A DNA stretch of 51,236 nucleotides. It comes from Salinisphaera orenii subsp. halophila YIM 95161. Its GTDB lineage: Bacteria; Pseudomonadota; Gammaproteobacteria; Nevskiales; Salinisphaeraceae. The stretch lies in contig NZ_AYKF01000073.1 in NCBI RefSeq assembly GCF_003732545.1, positions 1-51,236 on the forward strand. Direction: 5' to 3'. The notes beneath the pieces are model-generated. The model made no database searches and was not told the origin of the DNA. It saw only the letters and a list, made by a program, of their open reading frames with translations. Shown one piece after another: positions 1 through 51,236 of this stretch. Position 1 is the first letter of the stretch. Every line of letters begins with the position of its first letter. The translations under genes were made by a program, and so were the position numbers.

Positions 1-529
1 ACCCGAACCGGAACCCGAACCGGAGCCCGCCCCGGAACCGGAACCTGAACCAGAGCCCGAACCGGAGCCCACGCCGGAGTCCACGCCGCAGCCCGAACGG
101 CAGGACGCGCGTCCGGACGCCGCCACACAGACGGCGACGGCAGCCGAGCCGGCCGGGGGCTCGGACGCAACCAGTGCCCGCGCCCAAGCATCGACGGCCG
201 GCGAGCAGGCTCAATCCGGATCGACGGGCAGCGTCTCCGACACCCCCGCCGACTACCGCGGCGAGCTGCGCGCCTGGTTGGCGAGGAGCAAGGAGTACCC
301 GCGGCGGGCGCGGCGCCTGCGCCAGGAGGGTACGGCCACGCTCTACTTCGTGATGGACCGCAACGGCAACGTGCTCGAATGGGAGATCCGCAAGAGCTCC
401 GGGCACCCGTTGCTCGACGAGGCGGTGGAGAACATGATCAAGCGCGCGGATCCGCTGCCGGCGCTACCGGACAACGTGTCGATGCAGCGGCTGGCGCTGA
501 CGGTGCCGGTGAGTTTCAAGCTGCGCTGA
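1..529 (+). CDS. tonB: TonB family energy transducer, C-terminal part (5' truncated by window edge)
   Basis: The reading frame is open from base 2 to the TGA at 527-529. It begins in a Pro-Glu repeat (PEPEPE type) followed by a Ser/Thr/Ala/Gln-rich linker, which is the periplasm-spanning region of TonB. The last 85 or so residues form a TonB C-terminal domain: a Tyr-Pro pair (KEYPRRARRL), then strands around GTATLYFVMDRNGNV and a conserved SSGHPLLDEAV helix. TonB carries proton-motive energy from ExbB/ExbD to outer-membrane receptors. The N-terminal membrane anchor lies outside the window, so exbB/exbD linkage cannot be judged. An internal TTG at 278 is not the true start because the frame continues upstream with TonB-like composition. 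Confidence 0.9.
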   Translation, partial: PEPEPEPEPAPEPEPEPEPEPEPTPESTPQPERQDARPDAATQTATAAEPAGGSDATSARAQASTAGEQAQSGSTGSVSDTPADYRGELRAWLARSKEYPRRARRLRQEGTATLYFVMDRNGNVLEWEIRKSSGHPLLDEAVENMIKRADPLPALPDNVSMQRLALTVPVSFKLR

Positions 530-743
530 GCGACGCGTCACCGCGTCTCCCGCCACCCAGCCCAGACCCGAGCGGATCAAGCACTCAGGGCCCGACGACG
601 GCGAGGACCGCCGCAATAAGACTACCCGTCGGCCGCCCGATAGCCTCGGGCTAGCGGATGTATACCGATGCCCGGGACCGATCGGGCGCTGCGCCACGTG
701 GGCCCGGCGAGACGGTAACCGAGGCGCATGGATCGCGTGGCGA

Positions 744-1244
744 TCAGGCCTCGTCGCCGGCCGCGACCGAGGGCGCCAGGTTGCGCTTGAGCTCTTCCGC
801 GTCGTAGACGTCCGCGCCGTTGTCGGGCAGCTCGTCGCCGAGCTGAATCTCCAGCACGGTCTCGTAGCGGGTCCGGCTCTGCCCGCCGGTGGAATAGCCG
901 ATGCTCGTACCCCAGAAGGGATAGCCCCAGCCGTAGCCGATGCTGGTGCTCGGCCCGCCGCCGGAATAGCTGGTCACCGGGGACGTCTCGCGCGAGGTGA
1001 TCCGAAAACGATCGGCACCGTGGCCGAGGGCCACGTCGGCGGCCCGGAACAGGGCGTAATTCTCGACCGTTTCGCGTGCCATGCCGTAGTCGCCGGCGAA
1101 GCTCACGCGGTAGCGATCGCTGGTCAGTGCGTTGTCGCGATAGCCGAAATCGCCCGGTTCGGCGGCCGGACGATAGGCCGGACCGCTCGCACACGCGGTG
1201 AGCACGGCACAGATCAGCGCGACGATGGCGATGCGTGACTTCAT
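744..1244 (-). CDS. CC0125/CC1285-type lipoprotein
   Basis: This encodes a 166-residue protein starting MKSRIAIVAL with a lipobox (VLTAC) near residue 18, so it is probably a lipid-anchored envelope protein. The mature part has the pattern YRVSFAGDYG-x-ARETVENYALFRAADVAL, typical of small proteobacterial lipoproteins named after CC0125/CC1285, whose role is unknown. A Gly/Tyr-rich stretch (YGWGYPFWGTSIGYS) follows. I chose the ATG at 1244 because it sits directly before the signal peptide; the frame extends far upstream, but that extension has no protein-like features. It converges with tonB. Confidence 0.8.
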   Translation of the reverse strand: MKSRIAIVALICAVLTACASGPAYRPAAEPGDFGYRDNALTSDRYRVSFAGDYGMARETVENYALFRAADVALGHGADRFRITSRETSPVTSYSGGGPSTSIGYGWGYPFWGTSIGYSTGGQSRTRYETVLEIQLGDELPDNGADVYDAEELKRNLAPSVAAGDEA

Positions 1245-1845
1245 GTCTCCACTATAACTCGAACCCGGCCGTTTGGATGCACCCTCGGAACGGCGTCGCA
1301 GTCGCCGCCGATGCGCGGCCGGAGTTGCCGGCGAGGCCGGCCGTGGACGCTCTCTCGGCAGCTCAAGCCACGCGCCGGGCGCACCCGGATGCGCAACGGC
1401 GGCGAGCCTGCCCGCTTCGCCTTGGCGCGCAGGCCGAGGCGGCCACAACGCCGATGCGCAGCGAAGTCCGTTACCCGACTGCTTCGCCAAGCGACCGGCC
1501 TTCCGATGGCCCCGGTCGGGCGACGAGCCACAGCCTGATGGCAACGGCCTACGAACAGGTCGCCGGCCGACAACGGCACCGCTCGTACGCAAGGTCGCCG
1601 GTCGCCGGTCGCCGGTCGCCGGTCGCCGCACGATCGAAGTAGCTTTGATACGAACACGCGTGCAGATATCGCGCAGTTTCGGGCCCGCGTCATGCGCCGG
1701 CAGACCGCGACACGGGACTGCGCACGCCCGCGCCCCGAGCGTGCGACCGTCGCCCGGACGACCGCCACGGGCTCGGCGCCCCGGCCCCGTGTTCGCTAGA
1801 ATGGCGCGTTCGACGCGGCCTGTCGCCGCCGCCGGGGAGATACGC
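1245..1845. other. Gene-poor gap with candidate -10 for the TRAP genes
   Basis: About 600 bases lie between the divergent lipoprotein and dctQ genes. Long open frames exist on both strands, but they are low-complexity Arg/Ala/Gly/Pro translations with no recognisable domain, as expected from GC-rich non-coding DNA. The gap contains a heptamer tandem repeat (1593-1627). Near its right end, TAGAAT at 1797-1802 could be the -10 element of dctQ; I see no convincing -35. GGGGAG lies a few bases before the dctQ ATG. Confidence 0.5.
1593..1627. repeat. Five tandem copies of GGTCGCC
   Basis: Five exact head-to-tail copies of the heptamer GGTCGCC occupy 1593-1627 in the gap before dctQ. The unit is not a multiple of three and lies outside any credible gene. 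Such a run can change length by replication slippage. No protein-coding role is apparent. Confidence 0.9.
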
Positions 1846-2418
1846 ATGTCCATACTGCTCGCCTTGGCGCGCGTCATCGACGCGCTGTCCAACGGGGTCG
1901 GCAAGCTGATGTGGTGGCTGACCGCCGCCATGGTGCTGATCGGCGCCTACAACGTCATCACCCGCTATCTCGGCCAGTATCTGGGGATGCAGCTCAGTGC
2001 CAACGTCTATCTCGAGCTGCAGACCTATGCCTTCGATCTGATCTTCCTGCTGGGCGCGGCTTATGTACTGCGCGCCGACGCCCATGTGCGGGTGGACATC
2101 ATCTACAGCCGTCTCGGCGCGCGGGCGCGTGCCGCCATCGACATCTTCGGCACGCTCGTTTTCCTGATTCCGTTCTGTGTCTTCGGGCTGTACTTCTGCT
2201 ACGGCTACGTCGAACGCTCCTGGGCGGTGATGGAACAGAGCCCCAACCCCGGCGGCCTGGCGCGCTACCCGATCAAGACCGTGATTCTGGTGGCCTTCGG
2301 CATGCTGCTACTGCAGGGCATCAGCGAGATCATCAAGAACGCCGCGCTGCTGACCGGCCATCGCCGCGTCGACGAGAGCGGCACGGCCCACGCCGCCGAG
2401 CGCGCGGACGCACTCTGA
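1846..2418 (+). CDS. dctQ: TRAP transporter small membrane subunit (DctQ type)
   Basis: This encodes a 190-residue inner-membrane protein with four predicted helices, around residues 23-43, 63-80, 103-127 and 143-163, matching the DctQ/TRAP small permease family. DctQ pairs with DctM and a periplasmic binding protein for sodium-driven uptake of organic acids. The ATG at 1846 follows a good Shine-Dalgarno (GGGGAG). Its TGA overlaps the dctM start by one base (TGATG), so translation is probably coupled. Substrate specificity cannot be read from this subunit; the associated binding protein suggests 2-oxoacids. Confidence 0.9.
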   Translation: MSILLALARVIDALSNGVGKLMWWLTAAMVLIGAYNVITRYLGQYLGMQLSANVYLELQTYAFDLIFLLGAAYVLRADAHVRVDIIYSRLGARARAAIDIFGTLVFLIPFCVFGLYFCYGYVERSWAVMEQSPNPGGLARYPIKTVILVAFGMLLLQGISEIIKNAALLTGHRRVDESGTAHAAERADAL

Positions 2419-3788
2419 TGGATTACCTGTCCCTGTGGATGTTCGCGGCCGCGATCGGCCTGCTGCTCATCGGCTATCCGGTGGCCTTCAGCCTCGGCGG
2501 CACGGCCGTGCTGTTCACCCTGATCGGCAGCGACCTGCTGCCCGACATGGGGGTCACGCTGCCCTGGGAACCGGCGTTCCGCGTGGCCCGGCTCAATATC
2601 CTGCCGGGGCGCATCTTCGGCAATATCATGAACAACTACGAACTGGTCGCCGTACCGTTCTTCGTGTTCATGGGCGTGATGCTGGAAAAATCCCGGCTGG
2701 CCTCGGACCTGCTCGAGACCATGGGGCTGCTGTTCGGCCGCATGCGCGGCGGCCTGGCGATCTCCGTGGTCGTGGTCGGCACCCTGCTGGCCGCCTCCAC
2801 CGGGGTGGTCGGCGCCTCGGTGGTGACCATGGGCGTTCTGGCGCTGCCGGTGATGCTGAAGTACAACTACGACAAGGGTCTGGCCAGCGGTACGGTGGCC
2901 GCCTCGGGCACGCTCGGCCAGATCATCCCGCCGAGCATCGTGCTGATCATCCTGGGCGATCAGATGCAGGTTTCGGTGGGCGATCTGTTCCTGGGCGCCC
3001 TGCTGCCCGGCGTGCTGCTGGCCGGGCTGTTCATCGCCTGGATCGCCTTCGTGGCCCTGCGCTATCCGGAACGCGCGCCGGCCCTGCCCGCGGCCGAACG
3101 CAATCTCGGCGCACGTCGGCTGCTCATGCGCATGGCGGTCATGATGGCGCCGCCGCTGGCGCTCATCCTGGTCGTGCTCGGCACCATCTTCGCGGGCATC
3201 GCCGCCCCCGCCGAGGCCGGCGCCATGGGCGCGCTCGGCGCCTCGCTGCTGGCACTGGCCAACGGCCGCCTGAACTGGCCGAACCTGCGCGCGGTGATGG
3301 ATCAGACCGTCAAGCTCACGGCGATGGTCTTCGTGATCCTGCTGGGCGCGACCGCCTTCACCATGGTCTTCGCCGCCCTCGGCGGACCCGGGCTCGTGGA
3401 CGACATGCTGGTGAACCTGCCCGGCGGCACGCTGAGCTTTTTGTTCTTCACGATGCTCGTGATCTTCGTGCTGGGGTTCTTCATCGACTTCATCGAGATC
3501 AGCTTCATCGTGGTCCCGGTGATCACGCCGATCGCGATCAAGCTTGGCGTCGATCCGCTCTGGTTCGCCGTGATGATCGCGCTGAACCTGCAGGCTTCGT
3601 TCCTGACCCCGCCGTTCGGCTTCGCGCTGTTCTATCTCAAGGGCGTGGCGCCGCCGGCGATCCGCACCATCGACATCTATCGCGGGGTAATGCCGTTCAT
3701 CGCCATCCAGCTGCTGGCGCTGGTTCTGCTCTGGCTGTTCCCGCAGATCGTGCTCTGGCTGCCGCACCTGAGCGACGCCGTGCGGTAG
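2418..3788 (+). CDS. dctM: TRAP transporter large permease (DctM type)
   Basis: This encodes a 456-residue, highly hydrophobic protein with a dozen or more membrane segments, the usual DctM length. Family hallmarks include the N-terminal GYPVAFSLGG, the central ASTGVVGASVVTMG and GLASGTVAASGTLGQIIPPS segments, and the C-terminal LTPPFGFALFYLKGVAPP. It is the ion-coupled transport channel of the TRAP system. It starts on the ATG overlapping the dctQ stop. Its 3' end converges on the binding-protein gene with a gap of about 45 bases. Confidence 0.93.
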   Translation: MDYLSLWMFAAAIGLLLIGYPVAFSLGGTAVLFTLIGSDLLPDMGVTLPWEPAFRVARLNILPGRIFGNIMNNYELVAVPFFVFMGVMLEKSRLASDLLETMGLLFGRMRGGLAISVVVVGTLLAASTGVVGASVVTMGVLALPVMLKYNYDKGLASGTVAASGTLGQIIPPSIVLIILGDQMQVSVGDLFLGALLPGVLLAGLFIAWIAFVALRYPERAPALPAAERNLGARRLLMRMAVMMAPPLALILVVLGTIFAGIAAPAEAGAMGALGASLLALANGRLNWPNLRAVMDQTVKLTAMVFVILLGATAFTMVFAALGGPGLVDDMLVNLPGGTLSFLFFTMLVIFVLGFFIDFIEISFIVVPVITPIAIKLGVDPLWFAVMIALNLQASFLTPPFGFALFYLKGVAPPAIRTIDIYRGVMPFIAIQLLALVLLWLFPQIVLWLPHLSDAVR

Positions 3789-3833
3789 CACCGCCCCGGC
3801 GCCGCTACCGCACGGCGATCGCCGCGGCCGCGT

Positions 3834-4919
3834 TCAGGCGAGATCGCCGTTCACGTAGCGCAGATAGCGATACTCGCTGGCATTCGTCCAGGTCCGCACG
3901 CTGTCCCGAAAGCCCGTCCACTGCTCGTAGACCCGGGCATAGAACTTGTCCTGTTCGGCGTGCTCGGCCTGGATCTCGTCGGTGTACTTCTCCAGCACCT
4001 GCAGCACATCCGCCGGAAATGTGCGCACCTCGGCGCCGCCGTCGATCAGCCGCTGCAGCGCGGGGCCGTTCTTGGCCATGTACTCCGAGAACATGCGCTC
4101 GTTGGCGGCACGCGCGACCGTCTGGATGATCTCGCGGATATCGGCGGGTAGGTCCTTGTAGATGTCGAGATTGGCGTAGAGTCCCAGCGTTGCGCCCGGC
4201 TCGGCCCAGCTCGGCATGTAGTAGTACTTGGCCGCCTCGTGCAGCTTGAGGATCTCGTCGTCGTAGGGACTGACCCAGTCGGCGGCGTCGATGGTGCCGC
4301 GATCGAGGGCGAAATAGACCTGGCCGCCGGGCAGGTTCTGGATATTGACGCCGGCGCGCGCCATCACCTGGCCGCCCAGGCCGGGGAAGCGCATCTTCAG
4401 TCCCTTGAGATCCGCCGGGCTGTTGATCTCCTTGTTGAACCAGCCGCCGGTCTGGCCGCCGGTGTTGCCGGCGGTGAAGGCGATCAGATTGCTGCGGGCG
4501 TTGAGTTCGTTCCACAGGTCCACGCCGCCGCCGGACTGCAGCCAGGCGTTCTGCTGCATGCCGGTCAGGCCGAACGGCATGGCGGTGAAAAAGGCATGCG
4601 CCGGATTCTGGCCGATGTAGTAGTAGGACGCCGTGTGCCCGAGCGCGAAGGCGCCGCTGGCCACGCTGTCGAAGACTTCCAGCCCGCCGACCTGCTCGCC
4701 GGCCGGAAAGACCTCGACCGTCACATCGCCGTCGGTGGCCGCCTCGATCGCGCGGCCGATGTACTGCGCGGTGCCGAACAAGGTGTCTAGCGAGGTCGGC
4801 CAGGAGGTGACCATGGCCAGGTTGAAGGTCTTGTTCTTGGCGATGGTCAGCGGCGAGAACACGCTGCTGGCCGCGGCCGCCGCCCCGGCGGCACCGGTCA
4901 GAAAATGGCGTCGTTTCAT
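3834..4919 (-). CDS. dctP: TRAP transporter substrate-binding protein, TakP-like (2-oxoacid type)
   Basis: This encodes a 361-residue periplasmic solute-binding protein. The N-terminus KRRHFLTGA with an Ala-rich core looks like a twin-arginine signal peptide, so export may be folded and Tat-dependent. The mature protein reads as a DctP-family receptor: MVTSWPTSLDTLFGTAQ near the start, FPAGEQVGGLEVFDSV, and a C-terminal-lobe block GGQVYFALDRGTIDAADWV-x-PYDD. That block resembles TakP, the binding protein for 2-oxo monocarboxylates; the ligand is inferred, not shown. I chose ATG 4919 because AGGAG precedes it and the signal peptide starts there. The gene lies opposite dctQM rather than in line with them. 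Confidence 0.9.
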   Translation of the reverse strand: MKRRHFLTGAAGAAAAASSVFSPLTIAKNKTFNLAMVTSWPTSLDTLFGTAQYIGRAIEAATDGDVTVEVFPAGEQVGGLEVFDSVASGAFALGHTASYYYIGQNPAHAFFTAMPFGLTGMQQNAWLQSGGGVDLWNELNARSNLIAFTAGNTGGQTGGWFNKEINSPADLKGLKMRFPGLGGQVMARAGVNIQNLPGGQVYFALDRGTIDAADWVSPYDDEILKLHEAAKYYYMPSWAEPGATLGLYANLDIYKDLPADIREIIQTVARAANERMFSEYMAKNGPALQRLIDGGAEVRTFPADVLQVLEKYTDEIQAEHAEQDKFYARVYEQWTGFRDSVRTWTNASEYRYLRYVNGDLA

Positions 4920-5066
4920 GTCGTCATGGCTCCTCTTGTCAGCCCGCGCCGCGACGCCGCGGGCCTCGCGGCCCGACGTGCGACGGATTGTTGTCGAATA
5001 CAAAAGCGGCCCCAGCCTGCCGCAGCCGAGCGCCCGCGGGAAGTCGACCTTGGCCGCAGGCAGCGA

Positions 5067-5723
5067 CTAGCCGGCTCCGCGTCCCGGCGGATTGCGGCGC
5101 CAGTACATGATCATGGCGAAACCGAAGGCCATGCCACCCAGATGCGCGAAATGGGCCACACCTGCCTGCGTACCGGTGACGCCGAAGAACAGCTCGAGCG
5201 CACCGTAGCCGATCACCAGCCATTTCGCGGTCATCGGAATCGGCGGTATGAGCAGCATCACGCGGGCGTTGGGAAACATCATGCCGAAGGCGAGCAGCAC
5301 CCCGAACAGCCCGCCCGAAGCACCGACCGTCGGCACCACCTCGCCCGGCGAGAACAGATACAGCACCACCACCTGCGTCACCCCGGCGCCGACCACGCAG
5401 ACCAGGTAGTAGATCAGAAAACGCTGGCCACCCCAGACCTGTTCCACGACACGACCGAACATCCACAAGCCGAACATGTTGAAGAACAGGTGCCCGAAGC
5501 CGCCGTGCAGGAAACCGTAGGACAGCAGCTGCCAGAACTCGAAGCCCACGGTCCCCGGCCCGCTCGACGTACCCACCCGGTATTCGCCGAACGGCCACAG
5601 CGCGAAGTACTGCATCGCGGGTTCCGCGGCATACAGCAGAAACAGAAAGCCCACACCGTTGGCGATGAGCAGCCACTTGATCATCGGTGGCACGCGGGAC
5701 ACGGCAAAGGGATCCTGGCGCAT
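5067..5723 (-). CDS. Rhomboid family intramembrane serine protease
   Basis: This encodes a protein of about 218 residues with six membrane helices. The catalytic dyad is visible: Ser136 in GASGG and His194 in AHLGG. The loop/helix motif HGGFGHLFFNM (His73, His78, Asn82) is the conserved rhomboid oxyanion-hole region. Rhomboids cleave membrane helices of substrate proteins; the substrate here is unknown. The start is uncertain: ATG 5723 (MRQDPF) is used, ATG 5684 (MIKWLL) would give a shorter but complete rhomboid core, and neither has a clear ribosome-binding site. It lies upstream of dctP on the same strand, 147 bases apart. Confidence 0.88.
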   Translation of the reverse strand: MRQDPFAVSRVPPMIKWLLIANGVGFLFLLYAAEPAMQYFALWPFGEYRVGTSSGPGTVGFEFWQLLSYGFLHGGFGHLFFNMFGLWMFGRVVEQVWGGQRFLIYYLVCVVGAGVTQVVVLYLFSPGEVVPTVGASGGLFGVLLAFGMMFPNARVMLLIPPIPMTAKWLVIGYGALELFFGVTGTQAGVAHFAHLGGMAFGFAMIMYWRRNPPGRGAG

Positions 5724-6529
5724 GGGCGAGTCGGGCCGAAGGCGAGTAAAACGCGTCAAGGATAACCCATCCACGTCCGGACTCGAATCAAGCAACGACG
5801 ATCGCCGCGCCTATCCAGTGCCGGCTCGCACCGAGCGGTCGGCCGCCATGCGGCCACCGCACCGTCGACGTCGAACCGACAGGGCCGCCTCGGCGTCGAC
5901 ACGAAAGCGCGAGCCGCGCCAATCCGCTCCGACCAAGCCTGCGCTGAACTCTGGAGTGCCCCGCCACATCACCGACCCAGGACTGCCCCTCGGGACGCCC
6001 ATCGGTCATGGCCCGCGCCGCTGATCGGATGACACGTCCGCGTGACCGACTGCGCCGTCGTGACGGACCGGAAAAGATGACGCGGGAAACGCGGGATCGA
6101 CGAATGACTCACCCGCCCACCCGGCGGCCACGGCGGGGGCCACCCGACCTCCGTCGCTTTTCGGCGAATGCCCGACGCGAACCCGTCAGCGCGCCGATCC
6201 GGCCTCGCCCCCGAGAAACCGCCCATTCCGTCACCCGGCAACGCCCACGCCCGCGTCGGGCCCGATGCCGCTGACATCGACCCGGCGCCGTCGAGCGCAC
6301 GAAGCGATGGCCCCGCGTGACGAGACGCCCTACCCAGATCGGGCGATCGCACGCCACCGGGAACGCAGGCATGCGGGCTCGGACAGACTCGGGCAGCACG
6401 ACGGGGGGAAACCGGGGCGTCGCTCGACTATTCCACAGGAAGCGATCACCGCCCCGAAGATCCGCCGGAATCGACCGACGCCGGACAATACGACGGTCCG
6501 AGCAGCGAGACGTCATGCCTGCGCCCATG
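5724..6529. other. Large gene-free gap
   Basis: Roughly 800 bases without a credible gene. Open frames on both strands translate into Arg/Pro/Ala-rich sequence without domains, initiation sites or hydrophobic periodicity. No RNA gene, repeat shared with other gaps, or transposase remnant was recognised. The gap ends at the terminator of the BCCT transporter gene. Confidence 0.5.
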
Positions 6530-6570
6530 AAAAAGGCCCGGCACCGCAGAAGCAGTGCCGGGCCCGTTTT
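6530..6570 (-). terminator. Intrinsic terminator of the BCCT transporter gene
   Basis: A perfect 10-bp stem (GGCCCGGCAC at 6535-6544 with GTGCCGGGCC at 6555-6564) and a 10-base loop. On the minus strand it is followed by five U residues (A run at 6530-6534). It lies just after the stop of the BCCT gene. The plus strand also has CGTTTT after the stem, so it may work in both directions. Confidence 0.88.
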
Positions 6571-6579
6571 CGGGACGGA

Positions 6580-8577
6580 CTATCGGACCAGGTAGAGGAA
6601 GTGCAGGTGCTTCTCGTACTGGTCGAGAATATCGCCGATCAGCTGCTCCCGGGAGTAGCCGACCACGTTGTACTGCTGGCCGCCCTCGCGCAGGAAGACC
6701 TCGGCACGGTAGTGCTCGCGGCCCTTGGCGCTGCCCGGCGGCTCGCCCTTGAGCGCGCCCATGTAGAACGACGGCGCGGTGAACCGGCGTGCCCGCACGC
6801 CGTAGACGAAGTCGATCTCGGCACCGTGCTCCACCCGGAGGTAGCAGCGGTCCTCCTCGCAGTTGATCTGGGTCGCCATCTCGCTTTCCTCGAACTGCTT
6901 GGCGACCTCCTGCATCGCCGGCTCGACGGTCTCCTTGAGGAAGCTGTCGATCTGCGTCCGACGCGGCGAGGACACCAGCGTCTTGAGACGCTGCTCCCAG
7001 CCGCCGGCGCCGAAGCCGGCCACGTTGTAGGGCGTGTTCATCACGCTGCGCATGCTGTCCTGCTTGATCGCCTCGACGCTCAGCGACTTGTACAGGCAGT
7101 AGGCCATGATCAGGATGATGACGGTGATCGGCAGCGCCGAGGCCAGCGATGCCGCCTGGAGCGCGCCGATGCCGCCGGCGACCAGCAGCACGATCGCCAC
7201 GACACCCTCGAGCACGGCCCAGAAGATCCGCTGCCAGACCGGCGGCTCGCTGCCGTCCTTGGCGGTGAGGATGTCGATGACCAGGGAACCGGAGTCCGAG
7301 GAGGTCACGAAGAACGTCACCACCAGAATCGTGCCGAGAACCGACGTCAGCCAGGTCAGCGGGAACTGCTCGAGGAAGTAGAACAGCGCCGTGGACGTGC
7401 TGTCGTTGACGGCATCGACCAGATCGGTGGCACCATCGGCCATGATCATGTGAAGCGCCGTATCGCCGAAGGCGGTCAGCCAGAGGAAGGTGGCGCCCAC
7501 CGGCACGATCAGCACGCCGAGCACGAACTCGCGGATGGTCCGGCCGCGCGAGACCCGCGCGACGAACATGCCGACGAACGGCGACCAGGAGATCCACCAT
7601 GCCCAGTAGAACAGGGTCCAGCCGCTCATGAAGCTATCGGTGTCCTCGTCGCCCGTATAGGCGTACGAGTTGAACGTCATGTCGACGATGCTCGAGAAAT
7701 AGTTGCCGATGTTCTGCGACAGCGACTGGAAGATGAACAGGGTCGGGCCCAGCACCAGCACGAACAGCAGCAGCGCCGCGGCGAGCCAGAGGTTGAGCTC
7801 GGAAATACGGCGGATACCGCCGTCCAGGCCCAGCACCACCGAAAGCGTCGCCATGGCGGTGATGATCGCGATCAGTACGATCTGCGTGGTGATGCCTTCC
7901 GGCACGTCGAAGACGAAATTCAGGCCGGAGTTGACCTGCTGCGCGCCGAGGCCCAGCGACGTGGCCACGCCGAACAGGGTACCGAACACCGCCAGCACGT
8001 CCACCGCGTGGCCGATGGGACCGTAGATGCGGTTGCCGATCAGCGGATAGAAGGCGGAACTCAGACGCAGCGGCAGGTTGCGGCGGAAACTGAAGTAGGC
8101 CAGACACAGGCCGACGACGGCATAGACCGACCAGGCGTGCATACCCCAGTGGAAGAAGGTCAGCCGCATGGAGTCGCGCGCGGCCATTGCCGTCGACGCG
8201 TCCCCGGTGGGCGGGTTGTCGTAGTGCAGCACCGGCTCGGCCACGCCGTAGAACATCAGCCCGATGCCCATGCCGGCCGAGAACAGCATCGCGAACCACG
8301 ACAGATAGCTGAAATCCGGCTCGCTGTGATCCGGTCCCAGCCGGAACTGCCCGTAGCGCGAGGCCGCCAGCACGATGCAGAAGATCAGGTAGACGCCGAC
8401 GGCGGACAGATACAGCCAGCCGAAGGTCTCGATCAGCCAGCTCTGCATGCCGCTGAAAAACGAATTGGCCACGTCCGGCATCGCCGCGCCGAACACGACC
8501 AATATGCCGATTACGATCACGGACGGGTAGAACACCGGCGGGTTGATACCCGCCTTCGTCGGCTGGTCGTCACTCAT
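6580..8577 (-). CDS. betT: BCCT family transporter, BetT-like (choline/glycine betaine uptake)
   Basis: This encodes a 665-residue secondary transporter. The N-terminal 500 or so residues hold twelve membrane helices with the BCCT signatures GMGIGLMFYG (102-111) and the tryptophan motif WWISWSPF (327-334). The hydrophilic C-terminal tail of about 150 residues matches the long-tailed BetT subgroup, in which the tail takes part in osmotic sensing. BetT proteins import choline, and some import betaine, using proton or sodium gradients. No choline oxidation genes (betA/betB) are nearby, and the same window encodes betaine synthesis from glycine, so betaine itself is an equally likely substrate. 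It is monocistronic, ending at a strong terminator. Confidence 0.88.
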   Translation of the reverse strand: MSDDQPTKAGINPPVFYPSVIVIGILVVFGAAMPDVANSFFSGMQSWLIETFGWLYLSAVGVYLIFCIVLAASRYGQFRLGPDHSEPDFSYLSWFAMLFSAGMGIGLMFYGVAEPVLHYDNPPTGDASTAMAARDSMRLTFFHWGMHAWSVYAVVGLCLAYFSFRRNLPLRLSSAFYPLIGNRIYGPIGHAVDVLAVFGTLFGVATSLGLGAQQVNSGLNFVFDVPEGITTQIVLIAIITAMATLSVVLGLDGGIRRISELNLWLAAALLLFVLVLGPTLFIFQSLSQNIGNYFSSIVDMTFNSYAYTGDEDTDSFMSGWTLFYWAWWISWSPFVGMFVARVSRGRTIREFVLGVLIVPVGATFLWLTAFGDTALHMIMADGATDLVDAVNDSTSTALFYFLEQFPLTWLTSVLGTILVVTFFVTSSDSGSLVIDILTAKDGSEPPVWQRIFWAVLEGVVAIVLLVAGGIGALQAASLASALPITVIILIMAYCLYKSLSVEAIKQDSMRSVMNTPYNVAGFGAGGWEQRLKTLVSSPRRTQIDSFLKETVEPAMQEVAKQFEESEMATQINCEEDRCYLRVEHGAEIDFVYGVRARRFTAPSFYMGALKGEPPGSAKGREHYRAEVFLREGGQQYNVVGYSREQLIGDILDQYEKHLHFLYLVR

Positions 8578-8616
8578 GTGTCACTTGTCGCCTTGTCTGC
8601 GGTAATCCCCTTTCTA

Positions 8617-8648
8617 TCTATAACATGCCTGTCGTCGTCTAACGACAG
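8617..8648 (-). promoter_or_regulatory. Candidate promoter -10 and inverted repeat upstream of the BCCT gene
   Basis: On the minus strand, TATAGA (8622-8617) resembles a -10 box about 40 bases before the BCCT start codon. Immediately upstream lies an inverted repeat, CTGTCG and CGACAG separated by eight bases (8629-8648), where a regulator could sit between or over the promoter elements. The protein that would bind is unknown. No clean -35 was found. Confidence 0.35.
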
Positions 8649-8688
8649 TCGCAGGACGCCAGCGGGATCGGCGCAGCCGGCGCGAACG

Positions 8689-9285
8689 CTAGAATCCGGC
8701 CGGGTCGCCGAAGTTGCCGGTGAACACGAATTCGCCCAGCGGCCGGCGCGTGCGCGGCTTGTCCTCGCGCGCGTGCAGGGCCGAATCGCCGGCCTGTGCG
8801 GCCTCCCGATAGCCGATGGCGATCGCGGTGAACGCCTCCGCGTCCTCGGGGATCGAGAAGGTCTCGCGCGCGGCCTCCGGGTCCAGACCGATCATCTGGT
8901 GGACGTACAGGCGGCGGGTGGTGGCCTCGGTCACCAGATTGCCGGTCGCCAGACCCAGATCGTGCGGCGCGGCCTTGTTCGGCTTGCCGTTGGCGCTGAA
9001 GTTGCGCATGACGACGCCGAGTGCGAGCACCGGCGCGTTCCGCGCCCAGGGCTGATTGCCCTCCGCGAGACAGTCGAGAATGCGCCGATGGGTGTCGCCC
9101 TCGCCCTTGAGGCCGACGATGTAGCGCCAGGGCTGCTCGTTGTAGGACGACGGCGCCCAGCGCGCCGCTTCGAACAGCGATCGCAGATCGGTGATCGCCA
9201 CCGGCTTGGCACTGAAGACGTACGGGCTCCACCGCACCGCGAGCGTGTTGTGGATCGGGTGGTCGGTCTCGGCGTTCTTGTTCAT
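8689..9285 (-). CDS. Nitroreductase family protein
   Basis: This encodes a 198-residue protein of the FMN-dependent nitroreductase fold. Visible hallmarks are RWSPYVF near residue 19, the FMN-phosphate-binding block AARWAPSSYNEQPWRYIV (about 40-57) and DLGLATGNLVTEAT mid-protein, with Leu-Gly-Glu-Phe near the C-terminus. Members reduce nitro compounds, quinones or enones with NAD(P)H; the physiological substrate is unknown. It starts 17 bases after the wrbA-like stop, so the two form an operon, divergent from the LysR gene. The pairing suggests a response to electrophiles or quinones. Confidence 0.9.
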   Translation of the reverse strand: MNKNAETDHPIHNTLAVRWSPYVFSAKPVAITDLRSLFEAARWAPSSYNEQPWRYIVGLKGEGDTHRRILDCLAEGNQPWARNAPVLALGVVMRNFSANGKPNKAAPHDLGLATGNLVTEATTRRLYVHQMIGLDPEAARETFSIPEDAEAFTAIAIGYREAAQAGDSALHAREDKPRTRRPLGEFVFTGNFGDPAGF

Positions 9286-9302
9286 CGCTGCTCCTGGGTT
9301 GC

Positions 9303-9905
9303 CTAGTCGTTCATGCGCACCGCCAGCCGGGCGACCTTCTCGCCCTGATAACGCGCGATCGACAGCTCCTTGTCCGACGGCTGGCGCGAACCATCGCCCC
9401 CCGCATAGGTGGAGGCACCGTAGGGCGAGCCGCCGCGCAGTTCGGAGATATCGAACAGCTCCTGGGCGCCCGCGTAGTCGACCGGCACGATGAGCATGCC
9501 GTGATGGGCCAGCGTATTCCAGAACGAGGTGATCGTGGTCTCGTTGCCGGCGCCCGTCGCACTCGAGGTGAACACGCTGCCGAGCTTGTTAACCAGCGCG
9601 CCGTTCGCCCAGAGGCCACCGGTCTGGTCGAGATAGGTGCGCATCTGACCGGACATGTTGCCGAAGCGCGTGGGCGAGCCGAAGATCACCGCGTCGTAGT
9701 CGGCCAGTTCGCCGGGCTCGGCCACGGGCGCCGGCTGGTCGGTCTTGCCGCCCGCCGCCTCGAAGGCATCCGCAGGCATCGTCTCAGGGACCCGCTTGAG
9801 GGTCACGCTCACGCCGTCGACGCCGCGGGCGCCCTCGACGACCGCGTTGGCCAGCGTCTCGATATGACCGTACATCGAGTAGTACAGCACCAGAATCTTC
9901 TTCAT
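9303..9905 (-). CDS. wrbA: NAD(P)H:quinone oxidoreductase, WrbA type
   Basis: This encodes a 200-residue flavodoxin-like protein. The N-terminal [12 protein letters not shown] is the FMN phosphate loop, and [24 protein letters not shown] is the WrbA signature. [16 protein letters not shown] near the C-terminus also fits. WrbA is a tetrameric FMN enzyme that reduces quinones by two electrons, avoiding semiquinone radicals. It is the first gene of a two-gene operon with the nitroreductase. It is divergently transcribed from a LysR-type regulator, the typical layout for a quinone- or electrophile-responsive unit. Confidence 0.93.
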
Positions 9906-10044
9906 TGTCGGCTCCTTGATTTTCGGATCGGCGCGCCGCGACGCGCCATCGATCGATGCACATGCCGGCGCGTTCCCGGCCGCGCCCTACCGGTAACGCT
10001 ACGGCCGCGGCGATGGCAAGAAAAGCGAAGCCTTTTGGCATACT

Positions 10045-10063
10045 CGTTCAAACTTTTCGAACG
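10045..10063. promoter_or_regulatory. Candidate LysR-type binding site between wrbA and the regulator
   Basis: CGTTC (10045-10049) and GAACG (10059-10063) form an inverted repeat with nine bases between them, embedding TTC-N9-GAA. This fits the T-N11-A style of LysR boxes. A second GAACGC follows two bases later as a direct repeat. It lies about 20 bases before the lysR start codon and about 140 bases from wrbA, so it could mediate autoregulation. Confidence 0.4.
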
Positions 10064-10084
10064 CCTGAACGCGCCACGCCCCTC

Positions 10085-11005
10085 ATGACCACCCCATTGC
10101 GACTGGAGTCGCTCGAGGCACTCGACGCCATCGACCGCCACGGCAGCTTCGCCGCGGCGGCGGCGGCCCTCTACCGCGTGCCGTCGGCCATCTCCTACAC
10201 CATCAGCCAGCTTGAAAACGACCTCGGGGTGGCCGTATTCGATCGCAGCGGCCACCGCGCCGTGCTCACTCCGGCCGGCCGACTGCTGCTGGACGAGGGC
10301 CGGCGCATCCTGACGGCGACCCGCGAACTCGGAGCCGCGGCCCGGCGCGTGGCCGACAACTGGGAGCCGGAACTGCGCATCGCCGTCGACGGCCTGATAC
10401 CGCCGACCGATCTCTGGCCGGCGATCGCGGCCTTCGGCGCCGAGCATCCGGCGATCAACGTGCGCCTGACCGAAGAAGTGCTCGGCGGCACCTGGGAGGC
10501 GCTGATCGACGATCGGGTGGATCTGGCCGTCGGCGTGGCCGACCCGCCGGCCGGCGCCGGCGTCCGGCGCACCGCCTATGCGGACGTGGCGTTCGCGTTC
10601 TGCTGCGCGCCGCATCACCCGCTGGCCGAGCGCACGCACGCGGTCAGCGAGGATGAACTGCGCAGCCATCGCGCGGTGGTCGTCGCCGACAGCGCGCGCC
10701 GACTGTCGCCGCGCGATGCCGGCCTGCTCGACGGTCAGCCCCGCCTGACCGTGGCCTCGATGGCGAGCAAGGTGGCTGCGCTCGAACACGGACTCGGTGT
10801 CGGCCACGTGCCGCGGGCGTGGGTCGCCGAGGCGCTAGCCGCCGGACGGCTGGTCGAGCCGCCCCTGGATCGGCCGCGCGAGGCCGCACAGACCTGGCTG
10901 CTGTGGCGCTCGGGCGCGCCCGGTCGGGCGCTGGCATGGTTCATCCGGCGCCTGGGCGGCGACCGGGATCAGCCGATGCCGCGGGCCTCGCAGATGCGCT
11001 CGTAG
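10085..11005 (+). CDS. LysR family transcriptional regulator
   Basis: This encodes a 306-residue protein with the LysR layout. The N-terminal winged helix-turn-helix is at about residues 5-65 (LEALDAIDRHGSFAAAAAAL then SAISYTISQLENDLGVAVFDR), followed by a linker helix and a two-lobed effector domain. Divergence from wrbA and the nitroreductase suggests it controls them. The ATG at 10085 is favoured because the conserved helix-turn-helix starts right after it; the upstream in-frame extension runs through the promoter region. Its last 37 bases overlap the 3' end of the convergent djlA gene. Confidence 0.9.
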   Translation: MTTPLRLESLEALDAIDRHGSFAAAAAALYRVPSAISYTISQLENDLGVAVFDRSGHRAVLTPAGRLLLDEGRRILTATRELGAAARRVADNWEPELRIAVDGLIPPTDLWPAIAAFGAEHPAINVRLTEEVLGGTWEALIDDRVDLAVGVADPPAGAGVRRTAYADVAFAFCCAPHHPLAERTHAVSEDELRSHRAVVVADSARRLSPRDAGLLDGQPRLTVASMASKVAALEHGLGVGHVPRAWVAEALAAGRLVEPPLDRPREAAQTWLLWRSGAPGRALAWFIRRLGGDRDQPMPRASQMRS

Positions 11006-11769
11006 GCGGCCCCGATCTCGCGCGTCTTCTCCTCGGCCATCTCGCGCATGCTCTCGGGCATGCCCTTGGCGGCAAGCTTGTCCGGATGATTCTGGCTCAT
11101 CTGTCGCCGGTAGGCCTTCTTGATGTCGGCGTCGCTGGCATCGCTGTCCACGCCGAGGACATCGTAGGCCTGCTGCAGCTGTTCGGCCGGGTCCACGCCC
11201 TGCTTGGAGCCCATGCCGTCGCCGGAGGTCTGACCGCTGCGCCCCGAGAGCATCGCCTCGAGCTGACGGATCTCGGCCTCCGACAGACCGAGATCGCGGG
11301 CGACCCGCATGAGCGCGTCGTGCTCGGCATCGCTGACCTTGCCGTCGGCCGCGATCGCCGCGATCTGCACCTGCAGGAACATCTGATGCAGCGCGCGCTG
11401 GCCGCGGGCGACCTTAACGAACCGAGCGACCTCCGCATCCAGGTCGAAACCGGGGGTCTTGCCGCAGTTGAACGAAGCGCGCGCCCGGGCCTTCTGATCC
11501 TCGGACAGGCGCAGCTTGCCGAACAGATCCTCGGCGACGCGGATCTCGTCGCGCGTGACCTGGCCGTCGGCCTTGCACAGCGCCCCCATGACCGCGAACG
11601 TCGAGTCGAGAAACTGCGCGCGGATGGTGCCGAGCGCGCCCTTCATGAGGGTCATGGCGATCAGCTGCGCGGCCCAGAAACCGAGCACGCCGCCGAGCAG
11701 AGCGCCCGGCAGACCGAACACCGCGCCGCCGGCAAGCGCGCCGATGATGATGGCAATAAGCATGCGCAT
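10969..11769 (-). CDS. djlA: DjlA-like membrane-anchored co-chaperone (TerB plus J-domain)
   Basis: This encodes a 266-residue protein with three recognisable parts. An N-terminal Gly/Ala-rich membrane segment (IIIGALAGGAVFGLPGALL) comes first, then a TerB-like helical domain at about residues 55-170, and a C-terminal J-domain with the HPD triad (NHPDKL) near residue 229. DjlA presents clients to DnaK at the inner membrane and affects envelope stress signalling. I chose the ATG at 11769 because it directly precedes the membrane segment; an upstream extension adds an unlikely GC-rich leader. The 3' end overlaps the LysR gene on the other strand. Confidence 0.92.
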   Translation of the reverse strand: MRMLIAIIIGALAGGAVFGLPGALLGGVLGFWAAQLIAMTLMKGALGTIRAQFLDSTFAVMGALCKADGQVTRDEIRVAEDLFGKLRLSEDQKARARASFNCGKTPGFDLDAEVARFVKVARGQRALHQMFLQVQIAAIAADGKVSDAEHDALMRVARDLGLSEAEIRQLEAMLSGRSGQTSGDGMGSKQGVDPAEQLQQAYDVLGVDSDASDADIKKAYRRQMSQNHPDKLAAKGMPESMREMAEEKTREIGAAYERICEARGIG

Positions 11770-11916
11770 GATTCTACCCGGCCCGGCCCCCGCATGCCGA
11801 ATCGCCGCCGCGAGCGTCATCCCGTTGTCATACCGCGGTCACATTGACGTCGCATCGTGGCCGCGTTCCGGCGCCCGCGGCGCCGCACGATCGTGATCCG
11901 CCACCAGGGGGCCGAG

Positions 11917-12600
11917 ATGCCACGCACCTTCCGTCGCTTCGAGTTTCTGCTGATCGCCGCCGCCATGCTCGCGGCGGCCGGCTGCGCCAGCGTCCGTGAT
12001 CTGGACACCGGCACGGCCGAGGGCGCCGACGCCGCCCGCCTGTTCGTGCCCTATCAGTTCCAGGTCGCCGCGCTCGACGGCGAGACCATCCGCGACAGCT
12101 TCTACACCTTCGACGCCCGCGACCAGCGGCTGTCGGTGGCCCCCGGCCGGCACACGCTGGTGCTGCGCTACTTCGACCTGATCGACGACGACGCCGACCG
12201 CAGCGACGATTACGCCCGGGTGCTCTCAGAGCCGATCACGGTGACCTTCGACGCCCGACCCGGGGGCGACTACGCGGTGGTCGGCGCCCAGCCGGACACG
12301 CCGGCGACCGGGCAGGCGTTCGCGGCCGACCCTACGCTCGAGATCCAGTCGCGCGAAAGCGGCGAGGCCGTCAGCGATTCGATCTCGGTGGCCGAGCCGG
12401 AAGCCGAGACCATTCGCCGCGGCAACACCGTCTACGCGCCGGTCGCGGATGCCGGCGCCAGCGCGGCGAACGCGAACGAGCCCGCGGCTGCGCCGGCCAA
12501 GGGCAGCCCGCAGGCCTACGAGATGCTCAAATACTGGTGGAACAACGCCGGCAGCGCCGAGCGCGCGCGCTTCGAGGCGTGGCGCGAGACCGCCGACTAG
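11917..12600 (+). CDS. DUF2057 (YccT-like) family lipoprotein
   Basis: This encodes a 227-residue protein with a lipobox (AAAGC) after a hydrophobic signal of about 25 residues. The mature region follows the DUF2057 pattern: VPYQFQVAALDGETI early, LSVAPGRHTLVLRYFDLI, then SEPITVTFDARPGGDYAV, and a C-terminal LKYWWNNAGSAERARFEAW. Function in this family is poorly defined. ATG 11917 is preferred because the signal peptide begins there; in-frame upstream codons to 11857 encode only Arg-rich sequence. The stop codon TAG is part of the CTAG that ends a dispersed repeat. Confidence 0.82.
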   Translation: MPRTFRRFEFLLIAAAMLAAAGCASVRDLDTGTAEGADAARLFVPYQFQVAALDGETIRDSFYTFDARDQRLSVAPGRHTLVLRYFDLIDDDADRSDDYARVLSEPITVTFDARPGGDYAVVGAQPDTPATGQAFAADPTLEIQSRESGEAVSDSISVAEPEAETIRRGNTVYAPVADAGASAANANEPAAAPAKGSPQAYEMLKYWWNNAGSAERARFEAWRETAD

Positions 12601-12896
12601 GATCTGCCAACGCTTCATGCGAGGCCGCGTCCAGCGCTTCCGGAAAAGCGGCCATGGGCGGCAACACCAAGCGTCGTGCGCGCCGCGCAGTCGTTCTTCG
12701 CCAGCGTGCAACAACATGGGATTGCCGCATCCTCGCCGTTCCATGGGGGCGCCTGGCCCTTCGGGTTGGGCCACCCATGAAACAACCGTGGGCGCGCTGC
12801 GGGCGTTCCAAGTCTTGAGCGTGGCTCGCCACGATCGGCGACTCGCGCCTTGCCGCACACGATGTGCGGCCTCCAGCACGGCGCTCGTATGAGGTG
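12601..12896 (-). repeat. Dispersed ~290-bp element, copy 1
   Basis: Read on the minus strand from 12896 to 12601, this sequence aligns along almost its whole length with 29891-30179 on the plus strand. Shared exact blocks include ACGAGCGCCG, GTGCGGCAAGGCGCGAGTC, TGCGGCAATCC, GCACGCTGGCGAAGAACGAC and TTGCCGCCCAT; the centre is diverged. It fills the gap between two convergent genes. Flanks are TTAA (12897-12900) and CTAG (12597-12600). It contains hairpins: GCCGCAC...GTGCGGC, CGTGGC-GA-GCCACG, and a long one around CATGGG...CCCATG (12742-12779). No credible reading frame is present. Confidence 0.88.
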
Positions 12897-12928
12897 TTAA
12901 CAGGCGCTGGGGACAGCGCGGGCGCAGC

Positions 12929-13621
12929 TCAGCGGTCGGCCCCGGTGGCGACCTCGATCACCCGGTCGCCGCCGATCACGAACAGCCGGTCGCCGGCGGC
13001 CGGCGTCACCGCCGCACCGCCGGCGAAGCTCGAGAACGCGGGCAGCACCAGGCCCTCGGCATGCGCCCAGAACGCCGGCAGGCGCAGGCGCTCGCCGCCG
13101 TCACGCAGGACCACGACCGGATGCAGATGACCGGCCAGCACCGGACCGCGCGGGTCGTGCGCCGGCTCGTGCCGACACACGAACGGCGCCTCCAGCCGAG
13201 CGCCGGACTGCCAGTCCACATCGAAGGCCGCCGGCACGGCGTCCATGCGATCGTGGTTGCCCCGCAGCACGCGGAAGTCGACGCCGGCATGACCGGCCCG
13301 CCACGCGGCGAAGCGGGCCAGCCAGGGTTCGTCCGCGGCCGGCGGCGCGTGCACGAAATCGCCCAGCACGACCACCCGCGACGCCTCCGTGGCCGCGATC
13401 GCCGTACCCAGACGGGCCAGATCGGCATCGGTCGTGCCCTGCGGCAGGCCCATGCCGTGGCGCCGGAACACCCCGGCCTTGCCGAAGTGGGTGTCGGCGA
13501 CGAACAGCGTCGCCGTCCGCGGCCAGTACACGCTGCGATCCGCGCGCAGGATCAGCCGCTCGCCGGCGATATCCAGCGCGGCATGCTCGGGCTCGGCGAC
13601 TTCGGCGCGGGCGAGGGTCAA
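12929..13621 (-). CDS. pdeM: Ligase-associated metallophosphoesterase (PdeM type)
   Basis: This encodes a calcineurin-like phosphoesterase of about 230 residues. Metal-binding motifs are visible in order: DTH (43-45), GD (87-88), GNHD (121-124), His151 in RHEP and GHLH (164-167). It belongs to the family of predicted endonucleases encoded next to ATP-dependent ligase and DEXH helicase genes. No ATG is present at the expected N-terminus. The TTG at 13621-13619 overlaps the helicase stop (TTGA) and gives the normal family length, so I use it. It is the last gene of the ligase operon. The biochemical substrate is inferred only from the family. Confidence 0.87.
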   Translation of the reverse strand: MTLARAEVAEPEHAALDIAGERLILRADRSVYWPRTATLFVADTHFGKAGVFRRHGMGLPQGTTDADLARLGTAIAATEASRVVVLGDFVHAPPAADEPWLARFAAWRAGHAGVDFRVLRGNHDRMDAVPAAFDVDWQSGARLEAPFVCRHEPAHDPRGPVLAGHLHPVVVLRDGGERLRLPAFWAHAEGLVLPAFSSFAGGAAVTPAAGDRLFVIGGDRVIEVATGADR

Positions 13622-16107
13622 CGGTCGGCGGCCTTTTCCAGTTGCACGGTCATGCGCTCGACGCGATCGCGCCAGGATTCGTTGCTGACCTGGCTGGCGA
13701 CCCGTTCGACCCAGAGCGGGAAACCCATCGGCGTGAGCCGCCGCGGCGAGACCAGCCGCAACGACTGTCCGTCGATGCGATCGAGCGCGCCGCGCAGGCG
13801 TCCCAGCTCCAGCTCGCGTTCGAGCACTTCGCGGCGCGCCTGATCGAGCAGCAGATTGTCGGCATCGTAGCGGGCGAGCACGTCGTAGACGAGTCCGCTG
13901 GAGGCCTGCACCTGGCGCGCGCTCTTGTGGCTGCCGGGATAGCCGGGAAACACCAGGCCGGCGATGCGGGCGATGTCCCGGAAGGCGCGCTTGGACAGCT
14001 CGGCGGCGTTGAGACAGGCCAGCAGATCGTCGACCAGATTCTCGCTCGACAGCGCGGCGCACAGCTCGGCGGCCGAGAACCCGACCCGGCTGCGGGTGAC
14101 CAGCTCGAAACCGTAGTCGTTGACCGAGAAACGGAACGTGGCGGCGTGCATGCGCGCCAGCCGCCACGCCACCAGCGCGGACAGCCCCTCGTGGGCCAGC
14201 CGCCCGGCGAAGGGATAGAAGAACCAGTGCCGGCCCTCGCGGCTGGTCACGTGCTCGACCAGCAGTTCATCGGCCCCCGGCAGCGCCGACCACTGCCGCT
14301 GGACCTCGAGCAGGCCGCGAATCGCGGCGAGCTCCGGCTCGCGATAGTCGCCGTCGCGGGCCTGCTCGATTAGCCCGCGGATGGCGTCGGCCAGGGTGCC
14401 CGAAATCGCCAGCCGGCCGCCGGCCCAGCGCGGCACGTGGCGCTTTCGCCGCTTGGCGGCGCGCACGTAGGCGGTCAGCTCGCGCACCCGGACGAGCTCC
14501 AGCAGCCGGCCGGAGAACAGAAACACGTCCCCCGGCGTGAGCTGGGCGATGAAACGCTCCTCGACCGTGCCGATGCGCCCGCCCTTGAGCCACTTCACGC
14601 TCATGGCCGCGTCCGAGGTGATCGTGCCCATGGTCATGCGATGACGCCGGGCGATACGGCGATCGCCCACCATTAGCCGTCCGTCGACCCGGTCCACCCG
14701 GCGGAACTCGGGATAGGCCGACAGCGCCGTGCCGCCGCGGGTGACGAAATCCAGCGTCCACTGCCACGCCGCGTCACCGAGGTCGCGATAGGCCAGCGTG
14801 GCGGTGACCTCGGCGTGAAGCGCCTGCTCCGACACCCCGCCCCGGGCGCTGCTGCCGAGCGCGCGCGTGACGATGTGCTGCGCGAGCACGTCCAGCGCGC
14901 CGGTCAGCGGCTCCCGCGCCTCGATCTCGCCGGCGAGCGCCTTGCGCCGGGCCGCGGCGATCTCGACCAGCTCGAAGGCGTGGGTGGGCACGCACAGGAT
15001 GCGGCTGGCCACACCCGGCCGGTGGCCGGAACGCCCCGCGCGCTGGAGTAGCCGGGCGACGCCCTTGGGGCTGCCGATCTGGATGACCTGATCCACCGGC
15101 GAGAAATCCACACCCAGATCGAGGCTGCTGGTGGCGACCACGCAGGCCAGCTGCCCGTCGGCGATCATCGCCTCCACGCGCTCGCGCAACGCCCGATCCA
15201 GCGAGCCGTGGTGCAGCGCCACCCGGGCCAGCCAGTCCGGCCGGGCGCGCAGGATCGCCTGGTGCCAGAGCTCGGCCTGGGCGCGGGTGTTGGTGAACAG
15301 CAGCGTGCTTTCGGCGGCCTCGAGCGCCTCGATGACCGGCTGGACCAGCCGTGTACCGAGATGGCCGGCCCAGGGAAAACGCTCGATGGTCTCCGGCACC
15401 AGCGCGTCGATATGGGTGGCCGCCGGCGTCATGCCGCGCACCAGCCGCCCCGGCGCACCGCCGGTGAGAGCGTCTCTGGCCTGTTCGAGGTTGGCCAGCG
15501 TGGCCGACAGCCCCCAGGTGCGCAGGCCCGGCCGCAGCGCCCGCAGACGCGCCAGGCACAGCTCCAGCGCCACGCCGCGCTTGGTCGACAGCAGTTCGTG
15601 CCACTCGTCGACCACGACCACATCGAGGCTCGCGAACAGGCGCTCGTGCTCGGCGTAGGACAGCAGCAGGGCCAGACTCTCCGGCGTGGTCACCAGCGCG
15701 CTCGGCAGGCGTCGGCGCTGACGCGCCTTGACGCTCGATGCGGTATCGCCGGTACGCCGCTCCACCGTCCAGTTGAGGCCCAGTTCGGCGGCGCTGGCGG
15801 CCAGATGAGCAGTGGTGTCGGCGGCCAGCGCCCGCAGCGGCGTGATCCAGAGCACGGTCAGACCGGGCGTGATGCCGTCGTCCTCGGCCCGATTCAGCCA
15901 GTCGCCCACGGCCGCGAACCACGCCGCCAGCGTCTTGCCGGTGCCGGTCGGCGCGTGAATCAGCCCCGACTCGCCGGCCGCGCAGGCGGCCCAGGTCTCG
16001 CGCTGGAAATCGAAGATCTGCCAGCCGCGGTCGGCGAACCAGCCCTCGATGCGCGCATCGACGGAATGCGCCCTCTCCGGCGCCGGCCGCTCGCCGCCGT
16101 CACTCAT
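13618..16107 (-). CDS. Ligase-associated DEXH-box helicase (Lhr-like)
   Basis: This encodes an 829-residue superfamily 2 helicase. Walker A is APTGTGKT (52-59), motif II is DEWH (167-170), motif III is SATL (about 200), and motif VI reads QRAGRSGHR. The Lhr-type winged-helix and C-terminal domains follow. This matches the DEXH helicase found with bacterial ATP-dependent ligases in DNA-damage-response clusters. It starts inside the end of the small membrane-protein gene (8-base overlap), and its TGA overlaps the pdeM start. The arrangement implies co-expression and possibly coupled translation. Confidence 0.93.
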   Translation of the reverse strand: MSDGGERPAPERAHSVDARIEGWFADRGWQIFDFQRETWAACAAGESGLIHAPTGTGKTLAAWFAAVGDWLNRAEDDGITPGLTVLWITPLRALAADTTAHLAASAAELGLNWTVERRTGDTASSVKARQRRRLPSALVTTPESLALLLSYAEHERLFASLDVVVVDEWHELLSTKRGVALELCLARLRALRPGLRTWGLSATLANLEQARDALTGGAPGRLVRGMTPAATHIDALVPETIERFPWAGHLGTRLVQPVIEALEAAESTLLFTNTRAQAELWHQAILRARPDWLARVALHHGSLDRALRERVEAMIADGQLACVVATSSLDLGVDFSPVDQVIQIGSPKGVARLLQRAGRSGHRPGVASRILCVPTHAFELVEIAAARRKALAGEIEAREPLTGALDVLAQHIVTRALGSSARGGVSEQALHAEVTATLAYRDLGDAAWQWTLDFVTRGGTALSAYPEFRRVDRVDGRLMVGDRRIARRHRMTMGTITSDAAMSVKWLKGGRIGTVEERFIAQLTPGDVFLFSGRLLELVRVRELTAYVRAAKRRKRHVPRWAGGRLAISGTLADAIRGLIEQARDGDYREPELAAIRGLLEVQRQWSALPGADELLVEHVTSREGRHWFFYPFAGRLAHEGLSALVAWRLARMHAATFRFSVNDYGFELVTRSRVGFSAAELCAALSSENLVDDLLACLNAAELSKRAFRDIARIAGLVFPGYPGSHKSARQVQASSGLVYDVLARYDADNLLLDQARREVLERELELGRLRGALDRIDGQSLRLVSPRRLTPMGFPLWVERVASQVSNESWRDRVERMTVQLEKAADR

Positions 16108-16402
16108 CCGAGCGGGCTTTGCGGCTCCAGCGCTGGGTGATGCTGCGCGCCTTGGCCGCGACCCACGGGAAACGCGCCTCGCCGCGATCGAGCTGTTTCT
16201 GCACCCAGCGCGAATACGGCGCCAGCAGGATCGCCGAGATGATCAGGAACAGCACGCCCTGGAGCACCGGCAGGACGAGCCCGAGGATGCCCAGGATGAA
16301 CATGATCACGCCGAGGCCCACCCGCAGGTAGTCCCGCCAGGTCATGTCCTGCCAGCGGATATGGCGTCGGTCCGTGGTCTGCGATGGGCTGTCGGATGTC
16401 AT
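16100..16402 (-). CDS. Small membrane protein, PGPGW-like
   Basis: This encodes a 100-residue protein with a charged N-terminus, a long hydrophobic stretch at about residues 25-60 that can form two helices (LGVIMFILGILGLVLPVLQG then VLFLIISAILLAP), and a basic C-terminal tail. The G-x-x-G-x-x-x-P-x-x-Q-G pattern resembles the PGPGW family of putative transmembrane proteins. It sits between ligase and helicase, overlapping both: ATGA with the ligase stop, 8 bases with the helicase start. It is therefore part of the operon, although it is not a standard member of this repair set. Its function is unknown. Confidence 0.8.
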   Translation of the reverse strand: MTSDSPSQTTDRRHIRWQDMTWRDYLRVGLGVIMFILGILGLVLPVLQGVLFLIISAILLAPYSRWVQKQLDRGEARFPWVAAKARSITQRWSRKARSDE

Positions 16403-18039
16403 GCGTCGACCTCTGTCCTGTCTTCGGCGGGCAGCAGCGCCTTCACGTCGGCCAGCCGGTCCGCCTCAGCTACGGGTTTGTCGTGGCGCCACCGCGCGAT
16501 CCGCGGAAAGCGCACGGCGATGCCCGACTTGTGTCGCTTGGACGCCTGAATACCCTCGAAGTGCAATTCGAAGACGTGGGCGGTCTCGACCGCCCTTACC
16601 GGCCCGAAACGGTCGATGGTGTGCCGGCGGATCCAGTGATCCAGCTGGCCGATCTCGCTGTCGGTGAGCCCCGAATAGGCCTTGGCGAAGGGCACGAGCG
16701 CGTCGCCGTCCCAGACGCCGAAAGTATAGTCGGTCAGCAGATTCGAACGCCGTCCGTGGCCGGGCTGGGCGTAGAGCAGCACGGCGTCGACGCTGAACGG
16801 ATCGACCTTCCATTTCCACCAGTCGCCGCGCACCCGGCCGACCCGGTAGGGCGAGCCGGCTCGCTTGAGAATGAATCCTTCGGTGGCGAACTCCCGCGAA
16901 CGAGCGCGCAACGCCGCCAGATCGTCCCAGCTTTCGGCGGTCACGGGAGCCGACAGCGCGATCCGCGCGTCGCTTTCCGCCAGCACCTCGGCCAGCCGCG
17001 CGCGGCGGGTCTCGATGGCGCACTCGCGGATGTCGCGGCCAGCGTGCTCGAGCAGGTCGTAGGCGAGAAAACGCACCGGATGCGCCGCCTGCATCTTCGC
17101 CGACGGCTTGAGCCGGCCGATGCGCCGCTGCAGGCGCGCGAAGGGCAGCGGCCGCGGCTCGCCCTCGGCCCAGGCCAGGATCTCGCCGTCGAGCACCGAA
17201 CCGTCGGACAGCGGCTCGGCGGCGGCCTCCAGCTCCGGAAAACGGCCGGCCATGAGGTCCTCGCCGCGCGACCAGATATGGCATTCGCCGCCGCGCCGGA
17301 TGAGCTGGGCGCGAATGCCGTCCCATTTCCATTCCACGAGCCAGTCGTCGCGCGCGCCGAGATCGGCCACGCGCGCGACCGGCGCGTTCTCGATGGGCGA
17401 GGCGAGAAAGAACGGATACGGCTGGGCCGCGTCCTCGCCGCGGTCGGCCGGATCGAGCAGCCGCTCGAAGAAGGCCGGCGTGGGCTCCCAGCGGCCCATC
17501 AGCCGATGGGCGATGCGCGCCGGTTCGATGTCGGCGGTCTCGGCCAGCGCCCGCGTGACGAGCCGACGCGACACGCCCACGCGGAACGCGCCGGTGAGCA
17601 GCTTGTTGAGCACGAAGCGCGCCTCCAGCGGCAGTTCGCGCCAGTAGCCCGTGACCGCCTCGCGGCACCGGGCCTCGCTCATCGAGCGCAGCGGCAGGAT
17701 CCGCTGCTCGACCCAGTCGTGGAGGGCGACGTCCAGCCCGGACTCGCCGGGCGTGCCCGCCCGGGCATCGAGCAGCAGGGTCACGGTCTCGGCCAGATCG
17801 CCGACCGCGGCATAGCTCTCCTCGACCAGCCAGAGCGGCATGTCGGCCGCCTCGGCGACCCATTCGCGCAGGCGCGCGGTCGGGATGAGGCGCTTGATGC
17901 GCCGTCCGCACAGGAACGACACCGCCCACGCCGCGTCGGCCGGCGGCGCGCTCGCGAAGTAATCGCGCATGGCCGCGATCTTGTCGTTGGTCGCCGTGGT
18001 GGCGTCCAGCCGGGTGTAGAGACGGGTGAAAGCGCGCAT
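16399..18039 (-). CDS. ATP-dependent DNA ligase of the DNA-damage-response (cisplatin) type
   Basis: This encodes a 546-residue ligase. The N-terminal 200 residues are the helical DNA-binding domain. The adenylation motif is EWKWDGIR with nucleophile Lys238, motif III-like DGEILAW follows, and WWKWK is motif V in the nucleotidyltransferase core. An OB-fold of about 130 residues ends the protein. The length and neighbouring genes match ligases of the ligase-associated damage-response cluster. I chose ATG 18039 because the conserved start (MRAFTRLYTRLDATTATNDK) begins there; fifty in-frame upstream codons look non-coding. It is the first gene of a four-gene overlapping operon. Confidence 0.92.
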   Translation of the reverse strand: MRAFTRLYTRLDATTATNDKIAAMRDYFASAPPADAAWAVSFLCGRRIKRLIPTARLREWVAEAADMPLWLVEESYAAVGDLAETVTLLLDARAGTPGESGLDVALHDWVEQRILPLRSMSEARCREAVTGYWRELPLEARFVLNKLLTGAFRVGVSRRLVTRALAETADIEPARIAHRLMGRWEPTPAFFERLLDPADRGEDAAQPYPFFLASPIENAPVARVADLGARDDWLVEWKWDGIRAQLIRRGGECHIWSRGEDLMAGRFPELEAAAEPLSDGSVLDGEILAWAEGEPRPLPFARLQRRIGRLKPSAKMQAAHPVRFLAYDLLEHAGRDIRECAIETRRARLAEVLAESDARIALSAPVTAESWDDLAALRARSREFATEGFILKRAGSPYRVGRVRGDWWKWKVDPFSVDAVLLYAQPGHGRRSNLLTDYTFGVWDGDALVPFAKAYSGLTDSEIGQLDHWIRRHTIDRFGPVRAVETAHVFELHFEGIQASKRHKSGIAVRFPRIARWRHDKPVAEADRLADVKALLPAEDRTEVDA

Positions 18040-18226
18040 CAGGGCGCAGGTTTCGCGCGAATCGCGCGAATCGCCGATCCGAATGGATGAATTTTTTCTG
18101 ACGCCGTGATAGCGCCGGCCCGATCGGCCGCTAGCGCAGTACTCATCGGCGTTACACGCTGAATGGCCCGCATCCGAAATCGCCCCCATATGGCGTCCGC
18201 ACGGCGCGATGTTAGCGCTATGGCGA

Positions 18227-18255
18227 TTGCAGTCCCGTACCAGCCTTCATACGGT
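18227..18255 (+). promoter_or_regulatory. Candidate sigma-70 promoter of the betaine synthesis genes
   Basis: TTGCAG (18227-18232), a 17-base spacer and TACGGT (18250-18255) lie about 65 bases before the first methyltransferase start. This stretch is clearly less GC-rich than its surroundings. The match to consensus is moderate, and no osmoregulatory site was identified. Confidence 0.4.
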
Positions 18256-18321
18256 AATGACTCACTTGCATGAATCAGTGCGCCCCGCGGAATCTCCGTG
18301 CCGGCGTATCGAGGGAGAGTA

Positions 18322-19182
18322 ATGCCTATGGATAGCTCCGCTGAAAAGGATCCGGTCTTTCAGAAGCAACAGGATTTCGGCGGCGACCCCACCGAGGTTC
18401 GCGAGACCGACCACTACCAGCACGAGTACGTCCACGACTTTGTCGAGCGCTGGGACGAACTCATCGACTGGGAAGGCCGCGCCAAAAGCGAAGGCAGCTT
18501 CTTCGTCGACATTCTGAAGAAGTACGGCTGCGAATCGGTCATCGATGCAGCAGCCGGTACGGGTTTCCATTCGGTGCAGCTGCTCAAGGCCGGCTTTGAA
18601 GTCGCCAGCGTCGACGGCAGCCCGCAGATGCTCGCCAAGGCGTTCGAGAACGCGCGCCAGCACGGCATGATCCTGTCGACCGTCCACGCGGACTGGCGCT
18701 GGCTGTCGCGGGACCTGGTGGGCCGCTACGACGCCATCGTGTGTCTCGGCAACTCCTTCACGCACATCTTCAACGAGCACGACCGCCGGCGCACGCTCGC
18801 CGAGTTCTACTCGATGCTCAATCACGACGGCATTCTGATCCTCGACCAGCGCAACTACGACGCGCTGCTCGACGGCAAGTCCAAGCCGGGGCACAAGTAC
18901 TACTACTGCGGCGAGAACGTCTCGGCCTCGCCCGAGCACGTCGACGAGGGTCTCGCGCGGTTCCGCTACGAGTTCCCGGGCGACGAGGTCTATCACCTCA
19001 ACATGTTCCCGCTGCGCAAGAACTACGTGCATGACTTGATGCACCAGGTCGGCTTCCAGGCGGTGACGACCTACGGCGACTTCCAGAGCAGTTACAAGGA
19101 AGACGAGCCCGATTTCTTCATCCACGTGGCGGAGAAGTCCTACCGCGAGGCCGATGAAGACCGGGACGCCGACAAGGAATAG
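18322..19182 (+). CDS. gsmT: Glycine/sarcosine N-methyltransferase
   Basis: This encodes a 286-residue class I SAM-dependent methyltransferase. Motif I is VIDAAAGTGF (73-82), followed by an acidic post-I segment (VASVDGSPQM) and the conserved VCLGNSFTHIF region of glycine-sarcosine methyltransferases from halophiles. It methylates glycine to sarcosine and then dimethylglycine, the first two steps of de novo glycine betaine synthesis in the cytoplasm. Many Asp/Glu residues at both ends fit a halophile. ATG 18322 is chosen for the GAGGGAGAG site just upstream; GTG 18298 and ATG 18328 are alternatives. The next gene, 12 bases on, completes the pathway. Confidence 0.93.
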   Translation: MPMDSSAEKDPVFQKQQDFGGDPTEVRETDHYQHEYVHDFVERWDELIDWEGRAKSEGSFFVDILKKYGCESVIDAAAGTGFHSVQLLKAGFEVASVDGSPQMLAKAFENARQHGMILSTVHADWRWLSRDLVGRYDAIVCLGNSFTHIFNEHDRRRTLAEFYSMLNHDGILILDQRNYDALLDGKSKPGHKYYYCGENVSASPEHVDEGLARFRYEFPGDEVYHLNMFPLRKNYVHDLMHQVGFQAVTTYGDFQSSYKEDEPDFFIHVAEKSYREADEDRDADKE

Positions 19183-19194
19183 GAGGACAGCGAA

Positions 19195-20031
19195 ATGACT
19201 CAGTATTCCGACGCAGTCAAGACGGCGCAGGCCTACTACAACAGCGACGACGCCGAGAACTTCTACTCGCGCCTGTGGGGCGGCGAGGACATCCACATCG
19301 GGCTCTACCAGTCCGAGAGCGAGCCGGTGATCGAGGCCAGCAACCGCACCGTGGCCCGCATGTGCGAAAAGCTCGGCGACGATCTCAAGGGCGCCCGCGT
19401 GCTGGACATCGGCGGCGGCTACGGCGGCTCGGCCCGGTTCATGGCCGAGCACTACGGCGCCGAGGTGGTCTCGCTCAACCTGTCCGAGGTACAGAACGAG
19501 CGCGGCCGGCGGCAGAACGCCGACCGCGGTCTCGACAAGCTGGTGACCATCGTCGATGGCGACTTCGAGAACGTGCCCTACGATGCCGATACCTTCGATA
19601 TCGTCTGGTCGCAGGACGCGATGCTGCATTCGGGCGATCGGATCCGCGTGCTCGAGGAAGTGGCCCGGGTGCTCAAGCCTGGCGGCATCTTCATCTTCAC
19701 CGACCCGATGCAGCACGACGACTGCCCGCCCGATGTGCTGCAGCCGGTGCTGGCCCGGATCCAGCTCGAGACCATGGGCTCGCCCGGCTTCTATCAGCGC
19801 GAGCTGGAGAAGCGCGGCTTTCGCCTGCGCGAGTTCGAGGACCATACGCATCAGGTGCCGCGGCACTACGGTGGTATCCGCGAGACGCTCGAATCCCGCG
19901 AGGAAGAACTCCGGGACTCGGCGATCTCCAACGATTACATCACCAACATGAAGAACGGCCTCCAGCACTGGGTCGACGCCGGCAACGCCGGTCACCTGTC
20001 CTGGGGCATCATGATCTTCGACAAGCAGTAA
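19195..20031 (+). CDS. sdmT: Sarcosine/dimethylglycine N-methyltransferase
   Basis: This encodes a 278-residue SAM-dependent methyltransferase with motif I VLDIGGGYGG (69-78), motif II-like VWSQDAMLHS and LKPGGIFIFTD. These are the hallmarks of halophile dimethylglycine methyltransferase, which converts sarcosine/dimethylglycine to glycine betaine. AGGAGG precedes the ATG. With gsmT it forms a complete glycine-to-betaine pathway that consumes three SAM per betaine. No SAM or homocysteine recycling gene follows; the unit ends at a strong terminator. Confidence 0.94.
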   Translation: MTQYSDAVKTAQAYYNSDDAENFYSRLWGGEDIHIGLYQSESEPVIEASNRTVARMCEKLGDDLKGARVLDIGGGYGGSARFMAEHYGAEVVSLNLSEVQNERGRRQNADRGLDKLVTIVDGDFENVPYDADTFDIVWSQDAMLHSGDRIRVLEEVARVLKPGGIFIFTDPMQHDDCPPDVLQPVLARIQLETMGSPGFYQRELEKRGFRLREFEDHTHQVPRHYGGIRETLESREEELRDSAISNDYITNMKNGLQHWVDAGNAGHLSWGIMIFDKQ

Positions 20032-20097
20032 CCACGCGGCCGTGGCGGTCGGGCTCGGGTCCGCCCGACCCATCGGCCAGCTGTTCGTTGCAGCATC

Positions 20098-20128
20098 GAA
20101 AGCCGCGGCATTCGCCGCGGCTTTTTTT
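20098..20128 (+). terminator. Intrinsic terminator after the betaine synthesis genes
   Basis: A perfect stem (GCCGCGG at 20102-20108 with CCGCGGC at 20115-20121), a six-base loop and seven T residues (20122-20128). The stem can be lengthened by the flanking A and T residues. It lies about 70 bases after the sdmT stop and only 28 bases before the ATG of the SDR gene. Confidence 0.93.
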
Positions 20129-20156
20129 GTGGATTGTTTCACCAGCGGAAGATTTT

Positions 20157-20921
20157 ATGGAACGCTTCAAGGACAAGGTCGCGCTGATCACGGGCGCCGG
20201 TTCCGGCATCGGTGCGGCGACCGCGCGCCGGCTCTCGGACGAGGGCGCCACACTCGTGCTGGTGGGCCGCACACAGGACAAGCTCGACGCCGTCGCCGCC
20301 GAGCTGCCGGCCGAACGCACGACGGTGATCCCGGCCGACGTCGCCGATGCGAATGCGGTGAACGCGCTGTTCGAGCGCGTGATCGCCGATCACGGCCGAC
20401 TCGATATCCTCGTCAACAACGCGGGCAAGGCCACGGTCGGCGCGATCACCGATACGGACGACGACACGTGGCGTCAGATCATGGGCATCAACGTGGACGG
20501 CGTCTTCCATTGCTGCCGCGCGGCGCTACCGCATCTCGTCGCTTCGAAAGGCAATATCGTCAATACCTCGTCCGTCTCCGGCATCGGCGGCGACTGGGGG
20601 ATGAGTGTCTACAACGCGAGCAAGGGCGCGGTGACCAACTTCACCCGAGCCCTGGCACTGGACCACGGTCGCGACGGCGTGCGCGTGAATGCGGTATGCC
20701 CGAGTCTGACCCGCACCGACATGGCCAGCGGCGTGTTCGAGAAGAATCACCTGCTGGACCGGTTCGCCGAGCGCATGCCGCTGGGTGTGGGCGCCGAGCC
20801 GGCCGATGTCGCCAGCGTGATCGCCTTTCTGGCCAGCGACGATGCGCGCTTTGTGAGTGGCGTGAACCTGCCGGTGGACGGTGGCCTGATGGCGTCCAAC
20901 GGCCAGCCGAACATGGGGTGA
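20157..20921 (+). CDS. SDR family NAD(P)-dependent oxidoreductase
   Basis: This encodes a 254-residue classical short-chain dehydrogenase. The cofactor loop TGAGSGIG is at 12-19, NNAG at 87-90, the catalytic Ser near 138-140, Tyr152 and Lys156 (YNASK), and the C-terminal PVDGG. It oxidises or reduces an alcohol/ketone pair; the substrate is unknown. GGAAG lies 8 bases before the ATG. The start codon is 28 nt after a strong terminator, so it needs its own promoter inside or before the terminator, or depends on read-through. Confidence 0.92.
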   Translation: MERFKDKVALITGAGSGIGAATARRLSDEGATLVLVGRTQDKLDAVAAELPAERTTVIPADVADANAVNALFERVIADHGRLDILVNNAGKATVGAITDTDDDTWRQIMGINVDGVFHCCRAALPHLVASKGNIVNTSSVSGIGGDWGMSVYNASKGAVTNFTRALALDHGRDGVRVNAVCPSLTRTDMASGVFEKNHLLDRFAERMPLGVGAEPADVASVIAFLASDDARFVSGVNLPVDGGLMASNGQPNMG

Positions 20922-21209
20922 TCCGGCCCTGTCGCCCCGGCCGCGCGAATCGCATCGCCGTCCCTCATCGTGAGCCCCCGGGCCTATGGCGCCGGCCGGT
21001 GATCGTGCCGGGGCCGGCTGAGCCGTGGTGCCGAGCAGGATTGCGTGCGTCACCCGAACAATCGTGGCCTTCGTCCCACGAGCCGGCATGCCGCCGGCTT
21101 GCTGTCGCACCCATGACCCGGGGCGCGCCGTCTCATGTCGCCCGGACGATGCCGCCAGCGCGGGCCAGGCGATGCGGGCGACAGACACCGGGACGGCACG
21201 TCTGAACCC

Positions 21210-21236
21210 AAAAGGCCCCGGGTAGCCCGGGGCCTT
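21210..21236 (-). terminator. Intrinsic terminator of lipA
   Basis: A perfect 11-bp stem (AAGGCCCCGGG at 21212-21222 with CCCGGGGCCTT at 21226-21236) and a three-base loop. On the minus strand it runs into a short U tract (A residues at 21210-21213). It lies 25 bases beyond the lipA stop. The gap between it and the SDR gene (20922-21209) shows no gene. Confidence 0.88.
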
Positions 21237-21261
21237 GGGTCCTCACCGGGGTGCGCTGGCT

Positions 21262-22257
21262 TCAGGCGGTCTGGTCGAGCCCGGCGTTGTTCTGATCGAA
21301 CACCCGATCCGCGCGATAGGAACTGCGCACCAGCGGGCCGGAGACGACCTCCAGAAAGCCGCGCGCCAGGCCCCACTGGCGATACTTCTTGAAGTCGTCC
21401 GGCGGCACGTAGCGCTCGACCGGCAGGTGGTTCACAGTCGGGCGCAGATACTGGCCGAAGGTGACGATATCCACGCCCACGGCGGCGAGGTCGTCGAGCA
21501 CCTGCGCGATCTCGTCTTCGGTCTCGCCGAGGCCCAGCATGACGCTGGTCTTGGTCAGGACGGACGGATTGTGCTGCTTGGCGTGGGCGAGCACGTCCAG
21601 GGTCTGGCGATAGCCGGCACGGGCATCGCGCACCACATGGGTGAGCCGTTCCACCGTCTCCACGTTCTGGGCGAAGACCTCGAGCCCGGAATCGACCACG
21701 GTGTCCACGTCCGCCATGCGACCGGAGAAGTCGGGCGTGAGCGCCTCGACCTTCGTCTCCGGGCAGCGGCGCTTGATCGCGGCCACGCAGTCGGCGTAGT
21801 GCTGCGCGCCGCCGTCGGGCAGGTCGTCGCGGTCCACCGAGGTGATGACGATGTACTTCAGGCCCATGATCTCGGCGGAATCCGCGCAGTGCTCGGGCTC
21901 GTCGGCATCGAGCCAACCGTGCGGGTTGCCGGTGTCCACCGCGCAGAACTTGCAGGCGCGGGTGCAGGTGTCGCCCATGATCATGATGGTGGCGGTGCCG
22001 TGGCTCCAGCACTCGCCGATGTTCGGGCACATCGACTCTTCGCAGACCGTGGCCAGACGGTGCTTGCGCACGTTGCGCTTGACCTCGTTGTAGCCCTCGC
22101 CGGTGGGCAGCCGCGCCCGCAGCCAGTCGGGCTTGCGTCCGATCGGCACTGCGGCCGCCTGCTTGCTGGCCTTCATTCCGTTCTTGATCGCACGCGTGCC
22201 GTTGGGCTTGCTCACCTTGCTGCCCGTGACCACGGGTATGCCCTTGAAGTCGCTCAT
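21262..22257 (-). CDS. lipA: Lipoyl synthase
   Basis: This encodes a 331-residue radical SAM enzyme. Both iron-sulfur clusters are visible: the auxiliary cluster cysteines in [12 protein letters not shown] (72, 77, 83) and the radical [11 protein letters not shown] (98, 102, 105). The RSSYRAD near the C-terminus supplies the conserved Ser. LipA inserts two sulfurs into octanoyl groups on lipoyl domains. ATG 22257 (MSDFKGIPV) is taken as start; further upstream the frame covers a non-coding leader. lipB is not adjacent. The gene ends at its own terminator and is divergent from the membrane gene at 22466. Confidence 0.96.
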
Positions 22258-22415
22258 GATTACGTCGTCCGTCGGTGGCGCCACCGCCTGATCGATGGGC
22301 CCAATCATAACACCGGGTACCGGCTCTGCCGGCCCGCGCCCGTGGCATCGACATGCGGCCGGCAACGGCGCTTGCAAGCCCCGGGCGACGGTCAGCCGGC
22401 GTACAGGCGCCGCGC

Positions 22416-22424
22416 TGCTATGAT
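22416..22424 (+). promoter_or_regulatory. Candidate extended -10 promoter
   Basis: TG-C-TATGAT (22416-22424) matches an extended -10 element and lies about 40 bases before the ATG of the DUF5924/DUF2914 gene. No good -35 is needed for this promoter type. This is a pattern match only. Confidence 0.4.
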
Positions 22425-22465
22425 TCGCCGCGCGCCGTGACGGCGCCCCGCATTCACCGGAGCCG

Positions 22466-23533
22466 ATGACGCACGTGGCCACCACCTCAAGCGGCGAGCA
22501 TGCCCCGCCCCAGGCCGCCGAGCGGCTTGTCGCACGACTGACCGACAGCCGGCTCGGGCGCCTGGCCTATCGCTATCGGCGGCTGGTGCCGCTGGCCTCG
22601 TTCGCCATGGGGGCGGGCAGCTTCTTTCTCGTCGAACGTCAGGCCCAGCTCGCGCAGTGGGTGACCGCACTCATGCTGCTGGGCTGGCTGGCGCTGCTGT
22701 TCGAGGGCCTGCTCTGTCGGCTGCTGGCGCGTTTTTTCGGCGAGCGCATCCCGCAGGCCGCGGTACGCTTCGCCGCCCAGTGCCTGCACCAGGAAACGCT
22801 GTTCTTCGTGCTCCCGTTCTTTCTGGCCACCACGACCTGGCTGAGCGGGCAGGCCGTGTTCACGGGGCTGCTGATCGCCGCCGCCGCGGCGTCCACGCTC
22901 GATCCGCTGTATCTCAACGCCATCGCCGGCCGGCGCTGGCTGTTTCTGGGTTTTCACGGCTTCACCCTGTTTGCCGCGCTGCTGACCGCGGGGCCGATCA
23001 TGCTGTCGCTGACCACCGGCGAGAGCGTGGCCATCGCCTCCGCGGCGATGGCGGTCTGCGCGCTGCCGAGCTTCAACGATGCCCTGCAGGCCGGGCACTG
23101 GTGGCGCTGGTTTCTGCTGGCGGCGCTGTCGCTCGCACTCGGCGCGCTCACGTGGTTCGGCCGCTACTGGATCCCGCCGGCCACGCTGCGCGCCACCGAT
23201 TTCGCCATCACCCTGCAGATGGACACCGCGGAACGCGAGCCGGGCCGCAGCCGCGACAGCTTCGCGACCGACGATCTGCAGGGCGACGGCCTGTACGCCT
23301 TCTCGGCGATCAAGGCGCCGCGCGGCCTGCATCAACAGATATTCCACGTCTGGTCGCACGACGGCGAGGTGGTCGATCGCATTCCGCTGGAGATCGTCGG
23401 CGGCCGCGAGGCCGGCTATCGCGCCTGGAGCCACAAGACGGTCTTCGGCGACGACGCCAGCGGTCGCTGGCGGGTGAACGTGGTCACCGACGACGGCCAG
23501 CTCATCGGCGCACGGCGCTTCACCGTGGAATGA
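22466..23533 (+). CDS. DUF5924/DUF2914 membrane protein
   Basis: This encodes a 355-residue protein. Residues of about 40-235 contain several hydrophobic helices; a soluble C-terminal domain of about 110 residues begins near FAITLQMD. That domain reads like DUF2914 ([22 protein letters not shown], then [20 protein letters not shown]), an immunoglobulin-like fold predicted to face the periplasm. No function is established. It is divergent from lipA and convergent with the CoA-transferase gene (10-base gap). Confidence 0.72.
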
Positions 23534-23543
23534 CGGCCGGGTC

Positions 23544-25778
23544 TCAGGCCTCGTTCCGCGAGCGCCCTTCGTCCGCCTCGGCCGTGATCGCCCCGGCGTC
23601 GAGCAGCGCCAGCACGACCAGCCGCGCGTAGAGCGCCTCGCGCCAGCCGCGCGGCGCCGCCAGCTCCATACGCGCCAGATACGGGCGCGCCGCGGCGGGC
23701 AGCCGGGTCAGCCGCCGGGCATGGCGCGCCAGCCGCAGCAGCCGGCGCGTCGAAAAACCGCCGCGCAGCCCTTTCAACGCCCCGGTGAGCGTGCGCTCGA
23801 TCTCGGTGAAATCGCTGCCGTAGGGATAGGCCGGGAACCGGCCTTCGGCCTTGTGGCCCGCCAGCGTTCGGCCGATGGCCGCGGGCGTGTTGTCCCGCGC
23901 CCGGGCGGGCACACGGTAGTCGGGCGTCAGCTTGCCGGCCTTCACGGCGGCGCGGCGCAGCGGCTCCTGGAAACGGGCGTCCGCGATCTCGATCAGGGCA
24001 ATGGCGACCTGCTCGTCGGTGCGGCCGCGCAGATCGGCGACCCCGTATTCCGTGACCACGATGTCGCGCAGATGGCGCGGTATCGTGGTGTGGGCGTAGT
24101 GGGCGACGATGTTCGATTCCGGCCCGTCGGACCCGGCCCGTACCGCGCGCACGCAGATGATCGAGCGCCCGCCCTCGAGTTCGTGGGCCTGGGCAACGAA
24201 GTTGTACTGCCCGCCCACCCCGGAGAGCACCTGGCCGTCGGCGAGGCCGTCGGAGGCCACCGCCCCGCCGAGGGTGACCTTGATCCCGGTGTTCACGAAG
24301 CGCGCGCCGCGCCGCTGGACCCGCCGCAGGGCCTCGTCGCCGTAGAGCTGATTGATCCGGCCCACGCTGGTCATGTGGAACAGGTCGCGGGTCTCGTCAT
24401 CCAGCGCGTGCAGGGCCTGATAGAAACGACTCGGGCCGAGGAAGAAACCGCCGTGGACCAGCGTCGCCCCCGCGAGCCGCTCGCCCAGACAGCGCGATTC
24501 GATCGCCGCCCGGGCGCCGGCGTCGTCCAGATCCGCGGCGATCGGCGGTCCGTCGTCGCCGGCGTCGAGCGTGCGGCCATGGAGCGTGACGCGCTCGTGA
24601 AACACGCCGAAGCGCTGGAGATAGGCCACGTCCGAAGCCGCCAGGACGGCGGGTATCGCGCCGCGTTCGCGCAGGGCGGTCAGCGTCGCCGGCGTGACCC
24701 GCTCGCCGATCTCGCCGGCGTCGAGCGCGGTCTGCAGCGCGATGTCGTCGTAGACCGGGCGCCGGATCACGCCCGAACGGTGGAGCTGGAGATAGGCCTC
24801 GACCAGCATCTCGGTGCAGCCATACAGCCCGCGCACGAACGGCGCGAGGCCGCCGATCGCCGCGCTCAGGCCGCGCTCGGCGGGGCCGCGCTGCATGGCG
24901 GCGATGACGTCGTGATAGCGGGCGTTGTGGTTCTGGCGCAGATCGCAGACATAGGCGATGGCATCCGACAGCGAGCCGATGCCGATCTGCAGGGTGCCGC
25001 CATCGGCCAGCAGCGTGCTCACCCGCAGGGCGATCGCGTAGTCGGCCTCGGCCACCGGCGCGGCCGGGGCGCCGAACGGCTTGAAATCGGCGGCATCGCC
25101 CTCGAACAGGGCGTCGGCCAGGGTCGCGTCCACGAGCGCGCTGCGGGTCATCGTCGGCATGCGCGCGTTGAGCTGGGCGACCACGACCGGCGGCTCGCCC
25201 CGGGCCCGCGCCGATTCGATCGCCGGCAGCAGATCGAGCGTGACGTCGGTGTTGGAGGACAGCGAGAACTCGCCGGCATGGCGCCCCGGCGCCACCATCT
25301 GCATGAGCACGTTAACGCCGGCATCCATCAGGTCGCGCGCCACGTGGGTGTAGTTGACCGAACGATAGTGGCGCTGGGCGTGGCCGTTGCCGAGCAGCGC
25401 CCCGGGCTGGAAGAAGAACTCGGAGACGGTGACGTTGGCCGGCAGGCGGCCGGCCCGGAGATCGCGCAGATAGGCCAGCCCCGGATAGTCCTCGAACACG
25501 CGCTCCACGATCGGCGCCATCAGCCGCCGCTCGAGCTCGCCGTCGGCCTGCGGCACGTCCAGCGAGAGCGCGGTGATGAAGGTCAGGCGGATGCCCGGAT
25601 CGGCCTTCGCCCGAGCGTAGAGCGCGTTCATCAGCGTCGCCGCCTTGCCCAGCCCGAGCGGCGCGCCCACCCGCAGCTCGCGGCCGACGGTCGCCAGCAG
25701 CCAGTCGATGACGGCCTCCGGGTCGCTGAATCGCTGCGGTCGCTCGGCCATGGCGCTGTCCGGACCGCCGCCGTGCAT
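23544..25778 (-). CDS. Acetyl-CoA hydrolase/transferase family protein with C-terminal extension
   Basis: This encodes a 744-residue protein. The core at about 30-610 is a CoA-transferase family I fold, with a glycine-rich segment LQIGIGSLSDAI near 263-274 and GGQYNF (522-527), typical of acetyl-CoA hydrolase/transferase C-terminal domains, plus EYGVADLRGRT. The family moves CoA between short acyl groups or hydrolyses acyl-CoA. The protein is longer than the simple enzymes; the last 130 or so residues form an Arg/Leu-rich helical tail. ATG 25778 overlaps the lipid kinase stop by one base (TGATG); an ATG at 25751 is an alternative. Confidence 0.82.
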   Translation of the reverse strand: MHGGGPDSAMAERPQRFSDPEAVIDWLLATVGRELRVGAPLGLGKAATLMNALYARAKADPGIRLTFITALSLDVPQADGELERRLMAPIVERVFEDYPGLAYLRDLRAGRLPANVTVSEFFFQPGALLGNGHAQRHYRSVNYTHVARDLMDAGVNVLMQMVAPGRHAGEFSLSSNTDVTLDLLPAIESARARGEPPVVVAQLNARMPTMTRSALVDATLADALFEGDAADFKPFGAPAAPVAEADYAIALRVSTLLADGGTLQIGIGSLSDAIAYVCDLRQNHNARYHDVIAAMQRGPAERGLSAAIGGLAPFVRGLYGCTEMLVEAYLQLHRSGVIRRPVYDDIALQTALDAGEIGERVTPATLTALRERGAIPAVLAASDVAYLQRFGVFHERVTLHGRTLDAGDDGPPIAADLDDAGARAAIESRCLGERLAGATLVHGGFFLGPSRFYQALHALDDETRDLFHMTSVGRINQLYGDEALRRVQRRGARFVNTGIKVTLGGAVASDGLADGQVLSGVGGQYNFVAQAHELEGGRSIICVRAVRAGSDGPESNIVAHYAHTTIPRHLRDIVVTEYGVADLRGRTDEQVAIALIEIADARFQEPLRRAAVKAGKLTPDYRVPARARDNTPAAIGRTLAGHKAEGRFPAYPYGSDFTEIERTLTGALKGLRGGFSTRRLLRLARHARRLTRLPAAARPYLARMELAAPRGWREALYARLVVLALLDAGAITAEADEGRSRNEA

Positions 25779-26689
25779 CAGGCGGCGTCGTCGCGGCCGT
25801 AGCGCTCGATGTATTCGCGCGGCACCTTCACTTCCAGAGCGCGCGGCAGCACCCGGAAGGTCGCCGGCGTCTCGGTGAGCAGCTCGCCGTCGGTGTTGAT
25901 CGGCATCGGCCGGCCGGTGTCGACGTGGAAGGTCGTGCCTTCGAACATCTGCACGCCCTGGACGTACTTGTCCGGGCCGCGCACCAGCGACGGCAGCATG
26001 CCGACGAGCTGGCCGAACGAGGCCGGCTCCAGGCTGTAGAGATCGAGCCGACCGTCATCCAGGGCGGCGTCGCTCGAGACCGCCAGCCCGCCGCCGAAAT
26101 AGCGGCCGTTGCCGATCGCGATCTGGATGGAGCGCAGGCGATGCACTTCGTCGCCGCGCCGGATCTCGGCGTCGAACGGTTCGGTGTCGCGGTAGGCCGA
26201 GAACACGTTGGAGGCGTAGCCGAAGGAACCGAACCATTTCTTCGCCGCGTCGGAGCGATACTCGCAGGCGCGCACCGCCAGGCCGATGCTGGCGACGTTG
26301 ACGAAGTACACGTCGTTGCACTGGCCCAGATCGACCCGATGGCTCACGCCCTCGACGACGTTGCGACAGGCAGCCTCGAGCACGGTGGGGATCAGCAGCG
26401 TGCGCGCGAAGTCGTTGGCCGTGCCCAGCGGCAGCACCGCCATCGGCCGCTCCGCGCGCATGACCGCCGCCGAGGCGAGATTGATGGTGCCGTCGCCGCC
26501 GCCGAGCACGATCACGTCCACCTCGGCGGCATGGGCGTCGATCTCCGCGGGCACGTCGTCGGGTTGCTCGAAACGCCCCAGCACGACGTCCACGTCCAGG
26601 TCCTCGAGCGCGTCGCGCGCGGCCTGGGCGTTGGCTTCGCCCTGTCGGGATTCACGATTGATCAGCAGTAGCGCGCGCAGAACGGTCAC
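25778..26689 (-). CDS. Diacylglycerol kinase-type lipid kinase (YegS/DagK family)
   Basis: This encodes a 303-residue protein with the lipid kinase signature LGGGDGTIN (62-70), a Pro-Leu-Gly-Thr-Ala-Asn-Asp-Phe-Ala motif (PLGTANDFA) and a C-terminal beta-sandwich ending INTDGELL. These enzymes phosphorylate diacylglycerol or related lipids at the inner face of the membrane. It is the first gene of a two-gene operon; its stop overlaps the start of the acyl-CoA family gene, hinting at a shared lipid or acyl-recycling role (inference). Confidence 0.9.
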   Translation of the reverse strand: MTVLRALLLINRESRQGEANAQAARDALEDLDVDVVLGRFEQPDDVPAEIDAHAAEVDVIVLGGGDGTINLASAAVMRAERPMAVLPLGTANDFARTLLIPTVLEAACRNVVEGVSHRVDLGQCNDVYFVNVASIGLAVRACEYRSDAAKKWFGSFGYASNVFSAYRDTEPFDAEIRRGDEVHRLRSIQIAIGNGRYFGGGLAVSSDAALDDGRLDLYSLEPASFGQLVGMLPSLVRGPDKYVQGVQMFEGTTFHVDTGRPMPINTDGELLTETPATFRVLPRALEVKVPREYIERYGRDDAA

Positions 26690-26824
26690 CGGCGGCGGTA
26701 TGGGGTGAGGCTAGCGTAAGTGCGACCCCGATGCGGCGCAATCCGCAGGCGGCCGGATTGGCCAGCGGGCCCGAGTTGCGTCACGCTCGGCGCCGTTGCC
26801 GAATCACCACAGGAGCCACCGGCC

Positions 26825-27376
26825 ATGCAGAGTTTTTTCCAACGGATGCTGGGCGCCGCGCGTCTGGATGTGCCGACCTACGAGGAGGTCGAGCACGACA
26901 AGTCCGCGACCGGCCAGGCCGCCGGCGTCGTCGCCCTCAGCGCGCTGGCCGCAGGCGTGGGCGCCATGGCCCAGGGCGGGATCGCCGCACTGCTGCTCAC
27001 CGGACTTGCCGCTCTGCTGGGCTGGGTGATCTGGGCCGCCATCATCTGGGCCGTGGGCACCAAGCTGCTGCCGGAGGCCCAGACCGAGGCCGACATCGGC
27101 CAGCTCCTGCGCACGCTGGGCTTCGCCGCCGCGCCGGGCGTGCTGCGCGTGTTCGCCTTCATCCCGCTGCTCGGGCCGCTGGTGATGCTGGTCGTCGCGG
27201 TCTGGATGCTCGCGACCACCGTGGTCGCCGTGCGCCAGGCGCTGGACTACAAGAGCACCTGGCGGGCCGTGGGGGTCTGTGTGATCGGCTGGGTCGTGCA
27301 GCTGCTCATCATCGCCCTGATCGGCAGCGCCGCCGGCTTTGGCATGGGCGGCCCCACCCCGGCACCGGCAGCCTGA
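26825..27376 (+). CDS. YIP1 family membrane protein
   Basis: This encodes a 183-residue protein with a short soluble N-terminus (MQSFFQRMLGAARLDVPTYE) and four or five hydrophobic helices from about residue 33 to 175. The N-terminal block, EEVEHDKSATGQA and the spacing of helices match bacterial YIP1-domain proteins. Function is unknown in bacteria. ATG 26825 follows an AGGAG-type site (CACAGGAGCC). It converges on dusB, with a 7-base gap. Confidence 0.75.
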   Translation: MQSFFQRMLGAARLDVPTYEEVEHDKSATGQAAGVVALSALAAGVGAMAQGGIAALLLTGLAALLGWVIWAAIIWAVGTKLLPEAQTEADIGQLLRTLGFAAAPGVLRVFAFIPLLGPLVMLVVAVWMLATTVVAVRQALDYKSTWRAVGVCVIGWVVQLLIIALIGSAAGFGMGGPTPAPAA

Positions 27377-27383
27377 GCGGGCG

Positions 27384-28370
27384 TCACGCCGCGGCCGCCG
27401 GCATGTCGGCCGCGGCCTCGAAGTAGCGCGCCAGCAGCCGCAGCTGGCGCGCGCCGCTCGCCGCGGCCATCAGATCCATGTACAGCGCCGGTCGGGGCGG
27501 CCGGCGCTCGCACAGCCAGCCGATGTGCTTGCGCGCCACCCGCAGGCCCTGGTCCTCGCCGTAGAAGTCGTGCAGCTGCTCGACGAGCCCGAGCACGATC
27601 TCGCGCTCGTCGGCCAGCGACAGCGGCGGCGCGGGCCGACCGGTCGCGCGCGCCACCGCGATTTCGCGGAACAGCCAGGGTCGCCGGCAGGCCGCGCGGC
27701 CGATCATCAGCCCGTCGGCGCCGGTCGCCGCGAGCACGGCTTCGGCCGCGGCCGGCGAATCGATGTCGCCGTTGGCCCAGACCGGAATCGTGACCGCGGC
27801 CTTGACCGCGGCGATCGTGGCGTATTCCGCCCGACCGCGATAGTGCTGGTCGCGCGTACGGCCGTGCACCGCGAGTGCGGCGATGCCGGCGCGCTGTGCC
27901 CGGCGGGCGATGGTCACCGCGTTGATCCGGTCGGCGCTCACGCCGGTGCGCATCTTCAGCGTGACCGGCACCGGGCTGGCGGCGACCACGGCATCGAGAA
28001 TCCGCGCGACGTGATCGACGTCGGCCATCAGCGCCGATCCCGCGGCCTTGCGGCAGACCTTCTTCGCCGGACAGCCCATGTTGATGTCGATGATGTCGGC
28101 CCCGGCATCCGCATTGACCCGCACGGCCTGCGCCAGATCGGCGGCATCGCCGCCGGCGATCTGCACGATGCGCGGTGCCGGCTGACCGCCGAAATCGAGC
28201 CGCAGGCGCGACTTGCGGGTGGCGCGCAGTTCCGGCCGCGCCGACACCATTTCCGCCGTGGTCGCGGTCGCGCCCAGACTCCGGCACAGACTCCGGAAGA
28301 CGCGGTCGGTGACGCCCGCCATCGGCGCGCAGGCGAGCCCGTTGTCGAATGCGTGGCCGGCGATCTCCAT
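27384..28370 (-). CDS. dusB: tRNA-dihydrouridine synthase B
   Basis: This encodes a 328-residue flavoenzyme with a TIM barrel plus helical domain. The N-terminal APMAGVTDRVFR binds FMN, and the catalytic Cys100 lies in INMGCPAKKV, the sequence version characteristic of DusB. KMRTG and HGRTRDQHYRGRA follow. It reduces specific uridines in the tRNA D-loop using NADPH. In many gammaproteobacteria dusB is followed by fis; here the next downstream gene is the convergent YIP1 gene, so fis is not linked. ATG 28370 starts the conserved protein. Confidence 0.93.
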   Translation of the reverse strand: MEIAGHAFDNGLACAPMAGVTDRVFRSLCRSLGATATTAEMVSARPELRATRKSRLRLDFGGQPAPRIVQIAGGDAADLAQAVRVNADAGADIIDINMGCPAKKVCRKAAGSALMADVDHVARILDAVVAASPVPVTLKMRTGVSADRINAVTIARRAQRAGIAALAVHGRTRDQHYRGRAEYATIAAVKAAVTIPVWANGDIDSPAAAEAVLAATGADGLMIGRAACRRPWLFREIAVARATGRPAPPLSLADEREIVLGLVEQLHDFYGEDQGLRVARKHIGWLCERRPPRPALYMDLMAAASGARQLRLLARYFEAAADMPAAAA

Positions 28371-28908
28371 GGCGCGCGATTCTAGGGCCTGCCGAGGCGA
28401 CATGCGAGCCTGCGACGAGCGCCGTCGTCCGGCAGGACGAGTCCCCGCGCGCGTCGCACAGCCCCTGTCGCGCCCGCCTGCGGCGAGGCCCGATCGCCGC
28501 CCCTCGTTCATGTCACGCGCACGGCGCCGACGCTTGGCCCGCCCGTGGGCGATTCACCACGGCTGGCCTGCCGTTGTGCAGGTCCCGATCGTGGCGCCAC
28601 GACCGGCGACCCTGCATCCCGACCCGATGTGCGGTTACCGGCGCGGCATTGGCCCGACGGCGCCGTGCCCGATGCGTAGCGGCACTGTTCGCGATGCGCC
28701 CGATCGGCGCGTCGGCATCGCGCCTGTCTTCCGTCGCGGTCGACGCGACCGGCACGGCGTCGACCCGCCCGTCCGTGATCCCGGCGTCCTGACGCGCCGC
28801 CGGCGACGGCCGGCGGGTGCCGCCGCCTGGCCCCGCCCCGTCCCGCGCGCCGATGGACGCGCGTGGAAACGTGTTATTTTTCGAACAACGATCCGGCCAA
28901 GGAAACCC
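28371..28908. other. Gene-free gap between dusB and the BON lipoprotein gene
   Basis: About 540 bases between two divergent genes, very GC-rich except for the last 45. No credible protein is encoded. Near the right end, TTATTT (about 28874-28879) within a local AT-rich stretch may be a -10 element for the BON lipoprotein gene, and AAGGAAA (28899-28905) is its ribosome-binding site. A CTAGGGCCT near 28383 resembles an end of the dispersed element, but the rest does not align. Confidence 0.45.
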
Positions 28909-29544
28909 ATGCCCACGATTCAGTCCATCGCGCGCCCGCTGACGTTCGCCGCCGCGCTCATCGCCGCCGCCACGGCGATCACGGCCTGCTCGCCCGATCC
29001 GCAGGAGCAGTACGAGGACGCCACCTCGAAGCTGGAGGAGGCCCGCGAGGCCCGGAACGAGGCACAGGAGGCGCTCGAGGCCAAGAAGGAGGAGCTCGCC
29101 GAGCTGCGCTCGAACCTGAACGAGTCGGAGGCCGAGCTGCAGGCCGCGCGCCAGAAGGTCGACGAAGCCTCGCAGAAGGTCGACAAGACGGTCACCGACG
29201 AAGTGCTGTTCCGCAAGATCCAGCGTGAACTGCTCGACGAGGATCAGTTCGAGGAGGCCGCGATCTCCGTCGGCGTGACCGATCGCGTGGTGACGCTCGG
29301 CGGCAACGTGCCGGACGAGGAGACCCGCAAGGCGGCCCTGGAGAGCGCCCGCTCGCAGGCCGGGGTGAAGGACGTCGTCGATTCGATGGAGGTTCGCGAC
29401 AGCGAGTCCGCGCCTTCTGAGAAATCCCCCGAGGGCAAGGCGGACGGCGGCGATTCGAACGGCGGCGGCTCGAATGCTGGCGGCTCCGGCGGCGGCAACG
29501 GCGGCGGCGGCTCGGACGGCAGCTCGGACGACGGCAAGAGCTAG
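28909..29544 (+). CDS. BON-domain lipoprotein with coiled coil and Gly/Ser-rich tail
   Basis: This encodes a 211-residue protein. A signal peptide ends at a lipobox (AITAC, Cys27). Residues of about 32-95 form an uninterrupted Glu/Ala/Lys-rich coiled coil. Residues 95-160 fit a BON domain (VLFRKIQRELLDEDQFE, then ISVGVTDRVVTLGGNVPDE and AGVKDVVDSMEV), and the last 45 residues are Gly/Ser/Asp-rich and disordered. BON domains bind phospholipid or other envelope surfaces. The coiled coil resembles Lpp-style spacers, so it may bridge layers (inference). The next gene starts two bases later. Confidence 0.85.
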   Translation: MPTIQSIARPLTFAAALIAAATAITACSPDPQEQYEDATSKLEEAREARNEAQEALEAKKEELAELRSNLNESEAELQAARQKVDEASQKVDKTVTDEVLFRKIQRELLDEDQFEEAAISVGVTDRVVTLGGNVPDEETRKAALESARSQAGVKDVVDSMEVRDSESAPSEKSPEGKADGGDSNGGGSNAGGSGGGNGGGGSDGSSDDGKS

Positions 29545-29546
29545 GC

Positions 29547-29873
29547 ATGCTCGCGCTGGCATTCGTGCTGCTGCTCGTAGCCGCCACCGGCGGCCTCGCC
29601 ATGGCCGTGCTCGACGTCGCCGCGCCGGCGGTGCGCACCGCCCACGGCGGCATCGCCGGCCTCGGCCTTCTGGTGCTGTTGATCGGCGCGCTCATGCACG
29701 GCCAGACGCTGGTATGGACCGCCTTCGGCCTGCTGGCCATCGGCTTCGCCGCCGGCGCCGTCCTGTTCGGGCTCGTATGGCGCGAGCGTACCCCGCCCCG
29801 GCTGGTGGTCGCCGGCCACGGCCTGATCAATGCCGTGGGCATCGTGCTGCTCGGCGTGGCGATCTTCGCCTGA
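29547..29873 (+). CDS. Small hydrophobic membrane protein
   Basis: This encodes a 108-residue, almost wholly hydrophobic protein with four predicted helices (about 2-22, 35-52, 57-77, 88-107) and few charges (RTAH, WRERTPPR). No family was recognised. It starts two bases after the BON lipoprotein stop, so the two are probably co-translated. Its stop is followed at 29887 by the dispersed element. Confidence 0.75.
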   Translation: MLALAFVLLLVAATGGLAMAVLDVAAPAVRTAHGGIAGLGLLVLLIGALMHGQTLVWTAFGLLAIGFAAGAVLFGLVWRERTPPRLVVAGHGLINAVGIVLLGVAIFA

Positions 29874-29890
29874 CGCCCCGACTGTACTAA

Positions 29891-30179
29891 GGCCTCGTCA
29901 CACGAGCGCCGCCTTGGAGATCGCACATATCGCGTGCGGCAAGGCGCGAGTCACCCGTCGTGGCGCGCCACGATCCAGACGGGCAACGCCGCCGCGCGCC
30001 CCCGGTCGATTGGTCGTGGGCGGCCCCTCCCGGAGGGACGCGCGCTTTTTTGCGGCAATCCAGCGCTGTCGCACGCTGGCGAAGAACGACTGTGCTGCGC
30101 GCACGACGCCTTATCTTGCCGCCCATAGTCGCTTTTCAGGGAGCGCCCGGCGCGGACTCGCATGACGTGTCGAAAGGCC
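29891..30179 (+). repeat. Dispersed ~290-bp element, copy 2
   Basis: This is the same element as at 12601-12896, in the opposite orientation. Flanks are CTAA (29887-29890) and CTAG (30180-30183). The ends form an imperfect inverted repeat: GGCCTCGTCACACG at the left and, reading inward from the right, GGCCTTTCGACACG (10 of 14 match). Inside are the palindrome CGTGGCGCGCCACG and a CCCTCC...GGAGGG stem. It occupies nearly the whole gap between two convergent genes, as copy 1 does. No transposase is present. Confidence 0.88.
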
Positions 30180-31523
30180 CTAGCGCAGCTGCGCCGCCTG
30201 TTTCTGGAAGGCGCGGATCGCCCGGGCGCTGCGCAGTTCCGCGGCCACGTGGCCGAGCAGCCCACGCCAGAGCGGCAGACGCCAGTTCGGTTCGGCGCCG
30301 CGGCCGAGCCGGAACAACTGGACGTAGTACCAGCCCATCTGCGAGAAGATGTTGATGAAGCGCAGCGCCGTGACCCCGGACCGCGGGCCGAGCACGCCGC
30401 GGCCGTAGGCGAGTTCCGCCCCCGGATCGGCGGCGGCCTCGGTGGTGCCCTCGAAAAGCCGTGCGACGAAGAACGGGTCCACGCACAGCGGCCGGCCGAG
30501 ACCGATCACGTCCACCCCGTCCTCGTCGATCGCCGCGGCCATCGCGTCCCGGCTGCGAAAACCGCCGGTCACCATCACCGGCATGCGCGCGGCCCGACGG
30601 ACCCGCGCCGCATACTCGAGAAAATAGGCCTCGCGTGTCCGGGTGCTCGCACGCGGCGCCTCGGCCTGATCGGCGTCGCCCTCGTGCCCGAGCAGGCGCG
30701 GCTGTTCGTAGCTGCCGCCGGATATCTCGATCAGATCGACCGCCAGCTCGTTGAGCCAGTGCACCACCTGCACGCAGTCGGCGTCGTCGAAACCGCCCTT
30801 CTGGAAGTCCGCGGAATTGAGCTTGACGGCCACGGCGAAACCAGGGCCCACCGCCCGACGCACGGCGCGCACCACCGCGAGCAGCAGGCGCGCGCGATTG
30901 GCCAGCGAACCGCCGTAGTCGTCGCGGCGGTGGTTGACCGCGGGCGACAGGAACTCGCTGAGCAGATAGCCGTGCGCGGCGTGGATCTGCACGCCGGTGA
31001 AGCCGGTCTCCCAGGCCAGACGCGCCGCCGCCGCGAAGCGTTCGACGATCTGTTCGATACCCGCCACGGTCAGCGCGCTCGGCGTGCGGTAGGCGCCCAG
31101 CAGCCGCAGCCGCCGCGCCGAGGGCGCCACCGGCGTCGGCGAGCAGTAGAACGGCGCCTGCCGCCCCGCGTGCGAGATCTGCATCCAGAGCTGACTGCCG
31201 CCGGCCGTGCCGGCGCTGGCCCAGCGCGCCAGCGCCGCACGATCCGCGGCGCCGTCGATGACGACGTTGCCCGGCCGTTCCAGATCCCAGCGGTCGATCT
31301 GGACGTTGCCGGTGATCAGCAGACCGGCGCCGCCGTGCGACCAGCGCCGGTAGAGGCGTTCGTGCGCCGGCGTGGCGTTCATGCGGGCATCCGCCAGGCC
31401 TTCCGTCATCGCCGCCTTGGCGATGCGATTGGGCAGGACCTGGCCGCAGGGCAGCGTCAGCGGCCGGGCCAGCGTCGCGGTCGCGGCGGAAGCGGCGGTG
31501 ACGGATTCGTCCGGCGCGGTCAT
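30180..31523 (-). CDS. Old Yellow Enzyme family NADH:flavin oxidoreductase
   Basis: This encodes a 447-residue FMN enzyme. Family signatures are NRIAKAAMTEGLAD near the N-terminus, GVQIHAAHGYLLSEFLSP followed by NHRRDDYGGS (the His/Asn pair and phosphate loop region), and MVTGGFRSRDAM / GLGRPLCVDP at the C-terminal barrel. Such enzymes reduce enoates, nitro compounds or other electrophiles. A C-terminal extension of about 80 residues (RFINIFSQMGWYYVQLFRLG) is amphipathic and could touch a membrane. ATG 31523 is chosen because a Thr/Ala-rich leader precedes the barrel. Its TAG stop is shared with the CTAG end of the dispersed element. Confidence 0.9.
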   Translation of the reverse strand: MTAPDESVTAASAATATLARPLTLPCGQVLPNRIAKAAMTEGLADARMNATPAHERLYRRWSHGGAGLLITGNVQIDRWDLERPGNVVIDGAADRAALARWASAGTAGGSQLWMQISHAGRQAPFYCSPTPVAPSARRLRLLGAYRTPSALTVAGIEQIVERFAAAARLAWETGFTGVQIHAAHGYLLSEFLSPAVNHRRDDYGGSLANRARLLLAVVRAVRRAVGPGFAVAVKLNSADFQKGGFDDADCVQVVHWLNELAVDLIEISGGSYEQPRLLGHEGDADQAEAPRASTRTREAYFLEYAARVRRAARMPVMVTGGFRSRDAMAAAIDEDGVDVIGLGRPLCVDPFFVARLFEGTTEAAADPGAELAYGRGVLGPRSGVTALRFINIFSQMGWYYVQLFRLGRGAEPNWRLPLWRGLLGHVAAELRSARAIRAFQKQAAQLR

Positions 31524-31846
31524 GCGATCAGCATACCGCGACTGTCGGCGGCGTGCGGCTGGCCTGGTGGGCCGTACCGACCGGCGACGCGCACGTGCCG
31601 GGGCGATTGCCGGGCCGGCAGGCCCGTCAGGCCATCGCGGGCGGCGAGCGCGTCGCCGCGGCCGTGTGGAAGGACCGCCGCGTGCCACGCCGAGGCGCTA
31701 TGGCGCGGGCATGAGCGGGCACTGCGTTCTCACTTCGAGGCAGATGCTGCGGCCGCTCGCGACGCCCGGCAGCGGCCGTGCGATGACACGACGCGCAGGC
31801 GATTCCGACGAGAGGCGCGGCCCCGTAGACCCTAGAGTAAGCGCGC
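31524..31846. other. Gene-free gap upstream of the Old Yellow Enzyme gene
   Basis: About 320 GC-rich bases between the OYE start and the 3' end of the sigma-54-type pseudogene, both on the minus strand. No domain-bearing frame, repeat or RNA gene was recognised. A minus-strand CASCH in one frame is accidental. Confidence 0.45.
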
Positions 31847-33147
31847 CTAGCGGCCACCGCTGGTGTACAGCGCGTGGCTGGCATGGGTTTCGGGCTCCCA
31901 GATGACCATCGCCTCGTCGACGGCATCGCGCTCGATCAGCGGCGCGCGCCGGCTCGCCGCGGTCACGAACGCGGTCTCGATCACGCGGATGAGCGCGCGC
32001 GCGTATTGCCCCGCCACGGGCAGTCGCCGATCGCCTGCCAGGCCGCCTGCGACAGGCCTGCGGGGGCCGCCCAGGTGGTCGCACGCCGGCGCATGCCGTC
32101 GAGCGTGGTCGCCAGCACCGCGATCAGGTCCTCGCGCCGCACCGCGAGATCAGGCAGATGCAGGATCATCGCGCCCAGCCGGGCGTGCTCGTCCATGTTC
32201 ACCGATGCGATGAGCGTATCCCAGCTGCGGTTCGAGGCGAACACCACGGCGCAGTCCAGCGGACGCTTGGCCGAGGCGCCGTAGGGCAGATACTGGTTCG
32301 AGTCCAGCGCTTCCATGAGCACCTCCATCACCGAGCCGGACACGCCGTGCGACTCGTCCAGAAAGCACACGCCGTCGCGGGCGTGCGAGAACGCGCCGGT
32401 GCGCGAGCCCGCGCCCGGAAAGGCGCCGGAGACGTGGCCGCAGAGCAGCGACTTCATCGCCGCCTTGTCGTCGGTGGCCTCGGCGGTGACGAAGTTGCCG
32501 CGGGTCCGCGCCAGACAATAGTCGTAAGCCCGAGAGGTCTTGCCCGACCCCGGCCCGCCGAGCAGGTCGATGCGCGAGATATTGGCCTCAGCGAGTTCCT
32601 ACAGATGCGCCCGCAGACCGCGCAGCTCGGGACTGAGACAATAGAGGTACTTGTATTCGGGGTTGTCGACCTCGGTCGAGACCGGCATGGCGATGACATT
32701 GGGTTCGACCACCGCTTCGAGACGGCCCGGCAGCTGCGCGACGATCCGTTCCGGATCACGCTCGACGATCAGCCGCAGCCCCTGCACGAGATCCGCCGGC
32801 GCGGCGTCCGCGAGCCAGCCGCCGAATTCGGTGAGCCGGTCCGGCGACAGGCCCACGATCAGTACCGGCCAGCCGTCGCCGCGCGCGGCGCGCTGCTCGC
32901 GCACCGCCTCGGCCAGCCGCGTGAGCGCCTCCGGCTCGGGAAACAGCGCGAAGACCGCATCCGAGGCCGGCAGCCGCCTGCCCGCGTCCGAGATCACCTC
33001 GCTGGTCAGCGGCACGACCGCATCGGCGATGCGATCGCGCAGGGCCCGGCTCTCGGCCAGCGGTGCGGCCAGGTGCACGCTCACGCGCGCCCGGATGCTG
33101 TTGCGATCCGTCGCCTCGGCCCGTTGCGGGCTGCGTTTGCCGAACAT
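31847..33147 (-). pseudogene. Broken sigma-54-type AAA+ ATPase gene (in-frame stop plus frameshift)
   Basis: Read from ATG 33147, the gene encodes about 182 residues of an unrecognised N-terminal domain and then meets an in-frame TAG (32601-32599). The same frame continues straight into an AAA+ domain: Walker A GGPGSGKT (codons 197-204), GAFPGA at 241-246, where sigma-54 activators have GAFTGA, Walker B FLDE (262-265) and WRGNTR near the end. A second lesion lies in a CG run (31993-32003): the protein continues in another frame as LIRVIETAF to the TAG at 31847. No DNA-binding helix-turn-helix follows. Repairing both would give about 433 residues. Sequencing error at one site cannot be excluded. 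Confidence 0.82.
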
Positions 33148-33220
33148 GCCTGTGCCTCTTCCCTGTGGGCGCACACCTCGGGCGACCGGTAAGCCCCCCG
33201 CCGGCCCCTCGCGCGCCGCC

Positions 33221-34297
33221 GTGTTCCGGTCGCGACTGTGTGCGCTGATCCTCATCCTCCTTATCGGCGGCTGCAGCGCGGCCGACACCCCGCGTGCCCG
33301 ATTCGACGATTATCTGGCCCGACTGGCCCGGGTCCTGGATACCGCAGTGCCGCTGGCCCGGACGCCGCCGCCGGTGGCCTACCCGGCCAAGCGCGCCTTG
33401 ACGCGAATCGTGGACACGCCGCGTACGGGCTGGATCGGTTTGTTCGAACTGCGCCGCTGCGGCCTGGTCAACCTGATCTCCAAGCGCAACAGCATTCTCG
33501 GCCGAGTGGCGCCGCCGCAGCAGCGGCTGGCCTACGAGTCGCGCCTGCTGGGCGGCCTCCAGCGCTGCCGCACCGAGATCGACGCCGACACGGCACTGCA
33601 CGCGCGCCTGAGCGCCCTGATCGCCCGCAAACGCGCGAGCCTCCCGGCCGTGTTCTGGAACGCCACCTTCGCCGATGACGCGCTCATCGGCCTGTTCAGC
33701 CTCGCCGGCGAGACAAACGGGCTCGATCCGCACACCGCCGGCGGCCCGACGCGGCGTGCCCTGGCGGGGCTGGCCGGCGCCGGCGAAGCGCTGACCGCAG
33801 CCCGGCCGCTGGACGAGAAACGCCTCGGCGACTACTACCGAACGCTCGAATCCAGCGAGCACGGCGGCGCCCTGCTGCAGGCGGCGCACGCGGCCACCGA
33901 GGCGCTCGAACGCGCCACCCGCATGCTCGAGGCCCGCCTGGCGCGGCGACCGCTGTGCTTCAAGCAGCGCCCGAATCGACGCGCCCGCGTACTGCGGACC
34001 GTTCTGCTGGAGATCTACGGCCAGCGTGTCCAGCCCTATCTGTCGACACTGGTGCGCGCCGGGCGCGACTGGCAGCGTGCCGTCGGCTCGCTGATCGCGG
34101 CCCAGCACGTGACGATACCGCCGCCATTCGCCCGCTACGTCCGAGCCACGCTGACGGGCGACGACACGCCCTGGACGCGGCTCGACGCCGCCATCGACGC
34201 CCATACCGCCGTCTGGCAGGAGGCGCTCGGCCAGTGCGGCCTGATGCCCGGCGCCACCCCGGCGGGTCAGCGCCCGTCGCGCGCACCGTCGGGCTGA
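33221..34297 (+). CDS. DUF3080 family lipoprotein
   Basis: This encodes a protein of about 358 residues with a short signal peptide and lipobox (IGGC, Cys18). The mature chain follows DUF3080: RFDDYLARLARVLD, then ELRRCGLVNLISKRNSILGRVAPPSQ-like text (here APPQQRLAYE), and WNATFADDALIGLFSL. Function is unknown; the rest is mostly helical. The start is uncertain: GTG 33221 gives a normal lipoprotein signal, while ATG 33146 would add 25 non-signal residues and overlap the divergent pseudogene start. The 3' end overlaps the next, convergent gene by 31 bases. Confidence 0.82.
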   Translation: MFRSRLCALILILLIGGCSAADTPRARFDDYLARLARVLDTAVPLARTPPPVAYPAKRALTRIVDTPRTGWIGLFELRRCGLVNLISKRNSILGRVAPPQQRLAYESRLLGGLQRCRTEIDADTALHARLSALIARKRASLPAVFWNATFADDALIGLFSLAGETNGLDPHTAGGPTRRALAGLAGAGEALTAARPLDEKRLGDYYRTLESSEHGGALLQAAHAATEALERATRMLEARLARRPLCFKQRPNRRARVLRTVLLEIYGQRVQPYLSTLVRAGRDWQRAVGSLIAAQHVTIPPPFARYVRATLTGDDTPWTRLDAAIDAHTAVWQEALGQCGLMPGATPAGQRPSRAPSG

Positions 34298-34713
34298 ATC
34301 AGGCGTTCGCCCGGCTCGATCGCCCGTTCGGCCGGCCCGATCACGCGCGCGCCGGTCGTCGAAGCCGGGGCGCAAGCGCCCGGCGACCGCGCGTGCCCGC
34401 CGAGACGCGGGGCCGTGGGTGCGGCGCGCCGATGGCCGGGACCGAAACGCTCGATCACACGGCCGTGCCGATGCGCCGCGGCCGGCGCGAACGAGCGGGG
34501 ATGGCGCGACCGGGTGCGGTATTCCTCGTAGCGGAAGCCACTTTCCGGGCCGAAGACCCGGGTGTGCCGCTCGCTGCGATAATCGCCCCACGGCGTGCTC
34601 CGATGGTCGTGCTCGTGGATGACCACCTCGGCCTTGTCGGCCGCCGGCGCCGTGCCTGCGGCCAGCACCGCGATGGCCCATCCCGCTGCGGCGCGGCGTA
34701 TCCGATGACCCAT
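34267..34713 (-). CDS. Hypothetical secreted protein
   Basis: This encodes a 148-residue protein with a clear signal peptide (MGHRIRRAAAGWAIAVLAAG, cleavage near APA-AD). The mature part is rich in His, Arg and Glu (VVIHEHDHRSTPWGDYRSE, then RVFGPESGFRYEEYRTR). No family was recognised. The signal peptide and non-random middle support a real gene, but the C-terminal third is low-complexity and overlaps the end of the DUF3080 gene by 31 bases. The upstream frame to 34857 is probably not coding. Confidence 0.5.
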   Translation of the reverse strand: MGHRIRRAAAGWAIAVLAAGTAPAADKAEVVIHEHDHRSTPWGDYRSERHTRVFGPESGFRYEEYRTRSRHPRSFAPAAAHRHGRVIERFGPGHRRAAPTAPRLGGHARSPGACAPASTTGARVIGPAERAIEPGERLIQPDGARDGR

Positions 34714-34874
34714 TCGCGACCTCCGGCTGATCTCGCAAGCGTTGAGGACACGACTGTACCCGCATCGGGTCTGAACGCCCTGTGAACGCGAGATGCGGCG
34801 TCGCCGTCGCACAATTAAGGCAACGTTCAGCGCCTCGCGCCTAATTTTGGCGGACATTATCAGCGGGGGTCACG

Positions 34875-35255
34875 ATGCAGGCACCACGACTCGCCATCAT
34901 CGCTTTGCTTTCAGGCGCCGGCGTGCTCACCGCATGCGCGTCGAACCCGGAGCCCCAGGTCGATCCGATCTTTCAGGCCGTGCCCGGAGGGCGCTACGAC
35001 TGCTACTACGCCGACGACGAGCGCAACGTGGCGGTCAAGGGCGCCACCAGCCAAGTCGGCCAGGGCGTGATCGGCGGCCTCGCCGGCGGCCTGCTCGGCA
35101 ACCAGTTCGGCAGCGGCTCCGGGCGGGATCTCGCCACGGGCGCGGGCGTCGCCGCGGGCGCGGCGGCGGGCGCTTGGAACGCCCAGCGCATGGAAGACAA
35201 CCGTCTGCAGGACTGCGTGCAGCGCCAGGGCGACCCCGCATCGCGGGGCTACTAG
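34875..35255 (+). CDS. Glycine-zipper lipoprotein
   Basis: This encodes a 126-residue protein with a signal peptide and lipobox (LTAC, Cys21). A glycine-zipper region at about residues 62-100 (GQGVIGGLAGGLLGNQFGSGSG, then GAGVAAGAAAGAW) is flanked by two Cys (in DCYY and DCVQ) that could form a disulfide. This is the layout of small outer-membrane or envelope-stress lipoproteins of the SlyB/OsmB kind. It precedes the PepSY-phoPQ group on the same strand. ATG 34875 follows GGGGGTCACG, a weak Shine-Dalgarno. Confidence 0.82.
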   Translation: MQAPRLAIIALLSGAGVLTACASNPEPQVDPIFQAVPGGRYDCYYADDERNVAVKGATSQVGQGVIGGLAGGLLGNQFGSGSGRDLATGAGVAAGAAAGAWNAQRMEDNRLQDCVQRQGDPASRGY

Positions 35256-35263
35256 GCGGTGCC

Positions 35264-35617
35264 GTGACCACAGCCGCCCCCATTCGACGCAGGAGGCCCC
35301 GCTTCGGGCCGGCACTCGCGGTCATCGCGTGTGCCTGCATCGCGCCGAGCGCGTTTGCCGGTCTGGGCGAAAGCGGACTGCGCTCCTCGCTGGCGGAAGC
35401 GGCCGGTCCGAGCGGCCAGCCAGGCGACGAGAATGGCGAATCGGAACGGCCCGAACCCAACGTGGCGCCGGCCGAGGCCGGGCGGCGCGCCTCGCGTGAA
35501 TACGGCGGCCGGGTGCTCAACGTGGTGCTGGAAGACGGTCCCGGCGGCCCGTATTATCGGGTCAAACTGCTGGACGGCGGCCGCGTGCGGGTGGTGCACG
35601 TCGAGGCCCGCCACTAG
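35264..35617 (+). CDS. PepSY-like secreted protein
   Basis: This encodes a 117-residue protein starting at GTG 35264, eight bases after the previous stop. A basic N-terminus and hydrophobic signal (ALAVIACACIAPSAFA) are followed by a Glu/Pro-rich linker and a C-terminal block of about 40 residues (YGGRVLNVVLEDG, then YYRVKLLDGGRVRVVHVEA). That block matches the short PepSY-like proteins encoded just before phoP in many proteobacteria. It may modulate the sensor kinase in the periplasm (inference). It lies 35 bases upstream of the response regulator. Confidence 0.75.
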   Translation: MTTAAPIRRRRPRFGPALAVIACACIAPSAFAGLGESGLRSSLAEAAGPSGQPGDENGESERPEPNVAPAEAGRRASREYGGRVLNVVLEDGPGGPYYRVKLLDGGRVRVVHVEARH

Positions 35618-35652
35618 GCGGCCGCACAAGGCTTGAGACGAGAGTACGGCGA

Positions 35653-36360
35653 ATGCGCGCACTGGTGATCGAGGACGACGTCGACCTGCGGGAGCAGGTC
35701 TGCAACCAGCTCCGCGCGGAGGGATTCGCGCTGGACGCCACCGGCGAGGGCGACGAAGGACTGTTCTACGCCCGCGAATATCCCGTCGACATCGCCATCA
35801 TCGATCTCGGCCTGCCCGGGCCGACCGGGCTCGACATCATCCGCGAGGTGCGCGAGGCGGGCCTGGACTATCCCATCCTCATCCTCACAGCCCGCAGCCG
35901 ATGGCAGGACAAGGTCGAGGGGCTGGAGACCGGCGCCGACGACTATGTGGTCAAGCCGTTTCAGCCCGAGGAACTGATCGCCCGGATCCAGGCGCTGGTC
36001 CGGCGTTCGCGCGGCTGGGCCCAGCCGCGGCTCGAGTCCGGCGACATCGTGCTCGACACCGCGCGTCAGGAGGTCTTCGTGGGCGGCGAAACGGTCGAAC
36101 TCACGGCCTATGAGTACCGGGTGCTCGAGCATCTGATGCTCCACGCCGGCGAAGTCGTGTCCAAGACCGCGCTCACCGAACACATCTACGAGGAGAACGC
36201 CGAGCGCGACTCCAACGTCATCGAAGTGTTCGTGCGGCGGCTGCGGGCCAAGCTCGATCCGGACGGCCAGCGCAGACCCATCGAGACGCTGCGCGGCCGC
36301 GGCTATCGCCTGGCCCGCAACGAGCGCAGCCCCGCACCGGCCAACGACGATCCCCAGTGA
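35653..36360 (+). CDS. phoP: PhoP-like OmpR family response regulator
   Basis: This encodes a 235-residue regulator. The receiver domain has the acidic pair EDD (7-9), phospho-acceptor Asp51 (IIDLGLPG), Thr and Lys of LTAR and VVKPF. The C-terminal winged helix includes ELTAYEYRVLEHLM, SNVIEVFVRRLRAKL and the RGRGYRL terminus. It is the DNA-binding partner of the kinase encoded next (stop and start overlap, GTGATG). PhoP-type systems respond to low divalent cations, acid or cationic peptides and remodel the envelope; the actual signal here is unknown. Confidence 0.93.
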   Translation: MRALVIEDDVDLREQVCNQLRAEGFALDATGEGDEGLFYAREYPVDIAIIDLGLPGPTGLDIIREVREAGLDYPILILTARSRWQDKVEGLETGADDYVVKPFQPEELIARIQALVRRSRGWAQPRLESGDIVLDTARQEVFVGGETVELTAYEYRVLEHLMLHAGEVVSKTALTEHIYEENAERDSNVIEVFVRRLRAKLDPDGQRRPIETLRGRGYRLARNERSPAPANDDPQ

Positions 36361-37700
36361 TGAATTCGCTGCGGGCGCGGCTGCTCGCCGCCACCGCGGT
36401 ACTCCTGCTGGCCTTCATCGTGCTCACCGGCGTGGCGCTGGAGACGGCCGTGAGCGAACGCGCCGATCAGGCCGAGCGCGACCGCCTGCAGGGGCTGAGC
36501 TACGCCCTGCTCGGCAGCGCCGAAATCACCGCGGATGGCGGCTTCCGGCTGGCGCCGCGGGTGCTGCCCGAGTCGGACCTGTCGCGCCCGGACTCCGGCC
36601 TGTACGCCCTGGTCCTCGACGAGGACAACGAGCCGGTCTGGCGCTCGCCGTCGCTGCTGGGCACGATCGATCTCGAGCGCGGGCCCGAGGTCGGCGAATG
36701 GCGCTTCACCCGGGTCGAACGCGATGACACCCGCCTGATCACCCTGGCCTTCGGCTTCCGCTGGGTGACCGACGCCGGCGACGACTATCGCTACACCCTG
36801 ATCGTGGCCGAGAACGCCGATTCCTTCGCCAAGCAGATGCAGCGCTTTCGCGGCATGCTGTGGACCGTACTCAGCGTCGCCGCCCTGATGCTGCTGCTGG
36901 TGGAGCTGCTGATCCTGCGCTGGGGGCTGGCGCCGCTGCGCCGGCTCGCCCGCAATCTGGTCAGCCTGCAGTCGGACGAGAAGCGTCGCATCGAGGGCCG
37001 CTATCCGGACGAGATCCAGCCGCTGGTGAGCAACCTCAACACCATGCTCTCCAACGATCAGGCCCGGCTGACGCGCTACCGCAACGCCCTGGGCGATCTC
37101 GCCCACAGCCTGAAGACGCCGATGGCGATCCTGCGCGGCCTGGCCGAGGACGAGCAGCTGCCCGCGGCCCACCGCGCACCACTGCGCAACCAGCTCGCGC
37201 GGATGAACGACATCCTCGACTATCAGCTGCAGAAAGCCGCCGCCGCGGGCAAGCGCAGCCTGGCGGCCCCGATCGCGATCGCGCCGGCCGCCGAGAAACT
37301 CGCCCGCGCGCTGACCAAGGTCTACGCCGAGCAGGGCACGCGTTTCGACGTGGACGTGCCGGCGGGGCTGCGGGCGCCCATCGACGAGGGTGACCTCACC
37401 GAGCTGCTCGGCAACCTGATGGACAACGCGGCCAAGTACGGCGGCGGCACGGTCCGCGTGTCCGCACGCGAGCGCGACGGCGATCTGGCGCTGTGCGTGG
37501 ACGACGACGGTGACGGTTTCGGCGACGGCGAGACCGAGCGGCTGCTGGAGCGCGGCGTGCGCGCCGATGCCTCGCGCGAGGGCCAGGGCCTCGGTCTGGC
37601 CGTGGCCGCCGAGATCGTGCGTTCCTACACCGGCGAGATCGAGCTCGAACGCAACGAGGACGGCGGGGCCCGCGTGCGCGCGCTCATCCCGGCCGCCTAG
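36360..37700 (+). CDS. phoQ: PhoQ-like sensor histidine kinase
   Basis: This encodes a 446-residue membrane kinase. Transmembrane helix 1 is at about 8-30, a periplasmic domain of about 130 residues follows (LYALVLDEDNEPVWRSPSLLG, rich in acidic residues), then helix 2 at about 168-187, HAMP, an H-box with His249 (LGDLAHSLKTPMAIL), the N-box LMDNAAKYG and a G-box GLGLAV. The periplasmic sequence fits the PhoQ family in Pseudomonas-like bacteria. ATG 36360 overlaps the phoP stop; the preceding GTG is an alternative. It pairs with PhoP. Confidence 0.92.
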   Translation: MNSLRARLLAATAVLLLAFIVLTGVALETAVSERADQAERDRLQGLSYALLGSAEITADGGFRLAPRVLPESDLSRPDSGLYALVLDEDNEPVWRSPSLLGTIDLERGPEVGEWRFTRVERDDTRLITLAFGFRWVTDAGDDYRYTLIVAENADSFAKQMQRFRGMLWTVLSVAALMLLLVELLILRWGLAPLRRLARNLVSLQSDEKRRIEGRYPDEIQPLVSNLNTMLSNDQARLTRYRNALGDLAHSLKTPMAILRGLAEDEQLPAAHRAPLRNQLARMNDILDYQLQKAAAAGKRSLAAPIAIAPAAEKLARALTKVYAEQGTRFDVDVPAGLRAPIDEGDLTELLGNLMDNAAKYGGGTVRVSARERDGDLALCVDDDGDGFGDGETERLLERGVRADASREGQGLGLAVAAEIVRSYTGEIELERNEDGGARVRALIPAA

Positions 37701-37862
37701 CGGCGGGACGCGGATCGGCCGGCAGCGAGGCGCATCCCGCATCCGGGCCCGACTCGGCCGCGGCGTCTCGGCGGCCCCGGGCGCGAGTGTCAACGCCACC
37801 CGGGTGGGGCCGCACCGCAGGGCGTTTTCGCCGGCCCGGCGCAGACCGCTGGACCCGTGTTC

Positions 37863-37868
37863 TATACT
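37863..37868 (+). promoter_or_regulatory. Candidate -10 box
   Basis: TATACT, five of six bases of the sigma-70 consensus, lies in a locally AT-richer stretch about 65 bases before the hypothetical gene at 37932. No convincing -35 is present. The gap 37701-37931 otherwise shows nothing. Confidence 0.3.
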
Positions 37869-37931
37869 CGACGCCATGCGCCGTTGCGACTGCCGCGGCG
37901 CGCCATTCCCCGAGCGAGCGAAACGCAAGCC

Positions 37932-38441
37932 ATGAGCGTATCCGATTCCCGACGGCTGGATCCCGAGAAACTCGATCCGGAGGCGCTGGACGCCGAGGCC
38001 TACCACCGCGTCGTGGGCCCGGCGCTGCAGGTGGCCGCCGACATCGCCGCCAAGCGCGGCCACCCCACCCTGCACGACGACATGCCGGCCATGCTCGCGC
38101 TCGTGGAGATGATTTCGCATCTGGCCGAGCGCTACGGCGCGGACCATCCGGAGCGCGTCAAGGACGCCGAGGTGCTGGACAACGCGGCCACCGGCGCCTG
38201 CGTCATGGTCTTCCAGCAGGCCGAGATGCCGGGCGACGCCATCGGCCAGTGCCTGGCCGCGCTGGAGACCGCCCATCGGCAGCTGCACGAGCACGAGGTG
38301 CTGGAAAGCGCCCGCCCGTTCATCGCCATGGCGTTCTCCCATCTGGAGGACGACGAGCGCGACGCTGCCCGCCACTGCCTGGAGCAGGCCGGCCAGCGCA
38401 TCGTCGCCGAGATCGAGAACTGGCAGACACAGGTCCACTGA
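37932..38441 (+). CDS. Hypothetical cytoplasmic helical protein
   Basis: This encodes a 169-residue soluble protein, strongly acidic and predicted mostly helical. It begins MSVSDSRRLDPEKLDPEALD, carries no signal peptide or membrane segment, and has histidine-containing helices (ETAHRQLHEHEVLESARP, then FSHLEDDERDAARHCLEQAG). I do not recognise a family. It ends three bases before the ATG of the S49 peptidase gene, so the two are probably co-transcribed. Confidence 0.72.
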   Translation: MSVSDSRRLDPEKLDPEALDAEAYHRVVGPALQVAADIAAKRGHPTLHDDMPAMLALVEMISHLAERYGADHPERVKDAEVLDNAATGACVMVFQQAEMPGDAIGQCLAALETAHRQLHEHEVLESARPFIAMAFSHLEDDERDAARHCLEQAGQRIVAEIENWQTQVH

Positions 38442-38444
38442 GCG

Positions 38445-39446
38445 ATGCGTCCGGGGCCGCGTCTCCTCCGGCTCGTCGGTCTCGCCAGCGCGCTGCTGGC
38501 GCTGTCGGGCTGCGTGTTCGTGACCGCCCCCTTCGGCAACGCCGATGACGCGCTCCGCGAGACCACGATCCGCGGCGAGGGCTCGGCCAAGATCCTGTGG
38601 CTGCCGATCTCGGGCTTCATTTCCGATACGCCGAGCCGGCAGGCCTTCGGCCTGATCGAGCAGCCCTCGACCCTGGCACAGGTAAGCCGGGCGCTGGACC
38701 GGGCCGAGACCGACGACGCGATCCGCGCGGTCGTGCTGCGCATCGACAGCCCCGGCGGCACGGTCGCCGCGGCGGACGAGATCTACACCCGCATCCGCCG
38801 CTATCACGAGGCCACCGGCGTGCCCGTGATCGCCAGCTTCGGCGGCGTGGCCGCCTCGGGCGGCTACTACGTCGGGCTGGCCGCGGACACGCTCATCGCC
38901 CAGCCGACCACGATCACCGGCTCGATCGGGGTGATCCTCGTCGGCGTGAACACCGCCGGCCTGCTCGACAAGCTCGGCATCGAGAACCAGAGCTACACCT
39001 CCGGCCCGCACAAGGACATTCTCTCGCCCCTGCGGCCGGCCACCGCCGAGGAGCGCGCCATCGTCCAGCGCGTGGTCGATTCGCTGTTCGCACGTTTCGT
39101 GGACGTGCTCGAGCGCCGGCGTCCGGATCTGGACCGGGCCCATCTGGACACGATCACCGACGGCCGCATCCTGGCCGCCCCCGACGCCCGCGAGCTCGGG
39201 CTCGTCGACACCATCGGGCATATCGACGACGTGATCGACATCGCCCGCGACCGGGCCGGCGTCGATAACGCCCGGGTGATCCGCTACTACCGCGGTGGCC
39301 ACGCACCGGCGACGCTGTCGGCCGGCCTCGCGGGGGCCGCGCCACAGGCCGAGCTCGGGCCCGCGGGCTCGGCGTTCGAACGCTGGCTGGCGCACAGCAC
39401 GGGCCCGCAACCGCTGTATCTGTGGCGGGGTGCGGAACTGCGCTGA
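38445..39446 (+). CDS. SppA-type S49 family peptidase (lipoprotein)
   Basis: This encodes a 333-residue serine protease of the SppA class. A lipobox (LSGC, Cys23) suggests lipid anchoring. The nucleophile is Ser138 in GVAASGGYY and the general base probably Lys190 (GPHKDIL), matching the short single-domain SppA arrangement. SPGG at 102-105 contributes to the oxyanion site. Such enzymes degrade cleaved signal peptides or membrane-protein fragments. It sits in an apparent two-gene unit with the acidic helical protein and converges on plsB (11 bases). Confidence 0.88.
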   Translation: MRPGPRLLRLVGLASALLALSGCVFVTAPFGNADDALRETTIRGEGSAKILWLPISGFISDTPSRQAFGLIEQPSTLAQVSRALDRAETDDAIRAVVLRIDSPGGTVAAADEIYTRIRRYHEATGVPVIASFGGVAASGGYYVGLAADTLIAQPTTITGSIGVILVGVNTAGLLDKLGIENQSYTSGPHKDILSPLRPATAEERAIVQRVVDSLFARFVDVLERRRPDLDRAHLDTITDGRILAAPDARELGLVDTIGHIDDVIDIARDRAGVDNARVIRYYRGGHAPATLSAGLAGAAPQAELGPAGSAFERWLAHSTGPQPLYLWRGAELR

Positions 39447-39457
39447 TCCCGCCTCGG

Positions 39458-41956
39458 TCAGCCGCTGCCGACGCGCGTCTCGCCCGGGGCGCCGTCCTCG
39501 AGCTGGGGCAGCGACGTCAGATGGGCCAGCGATTGGCGCAGGTCGGAGCCCAGCAGCTGCAGCGCGTGCTCGGCCAGATCCCGCAGCGCGGGGTCGATGG
39601 TCAGACGACTGCCCTTCTGGTGCAGCAGCCCCACGCGAACCAGCGTCTGCAGATGATTGCGAAACAGCCGCGCATCGAAGAACTCCGGGCTGTTGCGGCC
39701 GGTGAGGATGGCCATGCGTTCGGCCATGAGTTGGCACTGGCGCTCGAACCGACCGCGCTCGACCTCGCCGGCCTCGAGGTTGTGACTGAGCAGCATCACG
39801 GTCATCGCATAGCGTTCCAGCGACTCGCGCATGATGCGCGCCAGACTCATGAGCGCCGCGAACGCCGGCGAACCGGCCTGCGGCCGGCGCAGCTGGCCGG
39901 GTTGCGCGCCCGGCACCAGCAGGCCGCAGTCCAGCAGCGCGTCGGTGGCGGCGTCCAGCGCCGCCGGCGCTTCCTCGGGCTGCCAGCGCAGGAACAGCTC
40001 CGAGGCGAGCAGCGGATAGAGTTCGGCCGCGTCCGCGAGCATGGCCTCGCGGCTGCGCGACTCGAAGTGGGCGAAGAAGTTCGCGACCAGCGACGGCAGC
40101 GCGAACAGATGCATGACGTTGTTGCGGGTGTAGGTCAGCAGCACTGCCTGACGCGACTCCACCGTGAGCACGTCGCCCCAGGCATGGGGCAGGCGCACCA
40201 GGCGCATCAGCGGCTCGGCTTCGGCCAGCAGCGCCGGCCCGTCGGGCTCCGGCGCGGTGGCATCCGGCGAATACGGGCAGCGACGCGCCAGCCCGGCCAG
40301 CAGCGCCAGGGTATCGGTCATCTCGTTCTCGGCGATGGCCTTCTGCGGGCTGCCGAGCAGGATCAGCGATGCGAGGCCGGTGGCGTTGAGGGTCGCGGTG
40401 GCGTTGATGCCCTCCATCACCCGCTCGGACAGGCCGGCCACGAACGACTGCAGCCACTGCGGCCGTGTCTCGGCGTCGAGATCGGCCATCTTGTCGCGCC
40501 AGCCGGGCAGATGGACGTCGGCGTAGTCCCAGAGGTCGATCGGCGTGCCGAAGGAGACGAACACGCGGCCGTACTTGCGCTTGAGGATCTTGGTCGAGCC
40601 ACGCACCAGATCGCCCATCGATTCGCGCTTCTTCGCGCGCGTGCCGCGCAGTTCGTCGAAGTACTTGTTGACCTCCATGACCCGGTCGTAGCCGATGTAG
40701 ACCGGCACGATCGCGACCGGCGCACCGCCCTCGCCGAGCGCGCTCGTCACCGTCATCGAGAGCATGCCGGTCTTGGGCGGCAGCAGCCGGCCGGTGCGGC
40801 TGCGCCCGCCTTCGGGATAGAACTTCATCGGCTGGCCGCGGGCGATGAGCACCTCCACGTAGGCGCGGAACACCGCCGTGTAGAGCCGATCGCCCTTGAA
40901 ACTGCGCCGCAGATAGAAGGCGCCGCAGCGCCGCAGCAGGCCGCCGATCGGCCAGAAGTCGAGATTGATGCCCGCGGCGATCTGCGGCAGTGCCAGCCCC
41001 TCCCGATAGAGGATGTAGGACACCAGCAGATAGTCCATGTGGCTGCGGTGTGAGGGCAGATAGATGATCTCGCGGCGGTCGTGTGAGACCGAACGCAGCC
41101 GCGGCAGATGGCGCACGTCGATGCCATCGTAGATGCGATGCCACAGCCAGGTGAGCACGCGCAGCATGAAGCCGATGGCGATGTTGGAATAGTCCGCGGC
41201 GATCTCGTTGGCGATGTCGCGGGCGCGAACGCGCACCGCGGCCACCGTGCTGCCCTCGCGGCGCGCGGTCTCGGCGATCGCGCGGGTGACGTCGGGATCG
41301 GCCAGCAGCGAGTTGATGAGCTGACTGCGCCGCGACAGCGGCGGGCCGAGCGTGGCCGCACGCTGGCGGCGGAAATGCACCCGCAGCACGCGCACGAGCT
41401 TGCGCACCAGGGTCGCCGGCGCGGCGGCCTCGTCCAGAAAGCCCCGATAATCCAGCGGCTGACCGAAATGGACCAGCGTGTTGCGACCGTTGGCGAGCAC
41501 GATCAGCAGCTTGCGCAGGCGGCCGGGCCGTTCGCTGTCCGCGAACAGGATGCGCAGGATCGAGGTCTCCTTGACCGGGTTGCGTCCCCAGAAGACCGAA
41601 ACCGGGACCAGCTGGACGTCGAAACTGCGATCGTGCAGCCCACGCGAAACGATGCGCTGCAGCTCGGAGCGCGTGCGACCCCGGCCCACCGGCAGCGCCA
41701 GCACCACCGCACGGTTGGTCCGGGGCAGGCGATTGGCCGCCAGATAGGGACGCGGCAGGCCGCGTTCCGCGCAGGCGGCCTCCAGGGCGAGCCAGTCCAT
41801 GACGCTGCCCACCGGCAGGACATAGCAGACGGGCTTGTCGCCCTCGAGCGCGATCTCGTCGAGATCCGACGGCGTGGTGTGGGTGTTGATCCAGGCGCGC
41901 AGCGGCCAGCGCAGCAGCGGCAGGAACAACGTCAGAAAGCGCAGGAGCCAGGTCAC
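39458..41956 (-). CDS. plsB: Glycerol-3-phosphate 1-O-acyltransferase
   Basis: This encodes an 832-residue enzyme, close to the usual PlsB length. The acyltransferase HX4D motif is His303-Asp308 (PSHRSHMDY), followed by the glycerol-3-phosphate-binding GGLLRRCGAFYLRRSFKGD-like block and FYPEGGRSRTG. It acylates sn-glycerol-3-phosphate at position 1, the first step of phospholipid synthesis, at the inner membrane. It is the last gene of a five-gene operon of envelope-lipid genes, starting 15 bases after the kinase-like gene. Confidence 0.95.
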   Translation of the reverse strand: MTWLLRFLTLFLPLLRWPLRAWINTHTTPSDLDEIALEGDKPVCYVLPVGSVMDWLALEAACAERGLPRPYLAANRLPRTNRAVVLALPVGRGRTRSELQRIVSRGLHDRSFDVQLVPVSVFWGRNPVKETSILRILFADSERPGRLRKLLIVLANGRNTLVHFGQPLDYRGFLDEAAAPATLVRKLVRVLRVHFRRQRAATLGPPLSRRSQLINSLLADPDVTRAIAETARREGSTVAAVRVRARDIANEIAADYSNIAIGFMLRVLTWLWHRIYDGIDVRHLPRLRSVSHDRREIIYLPSHRSHMDYLLVSYILYREGLALPQIAAGINLDFWPIGGLLRRCGAFYLRRSFKGDRLYTAVFRAYVEVLIARGQPMKFYPEGGRSRTGRLLPPKTGMLSMTVTSALGEGGAPVAIVPVYIGYDRVMEVNKYFDELRGTRAKKRESMGDLVRGSTKILKRKYGRVFVSFGTPIDLWDYADVHLPGWRDKMADLDAETRPQWLQSFVAGLSERVMEGINATATLNATGLASLILLGSPQKAIAENEMTDTLALLAGLARRCPYSPDATAPEPDGPALLAEAEPLMRLVRLPHAWGDVLTVESRQAVLLTYTRNNVMHLFALPSLVANFFAHFESRSREAMLADAAELYPLLASELFLRWQPEEAPAALDAATDALLDCGLLVPGAQPGQLRRPQAGSPAFAALMSLARIMRESLERYAMTVMLLSHNLEAGEVERGRFERQCQLMAERMAILTGRNSPEFFDARLFRNHLQTLVRVGLLHQKGSRLTIDPALRDLAEHALQLLGSDLRQSLAHLTSLPQLEDGAPGETRVGSG

Positions 41957-41971
41957 GCGAACTCGTCGACG

Positions 41972-42649
41972 CTAGCGCGAACGGACGAAATAGCGCAGCA
42001 GACTGCGCGTGTTTTCGCCGATGGCGCGGGCGATGCGCTCCAGCGGCCCCTGGGTCGACAGCGTCTGCCGATCGGCGGCCGTGGCCAAATGCGGTGCGTA
42101 GCGCACCCGCAGCTTGGCGAGCGCGCTCTCGTCGGCCCGCACGAACTGACGATAGAGCCAGTTCCAGGGCAGATTCCAGCGCGCACCGCGCTGCACCCGG
42201 GCGACGAAATCCACGATGTAGGGCCGGCCCTGGTCGTCGACCAGCATGTTGCCGGCCGCGCGCAGATCGCAGTGCGCGATGCCGCGGCGATGCATGGCGT
42301 CGACCAGCGTGCGCAGCCGCGCATAGGCCGCGTCCGGCGCGTCGGCGCTGGGCCAGGGCCGGGCCGGCAGGTATTCCATAAGCAGTCCGCGGGCGTCCAG
42401 ACGGCGGTGAAGCGACGGCACGCCCTCGAGCCCCGCAAGCCGCACCAGCGCGCTGTACTCGCGCCAGATCAGGATCGGCGCGATCAGCCGGCCGAACCAG
42501 CCGGGCGTGCGCGCGTAGTCCTTGAGGATCGCCTGCGCACCGCCGTACACCACCAGCGCCACCTCCGGTTCGGTCCGGCCGCCGGTCTTGAAGTAATGGC
42601 GGGCATGGGCGTGGAGTTCGCTGCGCGACAGCCGCGCCAGCGCACGCAT
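41972..42649 (-). CDS. Kinase-like protein (lipopolysaccharide-kinase/RIO fold)
   Basis: This encodes a 225-residue protein with a minimal protein-kinase-like fold. ILKDY (Lys43) may be the ATP-binding lysine, HCDLRAAGN (126-134) is the catalytic loop with Asp128 and Asn134, and VDF (146-148) replaces DFG. Small enzymes of this type phosphorylate LPS core sugars such as Kdo or heptose (KdkA/WaaP-like), but RIO-type kinases look alike. Placement between mlaA and plsB favours an envelope substrate (inference). ATG 42649 is used; in-frame starts further upstream would overlap mlaA. Confidence 0.78.
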   Translation of the reverse strand: MRALARLSRSELHAHARHYFKTGGRTEPEVALVVYGGAQAILKDYARTPGWFGRLIAPILIWREYSALVRLAGLEGVPSLHRRLDARGLLMEYLPARPWPSADAPDAAYARLRTLVDAMHRRGIAHCDLRAAGNMLVDDQGRPYIVDFVARVQRGARWNLPWNWLYRQFVRADESALAKLRVRYAPHLATAADRQTLSTQGPLERIARAIGENTRSLLRYFVRSR

Positions 42650-42680
42650 GTCCGCGTTGTTCTGCGTCACGACGCCGGCG

Positions 42681-43433
42681 CTACTCGCCGTCGGCGGCGT
42701 CGTCGCCGTACATGCGCTCCGGCGGCACATCGCCGTCGTACACGTCCTTCAGGCGGTTCTCGAGGTAGTAGCCGCGCAGGAAAGCGTAGGGGTCGAACTG
42801 CTGTTCCAGCGTGTCCTCGAAGCCGAGCAGGCGGGCGCGATAGTTGAGCAGTTCGAGACCGCGCAGACCCCAGATGATGTACTGGTAGTCGTCGTCGATC
42901 TCGTCGAGATAGTCGATCGGATAGAGGAACTGGTCACCGAGATCGCCCACGAAGTCGCGCCCGGTGCTCGGCCCCAGGAAAGGCAGCACCAGATACGGGC
43001 CCTGGCCGAGCCCCCAGTAGCCGAAGGTCTGGCCGAAATCCTCGTCCGGCTCGTCGATCTCCAGCGCGCTGGCGACATCGAACAGGCCGGCGACACCGGC
43101 CGTGGAGTTGACCATGAAGCGCCCGAGGGCGACGTTGAACGAGTCGAACTTCAGCTGCAGCGCGCTGTTGACGATGGTGATCGGCATGCGCGCGTTGTCG
43201 AAGAAGTTGCCGACGCTGGTCTGCACCCGATCCGGGGTGACCGTATCGTAGCCGCGGGCCGCCGGCTGCAGCACGTACTGGTCGGCCTTGTCGTTGAACT
43301 GATAGACCGCGCGGTTGACCGGCTCGATCGGGTCCCAGGGATCCGACGGCGGGCTGTGCACGCAGCCGCCCAGCGCGAGCAGCGCGAGCGGGCCGAGGAG
43401 CGTGAGCAGACGATGCGGCAGGGTCTGGGGCAT
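42681..43433 (-). CDS. mlaA: MlaA (VacJ) outer-membrane lipoprotein
   Basis: This encodes a 250-residue lipoprotein with lipobox Cys24 (LGGC). The MlaA core is clear: DPWDPIEPVNRAVYQFND, NFFDNARMPITIVNSALQ, GRFMVNSTAGVAGLFDVA, and DFGQTFGYWGLGQGPYLVLP. MlaA removes misplaced phospholipids from the outer leaflet of the outer membrane and passes them to the MlaBCDEF pathway. No mla transport genes are adjacent. Instead it is embedded in a phospholipid synthesis operon. The acidic C-terminus of about 30 residues is not part of the family core. Confidence 0.95.
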   Translation of the reverse strand: MPQTLPHRLLTLLGPLALLALGGCVHSPPSDPWDPIEPVNRAVYQFNDKADQYVLQPAARGYDTVTPDRVQTSVGNFFDNARMPITIVNSALQLKFDSFNVALGRFMVNSTAGVAGLFDVASALEIDEPDEDFGQTFGYWGLGQGPYLVLPFLGPSTGRDFVGDLGDQFLYPIDYLDEIDDDYQYIIWGLRGLELLNYRARLLGFEDTLEQQFDPYAFLRGYYLENRLKDVYDGDVPPERMYGDDAADGE

Positions 43434-43456
43434 GGTGTGTCTCGTGGCGATGCGGC

Positions 43457-44530
43457 CTACTTGAGGCCGCGGTAGTGGCTGAGCAGTTCGGTCAGTGAAT
43501 GTTCGGGTTCGAAGTCGAAGGTCCGGGCGAACAGGCTGCCGTCGATGATGACCGCATACTTGAAGAAGTCGATCAGATAGTCCGGCGGCGCATAGCGCCC
43601 GAGCGCCCGGACCGCTCGCCGGGCCAGTGCCGGCGGCACCGAGGGCAGAAACAGCCGCCGGCAGCCGGCCTGCTGAAGGGCATCCTGATACGCCACGTAG
43701 TCGTCAGGCGCGACATTGTATACGCCCGGATGGTTGCGCTCGAACGAGCGCACCACGGCGCGGGCCATGTCCTCCACGTGAATGAACTGCATCAGCGGCG
43801 AGAAGCCGAACAGACAGGGCGCGACCGGCTGCGAGAGCATGCGGCTGATCTCGTTGTTGATGCCCGGGCCCGCGATGTTGCACGGGCGCAGAATGCTGAT
43901 GTTGAGCTCGGGATGCTTGTAGAGATGGATGTTGAACAGGTTCTCGAGCTCGACCGCATCGACCACCTCGCGCATCAGGTTGGCCGCGCGCATGGGGTAC
44001 TCCTCGTCGATGAGCGAGGGGTTGCGCGCATCCGCGCCGTAGACGTGGTACGTCGACAGCGCTATCACCTGCTCGACCCCGTACTTCAGCGCGAGGCGCA
44101 GCAGTCGCGCGGTACCCACCACGTTGGCCGAATAGCGCCGGTTGCGGGTGGACTGGGTGAAACGGATGCGGCCCAGATGGATGATGGCCATGAAGCCGTG
44201 TTCGCGGAAGACGTCCTCGAAGGGGCGGGTGTTGAAATCCACCACATAGTCGACGGTGTCCGGATACTCGGCCTGCACGCCGCGAAACTCGACCCCGACG
44301 ACGTCGTAGTGCTCGCGCAGCAGCGCGATGACGTGCTGGGCCAGCGCCCCGGCCGCGCCGGTGACCAGCACCTTGCCGCGGGTCTCGCTGCCGATGCCCA
44401 GGCCCGCCGGACGGGCCTGGGCCTCGGCTTCGGTGCGCCGGCGTGCGGGCGTCTTGCGGCGTACGGTCTCCGACGACGCGGCCGCGGACGCCCCGCGCCG
44501 CGCCGGCTGCTTGCGCTTGCCGTCGCTCAT
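43457..44530 (-). CDS. NAD-dependent epimerase/dehydratase-type SDR with basic N-terminal tail
   Basis: This encodes a 357-residue extended SDR. The Rossmann loop VTGAAGALA lies near 56-64, and the active-site region has LSTYHVYG (Tyr-x-x-x-Tyr variant) and LRPCNIAGPG. The first 45 residues are Lys/Arg/Ala-rich (GKRKQPARRGASAA, then RRKTPARRRTEAEA), resembling a histone H1-like tail and unusual for this family. The substrate may be a lipid-linked or nucleotide sugar, or a ketone of a lipid (inference). Its start overlaps the acyltransferase stop by one base (TGATG). Confidence 0.85.
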   Translation of the reverse strand: MSDGKRKQPARRGASAAASSETVRRKTPARRRTEAEAQARPAGLGIGSETRGKVLVTGAAGALAQHVIALLREHYDVVGVEFRGVQAEYPDTVDYVVDFNTRPFEDVFREHGFMAIIHLGRIRFTQSTRNRRYSANVVGTARLLRLALKYGVEQVIALSTYHVYGADARNPSLIDEEYPMRAANLMREVVDAVELENLFNIHLYKHPELNISILRPCNIAGPGINNEISRMLSQPVAPCLFGFSPLMQFIHVEDMARAVVRSFERNHPGVYNVAPDDYVAYQDALQQAGCRRLFLPSVPPALARRAVRALGRYAPPDYLIDFFKYAVIIDGSLFARTFDFEPEHSLTELLSHYRGLK

Positions 44531-45348
44531 CAGAAGATGCTCTTGCGCTGGGCGATGCCGGTGTCGATGAGGTCACGGATGGCGTCCTTGACCTCCTCCA
44601 CGCGCCATTCGACGTCCTGCTCGTTGCGCGCGTCGTTGGCGAAATGCATGGGCCGGCCGAAGTTCAGAAACACCCGCGCCGGCAGCGGCACGAGCGGCGC
44701 GAGCGGGAAATAGGGCATGCCGAGCATGCGCGCCAGCGGCTTGATGTCGACCAGCGAGGGCATGGTCTCCTCGCAGCCGACGACACCCACCGGCACGATG
44801 GGCGTGCCGTGCTCCATGGCCAGATGCATGAAGCCGTGGCCGAAGCGCTGCAGCTGGTAGCGCAGCCGATACGGCTTGCCCGAGCCGCGGATCCCTTCGG
44901 GGAAGACCACGATGGCCTCCTCGCGCTCGAGCATCTTGGCGCAGTTCTTCGGATCACCGATGACGCCGCCGACCGAATTCATCCAGTTGCCCAGAAACGG
45001 CACGGAGGGAAACCAGCGCTCGATCATCGAACGCGGCAGGCGCGCGTCCTCGGCCTTGTTGGCGACGGCGAAGCTGACCATGACGCCGTCCATCGGCAGC
45101 TGGCCCGAATGATTGCCCACGATCAGCAGGCGCCCGGATCCGGCGACGTTCTCGAGGCCGTGCGCGCGGACCCGAAAATAGTGCTCGTAGAGCCAGCGCA
45201 CCGCCGTGAAGGTGATCTTGGCGGTATCCGGGTTCAGTCCCCAGGGGTCGTAGCCCTGACTGCCGATATTGTGCTTGGGCAGCGCATCGACGATTTCGTC
45301 GACCTCCCGGCTCACCGTCCGGGGTTTTAGAAACTGCCGGGTGCGCAT
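44530..45348 (-). CDS. Lysophospholipid acyltransferase family protein
   Basis: This encodes a 272-residue acyltransferase of the PlsC superfamily. The catalytic motif is GNHSGQLPMDG with His80 and Asp87, a spacing of six rather than the usual four residues, which is a known variant group. VVFPEGIRGSGK is the downstream substrate-binding motif. It probably acylates a lysolipid at the inner membrane. It is the first gene of the operon leading to the SDR, mlaA, kinase-like and plsB genes, and is divergent from parB. Confidence 0.87.
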   Translation of the reverse strand: MRTRQFLKPRTVSREVDEIVDALPKHNIGSQGYDPWGLNPDTAKITFTAVRWLYEHYFRVRAHGLENVAGSGRLLIVGNHSGQLPMDGVMVSFAVANKAEDARLPRSMIERWFPSVPFLGNWMNSVGGVIGDPKNCAKMLEREEAIVVFPEGIRGSGKPYRLRYQLQRFGHGFMHLAMEHGTPIVPVGVVGCEETMPSLVDIKPLARMLGMPYFPLAPLVPLPARVFLNFGRPMHFANDARNEQDVEWRVEEVKDAIRDLIDTGIAQRKSIF

Positions 45349-45433
45349 CTGACTCCTCGCACACGGGCGCGCGCACGCGGCGGCCCGTCTATGGTTTTAC
45401 ACTCCGCCCTGTCCCTTGAGCTTAGCACGCACG

Positions 45434-46279
45434 ATGCCGTCATCCGCAGACCCGCCGCCGCCCGAATCCGGCGCCACCGATCGCGCCGGGCGCGACCGGA
45501 TCCACACCCTGCCGATCGAACGGATCGCACCGGGCGACAGCCAGGCGCGCAGCCGTTTCGACGACGATGCGCTCGCCGAGCTGGCCGCCTCGATCGAGGC
45601 CTCGGGCGTCATCCAGCCCGTGGTGGTGAGCGGCTCGCCGACCGCAGGCTACCGGCTGCTGGCCGGCGAACGCCGCTGGCGGGCCGCCCAGCGGGCCGGG
45701 CTGGCCGAGATCCCGGCGATCGTACGCAACGATCTCGGCGCCGGCGAGGCCGCCGTGCTGGGCCTGATCGAGAATCTCCAGCGCGAATCGCTGGGGGTGA
45801 TGGACACCGCTCACGGCCTGGCGCGGCTGGCCGCCGAACACGGCCTGACGCACGAAGCCATCGCCGGCCGCATCGGCAAGTCGCGCGTTTATGTCACCAA
45901 TTTCCTGCGCCTGCGACAGCTGGCCGAACCGGTCCAGGCGCTACTCGATGCCGGCCGTCTCAATCTCGGTCACGCCAAGATCCTGGCCGGGCTCGAGCCG
46001 CCGCGTCAGATCGAACTGGCGCGCACCGCGGCGGCCCGCTCGCTGAGCGTGCGCAGCCTGGAGCGGGCCGCGCGCGCGGCGGACACGCCGGCACCGACGG
46101 CCCCGGCCGGTGGCAGCGACATGGCGGAACTGGAAACGCGCCTGGCCGAACACGTCGGCAACGCCGTGCGCATCGATTACGATCCCGACCGGCGCCGCGG
46201 CGAACTGCGCATCACCTTCCATGACCTGGACGAGTTCGACGGCCTGCTTGCCCGTCTCGGCTACACCGGCGACGGCTGA
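45434..46279 (+). CDS. parB: ParB/Spo0J family partition protein
   Basis: This encodes a 281-residue protein. The N-terminal ParB/sulfiredoxin-like domain contains LLAGERRWRAA (75-85) and IENLQRESL (112-120), and the central helix-turn-helix (GLTHEAIAGRIGKSRVYVTNFLRL) recognises parS. A dimerisation tail of about 50 residues ends the protein. ParB binds parS and CTP and works with ParA in chromosome or plasmid segregation. No parA, gidA/gidB or rnpA-type neighbours are present, which is unusual for the chromosomal gene. ATG 45434 is preferred; earlier in-frame codons lack ribosome-binding features. Confidence 0.9.
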   Translation: MPSSADPPPPESGATDRAGRDRIHTLPIERIAPGDSQARSRFDDDALAELAASIEASGVIQPVVVSGSPTAGYRLLAGERRWRAAQRAGLAEIPAIVRNDLGAGEAAVLGLIENLQRESLGVMDTAHGLARLAAEHGLTHEAIAGRIGKSRVYVTNFLRLRQLAEPVQALLDAGRLNLGHAKILAGLEPPRQIELARTAAARSLSVRSLERAARAADTPAPTAPAGGSDMAELETRLAEHVGNAVRIDYDPDRRRGELRITFHDLDEFDGLLARLGYTGDG

Positions 46280-46283
46280 GGCG

Positions 46284-46484
46284 TCAGCGACGATCCCGGG
46301 GCGGACGGGTCCGGCCCACCGCGCCCATCAGACCGAAGCCGACGATCACCGCCGCACCCACGCCGATCCACCCCGGCGGCACGCTCAGCATATAGGCGCC
46401 GCAGGCGAGCGCCCCGGCCACGACGACCACACCGAGCATGTATAGGGCGAAGTTCGACACGGCGCGCGGCCCGGCGGCCGTCAA
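46284..46484 (-). CDS. Small two-helix membrane protein
   Basis: This encodes a 66-residue protein with two hydrophobic helices (about 13-31 and 38-55) and a basic C-terminus (RTRPPRDRR). The frame starts at TTG 46484, overlapping the stop of the upstream cytochrome gene (TTGA), which supports translational coupling. No family was recognised. It converges on parB, four bases away. Confidence 0.55.
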   Translation of the reverse strand: MTAAGPRAVSNFALYMLGVVVVAGALACGAYMLSVPPGWIGVGAAVIVGFGLMGAVGRTRPPRDRR

Positions 46485-46849
46485 TCGTCCAGATAGGGGG
46501 TATGCAGCGGCGTGTCGGTCTGACGGCTGTAGTAGCGCGCCAGCGCCTCGAGCTGATCGTTGCTCATGTTCTGGACCTGGCCGGCCATGACCGCGTTCTC
46601 GCGTTCACCGTCGCGGTAAGCCTTGAGCGAATGCAGGAGATAGTCCTGGTACTGACCGGCGATGATCGGGAAGTTGGGCGTCTGCGCCACGCCGTTCTTG
46701 CCGTGGCAGCTGGCACAGGTCTGCGTGGTCTGCGACACCCAGTCGCTGTCGGCGGCCTTGTCCTGACCGGATTCGGACTGCGCCATGAGCGGGCCCGCGG
46801 CCAGCGACAGCGCGGCCACGAGGGCGATGCGAGAAAATGCGTGGATCAT
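46481..46849 (-). CDS. Monohaem cytochrome c (c4-like half, second)
   Basis: This encodes a 122-residue periplasmic protein. The signal peptide ends near LMAQ; the haem motif is CASCH (TQTCASCHGKNG) and the likely axial Met is in NAVMAGQV. The pattern NFPIIAGQYQDYLLHSLKAYRDGER is typical of the cytochrome c4 / c553 fold. It carries electrons between membrane complexes. It lies 17 bases downstream of a second monohaem cytochrome gene with the same layout, as if the two halves of a dihaem cytochrome c4 were encoded separately. Confidence 0.9.
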   Translation of the reverse strand: MIHAFSRIALVAALSLAAGPLMAQSESGQDKAADSDWVSQTTQTCASCHGKNGVAQTPNFPIIAGQYQDYLLHSLKAYRDGERENAVMAGQVQNMSNDQLEALARYYSRQTDTPLHTPYLDD

Positions 46850-46866
46850 TCGTCTGCTTCCCGTGC

Positions 46867-47208
46867 TCAATCCGACTTCTGCTGCGACAGAAAGGCCGCG
46901 ATGTTCTGGATGTCCTCGTCGCTCAGGCTGGAGGCCTGGGCGTGCATCGTCGAGTGCTCGCGCGCGCCGCTGCGATAGGCTTCGAGCGCCGATACGATGT
47001 AGTCCGCGTGCTGGCCGCCGATCTTGGGCACGTGGTACGTGGGATAGGCGTTGGCATACCCGTCGATGCCGTGACAGCCCGCACAGGTATAGAAGCGTTC
47101 CTTGCCGGCGACCGGGTCGCCGCCCTCGTCGGACTGAGCCCATGCCGGCGCGGCCAAAACCATGCCACACACGAACACCATCAGGCATTTACGCCAGCTT
47201 TGAATCAT
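46867..47208 (-). CDS. Monohaem cytochrome c (c4-like half, first)
   Basis: This encodes a 113-residue periplasmic protein. The signal peptide ends near AWAQ, the haem motif is CAGCH (YTCAGCHGIDG), and the axial Met is probably in HSTMHAQ. The block YHVPKIGGQHADYIVSALEAYRSG parallels its downstream neighbour. It is the first gene of a cytochrome pair followed by a small membrane protein. The partner oxidase is not in the window. Confidence 0.9.
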   Translation of the reverse strand: MIQSWRKCLMVFVCGMVLAAPAWAQSDEGGDPVAGKERFYTCAGCHGIDGYANAYPTYHVPKIGGQHADYIVSALEAYRSGAREHSTMHAQASSLSDEDIQNIAAFLSQQKSD

Positions 47209-47280
47209 ATGCTCTCCCGGTAACAGCGTGCGCCACGGAGCCCCGGCGCAGCGTTATGCTCTTGTAAATCGCCCGCCGAG

Positions 47281-47952
47281 TCAATTCACGCCGGTCTCGG
47301 CGGCCTCCGCATCGGCGGCGCTGGCCGGCTCGACCAGCCGAGCGGCGCTGGCGTTGAGGTTGAACCCCGAGGCCGCGCCGAGATCACGTTCGTCGAACTG
47401 CAGCAGTACGAGCCGCGCCAGCCCCCCGGCGGGCCCGCCCGCCGGGCCCGACCACACCCCGACCCGCGGCTCGCCGGCGGCCAGGCGCGGCAGACCGCCG
47501 CCGTAGACGCGTCGCAGCGGCTCCGGCGTCAGGGCGTCCGCGCCGGCATCCAACGGCGCCGTACTGAACTGAACGTCGATCCAGCTGCGGCGACGACGCG
47601 CAGTGATCGGTGCCAGCCGTTCGGCCGGCAGACGCGAAAGCACGCCGCGGACCAGTGACGCCGCCGCGTGACGGCCGCTGTCGGCCAGCGAACGGCGCGC
47701 CACCGGCCCGTGGCCGAGAGACGGCGAGCCTTCGGCATCCGTCAGGCGCAGACAGCTGTCGACATGGGCGCGCAGGCGCAGCGTCTCGCCCCGGGCGTGC
47801 GGCGCAGCGGAGAACGCGACGGTCGCGCTCAGCCACGGCCGGCCGCCGTAGGGGTTGGGCAGGCGCAGCTGCAGGCGCGCATCGCGGTTTCTCGGCGCAT
47901 CCCCATGCCGGCCGGCTCGCGCGCGCAGCCGTGTGCGGATCAGGTTGAACAT
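47281..47952 (-). CDS. Hypothetical protein, Arg/Ala-rich
   Basis: This encodes a 223-residue protein starting MFNLIRTRLRARAGRHGD. The sequence has plausible strand-like segments (LSATVAFSAAPHARGETLRLRAHV, RSWIDVQFSTAPLD, and RLVLLQFDERDL) but no signal peptide, membrane helix or recognised motif. It is probably soluble and beta-rich. TATAGT on the minus strand (47993-47988) could be its -10, about 35 bases upstream of the start. I cannot assign a family. Confidence 0.6.
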   Translation of the reverse strand: MFNLIRTRLRARAGRHGDAPRNRDARLQLRLPNPYGGRPWLSATVAFSAAPHARGETLRLRAHVDSCLRLTDAEGSPSLGHGPVARRSLADSGRHAAASLVRGVLSRLPAERLAPITARRRRSWIDVQFSTAPLDAGADALTPEPLRRVYGGGLPRLAAGEPRVGVWSGPAGGPAGGLARLVLLQFDERDLGAASGFNLNASAARLVEPASAADAEAAETGVN

Positions 47953-48003
47953 CGACCGACTCCGCCCGTTCAATAGCGTGTAGCCACTATACTCGAGCAG
48001 GAC

Positions 48004-48285
48004 ATGATCATGCGCAATGCACGTCACTATATCGTCACCGGACGCGTTCAAGGCGTGGGCTTTCGGGCCGCGACCGAACGGAGCGCGCGCGAGCTGGACC
48101 TGGCCGGCTGGGTGCAGAACCGCCGTGACGGCGGCGTCGAACTGGTGGCCGCCGGCGACGACGCCGCGCTCGATCGCCTCGGTGACTGGCTGGCCGTCGG
48201 CCCGTCGATGGCCCGGGTGGATCACGTCGAGGTCGCCCCGGCGGATTCCGACGACGATCTGCCGCAACCGTTCGCGGTGCGCTGA
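48004..48285 (+). CDS. acyP: Acylphosphatase
   Basis: This encodes a 93-residue protein with the full acylphosphatase signature: GRVQGVGFR with the catalytic Arg near residue 22 and GWVQNRRDGGVEL with the catalytic Asn near 40. It hydrolyses acyl phosphates such as acetyl phosphate or carbamoyl phosphate in the cytoplasm. Two ATGs (48004, 48010) are possible. TATACT at 47988-47993 lies so close that the transcript may have almost no leader if that is its -10. Confidence 0.93.
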   Translation: MIMRNARHYIVTGRVQGVGFRAATERSARELDLAGWVQNRRDGGVELVAAGDDAALDRLGDWLAVGPSMARVDHVEVAPADSDDDLPQPFAVR

Positions 48286-48290
48286 CCGTA

Positions 48291-48307
48291 GCGCATAGAA
48301 TATGCGC
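48291..48307. promoter_or_regulatory. 7-3-7 palindrome over a -10-like box
   Basis: GCGCATA and TATGCGC are a perfect 7-bp inverted repeat with three bases (GAA) between. TAGAAT (48296-48301), a good -10 sequence for the membrane-protein gene at 48348, is inside it. It may be an operator, or a small hairpin after acyP. Confidence 0.4.
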
Positions 48308-48347
48308 ACTACATCAACCGTCGCGCCCGTCCGGCGCATCACTCGTC

Positions 48348-48383
48348 ATGAATGAACGCCCCGATATGAATGAACGCCCCGAT
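48348..48383 (+). repeat. 18-bp tandem duplication containing the start codon
   Basis: The 18-mer ATGAATGAACGCCCCGAT occurs twice with no gap (48348-48365 and 48366-48383). It duplicates the first six codons, so the protein begins MNERPDMNERPD. Either ATG could be the start. Confidence 0.95.
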
Positions 48384-49103
48384 ACCGCGCTGCCCGGCTG
48401 GGCCTGGCTCGGGCTGCCGCTGGTCATCTACTTCAGCCATTATCTGGCACGCGCGCTGCTGGACTTCGCGGTCTACGACCGCTGGGTCCTGCACGAATCG
48501 GGGATCACCGAAAAAGCCACCCTGGTGATGCAGGCGCTGGCACTGGTCGGCGGCCTCCTGGCGACACGCTGGGCCTGGCGCCAGGGCGACCGCAAGCTCG
48601 TCGCCTTCTTTCTGGTCTTTTGCCTCGGCTGTGTGTATTTCGGCGGCGAGGAAGCCAGCTGGGGCCAGCACATGGCCGGCTGGTCGGCGCCCGAGGAGTG
48701 GGCCGAGGTCAACGACCAGGCCGAGACCAACCTGCACAACACCAGCGGAATCGCCGGAACGCTGCTCGATCAGCTGCCCCGCAACCTGCTCGCGATCGCC
48801 ATGCTGGTCGGCGGCGCCATCCTGCCGCTCGTGCGGCGCGCACGGGGCCTTCGCCACTCGCTGCACTCATTCCGGGGGCTGATCATGCCCGGCTTCGAAT
48901 GCGTGGCGATCGGCTTCATCGCCCCGCTGGCCTCCATTCCCGAAAAGATTCTCAAGGCCGTCGCCGGCACGGTGCCCGCGCCGCTCGAGATCGAGGCCGG
49001 GGAAGTCAAGGAATTGATGTTCGCGGTCTTTCTGGCGATGTACATCGCCGGCGTGCTCGTGCGCATGCGCCGTGCCGGCGCGGCGGCCCCGTCGCCGCAC
49101 TGA
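48348..49103 (+). CDS. Multi-pass membrane protein of unknown function
   Basis: This encodes a 251-residue protein with about six hydrophobic segments (around 17-45, 57-75, 83-100, 143-160, 183-200, 222-240). Between helices 3 and 4 is a conserved-looking polar block, YFGGEEASWGQHMAGW followed by NDQAETNLHN; similar GEE-SWGQ...NLHN motifs occur in uncharacterised bacterial membrane proteins. The acidic and His residues could bind a metal (inference). The N-terminal six residues are tandemly duplicated. It is convergent with the candidate sRNA gene. Confidence 0.8.
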   Translation: MNERPDMNERPDTALPGWAWLGLPLVIYFSHYLARALLDFAVYDRWVLHESGITEKATLVMQALALVGGLLATRWAWRQGDRKLVAFFLVFCLGCVYFGGEEASWGQHMAGWSAPEEWAEVNDQAETNLHNTSGIAGTLLDQLPRNLLAIAMLVGGAILPLVRRARGLRHSLHSFRGLIMPGFECVAIGFIAPLASIPEKILKAVAGTVPAPLEIEAGEVKELMFAVFLAMYIAGVLVRMRRAGAAAPSPH

Positions 49104-49147
49104 TCCGCGACCGACGGACGCGTCGCCGGCTCTTTCGACGAGCGCCC

Positions 49148-49324
49148 AAAAAGAAGCCCGGATCGGGAGGGCAACCGATCCGGGCCAGGGGGCGGACGTC
49201 GCCAGGGGGAGAACGACGCCCTGATCCACGCAGCGGCATGACTCGGGTAGGATGCGCGCTGCGTATTGCAGATCGGTGAGGGGGAGACACCGTCTCTGCG
49301 ACAGCGGGGTGACCCCGCTGCGTG
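49148..49324 (-). ncRNA. Candidate small RNA with repeated C-rich hairpin loops
   Basis: On the minus strand a promoter (49360-49331) is followed by about 177 bases and an intrinsic terminator, with no credible reading frame. Hairpins in order: A, 49320-49302 (8-bp perfect stem, 3-base loop); B, 49299-49268 (CGGTG/CACCG plus GCAGA/TCTGC, loop TCTCCCCCT); C, 49264-49228 (12 bp with one bulge, loop CCTACCCGAGTC); D, 49221-49194 (7 of 8 pairs, loop TTCTCCCCCTGG); terminator, 49185-49156 (11-bp stem) followed by TTCTTTTT. The same C-rich nonamer is shown in two loops, and CCCCCT recurs between D and the terminator. Such loops could pair with purine-rich ribosome-binding sites. No known RNA family was recognised. 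Confidence 0.55.
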
Positions 49325-49330
49325 ATGTGA

Positions 49331-49360
49331 ACTATAGGCGTACCGTATCGACTCTGCCAA
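49331..49360 (-). promoter_or_regulatory. Sigma-70 promoter for the candidate sRNA
   Basis: On the minus strand, TTGGCA (49360-49355), an 18-base spacer and TATAGT (49336-49331) closely match sigma-70 -35 and -10 elements. The predicted start is near 49324. The stretch is AT-rich relative to its surroundings. Confidence 0.6.
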
Positions 49361-49371
49361 TTGAGTTTCTA

Positions 49372-49402
49372 TTGCCTATGGATAGCGCTGTACTATACAG
49401 CG
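49372..49402 (+). promoter_or_regulatory. Candidate prfC promoter with 7-3-7 palindrome
   Basis: TTGCCT (49372-49377), a 16-base spacer and TATACA (49394-49399) could drive prfC, giving a start near 49406. A perfect inverted repeat, CGCTGTA and TACAGCG separated by CTA (49386-49402), covers the -10 box, so a repressor could act here. This promoter diverges from the sRNA promoter. Confidence 0.5.
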
Positions 49403-49460
49403 ATTATTGCCAGCACAGACAGTAACCTATGACCCCGTGGTGATCTGCCCGGAGCGCCCG

Positions 49461-51071
<1,611 letters not shown>

Positions 51072-51078
51072 ACGCCGC

Positions 51079-51236
51079 TCAGTCGGCCGCGGTCTGCAGG
51101 CCGATGCCGACACGCCCCAGCTGCTCGGCCTCGCGCGCCAGATCCGCGCGCGTCAGCGGCCGTCGGTTCAGCCAGTCGGCGGCACAGAACAGCTGCACGC
51201 CGGTCTCACCGGCGCCGAGCCGTACCGGCGGCGCGG
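51079..51236 (-). CDS. C-terminal end of an unidentified protein (truncated by window edge)
   Basis: A minus-strand frame runs from the window edge to the TGA at 51081-51079. It ends with ETGVQLFCAADWLNRRPL, then a helix TRADLAREAEQLGRVGIGLQ. The composition and helix pattern look like a real protein C-terminus, and it converges on prfC. The 52 residues are too few to name a family. Confidence 0.55.
   Translation of the reverse strand, partial: APPVRLGAGETGVQLFCAADWLNRRPLTRADLAREAEQLGRVGIGLQTAAD

Follow-up and report, generated by a model that had tools for sequence, protein, structure and literature searches.

The window, i.e. the whole stretch of 51,236 nucleotides that was analysed, carries the gene prfC for peptide chain release factor 3 at 49461..51071 on the plus strand (NCBIfam TIGR00503, 805 bits against a cut-off of 467), a gene detected in 58 of 61 genomes. 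At 48348..49103, also on the plus strand, lies a membrane-protein-like ORF with no Pfam match. Between the two, at 49148..49325 on the minus strand, the fold and a covariance model place a predicted small RNA (sRNA) of about 178 nt, which is divergent to prfC and convergent with the membrane-protein-like ORF.

A sigma-70-type promoter precedes the sRNA at 49331..49360 on the minus strand, with TTGGCA at 49360..49355, an 18-base spacer and TATAGT at 49336..49331. The sequence-only reading had proposed this near-consensus promoter, and the combination TTGGCA-18-TATAGT proved to be the only promoter-like site between 49.8 and 48.7 kb (mean of 0.3 in shuffles). Its conservation was followed in 12 rows, namely the window and 11 relatives (L013 was omitted, as it ends short of the promoter). 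The -10 element reads TATANT in all 12 rows, with 87% identity and constant spacing, and the AATT overlapping the -35 is 100% identical; the -35 hexamer itself is only 66% identical, with TTAGCC, TTATGA and TTGGTC among its variants, and the spacer 39%. The promoter thus stands in the window and its -10 is kept in relatives, but TTGGCA as such is not. At the other end, an intrinsic terminator covers 49148..49186 on the minus strand, its stem (49186..49155) counting 12 pairs by the tool used, against the 11 first proposed, and being followed by TTCTTTTT.

A conserved palindrome-like element, ATAGTACAGCGCTAT (of the ATAGTGCARCACTAT type), was found at 49382..49396, in the interval that separates the promoter of the sRNA from that of prfC. 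The region around it (columns 99-116) is 90% identical, compared with 49-51% on its flanks. The element has no other exact match in the genome, and allowing one mismatch adds three matches, vs. two for the control. By eye, it overlaps a possible -10 of prfC, TATACA on the plus strand, and it may represent an operator or the -10 region of prfC.

The predicted fold of 49325..49148 consists of four hairpins, A to D, plus the terminator hairpin, as had been proposed, and reaches -92.5 kcal/mol. None of 200 shuffled sequences is as stable (-64.2 ± 4.3 kcal/mol; z = -6.56), and each of the five hairpins folded singly gives z values of -2.4 to -5.3. Hairpin A (49301..49321, minus strand) has no C-rich loop. 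The C-rich loops reported earlier for the next three hairpins were all recovered: hairpin B (49268..49299, minus strand) exposes UCUCCCCCU at 49287..49279, hairpin C (49228..49264, minus strand) CCUACCCGAG, and hairpin D (49194..49221, minus strand) CUCCCCCU at 49211..49204. A further C-rich loop, missed by the sequence-only reading, is that of the terminator hairpin, UUGCCCUC at 49174..49167 on the minus strand, with CCGA following it in the stem. As for the extra CCCCCT noted ahead of the terminator, it is present in the window and in its twin G012 and in no other relative, within a D-terminator linker that is 41% identical among relatives.

Thirteen distinct sequences were aligned with MAFFT on sequence alone, and a structure was derived from that alignment with RNAalifold. 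In the resulting 47-pair structure, 96.6% of the cells are paired. Changes on both sides of a pair occur in 16 of the 47 pairs, vs. 8.9 ± 1.7 in shuffles, none of which (0/500) was as high, although these counts are not probabilities since the 13 sequences are kin. Sliding the partner by one to three columns lowers the pairing to 33-52%, keeping in mind that a structure taken from an alignment will usually outdo its own slid versions on it. Covariation is found mostly in helices D (7 of its 10 pairs), C (4 of 7) and A (3 of 8), with 2 of 12 pairs in the terminator and none in B, whose inner stem is invariant. Many G-U pairs are formed on the minus strand; since the plus strand would have A-C in their place, it is the minus strand that reads as the RNA.

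The loops are conserved in a graded manner. Identity amounts to 78% in loop B, 67% in loop C, 77% in loop D and 90% in the terminator loop, while the linkers are at 24-45% and the loop of hairpin A, which is not C-rich, at 36%. Stems are 64-68% identical, apart from the terminator stem at 93% and the inner stem of B at 100%. In loops B and D, what is kept is the run of C rather than the exact loop sequence, the edges varying among relatives (CGCCCCCT, TTCCCCCG, CTCCCCCT); loop C reads ACCCGA in 12 of the 13 sequences and CCCCGA in L013. The sequence-only reading had made its case depend on stems and loops being maintained among relatives, and both are in these 13 sequences. Taken together, the segment 49325..49148 of the minus strand almost certainly encodes a structured, conserved RNA.

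Concerning its distribution, a DNA search of 61 genomes found the sRNA in all 14 Salinisphaera genomes, the present one included, and in none of the 47 others; a 241-base query gave no match in the plasmid and phage collections. A covariance model, R1, was built from 13 of the 14 genus sequences, G012 being left out because over the query it does not differ from the window. Searched against 100 genomes, R1 retrieved the 14 genus genomes at 141-197 bits (13 of these sequences having built the model) and, outside the genus, two of the three remaining family members, with scores of 57.3 and 52.6 bits. Wherever both were found, the sRNA adjoins prfC: this holds for 12 genus genomes and for the two family genomes (g2). 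In G007 and G011, where the sRNA sits near the end of a contig or on a short one, no prfC match passed the cut-off applied. In the g2 genomes, the stem sequences are quite different, and the loops in L066 read TTTTCCCCC and CACCCCCT. By eye, the sequence upstream of prfC shows no such RNA in L065, from the remaining family genome, nor in 15 further members of the order (L068-L082), and R1 gave nothing above 16.6 bits in these regions.

Weaker R1 matches were also obtained: 20.6-28.5 bits only in six further genomes, an extra one in each of four genus genomes (at most 37.1 bits, L110), and one of 18.2 bits in the present genome (L085). On reading and folding, L104, L106, L110, L112 and L085 appeared by eye to be gene ends with GC-rich terminators and were rejected, and L113 is antisense inside a true match. 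In G020, from another family of the same order, L105 (25.4 bits) shows around 1501..1603 a short hairpin with a ACCCCUCCC-like loop and, after it, a terminator rich in GC; this may be a further small C-rich RNA.

With respect to described RNAs, the sequence-only reading had stated that the sRNA matches no known family, and a search of the whole window against Rfam at gathering cut-offs indeed returned no match. At a permissive threshold, the window sRNA matches ar14 (RF02344) at 33.7 bits (E = 1.7e-4; gathering cut-off 58.8) and sX13 (RF02232) at 21.4 bits (E = 0.093; gathering cut-off 50). Among 15 loci, ar14 matches were found in six, the window's included, at 33-41 bits (best relative 41.2), and sX13 matches in none.

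According to PMC3771888, sX13 adjoins polA, acts through three C-rich loops on G-rich motifs near translation starts, both the loops and the motifs having been shown to be necessary, and is described as exclusive to the Xanthomonadaceae. It resembles the window sRNA in being intergenic and gammaproteobacterial and in its rigid hairpins with C-rich loops, UCCCCCU being its loop 3 (PMC3771888); apical C-rich loops on stable stems are likewise present in the predicted fold of the window sRNA. The two differ in that the Rfam model of sX13 has 115 positions and three stems and its place is polA, vs. five hairpins, terminator included, beside prfC. NfeR1, on which ar14 was founded, repeats one and the same anti-SD motif in its three hairpins; these motifs are redundant and sit on divergent stems, and the mRNAs of two ABC transporters are its confirmed targets (PMC10746234). 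Repeated, conserved C-rich motifs on diverged stems are thus common to ar14/NfeR1 and the window sRNA. However, the former carries CCUCCUCCC in three loops, whereas the latter has CCCCC, ACCCGAG and GCCCUCCC, the nearest to CCUCCUCCC being CCCUCCC in the terminator hairpin; besides, the hosts of ar14 are Alphaproteobacteria and Salinisphaera is gammaproteobacterial. Finally, NmsRA and NmsRB of Neisseria, tandem siblings with conserved UC-rich anti-SD regions, one of them in a loop (PMC5362039), differ from the window sRNA in place and hairpin number, a distinction made from their description rather than from sequence.

The place that sX13 occupies beside polA is taken, in Salinisphaera, by other RNAs. 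In the present genome, three tandem sX13-like units lie directly after polA, which was identified by NCBIfam TIGR00593 (L045, 6109..6647, minus strand, contig C110 of G000); they score 38.0, 35.0 and 33.7 bits against RF02232 (cut-off 50). A model of such units, R2, built from 12 copies, found three to six copies in the loci of each of 12 other genus genomes (13 loci: L015-L022, L025, L028, L030, L046 and L047, with L016 and L047 representing the same place). In 11 of these 12 genomes the array is flanked by the end of polA, which the L025 locus does not reach; the RF02232 search gave no match in G011, and one copy follows polA in an f2 genome (L048). By their place, the polA-linked units are probable counterparts of sX13, and as tandem siblings they recall NmsRA/NmsRB (PMC5362039). 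They share with the window sRNA the genome, CCCCC loops and terminators of their own, but are about 110 nt long, have three hairpins, occur in three to six tandem copies and lie elsewhere; moreover, the window sRNA lacks the sequence of their first hairpin, CCCGCTTTTCTCCCTGAGCGG, which all 12 aligned copies share without change. Below cut-off, the L045 copies also match anti-hemB of Burkholderia (34-36 bits) and 6C RNA (26-34 bits), so that, to a covariance model, RNAs with C-rich loops resemble one another even across distant groups.

These data bear on the reading of the prfC-linked RNA as a diverged sX13 or ar14 itself. The full-length, weak ar14 and sX13 matches speak for such an orthology, as does the cross-matching of the two models: R1 scores 32.4, 22.5 and 20.7 bits on the three polA copies of the present genome (which the whole-genome R1 search omitted, its first pass losing weak matches) and R2 scores 27.9 bits on the window sRNA. 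Every score against the two Rfam families is nevertheless below the curated cut-offs, and the polA place reported for sX13 (PMC3771888) is held by the three better matches of 34-38 bits. Furthermore, plain gene-end terminators reach 37.1 bits with R1 (L110, by eye) and 23.2 bits with R2, the latter at 6525..6616 of the window, a match rejected as the end and terminator of a 665-aa ORF (a transporter by eye); E-values of both models are therefore too optimistic and cross-matches of 20-33 bits weigh little. By score and by place, the window sRNA is neither sX13 nor ar14, and filing it under either was rejected, since it falls short of both cut-offs and does not lie at polA. We consider orthology unlikely, while a common descent of the prfC-linked RNA and the polA array is possible from their sequences. 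A literature search combining Salinisphaera with sRNA turned up one paper, unrelated to the window sRNA. The earlier description of this RNA as undescribed thus holds, by Rfam and literature search, for the RNA itself but not for its kind: the window sRNA is new, and the C-rich-loop, anti-ribosome-binding-site kind is known from other bacteria (sX13, ar14/NfeR1).

The features expected of a trans-acting sRNA with C-rich loops are found in the window: a free-standing intergenic unit with promoter, hairpins and terminator, covarying stems (stem B alone showing no covariation) and conserved C-rich loops. On this comparative evidence, the prfC-linked RNA is very probably a genuine regulatory sRNA of the salt-loving bacterium Salinisphaera, and covarying stems and kept C-rich loops make a regulatory sRNA with redundant C/U-rich seed loops, as first proposed, the best reading. 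Its anatomy, being that of sX13 and NfeR1/ar14, suggests by analogy that it works like them, and we hold it likely that it acts in trans, its C-rich loops pairing with G-rich ribosome-binding sites and blocking translation. Under this model, a family-wide Salinisphaera sRNA of about 178 nt would be transcribed from its own promoter to its own terminator, away from prfC; rigid hairpins would keep three or four C-rich stretches single-stranded (CCCCC or CCCC in B and D, ACCC in C, GCCCUCCC in the terminator); these would pair with G-rich stretches, AGGGGG and alike, at or near ribosome-binding sites, so that ribosome entry would be blocked; and the several loops would be interchangeable. The unit, the fold, the covariation, the kept loops and the kept -10 are read directly in the sequences; from them we infer that the sRNA is expressed, that its loops would bind mRNAs and repress their translation, and which mRNAs these might be.

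A real RNA could also serve as a protein sponge or a ribonucleoprotein scaffold, its C-rich loops binding protein rather than mRNA. Short, strongly conserved loops on covarying stems would suit this role, and Hfq is encoded in the genome. GGA is the motif of CsrA/RsmA, and it is present neither in loops B, C and D nor in the terminator loop of the window. The variation of the loop edges among relatives would fit loose base-pairing better than a single protein motif, and Hfq is dispensable for the action of sX13 (PMC3771888); a protein-binding role therefore seems improbable to us. Less probable still, and indeed very unlikely, is a cis element (leader, attenuator or 3' element) of prfC or of the convergent gene. 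Linkage to prfC in every genome in which both were found would agree with it, yet transcription runs away from prfC and ends ahead of the convergent ORF. In addition, the nearest convergent ORF changes among the 14 genus loci, being membrane-protein-like in six and an acylphosphatase in eight, and the RNA stays. A cis element of prfC in particular was rejected on the direction and the transcript's own ends. A gene for a small protein, or hairpins arisen by chance from a high GC content, can hardly account for the locus: open frames do cross the region, as is typical of GC-rich DNA, and a GTG within stem B opens one in many relatives, but single-base length changes in loop B break any shared frame and no start-stop pair common to the aligned relatives was found, so that the protein-coding reading was rejected and the first statement of no credible ORF holds, while the covariation above 500 of 500 shuffles and the fold stability noted above speak against chance.

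Returning to a trans-acting sRNA, its candidate targets were sought by the AGGGGG that the shared C-run calls for, in the pattern AGGGGGA-N4-9-ATG, which occurs 24 times in the present genome vs. four times for the reversed pattern. In two sister species the excess is small (14 vs. 6 in G008, 9 vs. 3 in G009). AGGAGGA is likewise more frequent than its reverse (37 vs. 8), so that the excess of AGGGGGA needs no sRNA and shows at most that the motif serves as a ribosome-binding site. Seventeen of the 24 places precede an ORF of at least 80 aa, shorter ones having been dropped (7/24 here, 7/30 in the AGGAGGA control, of whose 37 places 30 had loci, 2/14 in G008 and 2/9 in G009). In the 17 candidates, loop B or D can pair without interruption over 7-11 bases, an outcome that the pattern itself largely dictates.

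Uptake proteins make up 10 of these 17 candidates, vs. 3 of 23 AGGAGGA controls (Fisher p = 0.005), and envelope proteins at large 13/17 vs. 6/23 (p = 0.003), in an exploratory classification assigned from Pfam with the groups known, the counts of which later Pfam searches left as they were; four ORFs without a Pfam match (L229 here, the control L260, counted as uptake, and L279 and L287 of G009) were classed by eye from the N-terminus, and the control is not clean, since at least two of its ORFs (L238 and L255) begin inside a gene, their Pfam match starting mid-profile. According to Pfam, the uptake candidates are three periplasmic binding proteins (UrtA-like and LivK-like, both names by eye, and DctP), four TonB-dependent receptors, two sodium/alanine symporters and a short-chain fatty acid transporter; the others include Csy3, LrgB and an aminotransferase. 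In the sister species, uptake genes account for 1 of 12 candidates (G008) and 2 of 7 (G009), and pooling all three species gives 13/36 vs. 3/23 for uptake (p = 0.07), a bias that is then no longer clear, and 21/36 for the envelope (p = 0.018). A TonB receptor carrying the motif is found both here (L223) and in G009 (L280), the two being 71% identical, and no match was found between the 17 candidate ORFs and the 12 of G008. A nutrient-uptake regulon of the prfC-linked sRNA is a lead.

As for hfq, no GGGG was found within 45 bases on either side of its start in the 11 genus genomes checked (G011-G013 lying outside the check); this proven sX13 target is therefore not shared in the genomes checked, and hfq finds no support as a common target. 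Two single candidates may be recorded. The gene of the type I-F protein Csy3 (PF09615; L219, contig C74 of G000, around 1616) has a ribosome-binding site with a 10-base match to loop D, and an sRNA-CRISPR link through Csy3 is possible on that match. In G009, AGGGGGA precedes a PilM gene (L285, PF11104); in Xanthomonas, genes of type IV pili are repressed by sX13 (PMC3771888).

A wider reading, which we offer tentatively and regard as rather doubtful, is that of a C-loop regulon with two sites. The prfC-linked RNA, offering as many as four C-rich loops, and the three to six polA-linked sX13-like RNAs would jointly form a brake, set by dosage, on mRNAs with AGGGGG ribosome-binding sites, in this species mainly those of nutrient-uptake genes, and the prfC RNA would tie this brake to translation-termination capacity via the shared prfC promoter region. 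What the analysis adds to Salinisphaera, a genus for which no related sRNA literature was found, is a well-supported sRNA at the level of the family. It also brings to light two sets of C-rich-loop RNAs in one genome, offering much the same seed, so that redundancy, a division of targets by loop context, or copying to tune the dose can be put to the test.
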